The notes beneath the pieces are model-generated. The model saw nothing but the letters and a program-made list of their open reading frames with translations, searched no databases and was not told where the DNA came from. From positions 1,922,001 through 1,986,000 of the forward strand of contig NZ_CP022423.1 in the NCBI RefSeq assembly GCF_002222655.1: a stretch of DNA of 64,000 nucleotides, read 5' to 3'. Source of the stretch: Vitreoscilla filiformis. GTDB taxonomy: Bacteria > Pseudomonadota > Gammaproteobacteria > Burkholderiales > Burkholderiaceae_C. Of the stretch, positions 1-64,000 are shown piece by piece; position 1 is the first letter of the stretch; every line of letters starts with the position of its first letter. A program made the position numbers and the translations under genes.

Positions 1-835
1 CGGTTTTGCTCATGGCGCTGCCGTGGTAGGTGCGATAAAGCAAAAACTGCTTGAGGATGGCAGCATCCCCAGCGACGAAACCCGAGCGCATCCCCGGCAC
101 GTTGCTGCGCTTGGACAGGCTCGACAGCATGACGATGTTCTTGAAGCTGCGGCCCAAGGCTTGCGCGGCTTGCAGGGCGCCCAGAGGCGGTTCGTCGCGG
201 AAGTAGATTTCTGAATAGCACTCGTCGCTGGCGATGACGAAGCCGTAGCGGTCGCTCAATTCGAACAGCAGCTTCCATTCGTCCAGCGGCATGACGGCGC
301 CGGTCGGGTTGCCAGGCGAGCAGGCATACACCAAACGGGTGCGCGCCCAGGTGGCGTCGTCGATCTGGCGCCAATCGCAGGCGAAGTTGCGTGCCGGATC
401 CGAGTTGGCAAACACGGGCTGGGCACCACCCAACAGCGCCGCGCCTTCATAGATTTGATAGAACGGATTCGGACAGACGACGATGGCGTCGCGCTCGGAC
501 GGGTCGAGCACGGTTTGCGCCAGCGAGAACAGCGCCTCACGCGAGCCGTTGACGGGCAGCACTTGGGTGGCCGGGTCGAGGGTCACGTCGTAGCGCCGTT
601 GCACCCAGGCGGCGATGGACTGGCGCAGCGTGGGTTCACCCAAAGTCGGCGGGTAGCTGGACAGGCCGTGCAAGGCGCCGCACAGCGCTTCTTCAACCAA
701 AGCCGGGGCCGGGTGTTTGGGTTCGCCGATGCCCAAACTGATGGGGCGCAGCGCCGGGTTGGGAGTGATGCCGCGTGTCAGTTCGCGCAGGCGCTCAAAA
801 GGGTAGGGGTGGAGGGTGGCAAGGCGGGGATTCAT
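1..835 (-). CDS. dapC: Succinyldiaminopimelate aminotransferase (DapC-like), partial
   Basis: A PLP-dependent class I/II aminotransferase, cut by the left edge so its C-terminus is missing. The ATG at 835 begins MNPRLATLHPYPFERL, as in DapC proteins. The substrate-pocket stretch CSPGNPTGAVMP and the PLP lysine in SLSKRSNVPGMR are readable. DapC converts N-succinyl-2-amino-6-oxopimelate to the diaminopimelate form for lysine and peptidoglycan synthesis in the cytoplasm. It diverges from ppa. The family is certain. The DapC assignment rests on the N-terminal sequence and on recall of homologues, so another class I aminotransferase is possible. Confidence 0.82.
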   Translation of the reverse strand, partial: MNPRLATLHPYPFERLRELTRGITPNPALRPISLGIGEPKHPAPALVEEALCGALHGLSSYPPTLGEPTLRQSIAAWVQRRYDVTLDPATQVLPVNGSREALFSLAQTVLDPSERDAIVVCPNPFYQIYEGAALLGGAQPVFANSDPARNFACDWRQIDDATWARTRLVYACSPGNPTGAVMPLDEWKLLFELSDRYGFVIASDECYSEIYFRDEPPLGALQAAQALGRSFKNIVMLSSLSKRSNVPGMRSGFVAGDAAILKQFLLYRTYHGSAMSKT

Positions 836-1020
836 GGGGGGATTATCGGAGGGCCTGTGCCGGCAGGTTGGGGCGATGAGTGAACTCGCCACAGATGATG
901 GGTTTGCCGTTGGAACCCGTCAGGGCATGGCAAGCGCCGTCCTTAGAATGCCAAGCGGTTTTCGGCCAGCTTCTGGCCGGACGCTTTCAACCACTTTCAT
1001 CCAGACACCCTGAGACAACC

Positions 1021-1554
1021 ATGAGCCTCAACAACGTCAAGCCCGGCTCCAAGGCCCCGGATCAGTTCAACGTCATCATCGAGATCCCGGCCAACGCCGA
1101 TCCGATCAAGTACGAGGTGGACAAGGAAACCGGCGCCATCTTCGTGGATCGTTTCATGGGCACGGCCATGCACTACCCCGTGAATTACGGCTACGTGCCC
1201 CAAACCATCGCCGAAGACGGTGACCCGGTGGACGTGCTGGTCATGACGCCCTTCACCCTGCAACCGGGCGTGGTGGTGCCGTGCCGCCCCCTGGGCATCC
1301 TGAAGATGGACGACGAAGCCGGTGGCGACGGCAAGCTGCTCGCCGTGCCGACCGAAAAGATCCTGCCGATGTACGCCCACATCAAGACCCTGGACGACGT
1401 GCCTGAGCTGCTGCGCAAGCAAATCCAGCACTTCTTCGAGCACTACAAGGATCTGGAACCCGGCAAGTGGGTCAAGGTCACCGGCTGGGACGGCATCGAA
1501 GCCGCCAAGGCCGAAGTGGTCGCCGGTATCGAGCGCGCCGCCAAGAGCGAATAA
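1021..1554 (+). CDS. ppa: Inorganic pyrophosphatase
   Basis: Family I soluble pyrophosphatase of 177 aa, the usual bacterial length. It hydrolyses PPi to drive biosynthesis in the cytoplasm. The start [20 protein letters not shown] is chosen over in-frame upstream codons because family similarity begins here. The signature region [14 protein letters not shown] carries the metal-binding aspartates, and the [16 protein letters not shown] block precedes it. The gene is monocistronic, followed by a strong terminator and then the hydrogenase operon. Confidence 0.96.
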
Positions 1555-1653
1555 AACCCCGGCAAAGGGCCGCGAACGTCTTTAATATACGCATCAGCAA
1601 GCCCTTGCCAGGCTCCCCCGGTTCGCTGGGGGCGGTGCTGGCCAGCTTTTCTC

Positions 1654-1678
1654 AGCCACCTTCGGGTGGCTTTTTTTT
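1654..1678 (+). terminator. Rho-independent terminator after ppa
   Basis: A perfect 7-bp stem, AGCCACC/GGTGGCT, closes a TTCG tetraloop and runs into eight T residues. It ends ppa transcription about 100 nt after the stop and insulates the hydrogenase promoter. Confidence 0.9.
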
Positions 1679-1831
1679 GTCCAATTGGGCGAGGCTGTGA
1701 AAAGTTACTTTCCATTTTCAGTGATCGCCCCGTGATCAGCGGGTCACCCTTGCCTTGGGCCAAGGCCAATTTCACCAGTGGTGACAAGCACTTGTCGCGG
1801 TGATTGGGGTTTTCCCTTGTGGGTTTGAATC

Positions 1832-1847
1832 GGGCACGCGGCTTGTA
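1832..1847 (+). promoter_or_regulatory. Candidate sigma-54 (-24/-12) promoter of the hydrogenase operon
   Basis: GGGCACGCGGCTTGTA matches the sigma-54 consensus TGGCACGNNNNTTGCW with correct GG-N10 spacing, except that the -12 GC reads GT. It lies about 60 nt upstream of the hoxK ATG in an otherwise gene-free 353-bp gap. Hydrogenase operons of this type are known to use RpoN with the HoxA activator. Neither rpoN nor hoxA is in the window. The -12 deviation keeps this a candidate. Confidence 0.55.
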
Positions 1848-1907
1848 ACAGGACGATCCGCGCCGCGTGGCGCAAGCCCCGTCACGAGACCGCTGGAGAT
1901 CAAGAAC

Positions 1908-2984
1908 ATGGAAACCTTTTACGAGGTGATGCGCCGCCAGGGCATTTCCCGCCGCAGCTTTATGAAGTACTGCTCACTCACGGCGACTTCGCTGGGGCTG
2001 GCGCCGAGTTTCGTACCGCAGATTGCGCATGCGATGGAGACCAAACCGCGTACGCCGGTGCTGTGGCTGCATGGCCTGGAATGCACCTGCTGCTCGGAAA
2101 GTTTCATCCGTTCGGCGCACCCGTTGGCCAAGGATGTCGTGCTGTCCATGATCTCGCTGGACTATGACGACACGCTCATGGCCGCCGCCGGCCACCAAGC
2201 CGAAGCGATCCTCGACGAGATCATCACCAAGTACAAAGGCAACTACATCCTGGCAGTGGAAGGCAACCCGCCGCTGAATGAGGATGGGATGTTCTGCATC
2301 CAGTCCGGCAAGCCCTTCATCGAAAAATTGAAGCGCGTGGCCAAGGACTGCAAAGCGGTGATCGCCTGGGGTTCCTGCGCCTCGTGGGGCTGCGTGCAAG
2401 CCGCCAAGCCCAACCCGACCGCCGCCACGCCGATTCACAAGGTCATCACCGACAAGCCCATCATCAAGGTGCCGGGCTGCCCGCCGATTGCGGAAGTGAT
2501 GACCGGCGTGATCACCTACATGCTGACCTTCGACAAGATCCCGGAGCTGGATCGCCAAGGCCGGCCCAAGATGTTTTACAGCCAGCGCATCCACGACAAG
2601 TGCTACCGCCGCCCGCACTTTGACGCCGGCCAGTTCGTGGAAGCCTTCGACGACGAGTTCGCGAAGAAGGGTTACTGCCTCTACAAAGTCGGCTGCAAAG
2701 GCCCGACGACCTACAACGCCTGCTCCACCGTGATGTGGAACGAGGGCACGAGCTGGCCGGTGAAGGCCGGCCACGGCTGCATCGGCTGCTCGGAAGACGG
2801 CTTCTGGGACAAGGGTTCGTTCTACGACCGCCTGACCTCCATCCACCAGTTCGGCATCGAAAGCAACGCCGACCAGATCGGCGGCACCGCTGCCGCCGTG
2901 GTGGGCGCGGGCGTGGCGGCGCACGCGGCGCTCTCGGCCATCAAACGCGCCAGCGTCAAGCCGGAAACCTCCGATTCAAACTAA
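1908..2984 (+). CDS. hoxK: O2-tolerant membrane-bound [NiFe]-hydrogenase small subunit (HoxK/HupS)
   Basis: A 358-aa precursor carrying the Fe-S electron relay. The N-terminal twin-arginine signal (RRSFMK, residues 15-20) ends near residue 42. Counting from M43, cysteines fall at mature positions 17, 19, 20, 115, 120 and 149 ([22 protein letters not shown]). This is the six-Cys set that binds the proximal 4Fe-3S cluster in O2-tolerant group 1d enzymes. A C-terminal hydrophobic helix anchors it near HoxZ. The ATG at 1908 follows GGAG, and the longer frame starting at 1800 lacks family similarity. It is the first gene of the operon, 12 nt before hoxG. Confidence 0.97.
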
Positions 2985-2996
2985 GGAAGCAACACC

Positions 2997-4856
2997 ATGG
3001 GCGTGATCGAAACCCAGGGCTTCAAGCTCGATAACTCGGGTCGGCGCATCGTCGTCGACCCCGTCACCCGCATCGAAGGGCACATGCGCTGCGAGGTGAA
3101 CGTCGACAAGGACAACATCATCCGCAACGCCGTGTCCACCGGCACGATGTGGCGCGGCTTGGAAGTGATTTTGAAAGGCCGCGATCCACGCGACGCTTGG
3201 GCGTTTGTGGAGCGCATCTGCGGCGTGTGTACCGGCACGCACGCCCTGACCAGCGTGCGCGCCGTGGAAGACGCGCTGGGCATCCAGATTCCGAAGAACG
3301 CCCACCTGCTGCGCGAGCTGTTCGACAAGACGCTGCAAGTGCATGACCACGTCGTTCACTTCTACCACCTGCACGCGCTGGATTGGGTGGACGTGGTCTC
3401 AGCACTCAAGGCCGACCCGAAAAAAACCAGCGAGCTGCAACAGCTCGTCTCGCCGTCGCACGGGCTGTCATCGCCGGGTTACTTCCGCGACATCCAGAAC
3501 CGCCTGAAGAAGTTCGTCGAATCCGGCCAGCTCGGCCCCTTCATGAACGGCTATTGGGGCTCCAAAGCCTATGTGCTGCCCGCCGAAGCCAACCTGATGG
3601 CGGTGGCGCACTACCTAGAAGCGCTCGATCTGCAAAAAGATTGGGTGAAGATCCACACCATCATTGGTGGCAAGAACCCGCACCCGAACTTCTTGGTGGG
3701 CGGGATGCCCTGCGCCATCAACATCGATGGCAACGGCGCCGCCGGGGCACCGATCAACATGGAGCGCCTGAACTTCATCAAGGCCCGCATCGACGAGATG
3801 AACGAGTTTGTGAAGAACGTTTATCTGCCCGATGTGCTGGCCATCGGCACGCTGTACAAGCACGCTGGCTGGCTTTACGGCGGTGGCCTGGCGGCCACCA
3901 ACGTGATGGATTACGGCACCTTCACCAAGGTGAGTTACGACCGCAGCACGGATCAACTGCCCGGTGGCGCCATCATCGGCGGTAACTGGGATGAGATCCA
4001 CGCCGTGGACGTGCGTGACCCGGAGCAAATCCAAGAATTCGTGACCCACAGTTGGTACAAGTACGCCGACGAAACCAAGGGCCTGCACCCCTGGGATGGG
4101 GTCACCGAGCCGAACTTCAAACCCGAAGGCCCGAACTTCAAGGGCACGAAAACCGCCATCGAGCAACTGGACGAGTCCGCCAAGTATTCGTGGATCAAGG
4201 CGCCGCGCTGGCGGGGTCATGCCGTGGAAGTGGGGCCGCTGCCGCGTTACATCCTGGCCTACGCACACGCCAAGAAGGGCAACAAGTACGCCCAGCGCCC
4301 GAAAGAACAACTGGAGTTCGCGGCGCAGATGATCAACAGCGGCATCCCCAAGGCGCTGGGCCTGCCGGAAACCGAGTTCACGCTCAAGCAATTGCTGCCC
4401 ACCACCATCGGTCGCACGCTGGCGCGCTGCTTGGAAGGCCAATACGCCGCCGAGCTGATGCTGGACGATTACGCCGACCTCATCGGCAACATCAAGGCGG
4501 GTGACACCGCCACGGCCAACGTCGAAAAATGGGATCCGAGCACCTGGCCGAAGGAGGCCAAGGGCGTGGGCATCAACGCCGCGCCGCGTGGTGCGCTGGC
4601 GCACTGGATCAAGATCAAGGACGGCAAGATCGACAACTACCAATGCGTCGTGCCCACCACTTGGAACGGCAGCCCGCGTGACCACAAGGGCCAGATCGGC
4701 GCCTTCGAGGCCAGCTTGCTGAACACGCCGATGGTCAACCCGGAGCAGCCGGTGGAAATCCTGCGCACGCTGCATTCGTTCGACCCGTGCTTGGCGTGCT
4801 CCACGCACGTCATGAGCGAAGACGGCGCGGAACTCACCACCGTCAAGGTGCGCTGA
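2997..4856 (+). CDS. hoxG: [NiFe]-hydrogenase large subunit (HoxG/HupL)
   Basis: The 619-aa catalytic subunit holding the NiFe(CN)2CO site for H2 oxidation. Nickel ligands are the two CxxC motifs, C75/C78 in [10 protein letters not shown] and C598/C601 in DPCLACSTH. The last 15 residues after the final His form the C-terminal extension that the HoxM protease removes after nickel insertion. RIEGHMR near residues 25-31 is the usual N-terminal block. It is exported with HoxK by the HoxK Tat signal, having none of its own. Length and motifs match the Ralstonia-type MBH closely. Confidence 0.98.
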
Positions 4857-4872
4857 AACAAGGAGGGCTGCC

Positions 4873-5604
4873 ATGTCTGCCACCCCGCTTGACAAGCTGC
4901 ACGACGCCACGGGCACCGACCCGGAAGCCGTCGAGCACGGTGCCACCACCAAATCGGTGTACGTCTACGAGGCGCCGGTGCGGGCCTGGCACTGGGTGAA
5001 CGCGCTGGCGATCACCGTGCTGGCCGTCACTGGTTACTTCATCGGCCAACCGCTGCCGACCATGCCCGGCGAAGCCAGCGACCATTTCGTGATGGGCTAC
5101 ATCCGCTTTGCGCACTTTGCGTCGGCGTATTTGCTCACCATCGGGTTGCTGGGGCGCATTTACTGGGCGTTTGTGGGCAACCACCATGCGCGTGAGCTGT
5201 TCACCTTGCCGGTGTTCAGCCCAGCGTATTGGAAGGAAGTCGTCACCATGTTGAAGTGGTACGCCTTTCTGATTCCGCAGCCCAGCCAGTACGTCGGCCA
5301 CAACCCGATGGCGCGGCTGGCGATGTTCTGCGGCTACTTCCTGTTCAGCATTTTCATGATCTGCACCGGCTTTGCCATGTATGGCGAAGGCTTGGGCGTG
5401 GGCTCGTGGGCTGACCACCTGTTCGGCTGGGTGATCCCGCTGTTCGGCCAGAGCCAAGATGTTCACACTTGGCACCGCCTGGGCATGTGGGGCATGGTGA
5501 TTTTCGTGACGCTGCACGTCTATGCCGCGATCCGCGAGGACATCATGGGCCGCCAGAGCATCGTCAGCACGATGATCTCCGGCTACCGCACCTTCAAGAA
5601 GTGA
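4873..5604 (+). CDS. hoxZ: Hydrogenase b-type cytochrome (HoxZ/HupC)
   Basis: A 243-aa integral membrane diheme cytochrome b. It anchors the hydrogenase dimer and passes its electrons to the quinone pool. Four hydrophobic segments alternate with candidate heme histidines, for example in VYEAPVRAWHWVNALA, HFASAYL, and VHTWHRLGMWGMVIFVTLHVY near the C-terminus. It follows hoxG by 16 nt behind an AGGAGG ribosome site. The stop overlaps a possible GTG start of the next gene. Confidence 0.95.
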   Translation: MSATPLDKLHDATGTDPEAVEHGATTKSVYVYEAPVRAWHWVNALAITVLAVTGYFIGQPLPTMPGEASDHFVMGYIRFAHFASAYLLTIGLLGRIYWAFVGNHHARELFTLPVFSPAYWKEVVTMLKWYAFLIPQPSQYVGHNPMARLAMFCGYFLFSIFMICTGFAMYGEGLGVGSWADHLFGWVIPLFGQSQDVHTWHRLGMWGMVIFVTLHVYAAIREDIMGRQSIVSTMISGYRTFKK

Positions 5605-5624
5605 GCACCGAGGCTGCCGCTGCC

Positions 5625-6002
5625 ATGAGCACCGTCCCGTTGCGTCTGCCCTCGCTCAGTGCGCCGCCTGCGGGCGTGCCGCTGCGGGCGCCGGTGCATC
5701 CGGGGCGATTTCTGGAGCGGCAGTACCTCGTCCCGCTGGCCATCAACCAGACGCGTGCAGCCGAGCTGCTGGGCGTGTCGCGTCGGCGGGTGAACGAGTT
5801 GGTGATGGGGCACCGCGCCATGTCACCGGACACCGCTTTGCGCTGCGCCCTGGCGTTTGGCACGGGCGCCGATTTCTGGTTGCACCTGCAAGCCCAGTGG
5901 GATTGCTACCACGCTTGGCGTGCGCTGCGTCGCCAAGCCTTGCGTTGCGGTGGCGTGTTGCCGCCCGCGCCGCGCACCTGCGCCGCCGCCGAGGCGGCCT
6001 GA
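5625..6002 (+). CDS. HigA-like XRE-family protein inside the hydrogenase operon
   Basis: A 125-aa protein resembling HigA addiction-module antidotes. It begins HPGRFLERQYLVPL and has a helix-turn-helix around AINQTRAAELLGVSRRRVNELV, then RAMSPDTALRCALAFGTGADFWLHLQAQWD, the usual HigA core. No HigB-type toxin lies beside it. It sits between hoxZ and hoxM on the same strand. An alternative GTG start at 5601 would overlap the hoxZ stop and add eight residues. The family is clear. A role as operon regulator, accessory factor or orphan antitoxin cannot be told from sequence. Confidence 0.8.
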   Translation: MSTVPLRLPSLSAPPAGVPLRAPVHPGRFLERQYLVPLAINQTRAAELLGVSRRRVNELVMGHRAMSPDTALRCALAFGTGADFWLHLQAQWDCYHAWRALRRQALRCGGVLPPAPRTCAAAEAA

Positions 6003-6030
6003 CCTCCCCTTTTTTTGAGACGACGCCACC

Positions 6031-6726
6031 ATGAGCCTTGTTGCCCCCGAAACCGAGTGTCACGACCCTGGTAACAGTGGGGCCGGCAGCCCCGTCGATG
6101 ACAACACCATCGTCGTGCTGGGCATCGGCAACGTGCTCTGGGCCGATGAAGGCTTTGGCGTGCGCTGCGTCGAAGCGCTGGATGCGGGTTGGCACTTCGC
6201 CCCGAACGTGCGGCTGGTGGACGGCGGCACGCAGGGCCTCTACCTGATTCAGCATGTGCAAGAGGCCAAGAAGCTGCTGATCCTCGATGCCATCGACTAC
6301 GACCTGGCGCCCGGCACGCTCAAGCAAGTGGAAAACGACGAGGTGCCGCGTTTCCTCGGCGCCAAGAAGATGAGCTTGCACCAGACGGGTTTTCAGGAAG
6401 TGTTGATGCTGGCGCAGCTCACCGGCCATTACCCGCTGGAGGTGCTGTTGATCGGCTGCCAGCCGGCGGAGTTGGAGGACTTCGGCGGCAGCTTGCGCCC
6501 CATCGTCAAAGCGGCGATGCAGGACGCGCTGGCGCTGGCGTTGGAGCGCCTGCGCGCCTGGGGCGCCAACCCGCAGCCGCGTGACACCCCGCCCGCCGAA
6601 GCCGAGCGCGTGAATGTGCCGACGCTGGCGTTGGCGGCGTATGAATCGGGCCGGCCTGCTGCCAGCGTGGCGTGCCGCGTCGGCGATGAGCGTTTTTTGA
6701 TTCCCGAACACCGCGTGCAGGAGTGA
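6031..6726 (+). CDS. hoxM: Hydrogenase maturation endopeptidase (HoxM/HupD)
   Basis: A 231-aa member of peptidase family M52. It cleaves the C-terminal extension of HoxG after nickel insertion. The signature VLGIGNVLWADEGFGVR contains the acidic nickel-sensing Glu. A second conserved region, LDAIDYDLAPG, holds an Asp, and the LHQTGFQEVL segment supplies a His. The C-terminal 40 residues (from about NPQPRDTPP) extend beyond the usual domain and look flexible. Confidence 0.94.
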   Translation: MSLVAPETECHDPGNSGAGSPVDDNTIVVLGIGNVLWADEGFGVRCVEALDAGWHFAPNVRLVDGGTQGLYLIQHVQEAKKLLILDAIDYDLAPGTLKQVENDEVPRFLGAKKMSLHQTGFQEVLMLAQLTGHYPLEVLLIGCQPAELEDFGGSLRPIVKAAMQDALALALERLRAWGANPQPRDTPPAEAERVNVPTLALAAYESGRPAASVACRVGDERFLIPEHRVQE

Positions 6727-6732
6727 CGAGCG

Positions 6733-7041
6733 ATGTGCATCGGACTGCCCATGCAAGTGCAAAGCACCCGTCCCGGCCACGCTGTGGTGAGCGGGCGCGG
6801 CGAAACCCGCGAGGTGAACACCGCCCTGGTCGGCGAGCCTGCGCCGGGGGATTGGCTGCTGGTGTTTTTGGATGGTGCGCGTGAGTGCCTCACCCCGGAA
6901 CGTGCTGCCGAGGTGAACGCCGCGCTGGATTTGTTGGCGGAGGCGATGAGCGGCCAGTGGCCGGGCGTTGAGGCGGATCCGGGGTTTGTGTTGCCGTCGG
7001 CGATGAGCGCGCAGGAGTTGGCGCGCTTGACGGGGGGGTGA
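6733..7041 (+). CDS. hoxL: HypC-family hydrogenase chaperone HoxL/HupF
   Basis: A 102-aa HypC/HybG-like chaperone beginning MCIGLPMQV, where Cys2 is the essential ligand that carries the Fe(CN)2CO moiety to the large subunit. In HoxL/HupF-type systems it acts on the uptake-hydrogenase large subunit, while HypC (13165-13404) serves the Hyp complex. It follows hoxM by 6 nt. The C-terminal half beyond about residue 75 is longer than in HypC, which fits HupF. A repeat-rich gap of 180 nt follows. Confidence 0.92.
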   Translation: MCIGLPMQVQSTRPGHAVVSGRGETREVNTALVGEPAPGDWLLVFLDGARECLTPERAAEVNAALDLLAEAMSGQWPGVEADPGFVLPSAMSAQELARLTGG

Positions 7042-7052
7042 TGTTGCGCGTT

Positions 7053-7171
7053 GCCCCTCTCCCCAACCCCTCTCCCACGAGGGGAGAGGGGCTTTGCTGT
7101 GCCAGCCGCCATGCGCGAACCGCCGTCTTGCTCCCCTCTCCCCTTGTGGGAGAGGGGCCGGGGGAGAGGGG
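7053..7171. repeat. Pair of REP-like palindromic repeats between hoxL and hoxO
   Basis: Two GC-rich units, about 7053-7092 and 7130-7171, face each other. The core is CCCCTCTCCC and its complement GGGAGAGGGG around CACGA or TTGTG. Related units occur at 10512-10553, 12701-12808 and 15599-15643 and nowhere else in the window. Each can form a stable hairpin and may stabilise or attenuate the mRNA. This pair is not coding. Confidence 0.85.
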
Positions 7172-7221
7172 AAACCCGTCCCACCACGCCCCCCTTTGAA
7201 AACACCCCTTAAAAGCCTCCC

Positions 7222-7650
7222 ATGACCACCGAACACCCCCTCATCCACCGCCTGGCCGACCAATTCAACGCCACCTGGCTCACCCTCGCCACTCACGACG
7301 CCTTCATCGCCCAAGGCGGTGAACAGGTGCTGTTCTTCAGCGGTGACCCGGTGCGCTTCAACGAAGTGCTGGACGTGGCCGTCGTGCTGCCCGAGCTGCA
7401 AAAAGCCTTTGGCGGACGTTTCAGCCTGGGCACCGTCTGCCGGGCCGACGAAGACGCGCTGGCGCGTCGCTGGGGCGTGCAGCGCTGGCCCTCGCTGGTG
7501 TTTGTGCGCGATGGCCTGTACCTCGGCTGCATCCCCGGCATGTTGGATTGGACGGACTACCTCGCCCGCGTCGCCGATGTGCTGGCCCAGCCCGGTGGCC
7601 GCCCGCCCATCGCCTTGATGGCCAACGCCGCCGCCCCGGCCTGCCACTGA
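7222..7650 (+). CDS. hoxO: Hydrogenase accessory protein HoxO/HupG
   Basis: A 142-aa HyaE/HupG-type protein with a thioredoxin-like fold but no CxxC redox pair. The thioredoxin-like stretch LARRWGVQRWPSLVFVRDGLYLGCIPGMLDW ends near residue 110. The family is thought to escort the small-subunit precursor before Tat export. It starts after the repeat pair and lies 18 nt upstream of hoxQ. Confidence 0.88.
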   Translation: MTTEHPLIHRLADQFNATWLTLATHDAFIAQGGEQVLFFSGDPVRFNEVLDVAVVLPELQKAFGGRFSLGTVCRADEDALARRWGVQRWPSLVFVRDGLYLGCIPGMLDWTDYLARVADVLAQPGGRPPIALMANAAAPACH

Positions 7651-7668
7651 TTTTTGGAGACCCCCGCC

Positions 7669-8613
7669 ATGTCCCGCGATCTCGACGCCTTGTTCGGCAC
7701 CGGCAAACCTTTCCCCATTCCCGTGGTGGCCCTCGGCCCCGGCGCCCAGCCGATGGATGACGGTTTGGAATACCTTCACATGCCCAGCGGCATGGCCACC
7801 TACCAAGCACCGCGCCTGCCCGAGCCGGAGGAGCTGGCCGGGCACAACGGCGCGGTGTCCGCTCTGCGCCAAACCTTGGACGTGCTGCAAGCGGTGGTGG
7901 CCGCCCAGGCAGCGGGTACGGCACTGCCGGATGAATGCCGCATCAACCTGGCCGGTTTGAGCGCCGAGGATTTGCAGCTCATCAACCAAGTGTTGGGAGA
8001 AGGCGAAGTCAGCGCCCAGGTGCTGGCCCGCCCCGCGTTGCCGGGCGAACCGGCGGGCGAGGCGCTGGTGCGCGTGCAAGAGTCGGTGTTTGCCGGCGTG
8101 TGGCGCGTGATGGCGACGCAGGCCGATGGCGCGGTGCTGGACTGCATCGAAGTCGGCGCGCTGCCCACCGCCTTGGTGGCGGCTGCGCGAGAAGATGGCC
8201 GCACCGCGCCGCCGACGCTGCCCGTGCCCGCCCAAGTGATGAATGCCCCCGCCGTGCTCACCGAGCTGGAAGAACACCGCCAACACTGGCGCGCTGGCCA
8301 GCCCGCACAGGTGGTCAACCTCACCTTGTTGCCGCTCACGCCGTTGGACATCGGTTTCATTGACGCCCAACTCGGTACTGGCCGCGTGCTCATTCTGTCG
8401 CGGGGTTACGGCAACTGCCGCATCAGCAGCACGCGGGTGCCGAACACCTGGCGCGTCGTTTACTACAACTCGCAGGACACGGTGATTTTGAATTCGGTGG
8501 AAGTGGTGAGCGTGCCCGAAGTGGCCTGCGCCGCGCCCGAAGATTTGGCCGACTCCGCCGAGCGCCTCACCGAAGTGCTGGCCTGGGTGGGTGGTATGGA
8601 GGGCGCCCAATGA
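7669..8613 (+). CDS. hoxQ: Hydrogenase expression/formation protein HoxQ/HupH
   Basis: A 314-aa HupH-family protein. The start MSRDLDALFG at 7669 is preferred because a TTTTTGGAGACC ribosome site precedes it. An in-frame ATG 15 nt upstream lies inside that site. The C-terminal HupH domain contains TRVPNTWRVVYYNSQDTVILNSVEVVSVPEVACAAPEDL. The family works with HoxO in small-subunit assembly under oxygen. Its stop overlaps the hoxR ATG (ATGA), implying coupled translation. Confidence 0.91.
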   Translation: MSRDLDALFGTGKPFPIPVVALGPGAQPMDDGLEYLHMPSGMATYQAPRLPEPEELAGHNGAVSALRQTLDVLQAVVAAQAAGTALPDECRINLAGLSAEDLQLINQVLGEGEVSAQVLARPALPGEPAGEALVRVQESVFAGVWRVMATQADGAVLDCIEVGALPTALVAAAREDGRTAPPTLPVPAQVMNAPAVLTELEEHRQHWRAGQPAQVVNLTLLPLTPLDIGFIDAQLGTGRVLILSRGYGNCRISSTRVPNTWRVVYYNSQDTVILNSVEVVSVPEVACAAPEDLADSAERLTEVLAWVGGMEGAQ

Positions 8614-8840
8614 ACGACACCCCCGCCCCGCGCTTTGAAGGCAGCTACCTGGGCGACCGCTCGCGCTTGGCGCCGGACACCCAGCTCGAATGCAAAATTT
8701 GCTGGTGGGTGTACGACCCGGCAGAGGGCGACGCGCAATGGCAAATCCCGCCCGGCACGCCGTTTGCTGACCTGCCCGCGCACTGGCGCTGCCCGCAGTG
8801 CGATGGGGATGCCGACCAATTCATGGTCGTGGGAGCATGA
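8610..8840 (+). CDS. hoxR: Rubredoxin-type protein HoxR/HupI
   Basis: A 76-aa rubredoxin. Two CxxC pairs, CKIC and CPQC about 35 residues apart, bind one iron. The spacing and the aromatic core (WWVYDP, GTPFADLPAHWRCP) are typical. HoxR/HupI proteins help build or protect the Fe-S clusters of O2-tolerant hydrogenase under air. Translation is coupled to hoxQ through a 4-nt overlap. Confidence 0.95.
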   Translation: MNDTPAPRFEGSYLGDRSRLAPDTQLECKICWWVYDPAEGDAQWQIPPGTPFADLPAHWRCPQCDGDADQFMVVGA

Positions 8841-8844
8841 CGCC

Positions 8845-9387
8845 ATGAACACCGCCTTGGCCCGTCGCGTGGCGCGGCTCGAACAGCACTTCCGCCAAAT
8901 CGTTGAGGAGCGGATGCGCGGTGTGCCGCTGTTGCATCCGGGTTTGACGGTGCAAGCCTTGGGTTTTGAGCTGCACGCGCCCACGCCGGATGAAGGCGAG
9001 GGCGCGCCCGCCTGGGCCAGTGGGGTGCTCATCACACCGTGGTTCATGAACCTGCTGCGTCTGCCGCTGGTCGCACTCACCCCAATGCAGGCGGTGGAAC
9101 GCGGCTGGCTGGCCAGTGGCCACAGCGGTCGGCGTGAGTTGGGCGGGCAGCATTTTGAATTCCTCGGCGCCAGCGAGGGCGACGCCCAAGTGGGTGAGCT
9201 GGGCGCGTTCGAGTGCTGTTCGCTGTTCTCGCCCATGTTCGAGTTTGCCGACCACGCCGCCGCCGTGGCCACCGGTGCCGAAGTGCTGCGCGTGCTGCGA
9301 ACCCCGGCCCCAACACCGGAGCCGGTGCCTGCGCGGCGCGGTTTTTTGTTTGGCCGTTCTGCCGTGTCAGCGGAGGGTCGCCGGTGA
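8845..9387 (+). CDS. hoxT: Hydrogenase assembly chaperone HoxT/HupJ (HybE family)
   Basis: A 180-aa HybE-like chaperone. MNTALARRVARLEQHF starts 4 nt after hoxR. The conserved NFHXX-type region reads GVLITPWFMNLLRLPLV, followed by GRRELGGQHFEFLGASEGDAQVGEFGA-like sequence and CSLFSPMFEF. HybE/HoxT proteins are thought to hold the small subunit or coordinate export. The last 30 residues are Pro- and Arg-rich and probably disordered. The stop overlaps the hoxV GTG. Confidence 0.9.
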   Translation: MNTALARRVARLEQHFRQIVEERMRGVPLLHPGLTVQALGFELHAPTPDEGEGAPAWASGVLITPWFMNLLRLPLVALTPMQAVERGWLASGHSGRRELGGQHFEFLGASEGDAQVGELGAFECCSLFSPMFEFADHAAAVATGAEVLRVLRTPAPTPEPVPARRGFLFGRSAVSAEGRR

Positions 9388-10577
9388 GTGCGCCGATGTT
9401 CGACGCCCACGCCCTGGCTGGCCGCGTGCGCATCTGCCCCGGCCCGGCGCAACCTGGCCGAACCACGCTGCACAGCACCCGGCCCGACTGGGTGCCGCGC
9501 CTCTCCGCTGGCCGCCGCGCCGAGCAGTTGCCGACGCTGCTGGCCAGTGTCTTCACCCTGTGCGGCCACGCGCACCACTGGACGAGCCGCCGCGCCATCG
9601 CCGCTGCGCAAGGGCAGGGCAGCGCCGCTGCCGCGCAGGACGTGCAACGCCACCGCTTGGCCACGCTGCGCGAGCACATCTTGCGCATCAGCCACGATTG
9701 GCCGCACCTGTTGCCCGGCGCCGCGCCACAGCCCGATGTGGCCTTGCTGCTGCGTGCCTGCCCGGTTTGGCGGGAAGATTTGCCCGTGGCCGACCGCCTT
9801 GCCGATCTGCCGGATTGGCTGGCGCAAAAGTGGCTCGGCCAACCCGTCGCCGACTGGCTGCGCGCCCACGAGGACGCCCCCACCACCTGGTCGCCGCGTT
9901 GGGCCGCGCACCACCGCAGCCCCTTGGCGCGCCTGCTGCACAGCCAACACGCCGCCCTGCAAGCCTTGACGACACCGGCCCTGGCGCTCGATCTGCTGGG
10001 CGACGCGGCCCCCATCACCCTGCCGATGCTGGCGCGCCAGATGGCCGAACCGGGCTTCTGCGCCCAACCCCATTGGCAAGCTGAAGTGCCCGACACTGGC
10101 CCCTGGAGCCGCCACGCCGACCCGCTGCGCTGCCCGGCGCGCAGCGCGTGGGATCGGCTGCTGGCGCGTTTGGTGGAGGTGCTGCGCTTGGCGGTGGAAG
10201 CGGGCGCTTCGAGCGTTGGGAGCGTTGGGGGCGAGGCGTGGCTGGCCCACGGTGCGCTGGCGCTGGGCGAGCGCACCGGCCTGGCGTGGACGGAAATGGC
10301 ACGCGGCCTGCTGGTGCATCGCGTCCAATTGGATGCTGCCGACACGGTGCGAAGCTGCCACGTCCTGGCGCCGACCGAGTGGAATTTTCACCCTGAAGGC
10401 GTGTTGGCGCAGGCGCTGCGGCGTTTGCCCGACAGTGCGCCGCCTGCGCTGGATGCTGCCGCCCGCCGCCTCGCGGTAGCCTTCGACCCGTGTGTTGCGT
10501 TTGACATCGAACCTCCCTCTCCCCGGGTGGGAGAGGGTCGGGGAGAGGGGGCGCACCGAGGAGACCCACATGCATGA
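9384..10577 (+). CDS. hoxV: Hydrogenase accessory protein HoxV/HupK
   Basis: A 397-aa HupK-like protein, a distant relative of the large subunit. It is thought to act as scaffold for transfer of the iron cofactor to HoxG. The GTG at 9384 is chosen because GGAGGG lies 6 nt upstream and the codon overlaps the hoxT stop (GTGA). An ATG at 9396 is the alternative. The mid region VFTLCGHAHHWTSRRAI replaces the nickel motif of true large subunits. Residues about 377-390 are encoded by a palindromic repeat, so the C-terminus seems to have been replaced or extended by it. Confidence 0.88.
   Translation: MSAPMFDAHALAGRVRICPGPAQPGRTTLHSTRPDWVPRLSAGRRAEQLPTLLASVFTLCGHAHHWTSRRAIAAAQGQGSAAAAQDVQRHRLATLREHILRISHDWPHLLPGAAPQPDVALLLRACPVWREDLPVADRLADLPDWLAQKWLGQPVADWLRAHEDAPTTWSPRWAAHHRSPLARLLHSQHAALQALTTPALALDLLGDAAPITLPMLARQMAEPGFCAQPHWQAEVPDTGPWSRHADPLRCPARSAWDRLLARLVEVLRLAVEAGASSVGSVGGEAWLAHGALALGERTGLAWTEMARGLLVHRVQLDAADTVRSCHVLAPTEWNFHPEGVLAQALRRLPDSAPPALDAAARRLAVAFDPCVAFDIEPPSPRVGEGRGEGAHRGDPHA
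10512..10553. repeat. REP-like palindrome forming the 3' end of hoxV
   Basis: A CCCTCTCCCC/GGGGAGAGGG palindrome of the same family as the other units. Here it is translated in the hoxV frame ([12 protein letters not shown]) and ends 16 nt before the hypA ATG. Its hairpin could affect hypA translation. Confidence 0.85.
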
Positions 10578-10935
10578 ATTGAGTTTGGCCGGCGGCATCC
10601 TGCGCGTGGTGGAAGACGCCGCCGAGCGCGAGCGCTTCACCCGCGTGAGTTTGCTGCGCCTGGAAGCGGGCGCCCTGAGTGGCGTGGACGTACACGCTCT
10701 GCGCTTCGCCCTGGAATCAATGGTGCATGACACCTGCTTGCAAGGCGCCCGCATCGAGATCGACGAGCCGCCTGGCCAAGCCTGGTGCATGAAGTGCGCG
10801 TTGAGCGTGCCCATCGTCAGCCGCACCGACGCCTGCCCGCATTGCGGCGGCTACCAACTCCAACCCACCGGCGGCACCGAACTGCGCGTGACCGAGCTGC
10901 TGGTTCATGATGACCCGGTGGCCCCTGCCACTTGA
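10570..10935 (+). CDS. hypA: Hydrogenase nickel-incorporation protein HypA
   Basis: A 121-aa HypA. The N-terminal MHE places the nickel-binding His at position 2. The zinc site is made of CMKC and CPHC near residues 74-95. It works with HypB to insert Ni into the large-subunit precursor. The ATG at 10570 overlaps the last 8 nt of hoxV. GAGGAG lies just upstream. Confidence 0.95.
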
Positions 10936-10963
10936 CTTGCCCGACGAATTTGAGGAGACCTGT

Positions 10964-11866
10964 ATGTGTGTTGTTTGCGGTTGTTCCACCACGGCGGCGG
11001 GTGAGGTTCACGAACATGTGGCGGTGAACGCCACCACCGGCGATTTGCACTATGGCGCGGGCTCGGCGCGGGTGTCGGTGCCGGGCATGGGCCAAGCACG
11101 TGCCATCAAGCTGGAAACCGATGTGCTGGGCGCCAACAACCAGATCGCCGCTGCCAACCGTGCCCATTTCGCCGCGCATGGCGTGACGGCCTACAACCTC
11201 GTTTCCAGCCCCGGTTCCGGCAAAACCACGCTGCTGTGCGCCACGTTGCGCGCTCTGAAGGAACACGCCCCGGCGCTACCCGTGGCGGTGATTGAAGGCG
11301 ATCAACAAACCTCCAACGATGCCGACCGCATCCGCGCCACCGGCACCCCGGCCATTCAGGTGAACACCGGCAAAGGCTGCCACCTCGACGCGCAAATGGT
11401 GGCCGACGCCTTCGCCCGGCTGGACTTGCACGCGCACGCCCATCACACGCATGAGCACACCCACGGCCATGGGCATGACCACGCGCCCGATCACAGCCAC
11501 GGGCATGAACATGACCATGTGCCTCCACACACGCACGCTGAGTCGCTGCTGTTCATCGAAAACGTCGGCAACCTCGTTTGCCCGGCGATGTGGGATTTGG
11601 GCGAGGCCGGCAAAGTGGCCATCCTCTCGGTGACCGAGGGTGAGGACAAACCACTGAAGTACCCGGACATGTTCGCCGCCGCCCGGCTCATGATTCTGAA
11701 CAAGGTCGATTTGCTGCCCTACCTGGATTTCGACGTGCCCAAGTGCATCGAATATGCCCAGCGTGTGAACCCGGGCATCGAGGTGTTGCTGGTGTCCGCC
11801 ACCAAGGGCACGGGCATGGACGCCTGGCTGGATTGGCTTTTGCACCCGCAGGAGCAAGCCGCGTGA
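10964..11866 (+). CDS. hypB: Hydrogenase nickel GTPase HypB with internal His-rich insert
   Basis: A 300-aa SIMIBI GTPase that hydrolyses GTP to drive nickel insertion. The N-terminal MCVVCGC is the high-affinity CxxCxC nickel site. The P-loop is SSPGSGKTT, and the second metal site is in GKGCHLDA. Residues about 156-191 are a His-rich run with 17 His in 36. It sits between the helix ending DAFARLDL and the strand [13 protein letters not shown]. In Rhizobiales HypB the comparable nickel-storage stretch is near the N-terminus, so its position here is unusual. The start follows GAGGAGACC. Confidence 0.95.
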
Positions 11867-13152
11867 ATGTGGCTGCCTTGGCGCGCACGCGCTTGCCCCA
11901 GCCCGCCCCGGCGCGGGTGCTGGCTTGTGGTGCTTTTCTGAAGAACACCGCCTGTTTGCTGCAAGGCGACGAGGTGCTGTGGTCTACCGAGCATGGCGAC
12001 TTGAGCACGCCCGACGCCTGCGTAGCATTGGAAGCCTCGCTGGAACGCCTGTTGGCGCAGGCCAGCGGCCCGGTGCAAGCCGTGGCACACGATCTGCACC
12101 CGGATTTCCACTCCACTCGCCTGGCCCACCAACTGGCCGAACGCCTGGGCGTGCCCGCCGTGGCGGTGCAGCATCACCAAGCGCACATCGCCGTGGTGCA
12201 GGCCGAGCAGGGTTTGGGGGAGGTGCTGGGGCTGGCGCTGGATGGCGTCGGTCTGGGCACCGACGGCAGCGCCTGGGGCGGTGAACTGTTGCACTTGGCA
12301 GCGGGTGGCGCGGCGTGGCAACGCCTGGCACACCTGCCCGCGCTGGCCCTGCCCGGTGGCGACGTGGCGGCGCGTGAGCCTTGGCGCATGGCCGCCGCCG
12401 CCTTGCACGCCGCTGGTTACGCCGAGCAGATCGAGCCGCGCCTGGGCCGGATGCTGGCGACGCAGCCTGGCACCTCAACAGCCCAGGCCACGCAAGCCGC
12501 CCGGCTGGTGGCGCAGATGCTGGCGCGGGGCCTGAACTGCCCTCCGACCACCGCTGCGGGTCGCTGGTTTGACGCGGCAGCCGGTTTGTTGGGGCTGAAC
12601 TTGCGCCAGCGGTTTGAGGCTGAAGCTGCCATTGCGCTGGAGCGTTGCGCGACCGAGTGGCTGGCGGCGCATCCGGGGTTGGATGAACCTTGGGGGCGAA
12701 CACCCCTCTCCCCAACCCCTCTCCCACAAGGGGAGAGGGGCTTTGACGGTGGTGACGGTGGTATTTCTCCCTCTCCCCTCGTGGGAGAGGGCCGGGGAGA
12801 GGGGGCGTCCGCACCAACCCCCCAACCCTTCCAGCCAGAAACCCTCGCCGCCCTGCTGGCGCTGGTGCCGCAACTCGACCCGACCCAAGCCGGCGAGGGC
12901 GCCGCCCGCTTTCATTACCACTTGGCAGCCGCCTTGGCCCACGCCACGGTGAGCGCCGCGCAGCAGCGCAATCTCAGCACCGTGGTGCTGGGCGGTGGTT
13001 GTTTTTTCAATGCGCTGTTGAGCCGCTGGCTCACGGCGCGGCTGCGGGCGGCGGGTTTGCAGGTGCATCGCCCGAACACCCTGAGCTGCGGCGACGCCGG
13101 TTTGGCCCTGGGCCAAGCCTGGGTGGCCGCTGCCGTGCTGGCTTCAACTTGA
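11863..13152 (+). CDS. hypF: Short-form HypF carbamoyltransferase interrupted by in-frame repeats
   Basis: A 429-aa protein with only the Kae1-like carbamoyltransferase half of HypF. Full HypF (about 750 aa) also has acylphosphatase, zinc-finger and YrdC-like domains, all absent here. Motifs are HHQAH at 104-108, [31 protein letters not shown] and [13 protein letters not shown] short HypF without the N-terminal part is known beside the Ralstonia eutropha membrane hydrogenase. Residues about 280-316 come from two palindromic repeats and split the domain. GTG at 11863 overlaps the hypB stop with GGAG 8 nt upstream. Confidence 0.88.
12701..12808. repeat. Two REP-like palindromes translated inside hypF
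   Basis: Units at about 12701-12741 and 12767-12808 face each other as in the hoxL-hoxO gap. Both are read in frame ([13 protein letters not shown] and [13 protein letters not shown]) with no stop. The frame resumes into conserved HypF sequence. The insert probably forms a disordered surface loop. Confidence 0.9.
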
Positions 13153-13164
13153 ACGAGGTTTGAA

Positions 13165-13404
13165 ATGTGTCTTGCCCTGCCTGCCCGCGTCATTGAACGC
13201 AGCGCGGATGACCAACTGCTCATCGACCTGGGCGGCATCCGCAAAAGCGTGAGTGGCGCGCTCACGCCCGAAGCCCAGCCGGGGGATTACGTCATCGTCC
13301 ATGTTGGCCACGCCATCGGCACGGTGGACGCCGAGGAAGCCGAGCGCACCCTCGCCCTGTTCGCCGAACTGGCCGCCAGCCAAGCCGCCGAGGATCAAGC
13401 ATGA
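13165..13404 (+). CDS. hypC: Hydrogenase maturation chaperone HypC
   Basis: A 79-aa HypC starting MCLALPARV, with the essential Cys2. With HypD it forms the platform on which the Fe(CN)2CO group is built. It begins 12 nt after hypF. Its stop overlaps the hypD start (ATGA). Confidence 0.96.
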   Translation: MCLALPARVIERSADDQLLIDLGGIRKSVSGALTPEAQPGDYVIVHVGHAIGTVDAEEAERTLALFAELAASQAAEDQA

Positions 13405-14540
13405 AGTACGTGGACGAGTTCCGCGACGCCGCCCTGGCGCGCAACCTCGCCGCCAAGATCGCTGCCGAGGTGCAGCCGCAGCGGCGTTACCACTTCATGG
13501 AGTTCTGCGGCGGCCACACCCACGCCATCGCCCGCTACGGTTTGGCCGAGCTGCTGCCCGCCAGCGTGCGCATGATCCACGGCCCCGGCTGCCCGGTGTG
13601 TGTGCTGCCCATCGGGCGCATCGATCAGGCGATCCACCTCGCGCTGGAGCGCGGCGCCATTGTCTGCACCTATGGCGACACGTTGCGCGTACCCGCTTCG
13701 GGCGGCCTTTCGATGATGAAAGCCAAGGCACGCGGCGCGGACATCCGCATGGTGTATTCCGCCGCCGATGCGCTCAAAGTGGCCCGCGCTAACCCGGTGC
13801 GTGAAGTGGTGTTCTTCGCCATCGGGTTCGAGACCACCACGCCGCCCACCGCGCTGGTGCTGCGCCAAGCCAAGGCGGAAGGGCTGAAAAACTTCAGCGT
13901 GCTGTGCTGCCATGTGCTGACGCCGGCGGCCATCACCCACATCCTGCAAGGCCCGGGCGTCGGGCCGGCGGGCGATGTGCCGCTGGATGGTTTCATTGGC
14001 CCGGCGCATGTGAGCATCGTCATCGGTTACGCGCCCTATGTGCCGTTTGCGCTGGGTTACCAGAAGCCGGTGGTGATTTCGGGCTTTGAGCCGCTGGACG
14101 TGATGCAGTCCATCCTCATGCTGGTGCGCCAGGTGAACGAGGGCCGTGCCGAGGTGGAAAACGAGTTCACCCGCGCCGTCAGCGCCGACGGCAACCGCGC
14201 CGCCCAAGCCGTGATGGACGAGGTGTTCGAGCACCGCGAAGTGTTCGAGTGGCGCGGCCTGGGCGAAGTGCCGGACAGCGCCTTGCGCATCCGCCCCGCT
14301 TACGCCGAGTTCGATGCCGAGGTGCGTTTCGGCCTCTGCTACCAAGGCGTGCCGGATCACAAACAATGCGCCTGCGGCGAAATCCTGCGCGGGCGCAAGG
14401 TGCCCACGGATTGCAAGCTGTTCGGCACCGTCTGCACGCCGGAGAACCCGATGGGGTCGTGCATGGTGTCGAGCGAAGGCGCCTGCGCGGCGCATTACGC
14501 CTACGGGCGATTCCGCGACATTCCCGTGGTGGCGGCATGA
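13401..14540 (+). CDS. hypD: Hydrogenase maturation protein HypD
   Basis: A 379-aa [4Fe-4S] protein that holds iron for cyanide and CO attachment. Motifs include FCGGHTHAI, GPGCPVCVLP and the C-terminal cysteine cluster (KQCACGEILRG, DCKLFGTVCTPENPMGSCMVSSEG). The cysteine pattern is complete. It overlaps hypC by 4 nt and hypE by 4 nt. Confidence 0.97.
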   Translation: MKYVDEFRDAALARNLAAKIAAEVQPQRRYHFMEFCGGHTHAIARYGLAELLPASVRMIHGPGCPVCVLPIGRIDQAIHLALERGAIVCTYGDTLRVPASGGLSMMKAKARGADIRMVYSAADALKVARANPVREVVFFAIGFETTTPPTALVLRQAKAEGLKNFSVLCCHVLTPAAITHILQGPGVGPAGDVPLDGFIGPAHVSIVIGYAPYVPFALGYQKPVVISGFEPLDVMQSILMLVRQVNEGRAEVENEFTRAVSADGNRAAQAVMDEVFEHREVFEWRGLGEVPDSALRIRPAYAEFDAEVRFGLCYQGVPDHKQCACGEILRGRKVPTDCKLFGTVCTPENPMGSCMVSSEGACAAHYAYGRFRDIPVVAA

Positions 14541-15595
14541 GCATGAAAAAACACTACCAACGCCCGCTGGACTTCAAAACCGGCCGCATCGACATGAACC
14601 ACGGCGCCGGTGGCCGGGCCAGTGCCCAGCTCATCAGCGAGCTGTTCGCCCCGGCGTTTGACAACCCGTTTCTGCGCCAAGGCAACGACGGGGCACAACT
14701 GCCCGCGCCACCCGCTGGCCATGCGCTGGTGATGGCGACGGACGCGCACGTCATTTCGCCGCTCTTCTTTCCCGGTGGCGATATTGGTTGCCTGAGCGTT
14801 CACGGCACGGTGAACGATGTGGCGATGCTGGGTGCGGTGCCGCTCTACCTGAGCGCCAGTTTCATCATCGAAGAAGGGTTTGCGCTGGCTGATTTGCGGC
14901 GCATCGTCGAATCGATGGCGGCTGCCGCGCGGGAGGCGGGCGTGCCCATCGTCACCGGGGACACCAAGGTGGTGGAGCAGGGCAAGGGCGACGGGGTGTT
15001 CATCAGCACCACGGGCGTAGGCGCGCTGCCGCCGGGGCGGCAGATTGGCGGCGCGTTGGCGCGGGCTGGGGATGTGGTGCTGGTGTCCGGCAGCATCGGC
15101 GATCACGGCGTGGCGGTGCTGTCGCAGCGTGAATCGCTGGCGTTTGAAACCGCGATCGAGTCGGACACCGCTGCGTTGCACACCCTGGTGGCCGCGCTGC
15201 TGGCCGCCGTGCCCGAAGGCAGCGTGCGCACGCTGCGTGACCCGACACGCGGCGGCCTGGCCACGACGTTGAACGAGATTGCCGCCCAATCGGGCGTCGG
15301 TGTGTTGCTGGATGAAGCCGCCATCCCGATGAAACCGCAAGTGGCCGCCGCTTGTGAGCTGCTGGGGTTGGATGCGCTGTACATCGCCAACGAGGGCAAG
15401 CTCATCGCCATCGTCGCACCCGAGGTGGCCGAGGCGGCGCTGGCGGCGCTACGCGCCCATCCGTTGGGGCGGGACGCGGCGTGCATCGGCGTCGTTCAGG
15501 CCGACGAACACCAGTTCGTGCAGATGAAAACCGCGCTGGGCGGGATGCGGGTGGTGGATTGGCTGGCGGGAGAGCCGTTGCCGAGAATTTGTTGA
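14537..15595 (+). CDS. hypE: Carbamoyl dehydratase HypE
   Basis: A 352-aa PurM-like ATPase. It dehydrates the HypF-made thiocarbamate on its C-terminal cysteine to thiocyanate, the source of the cyanide ligands. The C-terminal PRIC motif is intact. The N-terminal MNHGAGGRASAQLI and the TDAHVISPLFFPGGDIG blocks are typical. The ATG at 14537 overlaps the hypD stop. It is the last hydrogenase gene. No hypX, nickel permease or hoxABCJ regulator follows. Confidence 0.97.
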   Translation: MSMKKHYQRPLDFKTGRIDMNHGAGGRASAQLISELFAPAFDNPFLRQGNDGAQLPAPPAGHALVMATDAHVISPLFFPGGDIGCLSVHGTVNDVAMLGAVPLYLSASFIIEEGFALADLRRIVESMAAAAREAGVPIVTGDTKVVEQGKGDGVFISTTGVGALPPGRQIGGALARAGDVVLVSGSIGDHGVAVLSQRESLAFETAIESDTAALHTLVAALLAAVPEGSVRTLRDPTRGGLATTLNEIAAQSGVGVLLDEAAIPMKPQVAAACELLGLDALYIANEGKLIAIVAPEVAEAALAALRAHPLGRDAACIGVVQADEHQFVQMKTALGGMRVVDWLAGEPLPRIC

Positions 15596-15598
15596 GGG

Positions 15599-15643
15599 GC
15601 GCCCCCCTCTCCCCGGCCCTCTCCCACGAGGGGAGAGGGGGCG
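15599..15643. repeat. REP-like palindrome after hypE
   Basis: A GC-rich inverted repeat of the same family, between the converging hypE and aminopeptidase P genes. It may act as a 3' stem-loop for the hydrogenase transcript, but no T-tract follows, so it is not a classical terminator. Confidence 0.82.
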
Positions 15644-15702
15644 TACTGCGATAAGCTCCCCACCTCCATCGACGAGGCGCCGGTGCGGTTCACCGAAAAC
15701 GA

Positions 15703-17541
15703 TCACACCGCCTCAGTGCGCGCCAACAACCATGCCAGCCCGGCGTCCTCCAAATGCGGCGCCAGCCGCTCGCGCACCGTGGCGTGGTAGGCATTCAGCC
15801 ACGCCCGTTCTGCCGGTTGCAACAGCGCCAGATCGAGGCAGCGCGTGTCGATCGGGCACAGCGTCAGCGTTTCAAAGCCGAGGAAAGTGCCGAACTCGTC
15901 CCCCGCTTCTTGCACGGGCGCCGGGACGTTCAACACCAAATTTTCGATGCGAACCCCCCATTGCCCCGGCCGATACAACCCCGGCTCAATCGATGTCACC
16001 ATGCCCGGCTGCATGGCCATGTGCGCTTCGGGCTGGGTTTTGCTGATGGATTGCGGCCCCTCATGCACGTTGAGGAAATAACCCACGCCGTGCCCCGTGC
16101 CATGGCCGTAATCCAGCCCTGCCGCCCACAGCGGCGCACGGGCCAGGGCATCCAGCATCGGGGCCAGCGTGCCTTGGGGAAACTGCGCCCGGCTCAGCGC
16201 CAGCGTCCCTTGCAGCACGCGGGTGCAGTCGCGGCGCTGCGCATCACTGACCTCGCCGATGGCCCAGACGCGGGTGATGTCCGTCGTGCCGCACACCCCG
16301 TCGGCTTGGTAGTGCGCGCCGGAGTCGATCAGCAGCAGGCCCGTCCCGTCCAGAGCGGCATAGGAAGTCGGCAAAGCCCGGTAGTGCGGCATGGCGCCAT
16401 TGGCGTTGAAGCCAGCGATGGTCGGGAAACTCAACCCTTGGAAACCGGGGCGCCGGGCGCGCTCTTGCGTCATCCAATCGTCCACGGTCAGCTCGGTGAG
16501 GGCTTCGCCGCGTGCCAGGGCGGCTTCGAACCGAGCGTAAAACGCACACATCGCCACGCCATCTTCGATCATGGCGCGGCGCAGCAAGGCCGCTTGCTCC
16601 GGCGTTTTGCGGCTCTTGCTGAACACACTGGGGTTGATGGCTTCGATCACGCGCACCGCCGCCGGCACGGCCTCCCGCAACCCAAGGGTGACGCGCCGAG
16701 GGTCGAGCAGCAGCACCGCGTCGGGCGGCAGTTGCGCCAGCGTGGCGGCGGCCTGGGTGTAGTCGGCCAGCGTGAACCCGTCGGCGGCGAGGCTGTCGGC
16801 CAACGTGGGGGCGATCTTGCCCGGGGCGATGAACAGCGTGGCCGCTGCCGGGCCGATGAGCAGGTGGGACAAGAACACCGGGTTGTAATCCACGTCCGCG
16901 CCGCGCAGGTTGGTCAGCCAAGCGATGTCGTCCACAGTGGACACCAGATGGTGCGTCGCGCCGTGCTGTGCGAGTTGCTGGCGCAGCGCGGCCAGTTTGT
17001 CGGGGCGGGACACCGTGGCTTGCGCCAGTGGCAGCGCCCGCACCGACGCTTGCGGCAGGGGCGGGCGCTCGGGCCAGGCGCTGGCGAGTGGGTCGAGATC
17101 GGTGCGCAGGGTCAGGCCGGCTGCCGTGCAGCGGGTGCGCAGCGCCTGGGCGGAGGCCAGCCCGAGGCAGTGGCCATCCACCCCCAAACATTGGCCGGGC
17201 GAGAGGTGCGCGACGATCCAATCCAGGTGATGCACCGGCGCCGCTGTGGCGACCTTCACCAAATCGATGCCACTGCCCGCCAACTCGGTTTCGGCTTGCA
17301 CCCAGTAGCGGCTGTCGGCGAACAAAGCGGCTTCAGTGGCCGTGACCACCAGCGTGCCCATCGAGCCGGTGAAACCGCTGAACCACTCGCGCCCCTGCCA
17401 ATGCGCGGGCAGGTACTCGGAGAGGTGGGGATCGCTGGAGGGAATCAGCACGCCGTCCAGCCCGTGCTGCCGCAGGGCCGCACGCAGGGACGCCAAACGC
17501 TCGACCACCGGGGTCACCCCCGTCGCATTCACAACCTTCAT
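15703..17541 (-). CDS. Xaa-Pro aminopeptidase (M24B family)
   Basis: A 612-aa protein of the long, eukaryote-like aminopeptidase P type, with two creatinase N-like domains then the pita-bread catalytic domain. It releases N-terminal residues next to proline in the cytoplasm. The start MKVVNATGVTPVVERL at 17541 is chosen because upstream sequence lies inside the preceding terminator hairpin. Metal-site motifs include LLIDSGAHYQADGVCGTTDITR, HGTGHGVGYFLNVHEGP and TSIEPGLYRPGQWGVRIEN. All five expected ligand regions are present. No functional link to its neighbours is evident. Confidence 0.93.
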   Translation of the reverse strand: MKVVNATGVTPVVERLASLRAALRQHGLDGVLIPSSDPHLSEYLPAHWQGREWFSGFTGSMGTLVVTATEAALFADSRYWVQAETELAGSGIDLVKVATAAPVHHLDWIVAHLSPGQCLGVDGHCLGLASAQALRTRCTAAGLTLRTDLDPLASAWPERPPLPQASVRALPLAQATVSRPDKLAALRQQLAQHGATHHLVSTVDDIAWLTNLRGADVDYNPVFLSHLLIGPAAATLFIAPGKIAPTLADSLAADGFTLADYTQAAATLAQLPPDAVLLLDPRRVTLGLREAVPAAVRVIEAINPSVFSKSRKTPEQAALLRRAMIEDGVAMCAFYARFEAALARGEALTELTVDDWMTQERARRPGFQGLSFPTIAGFNANGAMPHYRALPTSYAALDGTGLLLIDSGAHYQADGVCGTTDITRVWAIGEVSDAQRRDCTRVLQGTLALSRAQFPQGTLAPMLDALARAPLWAAGLDYGHGTGHGVGYFLNVHEGPQSISKTQPEAHMAMQPGMVTSIEPGLYRPGQWGVRIENLVLNVPAPVQEAGDEFGTFLGFETLTLCPIDTRCLDLALLQPAERAWLNAYHATVRERLAPHLEDAGLAWLLARTEAV

Positions 17542-17556
17542 TCGACAACTCCAGCC

Positions 17557-17601
17557 AAAAAAATCGGCCTGCCGAGTGGAACACGTCCACGGGCAGGCCG
17601 A
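17557..17601 (-). terminator. Terminator after ntrC
   Basis: On the minus strand a TCGGCCTGCC/GGCAGGCCGA stem encloses a second small stem (GTGGA/TCCAC) and ends in seven T residues. It lies between ntrC and the aminopeptidase gene on the same strand, ending the gln-ntr transcript. Confidence 0.92.
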
Positions 17602-17642
17602 ACCGATTCTAGGAAGCCCCACGCCGGGGCGAGCGGCGCCGG

Positions 17643-19202
17643 TCAATCGTCCAGACCCAGCTCCTGGATTTTGCGCGTGATGGTGTTGCGGCCAATGCCC
17701 AGTTTTTGGGCGGCCTCAATGCGCCGCCCCCGCGTGCTGGCCAGCGCGGTGGTGATGAGGCGGGCCTCGAACTGGCGCGTCGTCAGGCTGTCCCAAATCT
17801 CGGGCGCGTTGGCGTCCAGCATCTGGCGGGCGATGTGCTCCAAATCGGCCAACCAGCTCGGTTCGCCGCCCGTGGGCGCCGCTGTCGGATGGGGCGCGGC
17901 GAACGGTGCGGCCTCCGCCACCATCGGCGCGGCGGGAGCATAAGACGGCAACGGCGTGGGCGCTGGCCGGGGCGGCTCGACCATGCCCATCCCATGCGCT
18001 GGCGGGGCCGACAGCGGCGCTGGGCTGGGCGGGGTGATGGGGCCGAGCAGCTCGGGCGGCAAGTCTTTGGGTTCGATGACTTGGGCCGGCGCCATCACCG
18101 TCAGCCAATGGCAGACGTTTTCCAGTTGGCGCACATTGCCGGGGAAACTGAACACCTTGAGCCGATCCAGCGCTTCTTCGGTGATGCGCTTGGGCTCGAC
18201 GCCCAGCTCTTTGGCGCTTTTTTGCAGGAAAAAGCGCGCCAGGGCGGGGATGTCCTCCGAGCGTTCCCGCAGCGGCGGCAGGCGCAGGCGGATGACGTTG
18301 AGGCGGTGGAACAAGTCCTCGCGGAACGCACCGTGGCGCACGCGCTCTTCCAAGTTCTGATGCGTGGCGGCAATCACCCGCACATTGGCTTTCAGCGGCT
18401 GGTGGCCGCCGACGCGGTAAAACTGCCCGTCCGACAGCACCCGCAGCAGCCGGGTTTGCAGATCGAACGGCATGTCGCCGATTTCGTCGAGGAACAGCGT
18501 GCCGCCGTCGGCCTGCTCAAAGCGGCCCCGGCGCATGGTTTGCGCGCCGGTGAAGGCGCCGCGCTCATGGCCGAACAGTTCGCTTTCCAGCAAGTCTTTC
18601 GGAATCGCAGCGGTGTTGATGGCGATGAACGGGCCGTTGCTGCCGTGATCCCCACGCGGGCTGTGGCGGTGCAGTGCGCGGGCCACCAGCTCTTTGCCGG
18701 AGCCGGATTCGCCGGTGATCAACACCGTCACATTGCTCTGGCTTAGGCGACCGATGGCGCGGAACACGTCCTGCATCGCCGGGGCTTGGCCGAGGATTTC
18801 CGGGGCCGGGGCGTTGCGCTCGTCGTTGACCTCTTCGCGCACGCTCTCATCCACCGCACGGCGGATCAGCTCCACCGCTTTGGTCAGATCGAAAGGCTTG
18901 GGCAGGTATTCGAACGCACCGCCTTGGAAGGCCGAGACGGCGCTGTCCAAGTCCGAATACGCCGTCATGATGATGACGGGCAGGTTGGGTGCGCGTTCCT
19001 TGACCTTGCTCAGCAGGTCAAGCCCAGAGCCGCCAGGCATGCGGATGTCACTCACCAGCACCTGCGGCTCATCGTCGGCCAGGGCGGCGAGCACCTCGCG
19101 CGGGTTGGAAAAACTGCGCACGGCGAGCTGCTCGCGTGCCAGCGCCTTTTCCAGCACGAAGCGGATGGATTGGTCGTCGTCAACGATCCAGATGGGTTTC
19201 AT
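17643..19202 (-). CDS. ntrC: Nitrogen regulation response regulator NtrC
   Basis: A 519-aa sigma-54 activator. The receiver domain has acidic D8-D10 and the phosphoacceptor D52 in [10 protein letters not shown]. The AAA+ domain has Walker A GESGSGKE and the sigma-54 contact loop GAFTGA. The C-terminal Fis-like HTH is [28 protein letters not shown] Pro/Ala-rich linker of about 60 residues sits between AAA+ and HTH. The start [12 protein letters not shown] excludes 24 unconserved in-frame codons. Phosphorylated by NtrB under nitrogen limitation, it would activate glnA through the sites near 22.55 kb. Confidence 0.96.
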
Positions 19203-19219
19203 GCAGGTCAGTCTTTGCG

Positions 19220-20332
19220 TCAGGGCAACGGGATCACGATTTTGAACACCGTGCGTCCTGGCTCGCTTTCGCATTCGATCGTGCCCTGATGCTGTTGCAC
19301 GAAGGTTTGCGCCAGTGTGAGTCCGAGGCCGGAGCCGCCTTCCCGCCCCGACACCAGCGGGTAAAAGATACGCTCTCGCAGACCCTCGGGGACGCCCGGT
19401 CCGTTGTCCTGAACATGCAATTCCAATGCCAGACGGAAGCGCTGTTTACCGATGGTCACCTGCCGGGCCACGCGGGTGCGCAGCACAATGGCGGCGTCCC
19501 CGCGTTCGATGTGCTCTCCCAGCGCTTCAGCCGCGTTTTGCACGATGTTGAGCAGCGCCTGGATGAGTTGCTCGCGGTCACCCCGGAATTCGGGGATCGA
19601 AGCATCGTAGTCCCGCACAATCTGCAAGCCGCGCCGGTGCTGGGCCAGCGTCAGCGAGCGCACGCGCTCACACACTTCATGGATGTTGACGTCGCCCACC
19701 ACATGCGGTTTGCGATGCGGTGCCAGCAGCCGATCCACCAGGGTTTGCAGCCGATCCGCCTCGTGGATGATGACCTGGGTGTATTCGATCAACTCCGGTG
19801 AGGGCAACTCCAGCGCCAACAACTGCGCCGCGCCCCGGATGCCACCCAGCGGATTTTTGATCTCATGCGCCAGGTTGCGGATCAGCTCCTTGGTGATCTG
19901 CGCTTGGCCCATGGCGCGCTCTTCGCGGTCTTGGCGCGTCTGCTGCTCGATCTCGATCATCTCGACCAAGATGCGCGTGTGGCTGTGCTCCGTTTGGCTG
20001 ACGATGATGAGCACCGGCACCGGTTCGCCATTGCCGCCCACGGCCCGGCGCAGTGCCGTTTCAAAACGGCGCGTGGAAAACTCGTTGTGCGCCACCGCTT
20101 GGATGGCTTCGTGCAAGGTGAGGGGTTCGCGCACCCATTCGAGCAGGGTGCGGCGCGTCAGGGTGCGGCGCGACAGGCCAATCACCGATTCAAGCACTGC
20201 GTTGACGAACAGGCAGCACCCTTCCGGATCGACCATGGCCACCATGGTGGCCAGGTGATCAAACGCCTCCCAGTCCTTGGGGCCAAACGTAGCGGACAGG
20301 GTGCGCGAGGCAGCGTGAGACGTGAGTTTCAA
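19220..20332 (-). CDS. ntrB: Nitrogen regulation sensor kinase NtrB
   Basis: A 370-aa soluble histidine kinase with an N-terminal PAS domain (about 20-130), HisKA with His156 in RNLAHEIKNPLGG, and HATPase motifs (NAAEAL, DNGPGVPEG, GSGLGLTLA). It is expected to be governed by PII. The best start is TTG at 20332, overlapping the upstream gene stop (TTGA). No strong ribosome site precedes it, so translation is probably coupled. An internal ATG near codon 30 would cut the PAS domain. Confidence 0.93.
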   Translation of the reverse strand: MKLTSHAASRTLSATFGPKDWEAFDHLATMVAMVDPEGCCLFVNAVLESVIGLSRRTLTRRTLLEWVREPLTLHEAIQAVAHNEFSTRRFETALRRAVGGNGEPVPVLIIVSQTEHSHTRILVEMIEIEQQTRQDREERAMGQAQITKELIRNLAHEIKNPLGGIRGAAQLLALELPSPELIEYTQVIIHEADRLQTLVDRLLAPHRKPHVVGDVNIHEVCERVRSLTLAQHRRGLQIVRDYDASIPEFRGDREQLIQALLNIVQNAAEALGEHIERGDAAIVLRTRVARQVTIGKQRFRLALELHVQDNGPGVPEGLRERIFYPLVSGREGGSGLGLTLAQTFVQQHQGTIECESEPGRTVFKIVIPLP

Positions 20333-20868
20333 GATGGCAATTTCGCGAGTTCCCGGCGGATGGCGGCGATGTCCGCTTCCTTGCGGGTGATGGCGGCCTT
20401 CATCTCGGCGACGCGATCGAGGTATTTCTGGGCGTTGCGTTCGTCACCGCGACGGTCGGGTTCCCCGTTGTTGTAGTCCTTGCGCATGGCTTCGAGGGTG
20501 GCTTCCTCTTTGCGCAGTTCTTCTTCGAGGATGCGGCGGGCGTCGCTGTCCCGGGCGCGTTGCTCGGCTTGCTGCACGCGGGTGTTCGGATTGCCACCGG
20601 CGCTGGGGGGGCCACTGGCACCGGTCGATCCTTCAGCGCGCACGGGGCGGGCCATTCTGATCACCGTGGGCGAAGAAGCTTCGCGGGTTTTGCAGCCGCG
20701 CTGATCCGCTTCACGGGGGGTGAGGGTGTTGGTAAAAACATTGCCCGGGCAGACGTAGTAAACCGCAGAAGCTTGGGCCCAAGCTGTCACAGGGACAGCC
20801 CAACCCGCCAGAGCGATCACCAGCCCGCCACAGGCAGCCAGGCGCACAGGGTCAGTGAGATGTTTCAT
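20329..20868 (-). CDS. DUF4124 domain protein between glnA and ntrB
   Basis: A 179-aa secreted protein of unknown function. An N-terminal signal peptide (to about AWAQA) is followed by a DUF4124-like segment (VYYVCPGNVFTNTLTPREADQRGCKT) with two cysteines. A charged C-terminal coiled-coil-like region (QRARDSDARRILEEELRKEEATLEAM onwards) completes it. The same gene order is common in Burkholderiales. Any link to nitrogen control is positional only. The start at 20868 excludes 19 unconserved codons. Confidence 0.85.
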   Translation of the reverse strand: MKHLTDPVRLAACGGLVIALAGWAVPVTAWAQASAVYYVCPGNVFTNTLTPREADQRGCKTREASSPTVIRMARPVRAEGSTGASGPPSAGGNPNTRVQQAEQRARDSDARRILEEELRKEEATLEAMRKDYNNGEPDRRGDERNAQKYLDRVAEMKAAITRKEADIAAIRRELAKLPS

Positions 20869-20889
20869 GCCGCAGATTGTGTGCGAATG

Positions 20890-20916
20890 AAAAAGGGGAT
20901 GGCACTGCCATCCCCT
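20890..20916 (-). terminator. Terminator after glnA
   Basis: On the minus strand AGGGGATGGCA and TGCCATCCCCT form a near-perfect hairpin followed by five T residues. It would end most glnA transcripts before the DUF4124-ntrBC genes, leaving lower read-through expression for them. Confidence 0.88.
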
Positions 20917-20941
20917 GCTCGTCACTGGATTCTTACAAGAA

Positions 20942-22357
20942 TCACAGAGCGTAGTACATGTCGTACTCGACCGGATGCACGGCCATGCGGAAGCGGGTGA
21001 CTTCCTGCATCTTCAGATCGATGTAGGCGTCGATGTAGGCATCGGTGAACACGCCACCCTTGGTCAGGAACGCACGATCCTTGTCCAGGTACTCCAGAGC
21101 CTGATCCAGGCTGTGGCACACGGTCGGGATCAGCTTGTCCTCTTCCGGCGGCAGGTGGTACAGATCCTTCGTGGCGGCTTCGCCCGGATGGATCTTGTTT
21201 TCCACGCCGTCCAGACCGGCCATCAGCAGCGCTGCGAAGCACAGGTACGGGTTGGCAGAAGGATCGGGGAAGCGAGCTTCCACGCGACGGCCCTTCGGGT
21301 TGGCCACGTACGGGATGCGGATCGAGGCCGAGCGGTTCTTGGCCGAGTAAGCCAGCTTCACCGGGGCTTCGAAGCCCGGCACCAGACGCTTGTAGCTGTT
21401 GGTGCCCGGGTTGGTGATGGCGTTCAGCGCACGAGCGTGCTTGATGATGCCGCCGATGTAGTACAGCGCGAAGTCGCTCAGGCCGGCGTAGCCGTCACCG
21501 GCGAACAGGTTCTTGCCGTCCTTCCACACGGATTGGTGGACGTGCATGCCGGAACCGTTGTCCCCCACGATGGGCTTGGGCATGAACGTGGCGGTCTTGC
21601 CGTAGGCGTGAGCCACGTTGGCGATGATGTACTTTTGCAGCTGAACCCAGTCCGCACGCTCCACCAGCGAGCTGAACTTGGTGCCGATTTCCATCTGGCC
21701 AGCGTTGGCCACTTCGTGGTGATGCACTTCGACGGGAATGCCCATTTGCTCCAGCAGCAGGCACATTTCCGAGCGCATGTCTTGGCCCGAATCGACCGGG
21801 GGAACCGGGAAGTAGCCACCCTTGACGGTCGGGCGGTAGCCCTTATTGCCGTGCTCGTAGTCTTTGCTGGTGTTCCAAGCAGCTTCTTCCGATTCGATCT
21901 GGAAGAAGGCGCCGCCCATTTCGTTGCCCCAGCGAACGCTGTCGAACACGAAGAACTCGGGTTCCGGGCCGAAGTAGGCCACATCGCCCAGGCCCGACGC
22001 CTTCATGTAGGCTTCAGCGCGCTTGGCCAGCGAGCGCGGATCACGCTCGTAGGGCTTGCCGTCAGCCGGATCGATGACGTCGCAGCTCAGGATCAGGGTT
22101 GGCTCTTCGAAGAACGGGTCGATGTTGGCGGTGCTCGGATCAGGCATCAACTGCATGTCCGAGGCTTCGATGCCCTTCCAGCCAGCGATCGAGGAACCGT
22201 CAAAGGCATGGCCCGAAACGAACTTGTCTTCGTCAAAAGCGGAAACGGGCACAGAAACGTGGTGCTCTTTGCCACGGGTGTCAGTGAAGCGGAAGTCAAC
22301 GAACTTGACGTCGTTGTCCTTCACCATTTGCATCACATCGGCGACGGTCTTGGCCAT
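20942..22357 (-). CDS. glnA: Glutamine synthetase type I
   Basis: A 471-aa GSI-beta enzyme that makes glutamine from glutamate, NH3 and ATP as a cytoplasmic dodecamer. Motifs are [32 protein letters not shown], the ATP-binding [12 protein letters not shown], and the adenylylation region [10 protein letters not shown] with its target Tyr. Adenylylation by GlnE and NtrC control are therefore expected. It is the first gene of the glnA-DUF4124-ntrB-ntrC block. Confidence 0.98.
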
Positions 22358-22406
22358 TCAAAAGGCTCCTGGCGGATCAGTTGTCAACAGGGTTCTGTGA
22401 GTCGTT

Positions 22407-22438
22407 GGCAGGCTGCACCCACCTGGGTACCGCCTGCC
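22407..22438 (-). promoter_or_regulatory. Two-tier hairpin at the 5' end of the glnA leader
   Basis: GGCAGGC and GCCTGCC pair, with an inner ACCC/GGGT stem and a 4-nt loop. It lies just inside the transcript predicted from the sigma-54 promoter and about 50 nt upstream of the glnA ATG. It could protect the 5' end or be an operator. No function is proven. Confidence 0.5.
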
Positions 22439-22453
22439 ACGGCCAGATCAATA

Positions 22454-22471
22454 TAGCAGAAAGCGTGCCCA
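22454..22471 (-). promoter_or_regulatory. Sigma-54 promoter of glnA
   Basis: On the minus strand TGGGCACGCTTTCTGCTA contains GG-N10-GC with the GGCACG and TGC elements of the -24/-12 consensus. The predicted start, near 22444, leaves an 87-nt leader. NtrC-like sites lie 60-140 bp upstream, the usual geometry for an enhancer-dependent glnA promoter. Confidence 0.85.
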
Positions 22472-22530
22472 TTTCTGGTGATCTCCCCCATCGTGAACCC
22501 TTGTGCCAGATCAGGGGAGGAAAGTAATCC

Positions 22531-22593
22531 GAACCAACATGGTGCAAATATGCACCATGTTGGTTCTTGGTGATATTGCACTTAATTGGTGCT
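22531..22593 (-). promoter_or_regulatory. NtrC enhancer cluster upstream of glnA
   Basis: Positions 22531-22546 and 22551-22566 form a perfect 16-bp inverted repeat (arms GAACCAACATGGTGCA and its complement) around AATA. Each arm is an NtrC-like site with one strong half (TGCACC) and one weak half. At 22577-22593, TGCACTTAATTGGTGCT is a third site close to the enteric consensus TGCACC-N5-GGTGCA. The third site overlaps the stop of the CinA-like gene. NtrC encoded at 17643-19202 is the expected ligand. Confidence 0.85.
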
Positions 22594-23367
22594 GATTTTG
22601 AAGTCCGGCCAAGCTTGCAAACCCGTTTGCAGGGCAGCAAAGGCTTGGCGGGCCAAAGTGGGTTCTCCCTTGACACCCAGCTCGATGTGCCGCCCCCGCT
22701 GAGGGTGATCCACACTGGGCAAACTGAAGACTCGGATGCCCGGGAATTCGGCCTCAATGCGCTCCATCAGCGGGGTTAAGGTGGCCTCCAATGCACCATA
22801 GACGTACAGCGCATGTTCCTCATGAGCAGAGGGGATGAGGTCGGCGTACTCGGTGTCGAGCACCCATTCGATCATGGGGTGGGCCATCACCGGAAAACCC
22901 GGCACGAAATGCACCCGCCCCAAACTGAAACCTGGAATTTGGTTGTAGGGGTTGGGGATGATGCGAGCGCCTTCAGGGAACACCCCCATCTCCAGACGGC
23001 GCAGGCTGTCCGGATGCTCGGGATCCCACGCTTTGCCTTGTTCGGCAGCCATGGCGCGCATCCGGCCTTCAATCAGGGCTTTGGCTTCGGGGTGCAGCGC
23101 CAGGACACGGCCACTGGCCAGGCCCGCACACTGGCGGGTGTGGTCGTCGGGGGTGGCGCCGATGCCGCCGCAACAGAACACCACATCGTCACCGTACAGC
23201 GCATCTTGCAGGGCGGCGGTGATGCGGGGGCGGTCGTCGCCCACGTAGCGCACCCAAGTGAGCGCGTGGCCGCGTGCGGCCAGCAGCTCGATCACGCGGG
23301 CCATGTGTTTGTCTTGGCGGCGCCCGGAGAGGATTTCGTCGCCGATGATGAGGAGTCCGAAGGGCAT
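22582..23367 (-). CDS. CinA N-terminal / molybdopterin-binding domain protein
   Basis: A 261-aa protein with the MoCF-biosynthesis fold found at the N-terminus of CinA. Motifs are LIIGDEILSGRRQDKH at the N-terminus and FCCGGIGATPDDHTRQ near residue 90. The amidase domain of full CinA is absent. Single-domain members are common and of uncertain function; nucleotide or pterin pyrophosphatase activity is known for relatives. It reads towards glnA, and its last codons lie within the glnA enhancer region. Confidence 0.85.
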   Translation of the reverse strand: MPFGLLIIGDEILSGRRQDKHMARVIELLAARGHALTWVRYVGDDRPRITAALQDALYGDDVVFCCGGIGATPDDHTRQCAGLASGRVLALHPEAKALIEGRMRAMAAEQGKAWDPEHPDSLRRLEMGVFPEGARIIPNPYNQIPGFSLGRVHFVPGFPVMAHPMIEWVLDTEYADLIPSAHEEHALYVYGALEATLTPLMERIEAEFPGIRVFSLPSVDHPQRGRHIELGVKGEPTLARQAFAALQTGLQAWPDFKISTN

Positions 23368-23414
23368 GCAGGCATCCTTGAGTCACACAAAACCCCAAGG
23401 ATGCCTGAAGCCGT

Positions 23415-24428
23415 TCAGGCGCGCCCGATCATGCGCAACAGACCCAAGCGTTGCTGGGCCCAGAAGCCTCGGCCATAGTCGCGGCCCGGTTGGCCATCGT
23501 GGGGAAGCTGATCGCGGATGCCGGTGGCGCCGGTGTGGGTTTGGAAACACGCGGTGCCGAACAGGATGTCCCAGATCGGAAACAGGATGGAGAAGTTGTG
23601 CCCACCCAGCGTGCCCGAGCCGTGGCTTTCGTGACCAATGCCGATGCCATGGTGCAAGCGGTGGTAGCTTGGCCCCACCAGCAAACGCGCCCCCAGCCAG
23701 CCGAAAGACAGCCGCACGTTGGCGTGTGACAGGCTTTCAATCAACTGAGACAGCGCCACCAAAAACACAAACTGCCCCGGCGGCACACCGATGACGCGGG
23801 CGACGAGCACGAACAGCATGTCCACAAGCAGGATGTCCAGCAGGTGGTTGCGGCTGTCTGTCCACATCGTCATGTGGCGCTGGCTGTGGTGAACGGCATG
23901 CAAGGCCCACCACCATTCCCATTGATGCTGTGCCCGATGGATCCCGTAGATGACAAAGTCAAACACCAGCAAATAGGCGAGGAAGCCGACCAGGGCGGTG
24001 TCTGTGACGCCAGGCCACAGCGGAGCGATCCACTGATCCAAGTGCCAACCGTCCACGCCTTGCACGGCCAGCCAGCCAAACAGGTGGTTGAACAATGGGT
24101 CGACGCTGAAAAACAGCAGCACCCGCAACACCCCCAGGCGGTGAAGCAAGGTGTAAATCACGTCCATGGCGATGGCATGGCGGCGCTCGGCTCGTTGGGC
24201 CGAATCCCGAACGGGGGCTTCGATGGGGCGCCAGCGCTGCAAGGGGCCGATGACGCTCGCCAGCACCAGCAGTTGCAGCAGGCCGACCAACAGCCAGCCG
24301 GTGCCGTCGTAGGCATCTGAGAGGTAATTGGCCTGCCCCAATGTGTAGAGCGCGGGTTGAATGGCGGTTTCAAACAACCAACCCCGGGCGTTGTCAAACC
24401 AGGTGGCGAGGGTGTCGAGCGGATTCAT
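23415..24428 (-). CDS. Sterol desaturase / fatty acid hydroxylase family membrane protein
   Basis: A 337-aa integral membrane di-iron enzyme. The His-box motifs are HRAQH, HAVHHS and HRLHH, with NVRLSFGWLGARLLVGPSYHRLHHG near the third. Four or more hydrophobic segments precede them. Such enzymes hydroxylate or desaturate lipids at the membrane; the substrate is unknown. The start MNPLDTLATW at 24428 overlaps the upstream deacetylase stop (ATGA), so the genes are cotranslated. Confidence 0.88.
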   Translation of the reverse strand: MNPLDTLATWFDNARGWLFETAIQPALYTLGQANYLSDAYDGTGWLLVGLLQLLVLASVIGPLQRWRPIEAPVRDSAQRAERRHAIAMDVIYTLLHRLGVLRVLLFFSVDPLFNHLFGWLAVQGVDGWHLDQWIAPLWPGVTDTALVGFLAYLLVFDFVIYGIHRAQHQWEWWWALHAVHHSQRHMTMWTDSRNHLLDILLVDMLFVLVARVIGVPPGQFVFLVALSQLIESLSHANVRLSFGWLGARLLVGPSYHRLHHGIGIGHESHGSGTLGGHNFSILFPIWDILFGTACFQTHTGATGIRDQLPHDGQPGRDYGRGFWAQQRLGLLRMIGRA

Positions 24429-25231
24429 GGAGAAGGTGCGTGCGGATGGGAGATCAGGCCATCTCGGTAGTCTGGGTGCTCGCGCAAGGTGGCGAAGCAC
24501 AGGCCCCGTTGTTTCAGGCCCACGATCAGCGGTTCGAGCACCGCTGGCGCCCAAGGTTCCTGGCGTGACCAAATGCCCAGATGGGCCATCAAGATGTCAC
24601 CCGGGCGGATGCGGGCCAGGGCTTGGCGCAGCAAGCGGTCGTTCGGGTAGCGGTCGCTGGGCAGTTCGTCACCCAGAAAACCCGCGTCGGCCCAACCGAC
24701 GTGGCGCCAGCCGCAGCGTTGCGCCGCTGCCAGCAGGGCGGGTGAGGTTTTGCCGCCGGGCGCACGGAACAGCGGGGCCATGGCTTGGCCGGTCATGGCT
24801 TGAAAACGCTGGGCGCTGCGGCCCAGTTCCTGGCAGTAATCGGCTGCTGTCCAAGTGAAGCGCTGCCCGGCGGACGGCCCTGCGCTGGGGCGCACGGCAA
24901 ACCGTCCGTCCGGCAGATCGGCCTGCCAGTAAACGTGATCGTACGTGTGAGAGGCGAACAGGTGGCCCTCTGCGGCGCGGGCTTTCCACCAAGACGACCA
25001 GACGTCGTCTAGGCTGCTGCCCTCGGTGCGGGTGCGTTCGTTGGCCAAAAAGAAGGTGGCCACCACACCCTGGCGCCGCAGCACCTGGGCGATCAGATCG
25101 GCCACGCCCATGTGGCCGGTGTCGAACGTCAGGTAAACCGGGCGCTCACAAGCGGCTTGAGCGGCTCCGGCCAGCATCACGCTGGCCAGCCAAGCGCCGC
25201 CCCAGCGCCATCCGTCACTGGCGCGGGGCAT
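24425..25231 (-). CDS. Polysaccharide deacetylase family protein with atypical motif 1
   Basis: A 268-aa exported NodB-homology protein. The signal peptide ends around GAAQA, and the mature part starts ACERPVYLTFDTGHMG. Motif 1 is TFDTGH rather than TFDDG, so the usual metal-binding second Asp is Thr. Motif 2 SHTYDH, motif 3 RAPGGKT and a C-terminal DILMAHLG are kept. It may deacetylate a glycan or act on another amide. The start MPRASDGW is chosen to place the signal at the N-terminus. An ATG 21 nt upstream is possible. It overlaps the 3' end of the beta-propeller gene by 17 nt. Confidence 0.85.
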   Translation of the reverse strand: MPRASDGWRWGGAWLASVMLAGAAQAACERPVYLTFDTGHMGVADLIAQVLRRQGVVATFFLANERTRTEGSSLDDVWSSWWKARAAEGHLFASHTYDHVYWQADLPDGRFAVRPSAGPSAGQRFTWTAADYCQELGRSAQRFQAMTGQAMAPLFRAPGGKTSPALLAAAQRCGWRHVGWADAGFLGDELPSDRYPNDRLLRQALARIRPGDILMAHLGIWSRQEPWAPAVLEPLIVGLKQRGLCFATLREHPDYRDGLISHPHAPSP

Positions 25232-26255
25232 GGTCCAGGGTGTAGATGCCATGCGGCGAGCGGCCCACATCGACTTGGCGAATCACCTGCCCTTTTTCGA
25301 TGTCGATCCATGTGGCTTTCTTGATCCAGCGTGAGCTGAGCAGCAAGGTTTTGCCATCGGCCATGACTTCCATGTCATCCGGGCCACCCGGGCCGGGCAG
25401 GGTGCGCACGATGGTCATGGCTTGCGTGTCGAGCAGCGACACTGTGTTGGCCACGCGGTTGCTGACGAAAATGTGGCGCTTGTCACCCAGAGCGCGGAAA
25501 GCGTGCGCGCCCTCGCCGGATTCGATGCGCTTCACCAACTTGCCAGGCGACACGGACACGTCATACACCTCCACGAATTTGTCTCCCGTCAGCCCGACGA
25601 ACAGGTAACGGTCATCGGCGGTGAGGTACACATCGGCCGGGAGCTGGCCAGTGGGGACGCGCCAGCGGATGCTTTGCGTGGCGATGTCGATGGCCACCAG
25701 CTCGCTGCTGTCTTGCATGGAGGCGTAAATGACGCTGCTCTTGGAGTCAATCCACTGGTGGCTGGGCGTTTTACCGGTCGGGATGCGCTTGACCAGCTTC
25801 ATCGGCTCCTTGGCATCCTCGGGTTGCCAGCGGTAGATGTCCACATGGTTGAGGCGGTTGGCCAAGGTGACGAACCACTTCATGTCCGGCGAGAAGCGCA
25901 GGTGGTACGGATCGACGATACCGGTGAGCGTGCGCTGAATCGTGGCGTTGACCGGGTCAATGAAAGTCAGTGTGTCGCCCACCGCATTGGCCACCAGCAG
26001 GGACTTGCGGTCGGGCGTCAGGTAGATGTGGTGCGGCTCTTTGCCGACGGGCAAGCGGGTGCGTTCTTTGAACGTGCCCGGATCGATGACGCTGACCGTG
26101 GCATCCAGCGAGTTCAGCACAAAAATCGGGTGGGTCGGCGCAGCCGGCGGGGCGGCTTGGAGGAGGGGAGAGGCCAGAGCCAGCGCCAGCGCTGCGATGG
26201 GCCGCAGGCTCGCAAAACGGGGGATGAAGCTGTTCACAAATGCACGCCGTGTCAA
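25215..26255 (-). CDS. YncE-like beta-propeller protein, probable Tat export
   Basis: A 346-aa seven-bladed YncE/cytochrome D1-like propeller. Repeats with VxVIDPxT-type and ADDRYLFVG strands run through the protein, including VSVIDPGTFKERTRLPVGKEPHHIYLTPD near the N-terminus. Starting at TTG 26255 the N-terminus reads MTRRAFVNSF and then a hydrophobic stretch to LLQAA, a fair twin-arginine signal. A GTG 18 nt inside would lose it. No heme motif is present. It heads a three-gene set with the deacetylase and hydroxylase. The role is unknown. Confidence 0.82.
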   Translation of the reverse strand: MTRRAFVNSFIPRFASLRPIAALALALASPLLQAAPPAAPTHPIFVLNSLDATVSVIDPGTFKERTRLPVGKEPHHIYLTPDRKSLLVANAVGDTLTFIDPVNATIQRTLTGIVDPYHLRFSPDMKWFVTLANRLNHVDIYRWQPEDAKEPMKLVKRIPTGKTPSHQWIDSKSSVIYASMQDSSELVAIDIATQSIRWRVPTGQLPADVYLTADDRYLFVGLTGDKFVEVYDVSVSPGKLVKRIESGEGAHAFRALGDKRHIFVSNRVANTVSLLDTQAMTIVRTLPGPGGPDDMEVMADGKTLLLSSRWIKKATWIDIEKGQVIRQVDVGRSPHGIYTLDHAPRQ

Positions 26256-26324
26256 TCGGGAAGCGGGCAGTGTACGGATTCGATCTTGCGCTATCTGAAG
26301 GATGTGTGAACCGATTGATGCGGG

Positions 26325-27146
26325 TCAGTCCCTGTCCCCACCGATGACACCGCCGAGCAAGCCGCCAGCGGCAAATCCACCCAGCACGGAGCCCTCTTCA
26401 CGGGCAGAACCGCCGGCCTGCGGTGCGGCAGCAAAAATGCGGCTGGCCAAGCGCGAGAACGGCAGGCTTTGCAGCCATACCGTGCCCGGCCCGGTCATCT
26501 TGGCCAAGAACAGACCTTCCCCGCCGAACAGGGCGGTTTTGATTTTGCCGACGTATTGAATTTCAAAATCGACATCCGGCGTGTGCGCGACGACGCACCC
26601 CGTATCGATCAGCAAGGACTGGCCGGGGCGCAGCTCCCGCCGCAACACCGTGCCGCCGGCGTGTACAAAGGCCAACCCATCGCCCTCTAGGCGCTGCATG
26701 ATGAAACCTTCACCGCCGAAGAATCCCACCGACAGTTTTTGCTGGAAATGGATGCCCACGCTCACCCCGCGTGCTGCGCACAGAAACGAGTCTTTTTGGC
26801 AAACCAGCGTGCCGCCGAGTTGGCGCAGGTTCATGGGCAAAATTTTGCCCGGGTACGGCGCAGCAAACGCCACGCGCAATTTGCTGTTCCCTTCGTTGGT
26901 GTACACGGTGGTGAACAGGGATTCACCGGTGATGAGGCGCTTGCCGGCGCTCATCAGTTTGCCGAAGAAACCCCCAGCGCCGGAGGATTTGGCGCCGTCA
27001 CCCAGCACCGTGTCCATGTCGATGCCTGCGTCCATGAACATCATGCTGCCGGCTTCACCGATGGCCGCTTCGCCCGGATCGAGTTCGATTTCGACGAACT
27101 GCATTTCCGAGCCTTTGATTTCGAAATCAACGTCGTCCATGGCCAT
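26325..27146 (-). CDS. AIM24/TIGR00266 family protein
   Basis: A 273-aa all-beta protein of the AIM24 (TIGR00266) family, function unknown. It has FEIKGSEMQFVEIELDPGEAAIGEAGSMMFMD at the N-terminus and repeated GGEGF/GGEGLF turns (SVGFFGGEGFIMQRLEG, ALFGGEGLFLAKMTGPG). The C-terminus is Gly-rich (FAAGGLLGGVIGGD). ATG at 27146 follows CGGAG by 9 nt. A second ATG at 27140 is possible. Confidence 0.87.
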   Translation of the reverse strand: MAMDDVDFEIKGSEMQFVEIELDPGEAAIGEAGSMMFMDAGIDMDTVLGDGAKSSGAGGFFGKLMSAGKRLITGESLFTTVYTNEGNSKLRVAFAAPYPGKILPMNLRQLGGTLVCQKDSFLCAARGVSVGIHFQQKLSVGFFGGEGFIMQRLEGDGLAFVHAGGTVLRRELRPGQSLLIDTGCVVAHTPDVDFEIQYVGKIKTALFGGEGLFLAKMTGPGTVWLQSLPFSRLASRIFAAAPQAGGSAREEGSVLGGFAAGGLLGGVIGGDRD

Positions 27147-27176
27147 GAGAATCAACTCCGAGGGTGAAAAGGGGCT

Positions 27177-27464
27177 TCAATGTTCGGTAGAGTTTTGGTT
27201 GGCGGGCTTGAGCTCGTCAACGCGCCAACCTTCTTTGAGTAACGCTTGGCGCAACCATTCAGGATGTTGGCCTTGGCCGTCCCAGGTTTCCCCGCTAACG
27301 GGGTGACGGTATTTGATGACACGGGGCGCCGCAGGGCGAACGGGGGTGGGGGTACGGGCAATTTCGTCCAGCGAAATGTGCCAGAACTCCATCAGGGCCG
27401 TGATGCGGGCGACCACAGCGGCTCGCTCACGTCGGCTGAGCGAAGCATTGGAAGAGACGTCCAT
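27177..27464 (-). CDS. H-NS family nucleoid-associated protein, short form
   Basis: A 95-aa protein with a short helical N-terminus (RRERAAVVARITALMEFWHISLDEIAR) and a C-terminal H-NS DNA-binding domain, KYRHPVSGETWDGQGQHPEWLRQAL. The core is close to the usual W-x-G-x-G-x2-P-x-W motif. It may bind AT-rich DNA or modulate full-length H-NS. The stop lies 31 nt from the AIM24-like gene start. Confidence 0.85.
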   Translation of the reverse strand: MDVSSNASLSRRERAAVVARITALMEFWHISLDEIARTPTPVRPAAPRVIKYRHPVSGETWDGQGQHPEWLRQALLKEGWRVDELKPANQNSTEH

Positions 27465-27537
27465 GGGACAGTCGAACACAACAAACGAGCAGAAAGAAAC
27501 AGGCCGCCTGGAGAGCGGCCAACGGTGAGGGCAGGGG

Positions 27538-27663
27538 TCAGGAACGCAGCAGTTCGTCGAGCTCTTTGCACGACGGCGCACACACGGCCTGGGCCTTCCC
27601 CAGGAGTTTGCGGGTTTTCAGGTGCGCACGGGGGCGGTGTTTGCCGCACAGAAAGCACGACAT
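27538..27663 (-). CDS. Small Cys-rich protein (CxxC...CxxxC), unknown function
   Basis: A 41-aa protein, MSCFLCGKHRPRAHLKTRKL continuing to CAPSCKELDELLRS. Two Cys pairs around a basic centre suggest a small zinc ribbon. The same frame is open upstream to an ATG at 27843, which would give 101 aa. However, that ATG overlaps a good -10 box (27842-27847), favouring a later start. A perfect AAGGAGGT near 27785 is followed by ATT/CTG rather than ATG, so a non-standard start there is possible. No homologue function is known to me. Confidence 0.5.
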   Translation of the reverse strand: MSCFLCGKHRPRAHLKTRKLLGKAQAVCAPSCKELDELLRS

Positions 27664-27841
27664 GGTCGCCGCGCCAAACGCACCTGTTGCCGAAAATGGA
27701 GAACCTGCCACCTTGGAGCGATAGCGCAACCCGTTCGGGTCGATGGCGGTCTTGGGATCTTCCTTGGCCAGAATGACCTCCTTGTGATCGTCAAAGCATG
27801 TCGGGGCGCAGCGCCTGTCAGGGGCACCGCGCAAACACGAC

Positions 27842-27871
27842 ATTATCGCATCGCACCACAATGTCGTCCAA
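27842..27871 (-). promoter_or_regulatory. Candidate sigma-70 promoter for the small Cys-rich gene
   Basis: On the minus strand TTGGAC and GATAAT are separated by 18 bp. The next gene downstream is the small Cys-rich protein, about 170 nt away. Confidence 0.4.
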
Positions 27872-27878
27872 AGCAAGC

Positions 27879-27898
27879 GGGCTGCCCGCAGGCAGCCC
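27879..27898 (-). terminator. Hairpin downstream of adk
   Basis: A perfect 8-bp stem GGGCTGCC/GGCAGCCC with a 4-nt loop lies 45 nt after the adk stop. Only a short, broken T-run follows, so termination may be partial. Confidence 0.55.
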
Positions 27899-27942
27899 AC
27901 CAGAGATGAGGGAGTCCCCGAAAGAGGGGAAACGCTGAAAAA

Positions 27943-28683
<741 letters not shown>

Positions 28684-28747
28684 TTAGTCAGGATAGCATG
28701 CACAACCCTGCGTTCTGCTGACGTGCCACAGGGCGCTCCGGCGGGAA

Positions 28748-29527
28748 TTACCCGGGGAAAAAGGCGCGCACGCGGGCCAAATCTTCAGGGGTGTCCACCC
28801 CTGGCGCAGGGGCTGTGCCAGCCGTGTACACAGCGATGCGGCCACCGTGCCACAGCACGCGCAATTGCTCCAAAGACTCCAGTTGCTCCAGCGGCGCCGG
28901 GCTGAGTTGCGGGAAGCGACGCAAGTAACCGGCCCGGTAGGCGTAGAGCCCGATGTGGCGCAGCGCAGCCCCGATGGCTGGGGTCGGCAGGGCGGGGGTA
29001 CCGGCTTGGGAACCGTCCCGCCACCACGGGATGGGTGCCCGGCTGAAATACAGCGCCCGCTGCTGCTGATCCAGCACCACCTTGACAACGTTGGGGTTGG
29101 CAAAGTCGGCGGGGGATTCGATGGCGTGGGCGGCTGTGGCCACGTCGCATTCGGGGTGGGCGGCCAGCAGTTCGGCGCAAGCGCGCACCAGCGCCGGGTC
29201 GATCAGCGGTTCATCCCCTTGGACGTTGACGACCAGGGCGTCGCCATCCAGACCCAGCAGGGTGCAGGCTTCTGCGAGGCGGTCGCTGCCGCTGAGATGA
29301 TCGGTGCGGGTGAGCACGGCTTCGATGCCGTGCGCCGCACACGCTGTCACGATCGTCGGATCGTCCGCCGCCACCACCACGCGCTGCGCACCCGAGCGCA
29401 GGGCTTGCTCGGCGACGCGCACCACCATCGGTTTGCCACCCAGATCGGCCAGGGGTTTGTTGGGCAGGCGGGTCGAGGCCAGCCGCGCCGGAATCAGGGC
29501 GCAAAACGAAACGGGGGCCATGCTCAT
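28748..29527 (-). CDS. kdsB: 3-deoxy-manno-octulosonate cytidylyltransferase
   Basis: A 259-aa CMP-KDO synthetase that activates KDO for lipopolysaccharide inner core. The N-terminal [18 protein letters not shown] loop and the metal/sugar motif [10 protein letters not shown] are present. ATG 29527 overlaps the stop of the upstream DUF343 gene by 4 nt, which supports the shorter start. Confidence 0.97.
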
Positions 29528-29724
29528 GCCAGCTCCTCGTCCGGGGGCAGGGCACGGGCTTCGTGATCCAGCATCACGGGGATGCCGTCGCGGATCGGGT
29601 AGCCCAGGCGATCGACCGGGCACACCAGCTCAGCCGGTTGGCCGGCGGGGTCGCGGAGCAGTGTCAGGGGGCCTTTGCAGATGGGGCAGACCAGCAAATC
29701 CAGCAGGCGGTGATCGATCGTCAT
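29524..29724 (-). CDS. Trm112-like DUF343 protein (YcaR type)
   Basis: A 66-aa protein, [20 protein letters not shown] onwards. It has CPIC but only one later Cys ([20 protein letters not shown]), as in bacterial YcaR. It is always found between lpxK and kdsB in this group. A methyltransferase-partner role is known for Trm112 in eukaryotes but unproven here. Its ends overlap both neighbours by 4 nt. Confidence 0.92.
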
Positions 29725-30824
29725 GGAGCGGCAGAGCGAGAAGAGGGAGGGTGCCAGGGCATCAGCCAGTCGGCCAACTGCGCGGACACCGCGTCAGGAA
29801 GTTCGAAGTCTAACGGTGCCACCCAGATGCGAGGCCCTGGGGTGGACGCCATCGCCATCAGTTTGACAGCGTCTTTTTCGGTGACGATGACATCGTCCAC
29901 CCCGTCCGGCCAGGTGAGGGCGCTGAGGTCCGCGTGATCGGGCAGGGGGTGGCGCACGATGTGCAAACCCCATTGCCGTTCCAGCATGGTGAAAAAGCGC
30001 TCGGGTTCGGCCAGCCCCGCTGCGGCCAGCACCGGATGGGTGCGTGAGCGCGTTTGCAGGGCGTGCAGCGTGTCGGCCTGTGGCGGTTGGCGTTGGCTGG
30101 ATGACCAGGTGTCCAGCGCCACCACGCCCGCCAATCGCCGCCGGGCCAGGTGGCCGGGCCAAGGGGTGCTGGGCGCATCGGCGTTGTAGATCACCAAGGA
30201 GCGGGCGGGGGGCGTGTCGGGCCACGGTTGGCGCAGCGGGCCAGCGGGCAGCACATGGCCGTTGCCGATGCCTCGGGCGTCGAACACGATGAGTTGTGCG
30301 TCGCGTGGCAGGCGGGTGTGTTGGAGACCATCGTCTGCCACGATCACATTGACATCGGGGTGAAGCTCGCGCAGTCGCTGTGCCGCTGCCAGGCGATCGG
30401 CGTTCACGCACACCGGGACACCGCTGCGGCGGTGCAACAGCAAGGGTTCATCACCGCATTCCGTCGCTGGGGTGGTGGGGCCGACATCACACAGCCCCGT
30501 GCCGCGCCGCCCATACCCGCGTGACACCACACCCGGATGCCAGCCTTGCGTTTGCAGCCATCGGATCAGGGCCAGCGTCGTTGGGGTTTTGCCCGCGCCG
30601 CCGACGATGAGGTTGCCGACGACCAGGATGGGGCAGGCGTCCAATCCAGCGGCCCGTCGCTGCTCGACCAAACGGGCTTGTGCGTCGGGGCGAGATTGGC
30701 GCCAGGTGCGCCCTGCCACCACGGCCCGCACCAGCCAAGACAGCGGGCGCAGTGCCAAGCTCCAGGCCGATTCGCCTGGGTGCCACCAAGCACGTTGCAA
30801 GGCTTGCTGCCAGCGCAAACTCAC
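29721..30824 (-). CDS. lpxK: Tetraacyldisaccharide 4'-kinase
   Basis: A 367-aa inner-membrane P-loop kinase that phosphorylates the lipid A precursor. The Walker A region is [24 protein letters not shown] contains the catalytic Asp-Asp-Gly-Leu-Gln-His motif. The N-terminal helix ([16 protein letters not shown]) is the membrane anchor. The GTG start overlaps the exbD stop (GTGA). Confidence 0.96.
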
Positions 30825-31282
30825 CGTGCTTTGCTGGCCGCAGCCGTGCGGGGCGCCCCTCCGGCCAAGGCGCCACCTTGTTGCGTGGCGAAGGTGACGT
30901 GGGGCAGATTGGCGCGCCGCGCCGCATCCAGCACGTTCATCACGGATTGGACGGCGGCGGTGGCGTCAGCCGAAATGACCACCACGGGCTCTTTGCGCTG
31001 CTGGGCCGCGTTGCGCAGAGCGGAGGTCAAGGTGTCCACGTTGGCACCATCGACGCGCTGTTGATCCACCTGATAACGCCCATCGGCAGCCACAGCGACG
31101 ATGATTTCGGCAGGTTTGTTGGCCAGCGGCGTGGCGTTGGCCACAGGCAGTTCGACCTGCAATTCGGTGAACTTGGAGTAGGTGGTGGAGAGCATCAAAA
31201 AGATGATCACCACCAACAGCACGTCGATGAAGGGGATCAGGTTGATCTCAGGCTCTTCAGCCTCGGGGCGGCGGAAGTTCAT
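30821..31282 (-). CDS. exbD: ExbD/TolR-type biopolymer transport protein
   Basis: A 153-aa protein with one N-terminal membrane helix (INLIPFIDVLLVVIIFLMLSTTY) carrying the essential Asp, then a periplasmic domain. With ExbB it uses the proton gradient to energise TonB or a TolA-like partner. No tonB is nearby. The start MNFRRPEAEEPEINLIPF matches the family. Confidence 0.94.
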   Translation of the reverse strand: MNFRRPEAEEPEINLIPFIDVLLVVIIFLMLSTTYSKFTELQVELPVANATPLANKPAEIIVAVAADGRYQVDQQRVDGANVDTLTSALRNAAQQRKEPVVVISADATAAVQSVMNVLDAARRANLPHVTFATQQGGALAGGAPRTAAASKAR

Positions 31283-31295
31283 GGTGGCCAGGCAC

Positions 31296-31934
31296 TCAGC
31301 GATTGGGCTGGCTGGGGGCCAGTTGGGGGTGTACCAGGCGGTGCAGCAGTTGGTCGGCGGCCTGTTCCATGTCATGCAGCAGGCCACTGACGCGGCTGCG
31401 GAAGTAGCGGTGTGCCATCAGCGAAGGAATCGCCACCATCAGGCCGAAAGCCGTGTTGTACAGCGCCACCGAAATACCGTGCGCCAGTTGCGCCGGGTTG
31501 GTGCCATTGCTGCCTGGGGCTTGCGCGCCGAAAATTTCGATCATGCCGATCACCGTGCCCAGCAGGCCCAGCAAGGGTGCCGCCGTGGCGATGGTGGCCA
31601 GTGCGTTCAAGTAGCGCTCCAGTTGATGCGCGGCGGAACGGCCAGCGGTTTCGAACGCCCGGCGCAGCAACTCCGGGTCATTGGTGCGGGTGGCTTGGCG
31701 CAAGCCAGCGGCCAGCACTTTGCCGAGCAGGGAGTTGGCGGCGAGTTTGTCGATCACCTCCGGGCCGGGGATGCCGGCGCGGCACACGCCAATCACCTCG
31801 GTCACCAGCCCGGTGGGGGCGATGCGTGCGCGGCGCAAGGACACCAACCGCTCCAGCACCAAGGCCAGGGCGATCACAGAGCAGAAAATCAACGGCCAGA
31901 TCGGCCAGCCAGCGGCTTGTACGATGGAAAACAA
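31296..31934 (-). CDS. exbB: ExbB/TolQ/MotA-type proton channel protein
   Basis: A 212-aa protein with three hydrophobic segments. It begins FSIVQAAGWPIWPLIFCSV, where homologues start with MFS. The TTG at 31934 with GAGG 5 nt upstream is therefore the likely start. The conserved channel region ATIATAAPLLGLLGTVIGMIEIF is intact. It lies 13 nt upstream of exbD and diverges from xseA across 49 bp. Confidence 0.92.
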   Translation of the reverse strand: MFSIVQAAGWPIWPLIFCSVIALALVLERLVSLRRARIAPTGLVTEVIGVCRAGIPGPEVIDKLAANSLLGKVLAAGLRQATRTNDPELLRRAFETAGRSAAHQLERYLNALATIATAAPLLGLLGTVIGMIEIFGAQAPGSNGTNPAQLAHGISVALYNTAFGLMVAIPSLMAHRYFRSRVSGLLHDMEQAADQLLHRLVHPQLAPSQPNR

Positions 31935-31983
31935 AGCAACCTCTTCCAAACTCACGCCTTCCGAGGGCGCGGATCGAAACATT

Positions 31984-33165
31984 ATGGATCGAAGCCAGAC
32001 CAGTTCTGAAACCGCTTGGCGCGTGTGGTCGGTGTCAGCGCTGCTGTTGGCGGTGTCCGATGCGCTGGCGGTGCGCTTCCCGAGCGTGGCCGTGCGTGGG
32101 GACATCGGCGGGTTCAGCCGGGCGGCCAGCGGGCATTGTTATTTCACGCTGAAAGACGCCAGCCAGGGCAGTGCTGGCCTGCGATGTGTGATGTTTCGTC
32201 GTGCCGCTGCGCTGGTGGATTTCGCCATGCGCGAAGGAATCGAGGTGGAAGTGCGTGGCCGGCTGTCGGTGTACGACGCTCGTGGTGAGTTGCAGCTCGT
32301 GGTCGAGAGCGTGCGCCGTGTCGGGGCCGGTTCGTTGTTCGACGAGTTCCTGCGGCTCAAAGCCGCATTGGAGGCGCAGGGCCTGTTCGACCCCCGACGC
32401 AAACGCCCGTTGCCAGCGTTTGCGCGCTGTGTCGGGGTGGTGACCTCGGCAACAGGCGCCGCTGTGCATGATGTGGTGACCACCTTGGCGCGGCGTTCGC
32501 CCCACGTCCGCGTGGTGCTGGTGCCGACGCAAGTGCAAGGGGCGGGCGCGGTGGCGTCGCTGGTCGAGGCTTTGGCGCAGGCGCAAGCCTGGCCGGATGT
32601 CGAGGTGCTGCTGCTGTGCCGGGGCGGTGGCAGTGCCGAAGACTTGGCCGCGTTTAACGCCGAACCCGTGGTGCGTGCGGTGGCAGCCGCCCGCGTTCCC
32701 GTGATCGCTGGAGTGGGGCACGAAACCGACGTGACTTTGGTGGATTGGGCCGCCGATGTGCGCGCCCCTACACCAACGGCTGCCGCCGAAATGGCCGTTC
32801 CCGCCACCGAGCGAGGGCTGGAACGGTTGCAGGCATTGGCCGATCGGCTGGCGCGGGCGGTGCAGCGGCCACTGGAACGGGCTGCGCAGCAACTCGATGT
32901 GCTGGCGCTGCGCCTGCGCGAGCCTGCACGTTGGGTCGGGCGCCAGCAGGAACGGCTGAACCACTGGGAGGCGCGTGTGCAGACGCTCGATCCGCGCCAT
33001 GTGCTGGCCCGGGGTTACACCTGGATGGAGGATGCGGGCGGTGCGCCGGTGTTGTCGGTGCGGCACGTTCAGCCGGGGCAGACGCTGCGAGCGGTCTGGG
33101 CCGATGGTCAAGCGGACGTGCAAGTGCAGCAGCTCGTCCCAAGCCCCGCTGGCCGCTCGGATTAA
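31984..33165 (+). CDS. xseA: Exodeoxyribonuclease VII large subunit
   Basis: A 393-aa protein with an OB-fold N-terminus (VRGDIGGFSRAASGHCYFTLKDA) and the catalytic Exonuc_VII_L domain (VTSATGAAVHDVV, LLCRGGGSAEDLAAFN, AGVGHETDVTLVDWAADVRAPTPTAAAEM). It degrades single-stranded DNA in repair with XseB, which is not in the window. Length is slightly short of the E. coli enzyme, through a reduced coiled-coil. Confidence 0.96.
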   Translation: MDRSQTSSETAWRVWSVSALLLAVSDALAVRFPSVAVRGDIGGFSRAASGHCYFTLKDASQGSAGLRCVMFRRAAALVDFAMREGIEVEVRGRLSVYDARGELQLVVESVRRVGAGSLFDEFLRLKAALEAQGLFDPRRKRPLPAFARCVGVVTSATGAAVHDVVTTLARRSPHVRVVLVPTQVQGAGAVASLVEALAQAQAWPDVEVLLLCRGGGSAEDLAAFNAEPVVRAVAAARVPVIAGVGHETDVTLVDWAADVRAPTPTAAAEMAVPATERGLERLQALADRLARAVQRPLERAAQQLDVLALRLREPARWVGRQQERLNHWEARVQTLDPRHVLARGYTWMEDAGGAPVLSVRHVQPGQTLRAVWADGQADVQVQQLVPSPAGRSD

Positions 33166-33227
33166 GGGGCGCTGCCTACAATCCGCCGCGTCTTTGACCG
33201 CACCGAAACGCACCGAAAGGAATTCGC

Positions 33228-33809
33228 ATGTCCCACACCTTGCCCGCTCTGCCCTTCGGCCTGGATGACCTGGCACCACACATGAGCCGTGAAACTCTGG
33301 AGTTCCACCACGGCAAGCACCACAACGCCTATGTGGTCAACCTGAACAACCTGATCGTGGGCACCGAGTTTGCCGACGCGGCTTTGGAAGACGTCGTCAA
33401 GAAGTCCTCGGGCCCGATCTACAACAACGCCGCGCAAATCTGGAACCACACTTTCTTCTGGAACTGCCTGAAGAAAGACGGCGGCGGTGAGCCCACTGGC
33501 GCCCTGGCCGACGCCATCAACGCCAAGTGGGGCAGCTTCGCCGCCTTCAAGGATGCCTTCACCAAGAGCGCCGTGGGCAACTTCGGTTCGGGCTGGACGT
33601 GGCTGGTGAAGAAGGCCGACGGCACGGTGGACATCGTCAACATGGGCGCCGCCGGCACCCCGCTGACCACGGGTGACACCGCCTTGCTGACCGTGGACGT
33701 GTGGGAACACGCCTACTACATCGACTACCGCAACCTGCGTCCGAAGTTCGTGGAAACCTTCCTGAACTCGCTGGCCAACTGGGAGTTTGCCCAGGCCAAC
33801 TTCGCCTGA
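33228..33809 (+). CDS. sodB: Iron superoxide dismutase
   Basis: A 193-aa cytoplasmic Fe-type SOD. Metal ligands fall in HHGKHHNAYV, NHTFFWNCLK and the C-terminal DVWEHAYYIDYRN. The helix GGGEPTGALADAI and the FGSGWTWLVKK region favour Fe over Mn. A strong ribosome site (AAAGGAATTC) precedes the ATG. It is monocistronic with its own terminator. Confidence 0.96.
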   Translation: MSHTLPALPFGLDDLAPHMSRETLEFHHGKHHNAYVVNLNNLIVGTEFADAALEDVVKKSSGPIYNNAAQIWNHTFFWNCLKKDGGGEPTGALADAINAKWGSFAAFKDAFTKSAVGNFGSGWTWLVKKADGTVDIVNMGAAGTPLTTGDTALLTVDVWEHAYYIDYRNLRPKFVETFLNSLANWEFAQANFA

Positions 33810-33847
33810 GTTTGCGGCTGACGCGCCCGTCAGCCCCTTGCCCAGCA

Positions 33848-33871
33848 GCCGGCGTTCGCGCCGGCTTTTTT
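33848..33871 (+). terminator. Terminator after sodB
   Basis: GCCGGCG/CGCCGGC, a perfect 7-bp stem with a 4-nt loop, is followed by six T residues. Confidence 0.93.
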
Positions 33872-33956
33872 GTTGGTGCTGTCAGTCTTTGGTAGGCTCG
33901 CGCCCCGGCGAACCTCAACGAAACCTGACAACGCGAGCGAGAACGGAGCCCGGCCC

Positions 33957-34634
33957 ATGCGAATTTTGTTGGTGGAAGACGATCCGGCGCTGAGCTTGGG
34001 GGTGGCGCGCAGCCTGGAGCGCGAGGGCTGGCAGGTGGACGTGCTGGCCGATGGCGAGCAGGCATTGAGCGAAGGGCTGCTCAATCGCTTCGACCTGTGC
34101 ATCCTCGATTGGGGGCTGCCCCGCCGCGATGGGCTGGACGTGTTGCGCCAGTGGCGCACCAAGGGCGTGCGCATGCCCGTGCTGCTGTTGACGGCCCGCG
34201 ATGAGTTGGGCGATCGCGTGCGCGGCCTGGATGCGGGCGCGGACGATTACCTGGTCAAACCCTTCGATGTTCCGGAGTTGCTGGCGCGGGTGCGGGCGCT
34301 CAAGCGCCGGGCGGAAGGGCGGCTGGAGGAGGTCATCCGCTTTGGCGGGCTGGCGCTGGATTTGGCGCACCGAGAGCTGACTTTCAACGGCGAGCGCGTG
34401 CCGCTGAGCCCGCGTGAGTTGGCGCTGACCGAGATGCTGATGCACAAAGCGGGCCGGGTGGTGACGAAGGAATCGATCGTGGTGCGCCTTTCCACCTGGG
34501 AGGCCGATTTCAGCGAAAACTCGGTCGAGGTGTACGTACATCGTTTGCGCAAGCGCTTTTCGCCGCTGGGGGTGATGATCCGCACGGTGCGCGGTTTTGG
34601 TTACCTGATGGAGATTGAGGCCCCAGCGGCATGA
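33957..34634 (+). CDS. tctD: OmpR-family response regulator (TctD-like)
   Basis: A 225-aa regulator. The receiver has E7-D8-D9 and the phosphoacceptor D51 (LCILDWGLPRRDG), Lys in YLVKPFD, and a C-terminal winged helix (ELALTEMLMHKAGRVV ... SVEVYVHRLRKRF). It lies directly upstream of its kinase and of tctBA, so control of tricarboxylate uptake is likely. The start overlaps no other gene. The tctE ATG overlaps its stop. Confidence 0.92.
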   Translation: MRILLVEDDPALSLGVARSLEREGWQVDVLADGEQALSEGLLNRFDLCILDWGLPRRDGLDVLRQWRTKGVRMPVLLLTARDELGDRVRGLDAGADDYLVKPFDVPELLARVRALKRRAEGRLEEVIRFGGLALDLAHRELTFNGERVPLSPRELALTEMLMHKAGRVVTKESIVVRLSTWEADFSENSVEVYVHRLRKRFSPLGVMIRTVRGFGYLMEIEAPAA

Positions 34635-36073
34635 GCCCGACCAGCGTGCGCAGCCAGTTGCTCCAGCCGCTGGCGTGGATCTGGTTGCTGGGGCTGCTGG
34701 CGGCGGCCACCGGGGCCTACTGGCTGGCGCGTCACAGTGCCAACTTGGCGTTTGACCGGGGGTTGCAAGACGAGGTCAGCGCGCTGGCCAGCAAAGTCAC
34801 CTGGTCAGACCGGGGGCCGCTGCTGGATTTGAGCCGCCAAACCATGGAGCTGCTGAGCTGGGATTTGGACGACCGCAACAGCTTCGCCATGGTCGATGCC
34901 GATGGCAACGCCCTGGCCGGTGATGACAGCGTGCCCGTGCCCAACGCCATGGTGCTGCGTGCCAGCCTGAGCCAGCCACGTTTGTTTGATGCCCAAATGA
35001 ATGGCGAAGCGGTGCGGGGGGTGGTGTTCTCGGTCAGCTCGCCGATGCTGGATCGCATGGTGTCGGTGATCGTGGTGGAAACCACCCGGCGCCGCATTGG
35101 GCTGATGCGGGATTTGCTGCTGGTCATTGTCATGCCGGCGCTGGCGCTGGGGGTCGTCACGTTTGGGTTGTTGAGCTGGGGCATCGGACGCGGGCTGCAA
35201 CCCTTGCGGGACGTGGCTGCCGAGGTCGAGCGCCGCCCGGCCAACGATTGGCGCCCCTTACCGCTGGAAGGCGTGCCCCAGGAAGCCGTGCCCTTGATCG
35301 AGCGCATCAACACCTTGCTGGCCGACATGGAACAGGCCATCGCCCTCCAGCGTCGTTTTGTTGCCGATGCGGCCCATCAGTTGCGCACGCCCGTGGCGGG
35401 CATCCGGGTGCTGGCGCAAGCCCTGGATGCCGAACTTCAACACGGCACCGCAGCGGCGAGCGGCGAGGCGTGGCGACCGTTGCTGTCGCAGTTGGGGCGG
35501 GCCACCGATCGGTTGAGCCGGCTCATCGGGCAATTGCTCAGTTTGGCGCGTTCGGAGACGGCGCTGTCGGTGAGCGCTGAGCATCGGCGCTTGGATGTCG
35601 TGCCGTTGGTGCGGGAGTGCGCAGAGCCGCTGGTGCTGGAAGGATTGCGCCAGGGGCGGCAAGTCGTACTCGAAGCCCCAGAGGCGCCAGTGTGGGCGCG
35701 GGCGCATCCGCTGTGGCTGGGCGAGGTGGTGAACAACCTGCTGGACAACGCCTTGCGCTATGGCGGCCCCCACATCACCCTGCGCGTGCAGGGCTGCCCG
35801 GAGGGGGGCGCACGCATTGAGGTGGAGGACGATGGCCCCGGCATCGCTCCTGAACAGTTGAGCCATGTGTTTGAACCGTTTTGGCGGGGCGAACGGGCGG
35901 ATTTGCGCAACGACGGGGGCACCGGCCTGGGTTTGACCATTGCGCGTGAGGTCATGCTGCGCCTAGGTGGGCGCATTGAAGCGGTCAGCCGCCCCGAGTT
36001 GGCGGGGTTGCGTTTCACACTTTGGCTGAGTGACGACAGCCAAGACGGGGTTTTGCGAGGAGAGAGTCAATGA
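34631..36073 (+). CDS. tctE: Sensor histidine kinase (TctE-like)
   Basis: A 480-aa inner-membrane kinase. Two transmembrane segments (about 12-32 and 160-185) bracket a periplasmic sensor domain of the TctE N-terminal type. His249 is in FVADAAHQLRTPVAGIR, and the ATPase motifs are NNLLDNALRYG, DDGPGIAPEQ and GGTGLGLTIA. It should sense external tricarboxylate, directly or through a binding protein. Both ends overlap neighbours by 4 nt. Confidence 0.92.
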   Translation: MSPTSVRSQLLQPLAWIWLLGLLAAATGAYWLARHSANLAFDRGLQDEVSALASKVTWSDRGPLLDLSRQTMELLSWDLDDRNSFAMVDADGNALAGDDSVPVPNAMVLRASLSQPRLFDAQMNGEAVRGVVFSVSSPMLDRMVSVIVVETTRRRIGLMRDLLLVIVMPALALGVVTFGLLSWGIGRGLQPLRDVAAEVERRPANDWRPLPLEGVPQEAVPLIERINTLLADMEQAIALQRRFVADAAHQLRTPVAGIRVLAQALDAELQHGTAAASGEAWRPLLSQLGRATDRLSRLIGQLLSLARSETALSVSAEHRRLDVVPLVRECAEPLVLEGLRQGRQVVLEAPEAPVWARAHPLWLGEVVNNLLDNALRYGGPHITLRVQGCPEGGARIEVEDDGPGIAPEQLSHVFEPFWRGERADLRNDGGTGLGLTIAREVMLRLGGRIEAVSRPELAGLRFTLWLSDDSQDGVLRGESQ

Positions 36074-36537
36074 GGATCAAGAGCCAGAAAGATTTCTGGT
36101 CGGGCGTGATGTTCATGCTCGTGGGGGGCGCATTTGCGTGGGGGGCGTCGTCCTATGCCTTTGGCAGTTCTGCGCGACCCGGGCCGGGTTATTTCCCCTT
36201 GGGGTTGGGGGTGCTGCTGGCGCTGCTGGGCTTGGTGATCACCATCAAGGCCCTGACACTCGACACCTCCGATGGTGAGCCGCTGGGCCCATTCGCTTGG
36301 CGGCCTCTGTGGGTTGTGCTGGGGGCGGTGCTGGTGTTTGGCATCGTGCTGCCACGCGGGGGGCTGGTGGTGGCCTTGCCCTTGTTGGTGCTGATTTCCA
36401 GTTGGGCCAGCGAGGAGTTTTCTTGGCGATCGGCGCTGCTCAATGCAGGAGTGTTGACGCTGTTGTCGTACCTGGTGTTTGTCGTTGGGCTGAAGCTGAC
36501 GATTCCTGTGCTGCCCGCGTTGAGCCAGCCACTCTGA
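36070..36537 (+). CDS. tctB: Tripartite tricarboxylate transporter small membrane subunit
   Basis: A 155-aa TctB protein with four hydrophobic segments. It starts MRIKSQKDFWSGVMFMLVGG, typical of the family, with FGSSARPGPGYFPLGLG after the first helix. It forms the membrane part of a TTT transporter with TctA. It is translationally coupled to tctE through an ATGA overlap. Confidence 0.93.
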   Translation: MRIKSQKDFWSGVMFMLVGGAFAWGASSYAFGSSARPGPGYFPLGLGVLLALLGLVITIKALTLDTSDGEPLGPFAWRPLWVVLGAVLVFGIVLPRGGLVVALPLLVLISSWASEEFSWRSALLNAGVLTLLSYLVFVVGLKLTIPVLPALSQPL

Positions 36538-36556
36538 CCCTTCAGGAGAACCCACT

Positions 36557-38071
36557 GTGGACATCCTTTCCAACTTGGCGCTGGGGTTCGAGACCGCGCT
36601 GACGCTGAACAATCTGCTGTATGCCCTGATGGGTGCGCTGCTGGGCACCCTGATCGGGGTGCTTCCGGGCCTGGGGCCGGTGGCGACCATGGCCATGCTG
36701 CTGCCCAGCATCTACGCGCTGGACGCCGTACCTGCCCTGATCATGCTGGCCGGCATCTACTACGGCGCACAGTACGGGGGCTCGACCACGGCCATCCTGA
36801 TCAACGTGCCGGGGGAATCCAGCTCGGTGGTGACGGCGATTGATGGTTATCAAATGGCCCGCAAAGGCCGTGCGGGTGCGGCACTGGCGGCGGCGGGGCT
36901 GGGGTCGTTCTTTGCTGGGTGCGTGGGCACGCTCATCATCGCGGCCTTTGCGCCCCCGCTGACCGAGCTGGCCTTTCAGTTCGGCCCAGCGGAGTACTTT
37001 TCACTCATGACCCTGGGGTTGATCGGTGCCGTGGTGCTGGCTTCGGGCTCGTTGCTCAAAGCGGTGGCCATGATTGTGCTGGGGCTGTTGCTGGGGCAAA
37101 TCAACACCGACGTGATTTCTGGTGTGCCGCGCTACAGCTTTGACATCCCCGAGCTGACCGACGGCATTGGTTTTGTCACCATCGCCATGGGTGTGTTTGG
37201 GCTGGGAGAAATCATCGCCAATCTGAGCCGCCCCGCTGAGCACCGAGAGGTGTTCACCAAGGACGTCAAAGGTCTGTGGCCGACATGGCAAGACGTGCGT
37301 GACGCTTTCCCTGCGGTGCTGCGCGGCACCAGCTTGGGGTCGATTCTGGGTGTGCTGCCGGGGGGCGGGGCGCTGCTGGCATCTTTTGCCGCCTACACGG
37401 TGGAAAAGAAAACCCGGGGCCGCCCAGGTGAGGTGCCGTTTGGGCAGGGCAACATCCGAGGCGTGGCGGGGCCTGAGTCGGCCAACAACGCCGGGGCTCA
37501 AACCAGCTTCATTCCCATGCTGACGCTGGGCATTCCGCCCAACGCGGTCATGGCATTGATGGTCGGTGCGATGACGATCAAGGGGATTCAGCCCGGCCCC
37601 CAGGTCATGAGCAGCAACCCAGAGCTGTTCTGGGGGCTGATTGCATCCATGTGGGTGGGCAATTTCATGCTGGTCATTCTGAACCTGCCCCTGATCGGCA
37701 TCTGGATCAAGCTGCTGACGGTGCCTTACCGGCTGCTGTTCCCGGCCATCCTGTGTTTCTGCTGCATTGGCCTCTATACCCTGAACAACAACAACTTTGA
37801 CGTGTACATGGCCGCTTTGTTTGGCCTCGTCGGGTACGGCTTTTTCAAGCTCGGCTGCGAACCGGCGCCGTTGCTGCTGGGGTTCATCCTGGGGCCGATG
37901 ATGGAGGAAAACCTGCGGCGGGCGCTGCTGCTGTCACGCGGGGACTGGGGTACGTTTGTGACGCGCCCATTGTCCGCAGGTCTGCTGGCTGTGGCGGTGC
38001 TGATGATGGTGGTGGTTTTGGTGCCCGCCATCGGACGACAGCGGGAGCAAACCTTCCACGAAGCGGATTGA
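36557..38071 (+). CDS. tctA: Tripartite tricarboxylate transporter large membrane subunit
   Basis: A 504-aa TctA with about eleven hydrophobic segments. Family signatures are TLIGVLPGLGPVATMAMLLP, YYGAQYGGSTTAILINVPGESSSV and LGIPPNAVMALMVGAM. The start is GTG (VDILSNLALGFE) behind CAGGAGAAC. The periplasmic binding protein TctC is not encoded here. The gene ends 5 nt from the convergent sulfotransferase-like gene. Confidence 0.95.
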   Translation: MDILSNLALGFETALTLNNLLYALMGALLGTLIGVLPGLGPVATMAMLLPSIYALDAVPALIMLAGIYYGAQYGGSTTAILINVPGESSSVVTAIDGYQMARKGRAGAALAAAGLGSFFAGCVGTLIIAAFAPPLTELAFQFGPAEYFSLMTLGLIGAVVLASGSLLKAVAMIVLGLLLGQINTDVISGVPRYSFDIPELTDGIGFVTIAMGVFGLGEIIANLSRPAEHREVFTKDVKGLWPTWQDVRDAFPAVLRGTSLGSILGVLPGGGALLASFAAYTVEKKTRGRPGEVPFGQGNIRGVAGPESANNAGAQTSFIPMLTLGIPPNAVMALMVGAMTIKGIQPGPQVMSSNPELFWGLIASMWVGNFMLVILNLPLIGIWIKLLTVPYRLLFPAILCFCCIGLYTLNNNNFDVYMAALFGLVGYGFFKLGCEPAPLLLGFILGPMMEENLRRALLLSRGDWGTFVTRPLSAGLLAVAVLMMVVVLVPAIGRQREQTFHEAD

Positions 38072-38076
38072 CAACC

Positions 38077-39327
38077 TCACGCTTTCGCCGCAGGCGGTGC
38101 GGGCGGTTTGGGGGGCTGTGCGGCGCGCATCTGATCGCTGACGGCCAGCAAGCGCTGTGACAGCTCGGGCAACTGTTGCTGAAGCGCCAAACCAACGCGG
38201 CGCACCGTGCCTGCGGGGGCCAACCCTTTCAACGGAATGTCTCGCAGGGCATTGAGCATGCGCAGCATCTTGTGTTGCGGATCTTGCGCGGGCGGCAGCC
38301 CATGTTTTTGCATCGCCTGGAGCAACAGCGGCTGCATCACATCCATCGCGGCCAGTGGGATTTGGATGTTCGGCAGCGTTTCCGGGTAGTGGGTCATCTC
38401 ATCGCCGAACAGATGATCACGATCAAACCAGCGGTGCGCCACGCGGGCATTGCTCGCCTGGAAGTGATGCAAAAAGGCCAACGCTTCTTGACGGGCCACC
38501 GTGGGCCCTCCGTGCGGGAACAGCGGGGTCAGTTTTTGGATGAGTTGTCCCCGCAGGCTGGCGGCTTGCGGAGCCTCCCGGGGAATGCCCATGCGCTCCA
38601 TGGTGCGGTTGAAGGACAAGATGCAGGCCGCCACCGTGGCCGTCAGCGACTCGTTTTGTTGCACGCCCGGCGTGAAACCCTCGACCACATCGGGCAGCCC
38701 ACAGGCGTGGAAGAAGTCACTTTGCAGGGTGCCTCCCACAAAATCGGAGCGTTCAAAGCGTCGAACCACCATCGCGTCGGCGCCGAACACCGTCGCCCAG
38801 CGCGACAGGAGTTGCTCGTAATCGAAGTACACGTCCTGTGCGGCGGGTTGTTTCTGCGGGAAGGGGGTGGTGTGCGTCCAGCCATCGCGCAGTGCCGTGC
38901 TGTAGAGGCTGACCGCCAGCTTGTCTTGGCGGCGCAAGTAGACCACCACCCGCACTCGCTCAAACAGACCTGCGAACAGTTGTGCCACCTGTTGCACTTC
39001 CTCGACCGTCACCACCCGCGAGTGCAGATGCTCCGAAGTGACGATCAAGGTGTGGATGTAGGCGGGAAGTTGCTGCACATCGGCACGGATCGCCGCTTGG
39101 ATTTGCTCGCGCCAATCGGTGCCCAGGCGAGCCAAAGCCAAGTCATAACCTTCGTGGGCGGGCCGCAGGCGGGCGTAGGAGGCCACCCGGCGGTTGTTGG
39201 GCTGATCGGCATGTGTGAGCAAACCCACCCCGTGCGCTGCCAAGTGGGCGCGGTTGCGGTAGAGATCGTTCTGGAGACTGGTGGTGCCGGTCTTTTCGGT
39301 ACCGATGTGCAGAATGAGTTGTCTCAC
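38077..39327 (-). CDS. Sulfotransferase-like protein
   Basis: A 416-aa protein. The N-terminal LILHIGTEKTGTTSLQND matches the 5'-phosphosulfate loop of PAPS-dependent sulfotransferases. VRVVVYLRRQDKLAVSLYSTAL near residue 130 resembles the 3'-phosphate loop. The C-terminal third is specific, ending in a Pro/Ala tail. It could sulfate a surface glycan. The acceptor is unknown, and a nucleotide-binding protein without sulfotransferase activity is possible. Confidence 0.7.
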   Translation of the reverse strand: MRQLILHIGTEKTGTTSLQNDLYRNRAHLAAHGVGLLTHADQPNNRRVASYARLRPAHEGYDLALARLGTDWREQIQAAIRADVQQLPAYIHTLIVTSEHLHSRVVTVEEVQQVAQLFAGLFERVRVVVYLRRQDKLAVSLYSTALRDGWTHTTPFPQKQPAAQDVYFDYEQLLSRWATVFGADAMVVRRFERSDFVGGTLQSDFFHACGLPDVVEGFTPGVQQNESLTATVAACILSFNRTMERMGIPREAPQAASLRGQLIQKLTPLFPHGGPTVARQEALAFLHHFQASNARVAHRWFDRDHLFGDEMTHYPETLPNIQIPLAAMDVMQPLLLQAMQKHGLPPAQDPQHKMLRMLNALRDIPLKGLAPAGTVRRVGLALQQQLPELSQRLLAVSDQMRAAQPPKPPAPPAAKA

Positions 39328-39435
39328 GCGGGAAAATCCTTCAAGTTCGCGGGCCCGATCGGCCAGATGGTGTGAGAAGCAAGGGCGGGACTGTAAATCA
39401 GTTGTTCACCCAGGGCCTTGTGCGAACATGCCCGC

Positions 39436-40257
39436 ATGTGGATCGACACCCATTGCCACCTGGACGCCCCCGAGTTTGACGACGACCGGGGAGGCGTGAT
39501 CGCACGGGCGCACCAACAAGGCGTCCGGGCCTTGGTGGTGCCCGCCGTGTGGCCCGCAGGGTTTGCCGCGACGCGCCAAGCGGCGTTCATGGCCGGGGGC
39601 GCTTACGCCTTGGGCACCCATCCGATGTGGTTGGACGCCGCCGGAGACGATGCGGCTGAAGCACTGGCCCGTGCGCTGGTGATTGCACAAGAGGATGTGC
39701 GTTGTGTGGCAGTGGGCGAAATTGGGCTCGATTTTGGGGTGCCGAACGCCGATCGAGGGCGGCAAGTCGCCTTGCTGGAGGCTCAGTTGAAGTTGGCCCG
39801 CGAGCACGGTTGGCCGGTGCTGCTGCATGTGCGCCAATCGGTGGACGCCGTGTTGGCGGCGCTGCGGCGCATCCGCGTTCCGGGCGGAGTGGCCCATGCG
39901 TTCAACGGCAGCGCACAACAGGCCCAGCAGTTGATCGACTTGGGGTTCAAGTTGGGTCTGGGTGGGGCGATGACGTTCGAGCGGGCGCTTCACTTGCGGC
40001 GTCTGGCCACACACTTGCCGGCTGAGGCCATCGTGCTGGAAACCGATGCGCCGGACATCCCTCCCCAATGGCGCTACCGCACCGCTGCCGAACGGCAGGG
40101 CGGGGCCCAGCAGCGCAACGAGCCCGCTGAGTTGCCCGCCATTGCCCAGACTCTGGCCACACTGCGCGGCTGGAGCTTGGCACAAACTGCCGTGATCACG
40201 ACGGCCAACGCCCGGGCCGCATTGCCCCGGCTGGCCGCTTTTTTTTCTGATGATTGA
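39436..40257 (+). CDS. TatD-family metal-dependent hydrolase
   Basis: A 273-aa TIM-barrel protein. MWIDTHCHLDAPEF carries HxH, the Glu is in AVGEIGLDF, and other ligands are in LLHVRQS and VLETDAPD. The family has 3'-5' DNA exonuclease or D-aminoacyl-tRNA deacylase-like activity. The start at 39436 matches the family N-terminus. The 3' end overlaps the next gene by 8 nt. Confidence 0.92.
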   Translation: MWIDTHCHLDAPEFDDDRGGVIARAHQQGVRALVVPAVWPAGFAATRQAAFMAGGAYALGTHPMWLDAAGDDAAEALARALVIAQEDVRCVAVGEIGLDFGVPNADRGRQVALLEAQLKLAREHGWPVLLHVRQSVDAVLAALRRIRVPGGVAHAFNGSAQQAQQLIDLGFKLGLGGAMTFERALHLRRLATHLPAEAIVLETDAPDIPPQWRYRTAAERQGGAQQRNEPAELPAIAQTLATLRGWSLAQTAVITTANARAALPRLAAFFSDD

Positions 40258-41068
40258 TATGAACAAACGAAAAAGCCGAGGGGCTGCTTCTGCGCAGTCG
40301 GCACCGGAGTGGGTGGGTGCGACCTTGTCGGAGGCCGACGGTGTGCGCTATTTGCACCTGGATTCGATCTGGATTCAGGGCGCCATGCGGGTGGCCAAAC
40401 CTTGGCACCTGGAATTGGAGTACATCCAGCGCATGATGGCGTGGATGCTGTGGCGCCCGTCGGAGTCCGTCACGGAGGGGCAGTGTGTGCAGTTGGGATT
40501 GGGGGCGGCCTCGCTCACCAAGTTCAGCCACAAGATGCTGCGCATGAGCACCACAGCCGTGGAAATCAACCCCAGCGTCATCCAAGCGTGCCGGCTGTGG
40601 TTCCGTTTGCCAGCGGATGACACCCGGCTGTCCGTGGTGTGCGACGACGCAGGCCGCTGGGTGGCCGATGCAGCGCACCGGCACAGCGTCGCCGTGCTCA
40701 ACGTGGATTTGTACGACCACGACGCCGCCGCTCCCGTGTTGGACGATGAAGCGTTTTACAGCGCCTGCCACCGGGTGTTGGAAGAAGGTGGGGTGATGAC
40801 CGTGAACCTGTTCGGACGCAGCAGCAGCTATCTGCGCAGTGCGCGCTTGTTGGCCCAGGTGTTCGGGGCTGAGCACGTCTGGAGCCTGCGCCCGACCTTG
40901 GAGGGCAACACGGTGGTGGTGGCCTGCCGAGGCGGCCTCTTGCCTGAGCGTGACGTGTTGAACTTGCGGGCGGCGCACATTGAATCCACTTACCAACTGC
41001 CTGCCCGCAAGTGGGTGCGCATGATTCGGCCATTGGAGGCGGCAGCCCCCGACGCAGAGGGGGTGTGA
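40250..41068 (+). CDS. Spermidine synthase-like SAM-binding protein
   Basis: A 272-aa Rossmann-fold protein of the spermidine synthase superfamily. It has the motif I-like QLGLGAASLTKF, the acidic TAVEINPSVIQACRLWF and the NVDLYDHDA loop. The classical GGGDGG is replaced by GLGAAS, and the YHE/P active-site motifs are not clear, so aminopropyl transfer is uncertain. ATG 40250 overlaps the tatD stop; ATG 40259 is an alternative. Its stop overlaps the GspE gene start. Confidence 0.78.
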   Translation: MIDMNKRKSRGAASAQSAPEWVGATLSEADGVRYLHLDSIWIQGAMRVAKPWHLELEYIQRMMAWMLWRPSESVTEGQCVQLGLGAASLTKFSHKMLRMSTTAVEINPSVIQACRLWFRLPADDTRLSVVCDDAGRWVADAAHRHSVAVLNVDLYDHDAAAPVLDDEAFYSACHRVLEEGGVMTVNLFGRSSSYLRSARLLAQVFGAEHVWSLRPTLEGNTVVVACRGGLLPERDVLNLRAAHIESTYQLPARKWVRMIRPLEAAAPDAEGV

Positions 41069-42867
41069 CAGTGGTTCCCGTGCTGCAATTGCCGCCTCGT
41101 GGGCGGCTGGATTTGCGCAATTTGTTGCGCTGGCTGTACGAGGACGGCGTATTGACGCGAGAGGACGCCGAGCGGATGGCCAAGCGGTTCGGCCACAGTG
41201 ACTCATCGTTGCATCCACTGCTGCGCTTGGCAGGCGTCGGTCTGACCGACGTGCGCAACGGCGAGCCGCTGGACATGGATCGGCTGATCCAGTGGTTGGC
41301 GCAGCGCTTTCACTTGACATCGCTGCGCATCGACCCGCTGCGCATGGACGCCAGTCGCGTGCAAGATGTGATGTCCAAAACCTACGCGGAAAGCCGTCGC
41401 GCCTTGCCGGTGTTGTATGGCCAGCAAGAAGTCACGATCGCGACGTGTGAACCGTTCGACATCGATTGGGTGCCCTCGATCGAAGCGCACACGCGGCGGC
41501 GGGTCAAACTCGTGCTGGCCGCTCCAGACGACATTGCCCGCTACACCACTGAGTTTTACACCCTGGCGCACAACGTGCGGCATGCCCGCAAGTCGGGTGA
41601 GGTGTCGAGCACGAGCAACTTCGAGCAGCTCGTGGAGGTCAAGCTCAAGGACAACCTGGATGCCAACGATCAAGGCGTGGTGCAGATCGTGGACTGGCTG
41701 TGGCAGTACGCCTTCGAGCAGCGTGCCAGCGACATCCACCTGGAGCCGCGCCGCGACGCCAGCGTGATCCGATTGCGCATCGACGGGGTGTTGCACACCG
41801 TGCAGAAAATTCCGCCTCAGGTGATGGCGGCGATGACCGCACGCATCAAACTGCTGGGGCGCATGGACGTGATCGAGCGTCGGCGGCCACAAGATGGGCG
41901 CATCAAGACCCGTCGCCCGGCGGGTGCGCCTGGGGGCGAATCGGCGGAAGTGGAAATGCGCTTGTCCACCTTGCCAACGGCCTTCGGTGAGAAGGTCGTG
42001 ATGCGGATTTTCGATCCCGGCACCGTGGATAAACCGTTGGATGCACTCGGATTCTCCCCCGAAGAAGCGCGGCGCTGGGAAGCGTTGACCTCCCGCAGCC
42101 ACGGCATCATTTTGGTGACAGGCCCCACGGGCTCCGGTAAGACCACCACGCTGTACTCCACGCTCAAAAAACTGGCCACCGAAGACGTGAACGTCTGCAC
42201 GGTCGAAGATCCGATCGAAATGGTGGAGCCGCAGTTCAACCAGACCCAGGTCAACCCGGTGGTGGAACTGAGTTTCGCTGAGGGCTTGCGGGCGCTGATG
42301 CGGCAGGATCCCGACATCATCATGGTCGGTGAAATCCGTGATTTGGAAACCGCCGAAATGGCCATCCAAGCGGCACTGACGGGGCATTTGGTGCTGTCCA
42401 CCTTGCACACCAACGACGCCCCTTCAGCGTTCACCCGCTTGGTGGACATTGGGGTGCCGCCTTACCTGATGTCCGCCACCGTGATTGGCGTCCTGGCGCA
42501 ACGGTTGGTGCGAACCTTGTGCCCCATCTGCAAAGAACCGGATCCCGAGCTCACGCACCAAGAACTGGCGCGCTTGGCCGCTCCGGGACGGTTGTTACAA
42601 CCGGCGCGGCCATATCGAGCCGTGGGGTGTCCGGCGTGCCGCCAAACCGGTTATCGAGGGCGGGCGGCGCTGTACGAGCTGATGGAGGTCAGCGAAGCGG
42701 TGCGGGCCACACTCCATCCCCAGCCAGACCTCAGCCGATTGCGCCAGCAAGCGGTCAAAGAAGGGTTGCGTCCGCTGCGCACCTCGGGCGTGTTGCGCGT
42801 GGCCGAAGGGATGACCACATTGGACGAGGTGCTACGCTGCACCCCACGCTGGGAGGATGCGGCTTGA
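41065..42867 (+). CDS. GspE/PilB-family secretion or pilus ATPase
   Basis: A 600-aa hexameric ATPase of the type II/IV assembly class. The N-terminal N1E-like domain spans about 40-160. Walker A is GPTGSGKTTT, the Asp and Walker B boxes are TVEDPIEM and IIMVGEIRDLET, and the His box is STLHTNDAPSA. A tetracysteine zinc site (CPIC ... CPAC) is near residues 485-525. No other gsp or pil genes are nearby. The GTG at 41065 overlaps the preceding stop. Confidence 0.9.
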   Translation: MTVVPVLQLPPRGRLDLRNLLRWLYEDGVLTREDAERMAKRFGHSDSSLHPLLRLAGVGLTDVRNGEPLDMDRLIQWLAQRFHLTSLRIDPLRMDASRVQDVMSKTYAESRRALPVLYGQQEVTIATCEPFDIDWVPSIEAHTRRRVKLVLAAPDDIARYTTEFYTLAHNVRHARKSGEVSSTSNFEQLVEVKLKDNLDANDQGVVQIVDWLWQYAFEQRASDIHLEPRRDASVIRLRIDGVLHTVQKIPPQVMAAMTARIKLLGRMDVIERRRPQDGRIKTRRPAGAPGGESAEVEMRLSTLPTAFGEKVVMRIFDPGTVDKPLDALGFSPEEARRWEALTSRSHGIILVTGPTGSGKTTTLYSTLKKLATEDVNVCTVEDPIEMVEPQFNQTQVNPVVELSFAEGLRALMRQDPDIIMVGEIRDLETAEMAIQAALTGHLVLSTLHTNDAPSAFTRLVDIGVPPYLMSATVIGVLAQRLVRTLCPICKEPDPELTHQELARLAAPGRLLQPARPYRAVGCPACRQTGYRGRAALYELMEVSEAVRATLHPQPDLSRLRQQAVKEGLRPLRTSGVLRVAEGMTTLDEVLRCTPRWEDAA

Positions 42868-42885
42868 TCCTCGCCGCCTCACCGA

Positions 42886-43368
42886 TCAGGGTTGCTGTGC
42901 GCTCAACCGCTGAAAAATCACGCCCTGGAGTTTCATGCCTGGGCGCAGGTTGCGCTTGGCAAACCACCCTTGGTTCATCTCCAGCACCAAACGCACCGGG
43001 CGTTTGGAGCAGTGGGAGGTTTCGGTTTGCGGGGCCATGTCTTCGAGGTTGACGATGGTGCCGTCATCTGCGAGGAACGCAGCGGTCAGCGGCAGCGGGG
43101 TGTTGCGCATCCAGAAACACTGCACCCCGGCTTGTTCGAAGACGAACAACATGCCTTCGTGGCTGGCCATCTCTTTGCGGAACATCAAGCCCTTCTGGCG
43201 CTGTTCCGGGGTGTGAGCCACCTGCGCCGCGATGTTGTGCATGCCCGCGCTCAGCGATGTGGTGGGCAGTTGCTGCGGTCGGGTGTCGTCTTGGGCCTGG
43301 GCTGAGCCGGCCAGTGCAAGCAACAAGGCATAACCGCAGCGCAAGGTGGCAGTCTTGATAAATGTCAT
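42886..43368 (-). CDS. DUF192 family exported protein
   Basis: A 160-aa protein with a signal peptide (to about GSAQA) and a DUF192 domain (VAHTPEQRQKGLMFRKEM, MLFVFEQAGVQCFWMRNTPLPL, ...VLEMNQGWFAKRNLRPGMKL). Function unknown. It converges with the GspE-type gene (18-nt gap) and diverges from ccoI. Confidence 0.9.
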   Translation of the reverse strand: MTFIKTATLRCGYALLLALAGSAQAQDDTRPQQLPTTSLSAGMHNIAAQVAHTPEQRQKGLMFRKEMASHEGMLFVFEQAGVQCFWMRNTPLPLTAAFLADDGTIVNLEDMAPQTETSHCSKRPVRLVLEMNQGWFAKRNLRPGMKLQGVIFQRLSAQQP

Positions 43369-43445
43369 AACCGATCGTCTTCCATGGAGCTAGATTAGCG
43401 GGCCCCCGCCGCCCTGGCGGGTTTGTCGTTCTCAGACCCGCAACC

Positions 43446-45734
43446 ATGGCCTCCTCCTCCCCGACTTTTGCCGCGATGCCGCTGGATGTGCTGGACGATC
43501 CCGTCGAGCAGCAGCGTTTCACGCGTTGGGTCGAGGACGGCGGGCGCCAAGTGGCCGAGTCTTCGTTCCAAGTGTCGGGCATGTACTGTGCGGCGTGCTC
43601 TGGCGTGATCGAATCGGCCTTGACGGGCGTGGATGGCGTGGTATCTGCCCAAGTCGGATCGGCCAGCCAGCGTGCCAAGGTTCGATGGGATCCGAAGCGC
43701 ACACAAGTTTCCGCACTGGTGAAAGCCGTGCGTTCCGCCGGCTATGACGCCGTGCCTGACGCCGCTGCACCTGCCCGTGAGCAACGCCGTGTCGAGCGGC
43801 GTGCCGCCTTGTGGCGGGTGTTTGTGGCCTCGTTCTGCGCCATGCAGGTGATGATGTTTGCCACACCCAGCTACGTGGCCACGGGCGATGAATTGGCACC
43901 CGACCTGCGGCAGTTGTTGAACTGGGGCAGTTGGGTGGTGTCGATCCCTGTGTTGCTGTTCTCGGCGGGTCCATTTTTGCGCAATGCGTGGCGCAGTTTG
44001 CGCCTGAGACGCATCAGCATGGATGTGCCCGTGGCCCTGGGCATCTTGGTGACGTTCATTGCCAGCACGGGCGCCACCTTCGACCCCGATGGGGCCTTCG
44101 GCCACGAGGTCTACTTTGACTCGTTCACCATGTTCGTCAGTTTTTTGCTGGCGGGGCGTTTTTTAGAGATGACGGTGCGGCACCGTGCGGCCGAATCCCT
44201 GGAAGCGGCGCTGTCAGGCATGCCCGAGACGGCGCTGCGGCTGGAGCCGAATGGCGAGGCCATGCCTGTCAGCGTGTTGCGTTTGCGGGCGGGGGATCGG
44301 GTGCGGGTGCCACTGGGCAGCGCATTTCCGGCGGATGGGCGTTTGCTGATCGGGCCGACCCAGGCGGACGAATCCTTGCTCACAGGTGAATCGAGTCCGG
44401 TGACGCGGCAGGCGGGGGATGAAGTCGTCGGTGGCAGCCTCAACGTCGGGGCGCCGGTGGACATGCAAGTCGAGCGCGTGGGCGCTGACACGCGCTTCGA
44501 AGCCATTGTCAGCATGTTGCGGGATGCCCTGTCACAGCGCCCGGCCTTGGCCCGCCAGGCTGACCAATGGGCGGGGCCGTTTCTCTGGGGCATTTTGGCC
44601 TTGGCGGGGTTGGCGGCGGTGGCATGGTCGTGGTACGACCCTTCGCGGGCGCTGTGGGTGGCCGTGTCTGTGTTGATCGTGACCTGTCCGTGTGCGCTGT
44701 CGTTGGCGGCCCCTGCTGCGTTGGTGGCAGCGGCCCGGGCGCTGGCGCGGCGGGGGGTGGTGTTGCAGCGTTTGGATGCGCTGGAAGCTTTGGCCAGCAT
44801 GAGCCGCCTCTTTCTCGATAAAACCGGCACCTTGACGCAAGATCAACCCGCCCTGGTGGCCCTGCGCGATGCCAGCGGGGCGGTTCTTGACCTCACCGCT
44901 TCCCCTGTTGAAGTCGGGGACGCAGCGCTGTTGGCGGCTTGGTCGGCACATCCGTTGTCCAAAGTGCTGGCCCAGCGTGCCCCTGCCGCCGTGGAGGATC
45001 GGTGGCAGGCCGTGCGCGAGCAACCCGGTTCTGGTTTGGAAGGACGCCGGGCGGATGGTTCGGTGTGGCGCTTGGGGTCGCGTGCCTGGGTGTTGGGATC
45101 GTCCAGCGACGTGGCGCCCGCAACCGATCAGCCCGTGGTGCAAGTGTGGTTCGGCCCTGTCGGGCAGCTGCGCTGGTGTTTCGAGTTTGCGGAGCAGTTG
45201 CGGCCAGATGCTCTGTCGGCTGTCGAAGCGTTGCGGGCTGGGGGCGTTGGGTTGGGTTTGCTGTCGGGGGATGCTTCCCGTCGTGTGGCGCACATTGCCG
45301 AGCAGGTGGGCATCGCCGATGTCGTGGCGGGCGCGCAACCTCAAGACAAGTTGGCGCACCTGTCGCGGGCACAAGCGCGGGGTGAGCGTGTCGGCATGGT
45401 GGGCGACGGTGTGAACGATGCCCCGGTGCTGGCGCGTGCCGATGTCTCGTTTGCCATGGGGCAAGGTGCGCTGGTGGCGCGTGTGCATGCCGATGCCGTG
45501 GTGGTGTCGGGGCGGCTTCAAGATGTTGTCATGGCGCGACAGTTGGCACAGCGCACCATGCAAGTGGTTCGACAGAACTTGATCTGGGCGGCCACCTATA
45601 ACTTGGCTTGCATTCCGCTGGCGCTGGCAGGTTACTTGCCTCCTTGGGCCGCAGGATTGGGGATGGCCCTCAGCTCCCTGCTGGTTGTCGGCAATGCCAC
45701 ACGTTTGGCCTACGCTCGCCCTGGGCCGGTGTGA
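43446..45734 (+). CDS. ccoI: Cbb3-associated copper P-type ATPase CcoI/FixI
   Basis: A 762-aa P1B ATPase. The N-terminal metal-binding domain has C48xxC51 (GMYCAAC). The transmembrane copper motif CPC is at 414-416, the phosphorylated Asp458 is in DKTGT, and the hinge GDGVNDAPVL is intact. It is thought to export copper across the inner membrane for maturation of the CuB site in CcoN. It leads the oxidase cluster, 29 nt before ccoS. Confidence 0.95.
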   Translation: MASSSPTFAAMPLDVLDDPVEQQRFTRWVEDGGRQVAESSFQVSGMYCAACSGVIESALTGVDGVVSAQVGSASQRAKVRWDPKRTQVSALVKAVRSAGYDAVPDAAAPAREQRRVERRAALWRVFVASFCAMQVMMFATPSYVATGDELAPDLRQLLNWGSWVVSIPVLLFSAGPFLRNAWRSLRLRRISMDVPVALGILVTFIASTGATFDPDGAFGHEVYFDSFTMFVSFLLAGRFLEMTVRHRAAESLEAALSGMPETALRLEPNGEAMPVSVLRLRAGDRVRVPLGSAFPADGRLLIGPTQADESLLTGESSPVTRQAGDEVVGGSLNVGAPVDMQVERVGADTRFEAIVSMLRDALSQRPALARQADQWAGPFLWGILALAGLAAVAWSWYDPSRALWVAVSVLIVTCPCALSLAAPAALVAAARALARRGVVLQRLDALEALASMSRLFLDKTGTLTQDQPALVALRDASGAVLDLTASPVEVGDAALLAAWSAHPLSKVLAQRAPAAVEDRWQAVREQPGSGLEGRRADGSVWRLGSRAWVLGSSSDVAPATDQPVVQVWFGPVGQLRWCFEFAEQLRPDALSAVEALRAGGVGLGLLSGDASRRVAHIAEQVGIADVVAGAQPQDKLAHLSRAQARGERVGMVGDGVNDAPVLARADVSFAMGQGALVARVHADAVVVSGRLQDVVMARQLAQRTMQVVRQNLIWAATYNLACIPLALAGYLPPWAAGLGMALSSLLVVGNATRLAYARPGPV

Positions 45735-45763
45735 CAGGCGCTGCAAAAAGCAACGGAGTCTTC

Positions 45764-45964
45764 ATGGAAATCATGTACTTGCTGATCCCGCTGTCGGCGG
45801 TGATCGTTCTGGCGATCATCGGCACATTCGGCTGGGCACTGCACAAAGGACAGTTCGACGAACTTGAGCACGAGGGGGAGCGAATCATCCAAGATGAGCC
45901 GACCCCGGTTGATGGCGATCAAGCGCCCCGTCAGCCGCATCAAAAACAATCCGCGACGCGTTAG
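45764..45964 (+). CDS. ccoS: Cbb3 oxidase maturation protein CcoS
   Basis: A 66-aa single-helix membrane protein, [20 protein letters not shown] onwards, with the conserved W-A-x2-x-GQFDELE-type motif ([17 protein letters not shown]). Needed for cofactor insertion into CcoN in other bacteria. It lies between ccoI and ccoN. Confidence 0.95.
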
Positions 45965-45990
45965 CGAGTCTCAGAAGAAGGAGGCCTTCA

Positions 45991-47436
45991 ATGGCAAACA
46001 GTTCCGCGCCGGCCCAGCCGGTTTACGACGATACCGTGGTGAGATTGTTCTCACTTGCTGCGGTGTTGTATGGCATCGTGGGGATGCTGGTCGGGGTGAT
46101 CGTCGCCTCGCAACTGGCATGGCCCGAGTTGATCAACGGCATTCCATGGCTCAGCTATGGCCGCCTGCGACCGCTGCACACCAATGCAGTGATTTTTGCG
46201 TTCGGCGGTTGCGCGCTGTTCGCCACCAGCTACCACGTGGTGCAGCGCACCTGCCAGACTCGCCTGTTCGCACCGGCTCTGGCGATGTTCACTTTCCTGG
46301 GTTGGAACCTGGCCATCGTGGCTGCGGTGATCACCCTGCCGCTGGGCATGACCACCGGTAAGGAATACGCCGAGCTGGAATGGCCGGTGGACATCCTGAT
46401 TGCCATCACCTGGGTGGCTTACGCCGTCGTGTTCTTCGGAACGGTGGGCATTCGCAAGGTGCGTCACATCTACGTGGCCAACTGGTTCTTCGGTGCTTTC
46501 ATCATTGCCGTGGCGCTGCTGCACATCGTCAACAGCATGGAAGTTCCGGTGTCGGCATGGCCGATGAAGTCGTACTCGGTGTATGCCGGTGCGCAGGACG
46601 CCATGATCCAGTGGTGGTACGGCCACAACGCGGTGGGCTTCTTCCTGACCGCAGCCTTCCTGGGCATGATGTACTACTACATCCCCAAGCAGGCTGAACG
46701 TCCGGTGTACTCGTATCGCCTGTCGATCGTTCACTTCTGGGCGCTGATCTTCACCTACATGTGGGCGGGTCCTCACCATCTGCACTACACCGCTCTGCCG
46801 GACTGGACACAGTCGGTGGGCATGATCTTCTCGCTGATTCTGTTGGCTCCGTCCTGGGGCGGCATGATCAACGGCATCATGACCCTGTCGGGTGCTTGGC
46901 ATAAGCTGCGCGACGATCCGATCCTGAAGTTCCTGATCGTGTCCCTGTCGTTCTATGGCATGTCGACCTTCGAAGGCCCGATGATGTCCATCAAGACGGT
47001 GAACGCCCTGTCGCACTACACCGACTGGACGGTGGGTCACGTGCATTCGGGTGCGCTCGGCTGGGTGGGTCTGGTGTCGATCGGCTCGCTGTACTACCTG
47101 ATCCCGCGCATGTTTGGCCGCACCACGATGTTCAGCACCCGTGCCATTGAGCTGCACTTCTGGGTGGCGACCATCGGCATCGTGCTCTACATCGCTGCGA
47201 TGTGGATTGCCGGCGTGATGCAAGGTCTGATGTGGCGTGCGGTCAACCCGGACGGTACCCTGGTCTACAGCTTTGTTGAAAGCGTGAAGGCCACTTATCC
47301 GTTCTATGTGATCCGTGTGGCGGGTGGCGCGCTCTACCTGACGGGCATGATCATCATGGGCTGGAACGTGGTCATGACGGTGCTCAACGGCAAGGCAACC
47401 CCGGTGGCGATTCCCGCCGTTGCGGCCCACGCCTGA
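45991..47436 (+). CDS. ccoN: Cbb3-type cytochrome c oxidase subunit I
   Basis: A 481-aa catalytic subunit with twelve predicted helices. Heme b, heme b3 and CuB ligands lie in [46 protein letters not shown] and [16 protein letters not shown]. It reduces O2 to water at very low O2 while pumping protons. Codon use is especially biased, suggesting high expression. AAGGAGG precedes the ATG. Confidence 0.97.
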
Positions 47437-47459
47437 TGCACTGACAAGGAGAATTCCAC

Positions 47460-48086
47460 ATGGCACATGACAACAAGCCAGTCGAAGGTCACGAGAAAAT
47501 CGAGACCAGTAACTTCCTGATGATCGTGCTGATTCTGCTGACGGTGTCCGTTGGCGGTCTGCTCGAAATCGTGCCGCTGTTTTTCCAGCGCTCCACGACC
47601 CAGCCGATCGAAGGCCTGAAACCCTACACCGCGCTGCAACTGGCGGGCCGGGATGTCTATCTGCGCGAGGGCTGCTACAACTGCCACTCGCAGATGGTGC
47701 GCCCCTTCCGTGCAGAGACGCTGCGTTATGGCCCGCACTCGCTGGCCGGTGAGTACGTCTACGATCACCCCTTCCAATGGGGTTCCAAGCGCACGGGGCC
47801 TGATCTGCACCGCGTGGGTGGCCGTTACTCGGACGAATGGCATCGTGTTCACCTGAACAACCCGCGTGATGTGGTGCCCGAGTCGAACATGCCGGCCTAT
47901 CCCTGGCTGAACACGGCGGTGGTCGACGAAAACGGTCTGGCGCCGCGCATGGAAGCCTTGCGCAAGGTGGGCGTGCCCTACAGCGACGAGGAAATTGCCA
48001 AGGCTGCTGGCGAAGTCAAGGGTAAAACCGAGATGGAAGCCGTCATTGCCTATTTGCAAGTTCTGGGCACTGCCCGGAAGTGGTAA
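47460..48086 (+). CDS. ccoO: Cbb3-type cytochrome c oxidase subunit II
   Basis: A 208-aa membrane-anchored monoheme cytochrome c. The N-terminal helix is [20 protein letters not shown]. Heme binding is C72xxC75H76 ([10 protein letters not shown]). The sixth-ligand Met lies in [12 protein letters not shown]. It passes electrons from CcoP to CcoN. It follows ccoN by 23 nt with AAGGAG. Confidence 0.97.
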
Positions 48087-48107
48087 TCCTCGGCTGGAGG
48101 GCGTGAA

Positions 48108-48293
48108 ATGCAGTGGGACGATTTGAACCTGTGGCGCAGCATCGTGACCGTGACGTCGCTGGTGCTGTTTGTGGGCTTGGTTGGCTGGACGTGGGCTCGC
48201 CGCCGTGCGCCCGTGTTTGACGAGGCTGCCCAATTGCCGTTCATCGGCGGTGACGATCCCGTCCCAGCGCCTCGGCCCTCTGAACGCAAATGA
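48108..48293 (+). CDS. ccoQ: Cbb3 oxidase subunit CcoQ
   Basis: A 61-aa one-helix protein, MQWDDLNLWRSIVTVTSLVL onwards, with a basic WARRRAP segment after the helix. It stabilises the complex in related bacteria. Identified by size, topology and position between ccoO and ccoP. Confidence 0.9.
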   Translation: MQWDDLNLWRSIVTVTSLVLFVGLVGWTWARRRAPVFDEAAQLPFIGGDDPVPAPRPSERK

Positions 48294-48344
48294 TGACATC
48301 CTGGGTCATCCTGATGGCCTGGGGTTCGCATCCTGGAGAATTCA

Positions 48345-49259
48345 ATGAGTGATTTCATTAGCAGCGGGTGGGCGATTTACGTGACGGTGATCGTCATCGC
48401 CAGCCTGATCTTCTGCCTCTTCGTGTTGGCTGTGGCCAGCAAGCGCAAGGTGATGGCCGATGACAACAGCACCGGCCACACCTGGGACGGCGATCTGCGT
48501 GAGCTGAACAACCCCCTGCCGCGTTGGTGGATGGGCTTGTTCTTGATCACGGTGGCGTTTGCCGTGGCTTACCTGTCGCTTTACCCGGGCCTGGGCTCCA
48601 ATCAGGGGGCATTGGGCTGGTCGAGCGCTGGTCAGCTCAAGACGGAAAACGAAAAGGCCCGTGAAGCCATGGCGCCGGTGTATGCCGCTTTTGCTGGCAA
48701 GTCGGCTGAAGAGCTGGGCAAGAACAAACAAGCCATGGAAATTGGCGAGCGTTTGTTCGTGAACAACTGTGCCCAATGTCACGGCGCCGATGCACGCGGC
48801 AGCAAGAGCTTCCCCAACTTGACCGACAACGATTGGCTGGGCGGTACAGGCCCTGATTACATCGAAAAGGTCATCAAGGAAGGTCGCCAGGGCGTGATGC
48901 CGCCCATGGGTGCCGCCGTGGGTGGGCCGGACGATGTGCGCAATGTGGCCAACTATGTGCTGAGCCTGTCGGGCAGCCCGCACAACTCGGTGGCAGCGCA
49001 GTTGGGTCAATCCAAGTTTGCAGCTTGCGCTGCCTGCCATGGCGCAGACGGCAAGGGCAACCAAGCGGTGGGTGCGCCGAACCTGACCGACAAGGTCTGG
49101 CTGCATGGCTGGGGCGAAGCAGCCGTGACCGAGATGGTCAACAAGGGCAAGACCAACGTGATGCCGCCCCAAGGGGCTCGTCTCACGCCTGAGCAGCTCA
49201 AGGTGCTGACCGCCTACGTCTGGAATTTGTCCCAGAGCACAAAAGTTGCCGCGAAGTAA
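48345..49259 (+). CDS. ccoP: Cbb3-type cytochrome c oxidase subunit III
   Basis: A 304-aa diheme cytochrome c. Two N-terminal helices (about 8-31 and 61-80) flank a soluble loop with HTWDGDLRELNNPLPRWW. Heme sites are C142xxCH (NCAQCHG) and C228xxCH (ACAACHG). It receives electrons from soluble cytochromes or the bc1 complex. It ends the ccoNOQP structural set. Confidence 0.97.
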   Translation: MSDFISSGWAIYVTVIVIASLIFCLFVLAVASKRKVMADDNSTGHTWDGDLRELNNPLPRWWMGLFLITVAFAVAYLSLYPGLGSNQGALGWSSAGQLKTENEKAREAMAPVYAAFAGKSAEELGKNKQAMEIGERLFVNNCAQCHGADARGSKSFPNLTDNDWLGGTGPDYIEKVIKEGRQGVMPPMGAAVGGPDDVRNVANYVLSLSGSPHNSVAAQLGQSKFAACAACHGADGKGNQAVGAPNLTDKVWLHGWGEAAVTEMVNKGKTNVMPPQGARLTPEQLKVLTAYVWNLSQSTKVAAK

Positions 49260-49274
49260 GCTAAATTTGCCGGC

Positions 49275-50750
49275 ATGAAAGATACCTCCACCCCTATTCA
49301 GTCAGAATCCAAGGCCAACTCGGCAGCTCCTCCTTCGGGGGAAGCTGGTGCGGTGGAGGTATCCCTCTACCAGAAGTCGAAGAAAATCTATGCCAAATCG
49401 GTCACGGGTTTCTTCTCCTCCTGGCGCTGGGCGCTCGTATGGGTGACCCAGCTTGTTTTCTATGTCACGCCGTGGCTGATGTGGAATGATCGGCAGGCCG
49501 TGCTGTTCGATCTGGTTTCGCGGCGGTTCTATATTTTCGGGCTGGTGCTTTACCCGCAGGATTTGATTTACCTGACCGGGTTGTTGATGCTGTCGGCTTA
49601 CGGGCTTTTTCTTTTCACTGCGGTTGCCGGACGCCTTTGGTGTGGATACGCCTGCCCGCAAACGGTCTACACAGAAATTTACATGTGGATCGAGAAAAAG
49701 TTTGAAGGCGATCGTGCCCAGCGTATGCGTTTGGACGCCGGCCCCTGGACGCGTGAGCGTTTACTGCGCACCGGTGGCAAACAGGCGGCATGGATCCTGT
49801 TTGGCCTGTGGACCGGCTTTACGTTTGTGGGGTATTTCACACCGATCCACACCTTGATGGCCGAGGCGCTGACGCTCGGTTTCGGGCCTTGGGAGTGGTT
49901 CTGGGTGTTGTTCTACGGTTTTGCCACCTATGGCAACGCCGGATACATGCGTGAGCAGGTGTGCAAGTACATGTGTCCCTATGCGCGCTTCCAAAGTGCG
50001 ATGTTTGACAAGGACACGATGATCATCAGCTACGACGCAGAACGGGGCGAGCCGCGTGGTTCACGTTCCAAAAAGGCCGACCCCGCCAAGCTGGGTCTGG
50101 GCTCCTGCGTGGACTGTGGGTTGTGTGTGCAGGTGTGCCCGACCGGCATCGACATCCGTAAAGGTCTTCAGTACGAATGCATTGGATGCGCTGCATGCAT
50201 TGATGTGTGTGACGGCATCATGGACAAGATGGGGTATGAGCGGGGCTTGGTGCGCTACGCCACCCAAAATGGCTTGGATCAGCGCTGGACGCGTGAGCAA
50301 ATGATTCGACGCGTCTTCCGTCCACGCGTGCTGATCTACACCGTCATCATGATCCTGATTTGTACGGCGTTCGTGCTCAGTTTGGTGTATCGGCATCCGT
50401 TCCGGGCGGACGTGGTGCGAGATCGTGCGTCGCTGGCCCGTATCGTTGGGGATGGACGGATTGAGAACGTCTATCGCATCCAGATCATGAACTCGGCGGA
50501 GCGCACGCAGCGCTACACCATTCAAGTCGATGGGTTGCCCAACATGAGCACCGACCTGCCCAGTCAAATCGAGCTGGCACCGGCTGAGGCACGTTGGGTG
50601 ACGGTGGGTGTTCAGATTCCGTTCGAGTCTGGACAAGCAGCCGGCCCTGGCGTACACCCCATTCACTTTGTGATTGAGCGCCAAGCCTCTGAGGGTGAAG
50701 GGGCGGCGGTGAAGTTGGAAGAGAAATCCACGTTCATGGTGCCGCGATAA
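49275..50750 (+). CDS. ccoG: Cytochrome c oxidase accessory protein CcoG
   Basis: A 491-aa membrane ferredoxin-like protein. Several helices and a YACPQTVYTEIYMWIE segment precede two [4Fe-4S] sites (CVDCGLCVQVCPTG and CIGCAACIDVCD). A periplasmic Ig-like C-terminal domain follows the last helix. It reduces Cu(II) to Cu(I) in the copper supply route to cbb3 oxidase in other bacteria. Confidence 0.95.
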   Translation: MKDTSTPIQSESKANSAAPPSGEAGAVEVSLYQKSKKIYAKSVTGFFSSWRWALVWVTQLVFYVTPWLMWNDRQAVLFDLVSRRFYIFGLVLYPQDLIYLTGLLMLSAYGLFLFTAVAGRLWCGYACPQTVYTEIYMWIEKKFEGDRAQRMRLDAGPWTRERLLRTGGKQAAWILFGLWTGFTFVGYFTPIHTLMAEALTLGFGPWEWFWVLFYGFATYGNAGYMREQVCKYMCPYARFQSAMFDKDTMIISYDAERGEPRGSRSKKADPAKLGLGSCVDCGLCVQVCPTGIDIRKGLQYECIGCAACIDVCDGIMDKMGYERGLVRYATQNGLDQRWTREQMIRRVFRPRVLIYTVIMILICTAFVLSLVYRHPFRADVVRDRASLARIVGDGRIENVYRIQIMNSAERTQRYTIQVDGLPNMSTDLPSQIELAPAEARWVTVGVQIPFESGQAAGPGVHPIHFVIERQASEGEGAAVKLEEKSTFMVPR

Positions 50751-50780
50751 ACTTCGACCCTCCGAGCCATTTCAACGATC

Positions 50781-51041
50781 ATGCAGACCAACGCCCGTAC
50801 CGATCAGTCCTCCCCGACGTCTCCCCAGCCATGGTGGCGTTACCGCATGGTTTGGCTGGTGATCGGGGGCCCGTTGGTTGTCGTTGTGGCCAGCTTGGCC
50901 ACGGCGGTGGTGGCCGTTCGGGGGGCTGATCCGGTGATGACCAAGGAAGAGATGGAAGCGTCAGCGCAGAAGAATCCATCGCTGATGCCCGCCATCCAAG
51001 CGCGTAACAACGCAGCCACGGCGGGCAGCAGCAAACCGTGA
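50781..51041 (+). CDS. Short FixH/CcoH-like membrane protein
   Basis: An 86-aa protein with one helix (MVWLVIGGPLVVVVASLATAVVAV), then DPVMTKEEMEASAQKNPSLMPAIQARNN. Position after ccoG and the N-terminal WWRYRMVWLVIGGP pattern identify it as FixH/CcoH-like, but it lacks most of the periplasmic domain (family usually 140-180 aa). It may still stabilise the oxidase during assembly. Confidence 0.75.
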   Translation: MQTNARTDQSSPTSPQPWWRYRMVWLVIGGPLVVVVASLATAVVAVRGADPVMTKEEMEASAQKNPSLMPAIQARNNAATAGSSKP

Positions 51042-51074
51042 GCTGGCAAGGGCGTCCTTTTCGGGCGCATGGAC

Positions 51075-51110
51075 ATGAAAAAAGCGCACCCGCAGGTGCG
51101 CTTTTTTCAT
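51075..51110. terminator. Bidirectional terminator between ccoH and fnr
   Basis: A perfect 16-bp inverted repeat, ATGAAAAAAGCGCACC and its complement, encloses a CGCA loop. A- and T-tracts on either side let it end transcription from both directions. Confidence 0.95.
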
Positions 51111-51134
51111 GGAGACGTTGGAGCGTGAAAGCCG

Positions 51135-51872
51135 TCAGCAGCCCGTGCTGCCATTGATCAGTTGCTGTAAGCCCGCTTGATCGAGAATGCGAATGTGGCG
51201 TTGTTTCACTTCCAGCAAGCCTTCGTCTTGGAACTTAGAGAATGTGCGGCTGACGGTTTCGAGTTTGAGGCCCAAATAGCTGCCGATTTCTTCCCGCGTC
51301 ATGCGCAAAATCAGCGACGAAGCCGAGAAACCCCGTGCTTGCAAGCGCTGGGTGAGATTCATGAGGAAAGCCGCCAGACGCTCTTCCGCCCGCATGCTGC
51401 CTAACAAAAGCATCACACCATGATCCCGGACAATCTCGCGGCTCATGATTTTGTGAAACTGGTGCTGAAGGTCGGTGAACTCGCGGGACAGGTCTTCGAG
51501 TTGGCTGTAGGGAATGACGCAAACTTGGGAGTCCTCCAGCGCGACGGCATCGCAGGAGTGGCGGTCATTGCTGATACCGTCCAGCCCTAGCAGCTCGCCG
51601 GCCATTTGGAAGCCCGTCACTTGGTCACGCCCATCCTCGGAGGAGACGCAGGTCTTGAAAAAACCGGTGCGCACCGCGTAAAGCGATTGGAACTCGTCGC
51701 CAGCGCGAAACAGGGTGTCTCCCCGGCTGACGGTGCGACGGGTGGCCACCAAGGCATCCAGCCGATCCAGATCTGGGCGGGCGAGGCCGACCGGCAGGCA
51801 CAGCTCTCGCAGGTTGCAACTGGAGCAAGCGACCTTGAAGGTTTCCGATTTCAGACGCGACGTATCGTTCAT
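51135..51872 (-). CDS. fnr: FNR-type oxygen-sensing regulator
   Basis: A 245-aa CRP/FNR protein. The [4Fe-4S] cysteines are C16, C19, C25 (ACSSCNLRELC) and C107 (HSCDAVAL), as in E. coli FNR. The recognition helix LETVSRTFSKFQ has the ExxSR motif that reads TTGAT-N4-ATCAA. O2 destroys the cluster and switches it off. ATG 51872 is chosen. ATG 51881 is also possible. It diverges from hemN, which has a matching site. Confidence 0.95.
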   Translation of the reverse strand: MNDTSRLKSETFKVACSSCNLRELCLPVGLARPDLDRLDALVATRRTVSRGDTLFRAGDEFQSLYAVRTGFFKTCVSSEDGRDQVTGFQMAGELLGLDGISNDRHSCDAVALEDSQVCVIPYSQLEDLSREFTDLQHQFHKIMSREIVRDHGVMLLLGSMRAEERLAAFLMNLTQRLQARGFSASSLILRMTREEIGSYLGLKLETVSRTFSKFQDEGLLEVKQRHIRILDQAGLQQLINGSTGC

Positions 51873-51994
51873 GGCGCACATTATGGCTTGCGACGACTCG
51901 GACTCAGCGTTCTGGCAGGGGCTGGACTGGCGTGACTGGAGCATGACGATCCTCAAGAGGTCAGGCATTCTTCAGGCGGTGGGTCGATTCTGTC

Positions 51995-52008
51995 TTGAGA
52001 TGCATCAA
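51995..52008 (+). promoter_or_regulatory. FNR box upstream of hemN
   Basis: TTGAGATGCATCAA matches TTGAT-N4-ATCAA at nine of ten defined bases. It lies 33 nt upstream of the hemN ATG and 122 nt upstream of the divergent fnr start. It should link hemN to FNR. Confidence 0.75.
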
Positions 52009-52041
52009 GCCACAACTTGAAGCGAATGGCACCATGCTGCC

Positions 52042-53451
52042 ATGGATCATGCCTTTACCGAAACGCAGCCGATGTTGTCCGCGGATCTGCTGCGCCGCTT
52101 TGACGTTCCGGGGCCCCGCTACACCTCCTATCCGACAGCGGATCGGTTCGTCGAGGCGTTCAAGCATGACGATTACGTCGGCGCGTTGCAGCAACGCGCT
52201 GAGGGTGCCATGGTGGGGGGGAAGAAACCGCTGTCGTTGTACGTCCACATTCCGTTCTGTGAGTCGGTCTGTTACTACTGTGCGTGTAACAAGGTCATCA
52301 CCAAGCACCACGAGCGGGCGCAGGAGTACTTGGATGCGTTGGAAGCCGAAGTCGGCATGCACGTTGCGCTGTTGGGCAATCAACAGTCCGTGACGCAGTT
52401 GCATCTGGGAGGTGGATCCCCCACGTTTTTGAGCGATGACGAACTGGCGCGCTTGATGGCGCTGCTCAAAACCTCCTTCCGGATCGTTCCGGGGGCAGAG
52501 GTGTCGATCGAGGTCGATCCGCGCACGGTGTCACCGCAGCGGTTGCGGCACTTCCGCGACATTGGCTTCAACCGCATCAGTTTCGGCGTGCAAGATTTTG
52601 ATCCGGATGTGCAAAAGGCCGTCCACCGGGTTCAGCCGTACGACAGTGTGCGCGAGCTGATGGTGTCGGCCCGCGAGCTGGGTTACGAGTCCATCAATGT
52701 GGATTTGATTTACGGCCTGCCCAAGCAGCACCCGGAGAGCTTCAGCCAAACGGTGCGCCAAGTGGCCGAGTTGCGGCCTGATCGCATCGCGCTGTACGCC
52801 TATGCCCATTTGCCGTTGCGCTTCAAACCGCAGCGACGCATCGATAGCGCCGATTTGCCCACGGCTGCTGAGCGGATCGCCATGCTGTCGGGTGCGTTGT
52901 CGGGGTTCATCGGCCATGGCTACACCTACATCGGCATGGATCACTTCGCCTTGCCGAATGATGCGCTGGCAGCGGCCAAGCGTCAGGGGCGGCTGCATCG
53001 CAACTTCCAGGGCTATAGCACCCAACCCGATTGCGACTTGATCGGGCTGGGCGTGTCCTCGATTGGCCGCATGGGGGCCACGTACAGCCAGAACGCCAAG
53101 ACTTTGCCCGAATACTACGATGCCATCCGGCAAGGCATTTTCCCGATTGTGCGGGGTCTGGCGCTCAGTCGGGACGATCTGCTGCGCCGTGCCGTCATCA
53201 TGGCCATCATGTGCCAAGGGCGGCTGGAGTTTGAATCGATCGAACTGGCCCACTTGATCAAAGTGCCGGAGTATTTCCGTGCCGAGCTGGCTTCGCTGGC
53301 GCCGTACGTCGAGATGGGCTTGGTGGTGCAAGAGCCCGGCGCCATCCAAGTGACGGCCCAAGGCTGGTTCTTCGTGCGAGCTGTTGCCATGTTGTTCGAC
53401 CGACATCTGCAAGCCGATAAAGCGCGAGAGCGTTTTTCACGCATCATCTGA
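52042..53451 (+). CDS. hemN: Oxygen-independent coproporphyrinogen III oxidase
   Basis: A 469-aa radical SAM enzyme. The cluster motif is C73xxxC77xxC80 (PFCESVCYYCACNKV), preceded by GPRYTSYPTADRF. The NVDLIYGLPKQ and GMDHFALP blocks are as in HemN. It decarboxylates coproporphyrinogen III for heme synthesis without O2. Placement beside the cbb3 genes and under FNR fits microoxic growth. Confidence 0.97.
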   Translation: MDHAFTETQPMLSADLLRRFDVPGPRYTSYPTADRFVEAFKHDDYVGALQQRAEGAMVGGKKPLSLYVHIPFCESVCYYCACNKVITKHHERAQEYLDALEAEVGMHVALLGNQQSVTQLHLGGGSPTFLSDDELARLMALLKTSFRIVPGAEVSIEVDPRTVSPQRLRHFRDIGFNRISFGVQDFDPDVQKAVHRVQPYDSVRELMVSARELGYESINVDLIYGLPKQHPESFSQTVRQVAELRPDRIALYAYAHLPLRFKPQRRIDSADLPTAAERIAMLSGALSGFIGHGYTYIGMDHFALPNDALAAAKRQGRLHRNFQGYSTQPDCDLIGLGVSSIGRMGATYSQNAKTLPEYYDAIRQGIFPIVRGLALSRDDLLRRAVIMAIMCQGRLEFESIELAHLIKVPEYFRAELASLAPYVEMGLVVQEPGAIQVTAQGWFFVRAVAMLFDRHLQADKARERFSRII

Positions 53452-53453
53452 GG

Positions 53454-54158
53454 GTGAATGCCTCTTTGTTATTCAGCGCCCTGCTGATGGGCCTGGCCGG
53501 TACGGTTCACTGTGCGGCGATGTGTGGCGTCCCCAGTGCGGCGGTGATGCGGGCTTGCGCGGGGCCGCGTCCTCGACAGGTGGTGACAGGGTTCTTCCTT
53601 GCCCGGGCTTTGGGGTATGCCGCTGTGGGGGCCGTCGCGGCGGCCAGCGTGGCCGGGTTGGCGTGGCTGGGACAGTGGTCCCCTGCATTGCGGCCCTTGT
53701 GGGCCATGGCGCACTTGGCGGCGTTGGCACTCGGCGTGTGGCTGCTGATCTATGGCCGCCAACCCATCTGGCTAGAACGCCTGGGCGGCCCGAACCGCTT
53801 GGCTGAGTCTCAAGCCGGGTGGCAACCCGTGCGATTTGCGCCGCTCAAGGCATCGCTGATTGGGGCCGTGTGGTTTGCGTGGCCGTGCGGTTTGCTGCAA
53901 TCGGCCCTGATGGTGGCTGCTTTGGCCAATTCACCGGCCGACGGGGCGTTGGTGATGCTGGTGTTCGCCATGGCCTCTGCACCCGGGTTGGGCGTGGGGC
54001 CGGTGGTGTGGCAGCGGTGGCTGTCTGGGCGGGGCGATCGCGGTGAAGGGCTGATGCGCTGGGTGGTGCGGCTGTCCGGGTTGGCGCTGGTGCTTGGTTC
54101 GGCTTGGGCGCTGGGGCATGATCTTTGGAGCCGCGTGGCGGCTTACTGCCTGAGCTGA
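53454..54158 (+). CDS. TauE/SafE-like (DsbD-type) membrane protein
   Basis: A 234-aa membrane protein with about six helices. The N-terminal [23 protein letters not shown] has the HCxxMCG motif shared by this group found near cbb3 genes. [18 protein letters not shown] near residue 140 is the second conserved Cys region. A role in metal or thiol handling for oxidase assembly is suggested by context only. The GTG start lies 2 nt after the hemN stop. Confidence 0.8.
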
Positions 54159-54226
54159 GGCAGCCTCCCCCGCATAGAATTTTCGATTCCGGGGTTTTCT
54201 CATCCAATCACGCCAAAGCGAGCGAC

Positions 54227-55480
54227 ATGTACCAGCACATCCAAGTGCCCGAGGGCGGGCAAAAGATCACGGCAAACGCGGACTTTTCGCTGAACGTGCC
54301 CGACCATCCCATCATTCCGTACATCGAAGGTGACGGCGTCGGCGTGGACGTCACACCGGTGATGCGCCAAGTCGTGGATGCAGCCGTGGCCAAGGCGTAC
54401 GGCGGCCAGCGCCAAATCCATTGGATGGAAATTTTCGCCGGCGCCAAAGCGACTCGTGTGTATGGTGCCGATGTCTGGCTGCCCGATGAAACGGTGTCGG
54501 TGGTCAAAGACTATCTGGTGTCGATCAAGGGGCCGCTGGCCACGCCGGTGGGCGGGGGCATCCGTTCGCTGAATGTGACGTTGCGCCAAGAGCTGGATTT
54601 GTATGTGTGCTTGCGCCCGGTGCGTTATCTGAAGGGTGTGCCCTCGCCGCTGAAGGATCCCGGCAAGACGGACATGGTGATCTTCCGCGAGAACTCGGAA
54701 GACATCTATGCCGGCATCGAGTGGGCGGCAGGAACCGACGATGTTCAGAAAGTGATCCACTTTCTCGATCAGGACATGGGGGTTAACAAAATCCGCTTCC
54801 CGGCCACGTCGGCCATTGGTGTCAAGCCGGTGTCCCGCGAGGGCACCGAACGGTTGGTTCGCAAGGCGATTCAGTACGCCATCGACCACAACAAGCCCAG
54901 CGTGACCTTGGTTCACAAGGGCAACATCATGAAGTTCACCGAAGGGGGCTTCCGGGACTGGGGTTACGCCCTGGCACAGCGTGAGTTCGGGGCCGAGCTG
55001 ATCGACGGCGGGCCGTGGTGCCGCCTCCAAAACCCCAAGACAGGCAAGATGATTGTCATCAAGGACAGCATCACCGACGCCTTCTTCCAACAAGTGTTGA
55101 TGCGTCCGGTGGAGTACTCGGTGATCGCGACGCTGAACCTGAATGGCGATTACATCTCCGACGCTGTGGCCGCACAGGTCGGGGGCATTGGCATTGCGCC
55201 GGGCGCCAACCTGTCCGATTCGGTGGCGATGTTTGAGGCCACGCACGGCACCGCTCCGCGTTATGCCGGCAAGGATTACGTCAACCCGGGCTCGCTGATT
55301 CTCTCCGCAGAGATGATGCTGCGCCACATGGGGTGGGTGGAAGCGGCGGATCGCATCGTTGCGGCCATGGAAGCGGCCATCCAGTCCAAGCGAGTGACGT
55401 ACGATTTTGCGCGGATGATGGAGGATGCCACCCAGGTGTCCTGCTCGGGTTTCGGCCAAACGCTGATCGAACAGTTGTGA
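54227..55480 (+). CDS. icd: NADP-dependent isocitrate dehydrogenase
   Basis: A 417-aa TCA-cycle enzyme oxidising isocitrate to 2-oxoglutarate. Substrate residues lie in [13 protein letters not shown], and [14 protein letters not shown] and the [11 protein letters not shown] cofactor region are present. Length and motifs match the homodimeric E. coli type. The start [11 protein letters not shown] fits homologues. Monocistronic. Confidence 0.97.
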
Positions 55481-55503
55481 GCCGTTTGGCCCATTGAGAA
55501 CGC

Positions 55504-55529
55504 AAAAACCCGCCAAATGGCGGGTTTTT
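55504..55529. terminator. Bidirectional terminator between icd and the cold-shock gene
   Basis: AAAAACCCGCC and GGCGGGTTTTT form an 11-bp stem around AAAT. It serves icd (plus) and the convergent cold-shock gene (minus). Confidence 0.94.
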
Positions 55530-55550
55530 GACATCTGGCGTCAAGCGGGT

Positions 55551-55784
55551 TCAAGGAACTGTGGCCTTGTCGGCATCGGCCAGTGCGCGGATGTTCAGGG
55601 CCAGGCAGCCTTTGGGGCCTTGGCTCATCTCAAAGGTGACGCGGTGCCCCTGCTTGAGGGTGCGAAAGCCTTCCATCTGGATGGCGGAGAAGTGCGCAAA
55701 GACATCTCCGCTCCCATCATCGGGCGTGATGAAACCGAAGCCCTTGATGTCGCTGAACCATTTCACGGTGCCTGCCATGTCCAT
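55551..55784 (-). CDS. Cold-shock domain protein
   Basis: A 77-aa CspA-family RNA/DNA chaperone. RNP1-like [11 protein letters not shown] and RNP2-like DVFAHFSAI are present. It is longer at the C-terminus and more acidic than CspA. M3 is an alternative start. It is probably a stationary-phase or constitutive member, but that cannot be read from sequence. Confidence 0.92.
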
Positions 55785-55914
55785 CTGAATCCCCTGAACG
55801 TTACGTCATTGGCACAATTCTTGATAACTGTGCTCACAGCGTCAAGTAAGGCCCCATGCCTCGGGTGTAAAACCAACGCCGATGAGGGGTCGGTCAACTG
55901 GCTATACTGAATTC

Positions 55915-56277
55915 ATGGCTTCGAAACTTCCCAAGTCGCCGCCCGTTGCTCCCCTGCCAGATCTTGGCAAGCCCGATGGCGGGCAGGGTGCCGTGGTGGC
56001 TGAGCGCAAGGCTGCGCGAACCCGCCCTCCCCGGATGTACCAGGTGGTCATGCTCAATGATGACTACACCCCGATGGAATTTGTGGTGATGGTTTTGCAG
56101 CAATACTTCCGCATGAATTTGGAAGCTGCGACGCAGATCATGCTCAAGATTCACCACGAGGGCCGAGCCGTGTGCGGGGTGTTCACCAAGGACATCGCCG
56201 CCACCAAGGTCGAACTGGTGCTCGCCGCAGCGCGGCGCGCTGGACACCCGCTTCAATGCACGATGGAGGCCGCATGA
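55915..56277 (+). CDS. clpS: ATP-dependent Clp protease adaptor ClpS
   Basis: A 120-aa N-recognin that delivers N-degron proteins to ClpAP. The N-terminal 45 residues are a flexible Pro/Lys-rich tail. The core [22 protein letters not shown] contains the N-degron pocket, and [22 protein letters not shown] follows. The start [10 protein letters not shown] is chosen over an in-frame upstream ATG. The stop overlaps the clpA start. Confidence 0.96.
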
Positions 56278-58595
56278 TTGCGCAAGAACTGGAAGTCAGC
56301 CTGCACATGGCGTTCGTTGAGGCGCGTCAGCAGCGCCACGAGTTCATCACCGTCGAACACCTGTTGTTGGCGTTGTTGGACAACCCGTCAGCCTCCGAGG
56401 TGCTGCGTGCTTGTGCCGCCAACATTGAAGAGCTGCGCAAGAGTTTGTCCGCGTTCATTCGCGAGAACACGCCCACTGTGGGGGGCACCGAAGAGGTAGA
56501 CACCCAACCCACACTGGGTTTTCAGCGGGTGATTCAGCGCGCCATCATGCATGTGCAATCCACCAGTGGGGCCAAAAAAGAAGTCACCGGAGCGAACGTG
56601 CTGGTGGCGATTTTTGGTGAAAAAGACTCCCACGCGGTCTACTACCTGCACCAGCAAGGGGTGACGCGGTTGGATGTGGTGAACTACATCGCGCACGGCA
56701 TCAAGAAGTCCGAGCCACCGGAGCCGGCCAAGGGTGGCGGTGAGGGGGCGAGTTCGGGCAACGAATCCGAAAAAGAGGAAGCAGGGGATCCCAAAGGTTC
56801 TCCCCTGGATCAGTTCACCTCGAACCTGAACGTGCAGGCACGCGACGGCAAGATCGATCCGCTGATTGGCCGCGAGTCCGAGGTGGAGCGGGTGATTCAA
56901 GTGCTGTGCCGTCGGCGCAAGAACAACCCGCTGTTGGTGGGAGAGGCTGGCGTCGGTAAGACGGCCATTGCCGAGGGGCTGGCATGGCGTATCACCGAAG
57001 GCACGGTGCCTGAGGTGCTGGCCGATGCTGTGGTGTATGCGCTGGACATGGGGGCGCTTCTGGCCGGTACCAAGTACCGTGGGGATTTTGAGCAACGCCT
57101 CAAAGGGGTGCTCAAGCAGCTCAAAGACCAGCCCAAAGCGATTCTGTTCATTGACGAAATTCACACCCTGATTGGTGCGGGCGCCGCTTCCGGGGGCACG
57201 CTGGATGCGAGCAATCTGCTCAAACCTGCGCTGTCCAGCGGGGCGATGAAGTGCATCGGTGCGACGACGTTCACCGAATACCGGGGTATTTTTGAGAAGG
57301 ATGCGGCGTTGTCGCGGCGCTTCCAAAAAGTGGATGTGGTGGAGCCGTCGGTGGAGCAGACGGTAGAGATTTTGAAGGGGCTCAAATCCCGGTTTGAAGC
57401 CCACCACAGCGTCAAATATGCGTTGGGTGCGTTGCAGGCGGCGGCGGAGTTGTCGGCCAAATACATCAATGACCGCCATTTGCCGGACAAGGCGATTGAC
57501 GTCATCGATGAGGCCGGTGCCGCCCAGCGCATTCTGCCCAAGAGCAAGCAGAAGAAAACGATCACGCGCACTGAGGTGGAAGAGATCGTCGCCAAAATTG
57601 CGCGCATTCCGCCAGCCAATGTGTCCAGCGATGACCGAGGTCGGCTCAAAACTTTGGAGCGGGATCTCAAGAGTGTGGTGTTCGGCCAAGATCCAGCGGT
57701 GGAAGCGTTGGCCGCAGCGATCAAAATGTCCCGTTCAGGTTTGGGCAAGTCGGACAAACCGATCGGTTCTTTCTTGTTCAGTGGCCCGACGGGGGTGGGG
57801 AAAACCGAGGTGGCCAAGCAGTTGGCTTACATCTTGGGCATTGAGCTGGTGCGCTTTGACATGTCCGAATACATGGAGCGCCACGCCGTCAGCCGTTTGA
57901 TTGGTGCGCCGCCGGGATATGTGGGGTTCGACCAAGGTGGTTTGCTGACGGAGGCCATCAACAAGAAGCCGCACGCGGTGTTGCTGCTGGATGAAATCGA
58001 GAAGGCACACCCGGATGTCTTCAATGTGCTGTTGCAGGTGATGGATCACGGCACCTTGACGGACAACAACGGGCGCAAATCGGATTTCCGCAACGTCATC
58101 ATCATCATGACGACGAATGCGGGAGCCGAGACGATGCAAAAGTCCACCATCGGTTTCACGGCCAAGCGGGAGCAAGGGGATGAGATGAGCGATATCAAGC
58201 GCTTGTTTACCCCCGAGTTCCGCAATCGGTTGGATGCGATTGTGAACTTCCGTTCGTTGGATGAGGAAATCATTTTGCGGGTGGTGGACAAGTTCCTGTT
58301 GCAATTGGAGCAACAACTGACCGAGAAGAAAGTCGATGTGACTTTCACGGATGGCTTGCGCAAGCATCTGGCGAAGAAGGGCTTTGATCCGCTGATGGGG
58401 GCCCGTCCGATGCAGCGGCTGATTCAGGATTTGATTCGCAAAGCGCTGGCGGATGAATTGCTGTTTGGCCGCTTGGTGGACGGTGGCCGTCTGACGGTTG
58501 ATCTGGATGCGGAAAGCCAGATTTCGTTGGATATTCAGCCGTTGTCTGGCAAGAGTGGTGACAAGTCGAGCAAAGCGGAGCCAGCGGCGGCTTAG
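56274..58595 (+). CDS. clpA: ATP-dependent Clp protease ATPase subunit ClpA
   Basis: A 773-aa class I Clp/Hsp100 unfoldase. The N-domain (1-145) is followed by an acidic linker, AAA1 with GEAGVGKTA and AAA2 with [30 protein letters not shown] and the ClpP-contact type IGF loop (STIGF) are near the end. It works with ClpS and ClpP, the latter outside the window. Translation is coupled to clpS (ATGA). Confidence 0.97.
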
Positions 58596-58628
58596 TCTCT
58601 GAGGCAGGCGTTTGGGTGCGCAAAGAGC

Positions 58629-58660
58629 AAAGCCCGGGGGCATCGTTCCTCGGGCTTTTT
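58629..58660 (+). terminator. Terminator after clpA
   Basis: AAAGCCCG/CGGGCTTT stem with a 14-nt loop and a T-run, 34 nt after the clpA stop. Confidence 0.85.
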
Positions 58661-58677
58661 CGTTTGCGTCGCTGATT

Positions 58678-58721
58678 TGGTGCCCACCGACAGGAATCGA
58701 ACCTGTATCTGAGACTTAGGA
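58678..58721 (-). pseudogene. 3' half of a split tRNA-Arg(CCU)
   Basis: Read on the minus strand: TCCTAAG (loop), GTCTC (anticodon stem 3' strand), AGAT, an intact T-arm (ACAGG-TTCGATT-CCTGT), the acceptor 3' strand CGGTGGGC, and ACCA. The sequence before TCCTAAG does not form a D-arm or acceptor 5' strand. The matching 5' half is at 61028-61068. The 3' side has one extra base before CCA relative to the usual acceptor length. Confidence 0.75.
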
Positions 58722-58783
58722 TGCGCGCACTCAGCGCTCGTAAGTCATTGAGGCTCTTCCGACGTTTCAGCCTGCTGCCGAGA

Positions 58784-58800
58784 AGCACCAGAATGGTGCA
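58784..58800. promoter_or_regulatory. NtrC-like palindrome without a nearby promoter
   Basis: AGCACCAGAATGGTGCA matches the NtrC consensus TGCACC-N5-GGTGCA at all but the first base. No sigma-54 promoter was seen within about 200 bp on either strand. It may be a chance palindrome or a leftover of DNA brought in with the integrated segment. Confidence 0.35.
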
Positions 58801-58946
58801 AACTCTTAATGGAAAAATCCTTTATAGATCAACAACTTACGTCGATGTGATGTTGAGCTGATGCGCTGCCAACCCAGCGAAAGCGCCGAGCAGTCTGAAA
58901 CACCGGAAGAGCCTTTTTCATGGGCGGCCTCCGGGGGGGTATCAAG

Positions 58947-59825
58947 TTACGCGTCGGTCCCGCCCAACACGCCTTCAAGCTGCATTTCTTTCAGCACACG
59001 ATCCTGAATCGGCTGCTTGGCGGCGTTCATTTCATCGACACCCCAAGTGATGCCGACCACCGTGCGCGTGGGACGTTGGCCGGTAGGCATGTCTGCCAGC
59101 GCTACATACGCGTCGACCACGAGTTGTGGCTTGGGCGCTTCTTCGCTCTGCAGGAACGTTGCGAAGTGTTGGCCCATTGCATTGGGCACACCCGCCAAGT
59201 CGCCATAACTTGCCAGCACATCGTTGCGCTCTGGTGCTTTGCCGCCTGCGAGCAACCCGGTGCCGAACGGGCCAGGCTGCACGAGAGCGACATCGATCCC
59301 AAAGGGTGACACCTCATAGCGCAACCCCTGCACATAGCCCTCCAGAGCGTGCTTGGTTGCGCTGTAGGTCGAGAAGAATGGTGGAGAGATCTGACCGACC
59401 AGGGAGGACGTATTGATGATCAGACCAGCTTTGGCTGCGCGCATGGATGGCAACACCGCCTGCATGGTGCGGATGGCACCGTAGTAGTTGGTCTCCATTT
59501 GTTCCTTGGCCTGTGCGATGCTGAAGGCCTCGGTAATGCCAAGGTACATCACGCCCGCGTTGTTGATGAGCACATCCACCGGGCCTTGGCTCAGGATGTG
59601 CGCAAAAGCGGCTCCGACCGAGGCGTCATCGGTCACGTCCATGTCGATGACCGACACCCGGCTTGAGTACGCCTCCAACGCCGCCTTTTTGGCCGCGTTG
59701 CGCCCTTGGGCATCGCGCAGGGTCCCCCACACGCGATAGCCCCTGTCTGCGAACGCCTTGACTGCGCCTTCGCCAAAGCCGCTGCTGCACCCGGTGATCA
59801 CGACAACCTTGCTTGAACTGTTCAT
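58947..59825 (-). CDS. Short-chain dehydrogenase/reductase
   Basis: A 292-aa classical SDR. Cofactor motif TGCSSGFGEG, the NNAGVMYLG turn, catalytic Ser in NTSSLVG and YSATK are all present. It is an NAD(P)-dependent oxidoreductase of unknown substrate, probably repressed by the divergent TetR regulator. The 108-bp gap between them holds two copies of TTTCGTACCGA. Confidence 0.92.
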   Translation of the reverse strand: MNSSSKVVVITGCSSGFGEGAVKAFADRGYRVWGTLRDAQGRNAAKKAALEAYSSRVSVIDMDVTDDASVGAAFAHILSQGPVDVLINNAGVMYLGITEAFSIAQAKEQMETNYYGAIRTMQAVLPSMRAAKAGLIINTSSLVGQISPPFFSTYSATKHALEGYVQGLRYEVSPFGIDVALVQPGPFGTGLLAGGKAPERNDVLASYGDLAGVPNAMGQHFATFLQSEEAPKPQLVVDAYVALADMPTGQRPTRTVVGITWGVDEMNAAKQPIQDRVLKEMQLEGVLGGTDA

Positions 59826-59869
59826 TTCGAGAAGCTCCTGTTGATTGGCACGGAACCCATGGATCTTGA

Positions 59870-59924
59870 TTTCGTACCGAGTGGTCCGAAGCGGCGCTCA
59901 GCCTTTCGTACCGATCGGTATAAT
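59870..59924 (+). promoter_or_regulatory. Putative TetR operator and promoter
   Basis: A perfect 12-bp palindrome, TACCGATCGGTA (59909-59920), overlaps a consensus -10 box TATAAT (59919-59924) 9 nt before the regulator ATG. The direct repeat TTTCGTACCGA occurs at 59870-59880 and 59904-59914. Binding would repress the regulator and probably the divergent SDR gene. Confidence 0.65.
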
Positions 59925-59933
59925 CTGCCTGTC

Positions 59934-60533
59934 ATGAACTCGACCTCAACAAGTGCTCGTCCCGGGCGCCCCATCACTCGGAACCGGGCACATGTGCTTG
60001 AGGCGGCGATGAACGCCTATTGGCAGGACGACAGGGCCGCCATATCGGTCAACGCTGTGTGCGCGCTGGCAGGGGTCTCCAAGCCTTCGCTGTATCGTGA
60101 CTTCGGCAGTGAGGATGGGCTGACGGCTGCGGTGCTGGAGCGCTACGGGCAGACGGTGCTGGTGGGTGTCGAAGCGTTGCTCTCAAGTTCGCAGTCTTAC
60201 GGGGCCAAATTGGACGCGCTGGTCAGCTTTGCTGCCGATGATCCGCAGATGGAAGCGGGTTGCCTGTTCGTGAAGATGCGCGCCACGCGCTCTCGCTTCG
60301 GTCCGCAAACACGAGCGCTGCTGGCCGCGATGGAGAAGCACTTTCAAGCGCACTACACGCAGTTCTTCACTGACGCCGCTGCTTGCGGTGAGTGGCACGG
60401 CGGAGTTGCGACGGATCTCGCAGCCAACTACCTTCAGGAACAGATGGGCTTGGCGGTCAGCCAGCGCGCAACAGGCAAGCTGTCAGAGGCGGTGCGTGCG
60501 TTTTTGATGTTGGCGATTTCGGTGCTGCGCTGA
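59934..60533 (+). CDS. TetR-family transcriptional regulator
   Basis: A 199-aa regulator. The N-terminal HTH (about 18-65) contains ISVNAVCALAGVSKPSLYRDFGSEDGL. The ligand domain is typical of the SDR-associated group. ATG 59934 is chosen because the operator and -10 box lie just upstream. An in-frame ATG at 59841 would put the operator within the gene. It is likely to control itself and the divergent SDR gene. Confidence 0.9.
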   Translation: MNSTSTSARPGRPITRNRAHVLEAAMNAYWQDDRAAISVNAVCALAGVSKPSLYRDFGSEDGLTAAVLERYGQTVLVGVEALLSSSQSYGAKLDALVSFAADDPQMEAGCLFVKMRATRSRFGPQTRALLAAMEKHFQAHYTQFFTDAAACGEWHGGVATDLAANYLQEQMGLAVSQRATGKLSEAVRAFLMLAISVLR

Positions 60534-60579
60534 TGGGGCATCGTGCGCGATGCAAGCGCGGCGGTGTGCCCCGCCGCGA

Positions 60580-60871
60580 TGGTCCCCCCGACAGGAATCG
60601 AACCTGTATCTAGCGCTTCGTACCACTTCGGCTTTCGCCGCCGCATTGCGCGTTCGTGGTCTGGACTATGCCTTTGCCGTGGGCGTTGGACGCCGTTAGG
60701 CAGGAGCCGTCTAGTCTCTACACCTTCCCGATGTCTCGGGCTTGGCTCGGCGTTGCCACGGCGCAGGGCGCGCCAGAGGGTTCACCGACTTTGACTCCAT
60801 TCAGCCGGTGCTTTCGCTTCCGGCTGCCCATTGAAAGGAGGCGCTCGTTCTATCCATTGAACTACGGGGAG
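60580..60871 (-). tRNA. tRNA-Arg(CCU) interrupted by a group I intron
   Basis: Exons: 60871-60836 (5') and 60618-60580 (3', with encoded CCA). Joined they fold as a full tRNA: acceptor CTCCCCG/CGGGGGG, D-stem GTTC/GAAC, anticodon stem AGCGC/GCGCT with loop CUCCUAA (CCU), T-arm ACAGG/CCTGT. The 217-nt intron follows U36 of the anticodon. The gene reads AGG codons and may be the only intact tRNA-Arg(CCU) in this region. Confidence 0.93.
60619..60835 (-). ncRNA. Self-splicing group I intron (Azoarcus-type, IC3)
   Basis: The 5' site follows a U and the 3' end is G, as group I introns require. Core elements match the Azoarcus tRNA-Ile intron as I recall it: GUGGCAACGCCGAGCCAAGC (P6/P-Q side), GGUGUAGAGACUAGACGG (R, J6/7-P7), and AAGGCAUAGUCCAG (S, P7-P8 side). 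P2 and P9 are stems capped by GAAA tetraloops, suited to tertiary receptors. No open reading frame for a homing endonuclease fits in it. Confidence 0.92.
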
Positions 60872-60913
60872 CTGATCTGTTGCGTCGCATTACCTTCGTC
60901 AGTCACTCTCGCC

Positions 60914-60951
60914 GGGACAAATTTGGGACAGTGACATGGTCTGATGGGACA
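60914..60951. repeat. Three GGGACA direct repeats
   Basis: GGGACA at 60914-60919, 60925-60930 and 60946-60951, 77 bp from the split tRNA core repeat. The spacing resembles integrase arm-type sites, but no integrase is present. The function is unproven. Confidence 0.4.
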
Positions 60952-61027
60952 GGACGCGAAGGGAGTGTAGGGGTGTTGATCCTTTGAAAATCAATAACTT
61001 GCAGTCTTCGATTGGCCGCCAGAAACG

Positions 61028-61068
61028 CTTAGGAGGTCCCCGTTCTATCCATTGAACTACGGCGGCAC
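61028..61068 (-). pseudogene. 5' half of a split tRNA-Arg(CCU)
   Basis: On the minus strand: acceptor 5' strand GCCGCCG, TA, D-arm GTTC...GAAC, G, stem GGGAC, loop CTCCTAAG, then unrelated sequence. GGGAC pairs with GTCTC of the 3' half at 58678-58721, and the acceptor strands pair at six of seven positions. The gene therefore appears broken at the anticodon loop. Confidence 0.78.
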
Positions 61069-61134
61069 AAAAAAAAACCGCTAGGCAGCAAGCACGTAGC
61101 GGAATTCTGACCTTGTGCCATGACAGCCACAAGC

Positions 61135-61225
61135 TGGCGGAGAGAGCGGGATTCGAACCCGCGGTGGGCTATTAACCCACACACGCTTTCCAGGCGTGCG
61201 ACTTAAACCACTCATCCATCTCTCC
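61135..61225 (-). tRNA. tRNA-Ser(GGA)
   Basis: A 91-nt class II tRNA with encoded CCA. Acceptor GGAGAGA/TCTCTCC, anticodon loop CTGGAAA (GGA), long variable arm, T-arm CGGGTTCGAATCCCG. It lies just upstream, on the same strand, of the split tRNA-Arg 5' half. Confidence 0.96.
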
Positions 61226-61240
61226 GCACTGGAAGCTAGC

Positions 61241-61269
61241 ACTATAGCACGGTCTTTTGCGGTTTCCCC
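61241..61269 (-). promoter_or_regulatory. Candidate promoter of the tRNA-Ser gene
   Basis: On the minus strand a TATAGT -10 box lies 15 nt upstream of the tRNA. A weak -35 (GGGGAA) is 17 bp further up. Confidence 0.4.
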
Positions 61270-61410
61270 AAGTTTTTTACGTGCAGTGGTGCAAGTGCCG
61301 TGAGATCTAGCTTCTGAGTCCTGTCATCGGCGTGGCACGTCTTCGGCCCTACACTTCGCCCTTCGTTTTTTCACCCCCTCTTTTTTCGGCCGGCCACCTA
61401 CGGAGTTGCC

Positions 61411-63693
61411 ATGCAGCGTTTTCACTTTCCCGTCGTCATCATTGATGAGGACTTTCGCTCCGAAAACACCTCGGGCCTCGGCATTCGTGCCTTGGCAGAG
61501 GCCATCGAAAAAGAGGGCTTCGAAGTCGTCGGCGTCACCAGCTATGGCGATTTGAGCCAGTTCGCCCAGCAACAAAGCCGTGCCAGCGCTTTCATCCTCT
61601 CGATCGATGATGAGGAGTTCACCCCCGGCCCCGAGTTGGATCCGGCGGTGCTCAACCTGCGCAACTTCATCAGCGAGATTCGTTTCCGGAACGCCGACAT
61701 TCCCATCTACTTGTATGGGGAAACGCGCACCAGTCAGCACATCCCGAACGACATCTTGCGCGAGCTGCACGGTTTCATCCACATGTTCGAGGACACGCCG
61801 GAGTTCGTGGCCCGCCACATCATCCGCGAAGCCAAAACTTATCTGGACGGTCTGGCGCCGCCGTTCTTCAGCGCTTTGATGGACTACGCGCAAGACGGCT
61901 CTTACTCTTGGCACTGTCCCGGCCACTCAGGCGGCGTGGCGTTTTTGAAGAGCCCCATCGGCCGCATGTTCCACCAGTTCTTCGGTGAAAACATGCTGCG
62001 CGCCGACGTGTGCAACGCCGTGGAAGAGCTGGGCCAGCTGCTGGATCACACCGGCCCGGTGGCCGCGAGTGAGAAGAACGCGGCGCGCATCTTCAATGCG
62101 GATCACTGCTATTTCGTCACCAACGGCACGTCCACCTCGAACAAGATGGTGTGGCACCACACGGTGGCGCCGGGTGACGTGGTGCTGGTGGATCGCAACT
62201 GCCACAAGTCCATCCTGCACAGCATCATCATGACGGGCGCGATTCCGGTGTTCCTCACGCCCACGCGCAACCACTACGGCATCATCGGCCCGATTCCGGA
62301 AAGTGAGTTTGGCAAGGCGGCGATTCAAAAGAAGATTGCGCGCCACCCGCTGCTGAAGCACGTTGACCCGAAGACGGTGAAGCCCAAGATCCTCACCGTG
62401 ACGCAGAGCACCTACGACGGCGTGCTCTACAACACCGAAACCATCAAGTCCAAGCTGGATGGCTGGGTCGATACGCTGCACTTCGACGAAGCTTGGCTGC
62501 CGCATGCCGCCTTCCACGATTTTTACGGCACCTACCACTCAATGGGCAAGCGCCGCCCGCGCCCGAAGAAGGCCGTGGTGTACGCCACCCAGTCCACGCA
62601 CAAGCTGCTGGCCGGCATCAGCCAGGCTTCGCAGGTGCTGGTGCAAGACTCGCAGACGGTGAAGCTGGATCGCCACCTCTTCAACGAGGCTTACTTGATG
62701 CACACCAGCACCAGCCCACAGTACGCCATCATTGCCTCGTGCGATGTGGCCGCCGCGATGATGGAGCCGCCCGGCGGCACCGCGCTGGTGGAAGAAAGCA
62801 TCAAGGAAGCGCTGGACTTCCGCCGCGCCATGCGCAAGGTGGACAAGGAATACGGTGCCGATTGGTGGTTCAAGGTTTGGGGCCCGGATCGCTTGACGGA
62901 CGACGGCATCGGTCGCGCCGACGATTGGATCTTGCAAGCCAACGAAACCTGGCACGGCTTCGGCAAGCTGGCGGCGGGCTTCAACATGCTCGACCCGATC
63001 AAATCCACCATCATCACGCCGGGGTTGGATGTGTCGGGCAAGTTTGCCAAGACGGGCATTCCGGCGTCCATCGTCACCAAGTTCCTGGCGGAGCACGGCG
63101 TGGTGGTGGAAAAGACGGGGCTGTATTCGTTCTTCATCATGTTCACCATCGGCATCACCAAGGGCCGCTGGAACACGCTGCTGACGGCGATGCAGCAGTT
63201 CAAGGACGATTACGACCGCAACCAGCCGCTGTGGCGCAACATGCCCGAGTTCTGCGCCGCGCATCCGCGTTACGAGCGCATGGGCCTGCGCGACCTGTGT
63301 CAGAGCGTTCACGAGGCTTACGCCAAGGGCGACATTGCCCGCTTGACAACGGATGTGTACCTGGCCGAACTGGAGCCAGCCATGACCCCGAGCGACGCTT
63401 ATGCCTACATCGCCCACCGCAAGACCGAGCGCGTGGCGATTGATGAGCTGGAAGGCCGCATCAGCACCGTGCTGCTCACGCCGTACCCGCCGGGCATTCC
63501 GCTGCTGATTCCGGGCGAGCGTTTCAACAAGCGCATCGTGGATTACTTGCGCTTCACCCGCGAATTCAATGCCCAGTTCCCGGGTTTTGGCGCGGATGTG
63601 CATGGTTTAGTGTCGGAAGACGGCCCGAACGGCGAGCGCCGCTACTTTGTCGATTGCGTGCGCTTGGATGCGCCGGAGGCCAGCGCCGCCTGA
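61411..63693 (+). CDS. Orn/Lys/Arg decarboxylase class I
   Basis: A 760-aa PLP enzyme with an N-terminal wing/receiver-like domain (about 1-130), a PLP core and a C-terminal domain. The PLP lysine is K398 in ATQSTHKLLAG, with HFDEAWLPHAAFHDF and SWHCPGHSGGVAFL upstream. It decarboxylates a basic amino acid for acid resistance or polyamine synthesis. Whether the substrate is lysine, ornithine or arginine cannot be decided from the readable motifs. No antiporter gene is adjacent. The 180-nt upstream gap holds no clear feature besides T-rich tracts. Confidence 0.93.
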   Translation: MQRFHFPVVIIDEDFRSENTSGLGIRALAEAIEKEGFEVVGVTSYGDLSQFAQQQSRASAFILSIDDEEFTPGPELDPAVLNLRNFISEIRFRNADIPIYLYGETRTSQHIPNDILRELHGFIHMFEDTPEFVARHIIREAKTYLDGLAPPFFSALMDYAQDGSYSWHCPGHSGGVAFLKSPIGRMFHQFFGENMLRADVCNAVEELGQLLDHTGPVAASEKNAARIFNADHCYFVTNGTSTSNKMVWHHTVAPGDVVLVDRNCHKSILHSIIMTGAIPVFLTPTRNHYGIIGPIPESEFGKAAIQKKIARHPLLKHVDPKTVKPKILTVTQSTYDGVLYNTETIKSKLDGWVDTLHFDEAWLPHAAFHDFYGTYHSMGKRRPRPKKAVVYATQSTHKLLAGISQASQVLVQDSQTVKLDRHLFNEAYLMHTSTSPQYAIIASCDVAAAMMEPPGGTALVEESIKEALDFRRAMRKVDKEYGADWWFKVWGPDRLTDDGIGRADDWILQANETWHGFGKLAAGFNMLDPIKSTIITPGLDVSGKFAKTGIPASIVTKFLAEHGVVVEKTGLYSFFIMFTIGITKGRWNTLLTAMQQFKDDYDRNQPLWRNMPEFCAAHPRYERMGLRDLCQSVHEAYAKGDIARLTTDVYLAELEPAMTPSDAYAYIAHRKTERVAIDELEGRISTVLLTPYPPGIPLLIPGERFNKRIVDYLRFTREFNAQFPGFGADVHGLVSEDGPNGERRYFVDCVRLDAPEASAA

Positions 63694-63782
63694 GGCCACG
63701 CCGTCATCCGGGATGGGCTGGGTTACAGGCGGGTACCGCCGCACAATGCCGCCCTCATTGGCAAACCAGCAACATCCCGCAC

Positions 63783-64000
63783 ATGACTTCTCCAAGCTTC
63801 CCCCGCTTGCTCGGGGACGTGGGGGGCACCAACGCCCGCTTCGCCCTGCAACACGCCCCCGGCGCAGCGTTGACAGACATTCGCACCCTCTCCGCGAAAG
63901 AACACCCCTCGCTGGAGGTGGCGATGCGCCACTATCTGCATCTGTCGGGTGATGCGGTGCCTGTTGAAGCGGCCATCGGCATCGCCAACCCCGTGGTGGG
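63783..64000 (+). CDS. glk: Glucokinase, N-terminal part
   Basis: The first 72 codons of a ROK-unrelated Glk-type glucokinase, cut by the right edge. FPRLLGDVGGTNARFAL is the phosphate-binding motif. SAKEHPSLEVAMRHYL and AAIGIANPVVG follow as in bacterial Glk. It phosphorylates glucose using ATP. Confidence 0.88.
   Translation, partial: MTSPSFPRLLGDVGGTNARFALQHAPGAALTDIRTLSAKEHPSLEVAMRHYLHLSGDAVPVEAAIGIANPVV

Follow-up and report, generated by a model that had tools for sequence, protein, structure and literature searches.

An intron-bearing tRNA-Arg(CCU) between the halves of a split native gene on a putative island of Vitreoscilla filiformis

Introns of the Azoarcus type are hosted by tRNA-Ile(CAU) in Azoarcus and by tRNA-Arg(CCU) in Agrobacterium. 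An interrupted tRNA-Arg(CCU) is also present in a 64,000-nucleotide stretch of the genome of Vitreoscilla filiformis (the window), and it raises the question of why the only complete gene found for this tRNA should be an intron-bearing one, and how it came to its present place. The tRNA-Arg(CCU) introns of this type are an already known kind. Azoarcus-type tRNA introns are named from alpha- and beta-proteobacteria in passages of PMC4033280, and the tRNAscan-SE 2.0 paper reports Ile2 genes of Acidovorax and Burkholderia that contain group I introns.

The original prediction placed a 217-nt insertion directly after U36 of tRNA-Arg(CCU), and its coordinates proved correct, with the gene on the minus strand (Table 1). 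Judged by its sequence, the insert is an Azoarcus-type group I intron in tRNA-Arg(CCU), located after U36. It begins after a U, ends in G and contains the predicted core elements GGTGTAGAGACTAGACGG and AAGGCATAGTCCAG; the GAAA caps proposed for P2 and P9 were both seen by eye. The joined exons give a 75-nt tRNA with CCA, and ARAGORN allowing introns folded them into a full tRNA. In the predicted P1, CCU pairs with GGG and a U-G pair stands at the splice site. The P7 pairing and the 3'-terminal G were invariant in 17 introns. The intron is probably self-splicing. A sigma-70-like promoter beside the gene was searched for and none was found, with 0.4 expected by chance.

Table 1. Features of the intron-bearing tRNA-Arg(CCU), the split native gene and the island in the window
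Feature	Position	Strand	Basis or remark
Intron-bearing tRNA-Arg(CCU), 292 nt total	60580-60871	-	Arginine tRNA for codon AGG
5' exon of tRNA-Arg(CCU), 36 nt, anticodon CCU (U36) at its end	60836-60871	-	ARAGORN with introns
Group I intron, Azoarcus type, 217 nt, final base G	60619-60835	-	RF00028 full-length match; alignment and covariation of relatives
3' exon of tRNA-Arg(CCU), 39 nt including CCA	60580-60618	-	
Internal guide GGG, predicted P1 partner of anticodon CCU	60827-60829	-	Covariation with host triplet
P7 5' strand GACTA	60712-60716	-	Invariant in 17 introns; complementary to TAGTC at 60664-60668
P7 3' strand TAGTC	60664-60668	-	Invariant in 17 introns
Native tRNA-Arg(CCU) 5' half, ending CCTCCTAAG at attL	61028-61068	-	Similar left ends in relatives; first 1-2 bases perhaps outside the tRNA
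attR: CCTAAG and native tRNA-Arg(CCU) 3' half	58678-58720	-	Joined flanks give tRNA-Arg(CCU); anticodon stem 5/5 pairs
Putative integrase arm site GTCCCAAATTTGTCCC	60914-60929	-	107 bp from attL core
AAGTTATTGATTT motif close to attL	60988-61000	-	Shared with five further left ends at a tolerance of 2 mismatches; sporadic matches occur elsewhere
AAGTTGTTGATCT motif close to attR	58826-58838	-	
Short-chain dehydrogenase (SDR) gene between halves	58947-59825	-	PF00106, E 3.4e-45
TetR-family regulator gene between halves	59841-60533	+	PF00440, E 4.8e-7

The gene was missed by default ARAGORN, and the intron was missed by Rfam at its gathering cut-off. ARAGORN allowing introns called tRNA-Arg and an intron of 217 nt, with the register shifted. 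The search with RF00028, which the original prediction had proposed as a check, succeeded in part: the model matched at full length (1-253) with 23.8 bits and an E-value of 1.1e-3 for a 1,001-base stretch, below the curated score of 50 bits, which is a database cut-off and not a biological criterion, and the whole genome gave no RF00028 match at E<=0.001. Among 11 related Arg(CCU) intron loci, four matched at E<=0.1 (31.7-33.8 bits), seven gave nothing and none reached 50 bits. The low score of the window intron is therefore usual for the Arg(CCU) subclass. For introns with a CAU host, six of seven scored above 50 bits and one further CAU-host intron 39.9; the single Leu intron tested also exceeded 50 bits.

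The assignment to an Azoarcus-type core, already made in the original prediction, drew on comparative evidence besides the full-length match. A scan of genome contigs gave at least 120 stretches, which are a sample. Of 131 intron-core matches, 23 were given no tRNA and 108 were assigned a host. The guide triplet tracked the 5' exon end in CCT-GGG (20/20), CAT-GTG (30/31) and CTT-GAG (34/36), with a covarying middle base; these three P1 classes comprise 87 of the 108, and the 21 introns with other hosts or registers lie outside the counts. The label Ile(CAU) corresponds to tRNA-Met(cat) of ARAGORN. When the window intron was aligned with 16 relatives in Arg(CCU), pair-keeping double changes were found in 23 of 54 predicted pairs, in a nested fold without the P3-P7 knot and with the guide paired elsewhere. 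Arg(CCU) introns also occur in Herbaspirillum, Ottowia, Polaromonas and cyanobacteria. Within the family, sampled by 399 genomes, eight genomes carried an intron-bearing tRNA-Arg(CCU) of the window's pattern, and the other 17 of the 25 rows were intronless by their matched letters.

Some records with the same core pattern had unusual hosts by ARAGORN: Val(CAC) at L081, a Met-like gene with a different insertion site at L077, L091, L093, L115 and L130, and Ser(UGA) at L109, L149 and L150. The unusual-host records include Omnitrophota, Parcubacteria and Kaiserbacteria. A viral origin of the intron tRNA was also considered and rejected, as 0 IMG/VR contigs contained the exact intron-bearing tRNA-Arg pattern; the distant phage and plasmid matches listed cover part of the query alone, within the intron core. 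Part of the query was matched by 1,279 plasmid records, and the 20 listed include enterobacterial plasmids with about 76% identity to a stretch of some 134 bases in the intron core. The intron-core match in E. coli plasmid pEcIMT16316 (L348) adjoins an AAA ATPase gene.

An arginine host with an Azoarcus-like core had been taken to imply movement between tRNA sites, and a phylogeny had been proposed. A tree of 96 introns was built, in which named relatives took the place of the Azoarcus and Agrobacterium introns themselves. In this tree, made without other hosts, GCT-register rows and identical introns, and carrying tool warnings of an unsettled bootstrap and of long branches that meet, the window intron fell within a six-row clade consisting of Arg(CCU) introns (support 98/100). 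Recent hopping from an Ile(CAU) site is thus unsupported, and the window intron gives no demonstration of such movement. Over the same tree, host labels required six changes (minimum 3, mean of 44 after shuffling), and four were required for the Arg(CCU) label by itself, which indicated that site switches in the wider intron family are real but rare.

The genome had 57 Rfam tRNA matches, none of them CCU by ARAGORN, and its arginine anticodons were ACG, CCG and UCU. The ARAGORN count was 58 tRNAs, one being a tRNA-Trp truncated at a locus end. No second complete tRNA-Arg(CCU) was found in the genome with Rfam tRNA and ARAGORN, in agreement with the suggestion that the intron-bearing gene may be the sole intact copy. 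That splicing is consequently essential was not established: a tRNA-Arg(UCU) is present in the genome, and it could decode AGG through wobble.

The earlier reading missed that a native tRNA-Arg(CCU) is split around the intron copy. The native gene is intronless and is split at the anticodon loop; its two halves share a TCCTAAG direct repeat and lie 2,313 bp apart from core to core. When the halves were joined, ARAGORN read them as tRNA-Arg(CCU). The native anticodon stem, which pairs across the gap, is unlike the stem of the intron copy. An extra base was seen by eye in the acceptor stem of the native 3' half. The intron copy lies between the halves together with the SDR and TetR genes, possible cargo of the element, for which PADLOC gave no family. 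The G+C content was 0.595 between the halves and 0.634 in the whole window. With the integrase of genome G007 as the sole query, tblastn gave no match at E<=1 in the window island or in those of G011 and G114. We therefore regard the window island as a remnant, or as a form mobilised in trans, and not as an intact element; its presumed mobility is drawn from its relatives. No arm site was seen at the right side of the window island, unlike in G011 and G114. A shared chromosomal locus adjoining clpA was considered as well, and no match was obtained among 30 compared loci, of which many were only about 3 kb long. A tRNA-Ser(GGA) lies at 61135-61225, directly upstream of the split gene; part of PMC10872708 describes a Methylophilaceae island flanked by tRNA-Ser(gga) and tRNA-Arg(cct).

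Ten further islands shared this plan, in which the native gene is split, the core and a putative arm site are separated by 106-118 bp and a whole replacement tRNA-Arg(CCU) is nearby. Within the family, the replacement was intron-bearing in the window (G000), G011, G114 and G147, and intronless in G007, G268, G363 and G029. In G494 and G565, from other families of the order, the replacement loop was recoded to TTTCCTAAA (recoded-arm replacements at L349:19526-19600 and L350:19588-19662, two genomes of other families). In addition, one IMG/VR contig (L355) carried an island resembling that of G007. Eight of the 11 islands had a core-to-arm distance of 107 bp, and the remaining distances were 106, 109 and 118 bp; the search used arm variants derived from the same island ends. 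Searches for orphan 5' halves used patterns that do not require a replacement, and a replacement was found within about 0.4 kb in 8/8, including G000; the other rows of these searches were intron genes, intact tRNAs and another tRNA. Right ends were located for G000, G011, G114, G007, G268, G363, G565 and G029 (on a different contig from its left end). That of G494 was not found within about 40 kb, and that of G147 lies off its contig. For six islands the joined flanks were submitted to ARAGORN, and tRNA-Arg(CCU) was returned in 6/6; the anticodon stem paired 5/5 in five of the six, G011 not being counted (native stem GTCTC, by eye). Halves mixed between islands paired at 1-4 of 5 positions, save for islands sharing one stem. 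In 11/11 islands the native 5' half was left unpaired and a separate complete copy was present, and restoration of the target from attP was not observed. As cargo, the G011 island (L212:6017-10124, in the same genus as the window genome) encodes a Ppl-like defence protein and an AlbA-domain protein, that of G114 a D12 methylase and a protein that matches DndB weakly, below the cut-off of Pfam, and that of G007 a type II restriction pair.

A tyrosine integrase (PF00589) adjoins attR in G007. Matches to it also lie beside attR in G268 (91% identity), G363 (80%) and G029 (34%), and no match to it was found at E<=1e-3 in G494 or G565, for each of which about 40 kb was searched. Putative arm sites were present at both ends in G007, G011, G114, G268 and G363, and in the window at attL alone. 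By base composition, 1.8e-5 copies of the exact arm GTCCCAAATTTGTCCC are expected per 64 kb. A form two bases longer, with at most 1 mismatch, was found in two of 16 genomes of the genus, both of which carry the intron island. Among 299 family genomes the exact arm occurred at 11 sites. Three were at a split tRNA-Arg(CCU); the other eight, spread over six genomes, adjoined either tRNA-Pro(CGG) or a duplicate of its 3' half. This suggests that the arm goes with integrase ends. The tRNA-Pro-associated loci were L359, L360, L361, L364, L366, L367, L368 and L369. In G197 and G086, where both ends are visible, a complete tRNA-Pro stood at one end; the other had the duplicated 3' half together with an integrase-like match at 24-25% identity. 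Where both ends are visible, the tRNA-Pro target is restored in the usual way, whereas the tRNA-Arg(CCU) target is not.

The window intron resembles other Azoarcus-type introns in its size, its site right after the anticodon, the guide-anticodon pairing, the conserved core and the terminal G. It differs in that its host gene would be a rescue copy on an island and that the Arg(CCU) subclass scores below the Rfam cut-off. The island in turn resembles tRNA islands and ICEs with tyrosine integrases in targeting the anticodon loop, in its short direct repeat and putative arm sites, and in the integrase that four relatives have at one end. As described in parts of the Islander paper (PMC4383910) and of a review on archaeal tyrosine recombinases (PMC8371274), integration of such islands restores the tRNA, the target being completed from attP; in the window island the target remains in two pieces, and its place is taken by a separate, complete tRNA. 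Restoring islands use tRNA-Arg(CCU) too. For Variovorax prophages in tRNA-Arg(CCT), Table 2 of PMC9658991 lists att sequences that fall within the 3' portion of the gene; the target is the same and the bacteria are related, and the att position is that of target-restoring islands. Tycheposons likewise have a tRNA gene at their boundary and an associated tyrosine recombinase, but the sections of PMC10872708 that deal with them describe no native tRNA in two halves alongside an intron-bearing second copy. In archaea, an intron-bearing tRNA together with a fragment of the same tRNA has been explained by integration, according to passages of Sugahara 2012 (PMC3293823). The introns there are of another kind, and that of the window is a bacterial group I intron. 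Among open-licence PMC papers, none was found to describe islands in which tRNA-Arg(CCU) is split and replaced by a whole or an intron-bearing copy.

These observations are best explained, in our view with good confidence, by a small integrative element, either a remnant or trans-mobilised, whose target is the anticodon loop of tRNA-Arg(CCU). On insertion such an element would split the host gene, which would be left unrestored, and its own complete tRNA-Arg(CCU), with the intron after U36, would make up for the loss. The pre-tRNA would then splice itself: the guide GGG would pair with the anticodon CCU, guanosine would attack after U36, the terminal G would mark the 3' site, and joining of the exons would yield the sole tRNA-Arg(CCU) found in the genome. 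The intron anatomy, the split native gene, the common island layout and the absence of a second complete copy are read from the sequence itself, whereas splicing, expression and the integrase-driven origin of the window element are what we infer.

It could be argued that the gene is an ordinary chromosomal one, with the intron-bearing tRNA as the native gene and the nearby halves as unrelated tRNA debris. Five family genomes (G035, G153, G269, G304 and G366) indeed have an intron-bearing tRNA-Arg(CCU) with no split halves in the stretch covered, about 7 kb each way in three of them, about 5-7 kb in G269 and just 2.9 kb upstream in G153. However, the halves in the window rebuild a tRNA-Arg(CCU) with a stem that matches across the gap and is distinct from that of the intron copy, and the ten other islands repeat the layout and the core-arm spacing, which makes this explanation very unlikely. 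Another view is that the insert no longer splices, tRNA-Arg(UCU) reads AGG and the intron copy is a pseudogene. The presence of tRNA-Arg(UCU) and the low Rfam score are in its favour; against it, core positions are invariant and helices covary over the 17 introns, the exons fold as a full tRNA, and the complete replacement is kept in all 11 islands, which suggests that its loss is not readily tolerated. A dead intron seems improbable.

A further question is whether the intron has a role of its own. It may have been kept because it breaks the attB core between CCTCCT and AAG, so that the rescue tRNA is safe from re-targeting or from recombination with the adjacent attL. In islands with the GGGAC-type arm (GTCCCAAATTTGTCCC), the CCTCCTAAG core of the replacement was broken in 6/6, four by an intron and two by base changes in the anticodon arm (TTTCCTAAA), while it was kept in 5/5 islands with other arms (Fisher p 0.002 for arm type against core state on the assumption of independent rows, which does not hold: G000 and G011 belong to one genus, and G494 and G565 have nearly identical replacements). 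A similar idea for archaeal tRNA introns, that they prevent integration, goes back to Randau and Soll, as cited in a passage of Sugahara 2012 (PMC3293823). On the other hand, an intact core has not kept the islands with other arms from persisting, and G147 has one reversed CCTCCTAAG in the spacer beside the replacement, outside the tRNA. Intron enrichment was also weak in islands found regardless of introns, at 1/5 versus 5/392 (p 0.074), or versus 6/393 when G147 is assigned to the outside group (p 0.085). The value of 0.0002 obtained for 3/7 depends on islands that were located by way of their introns, and a strong enrichment was not established after allowing for ascertainment. A broken core is a plausible block to re-integration. 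That the intron was kept for this purpose is a possibility to which we give somewhat less than even weight. The fuller scenario is tentative and rather doubtful: an element class would destroy tRNA-Arg(CCU) on entry, and selection would have broken the integration site of the rescue tRNA, by an intron in some lineages and by loop recoding in another, leaving a tRNA that still works and is no longer an integrase target.

The island model supplies a reason for the intron-bearing tRNA being the sole complete copy. The detection results show that default ARAGORN and the Rfam cut-off miss intron-bearing tRNA genes of this type. Moreover, islands that leave their target broken and carry a replacement would be an exception to the restoration rule, and searches based on restoration could miss them. 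The old proposal that tRNA introns can be favoured because they prevent integration becomes testable in bacteria; if the fuller scenario is true, a group I intron would be a shield for its host gene.
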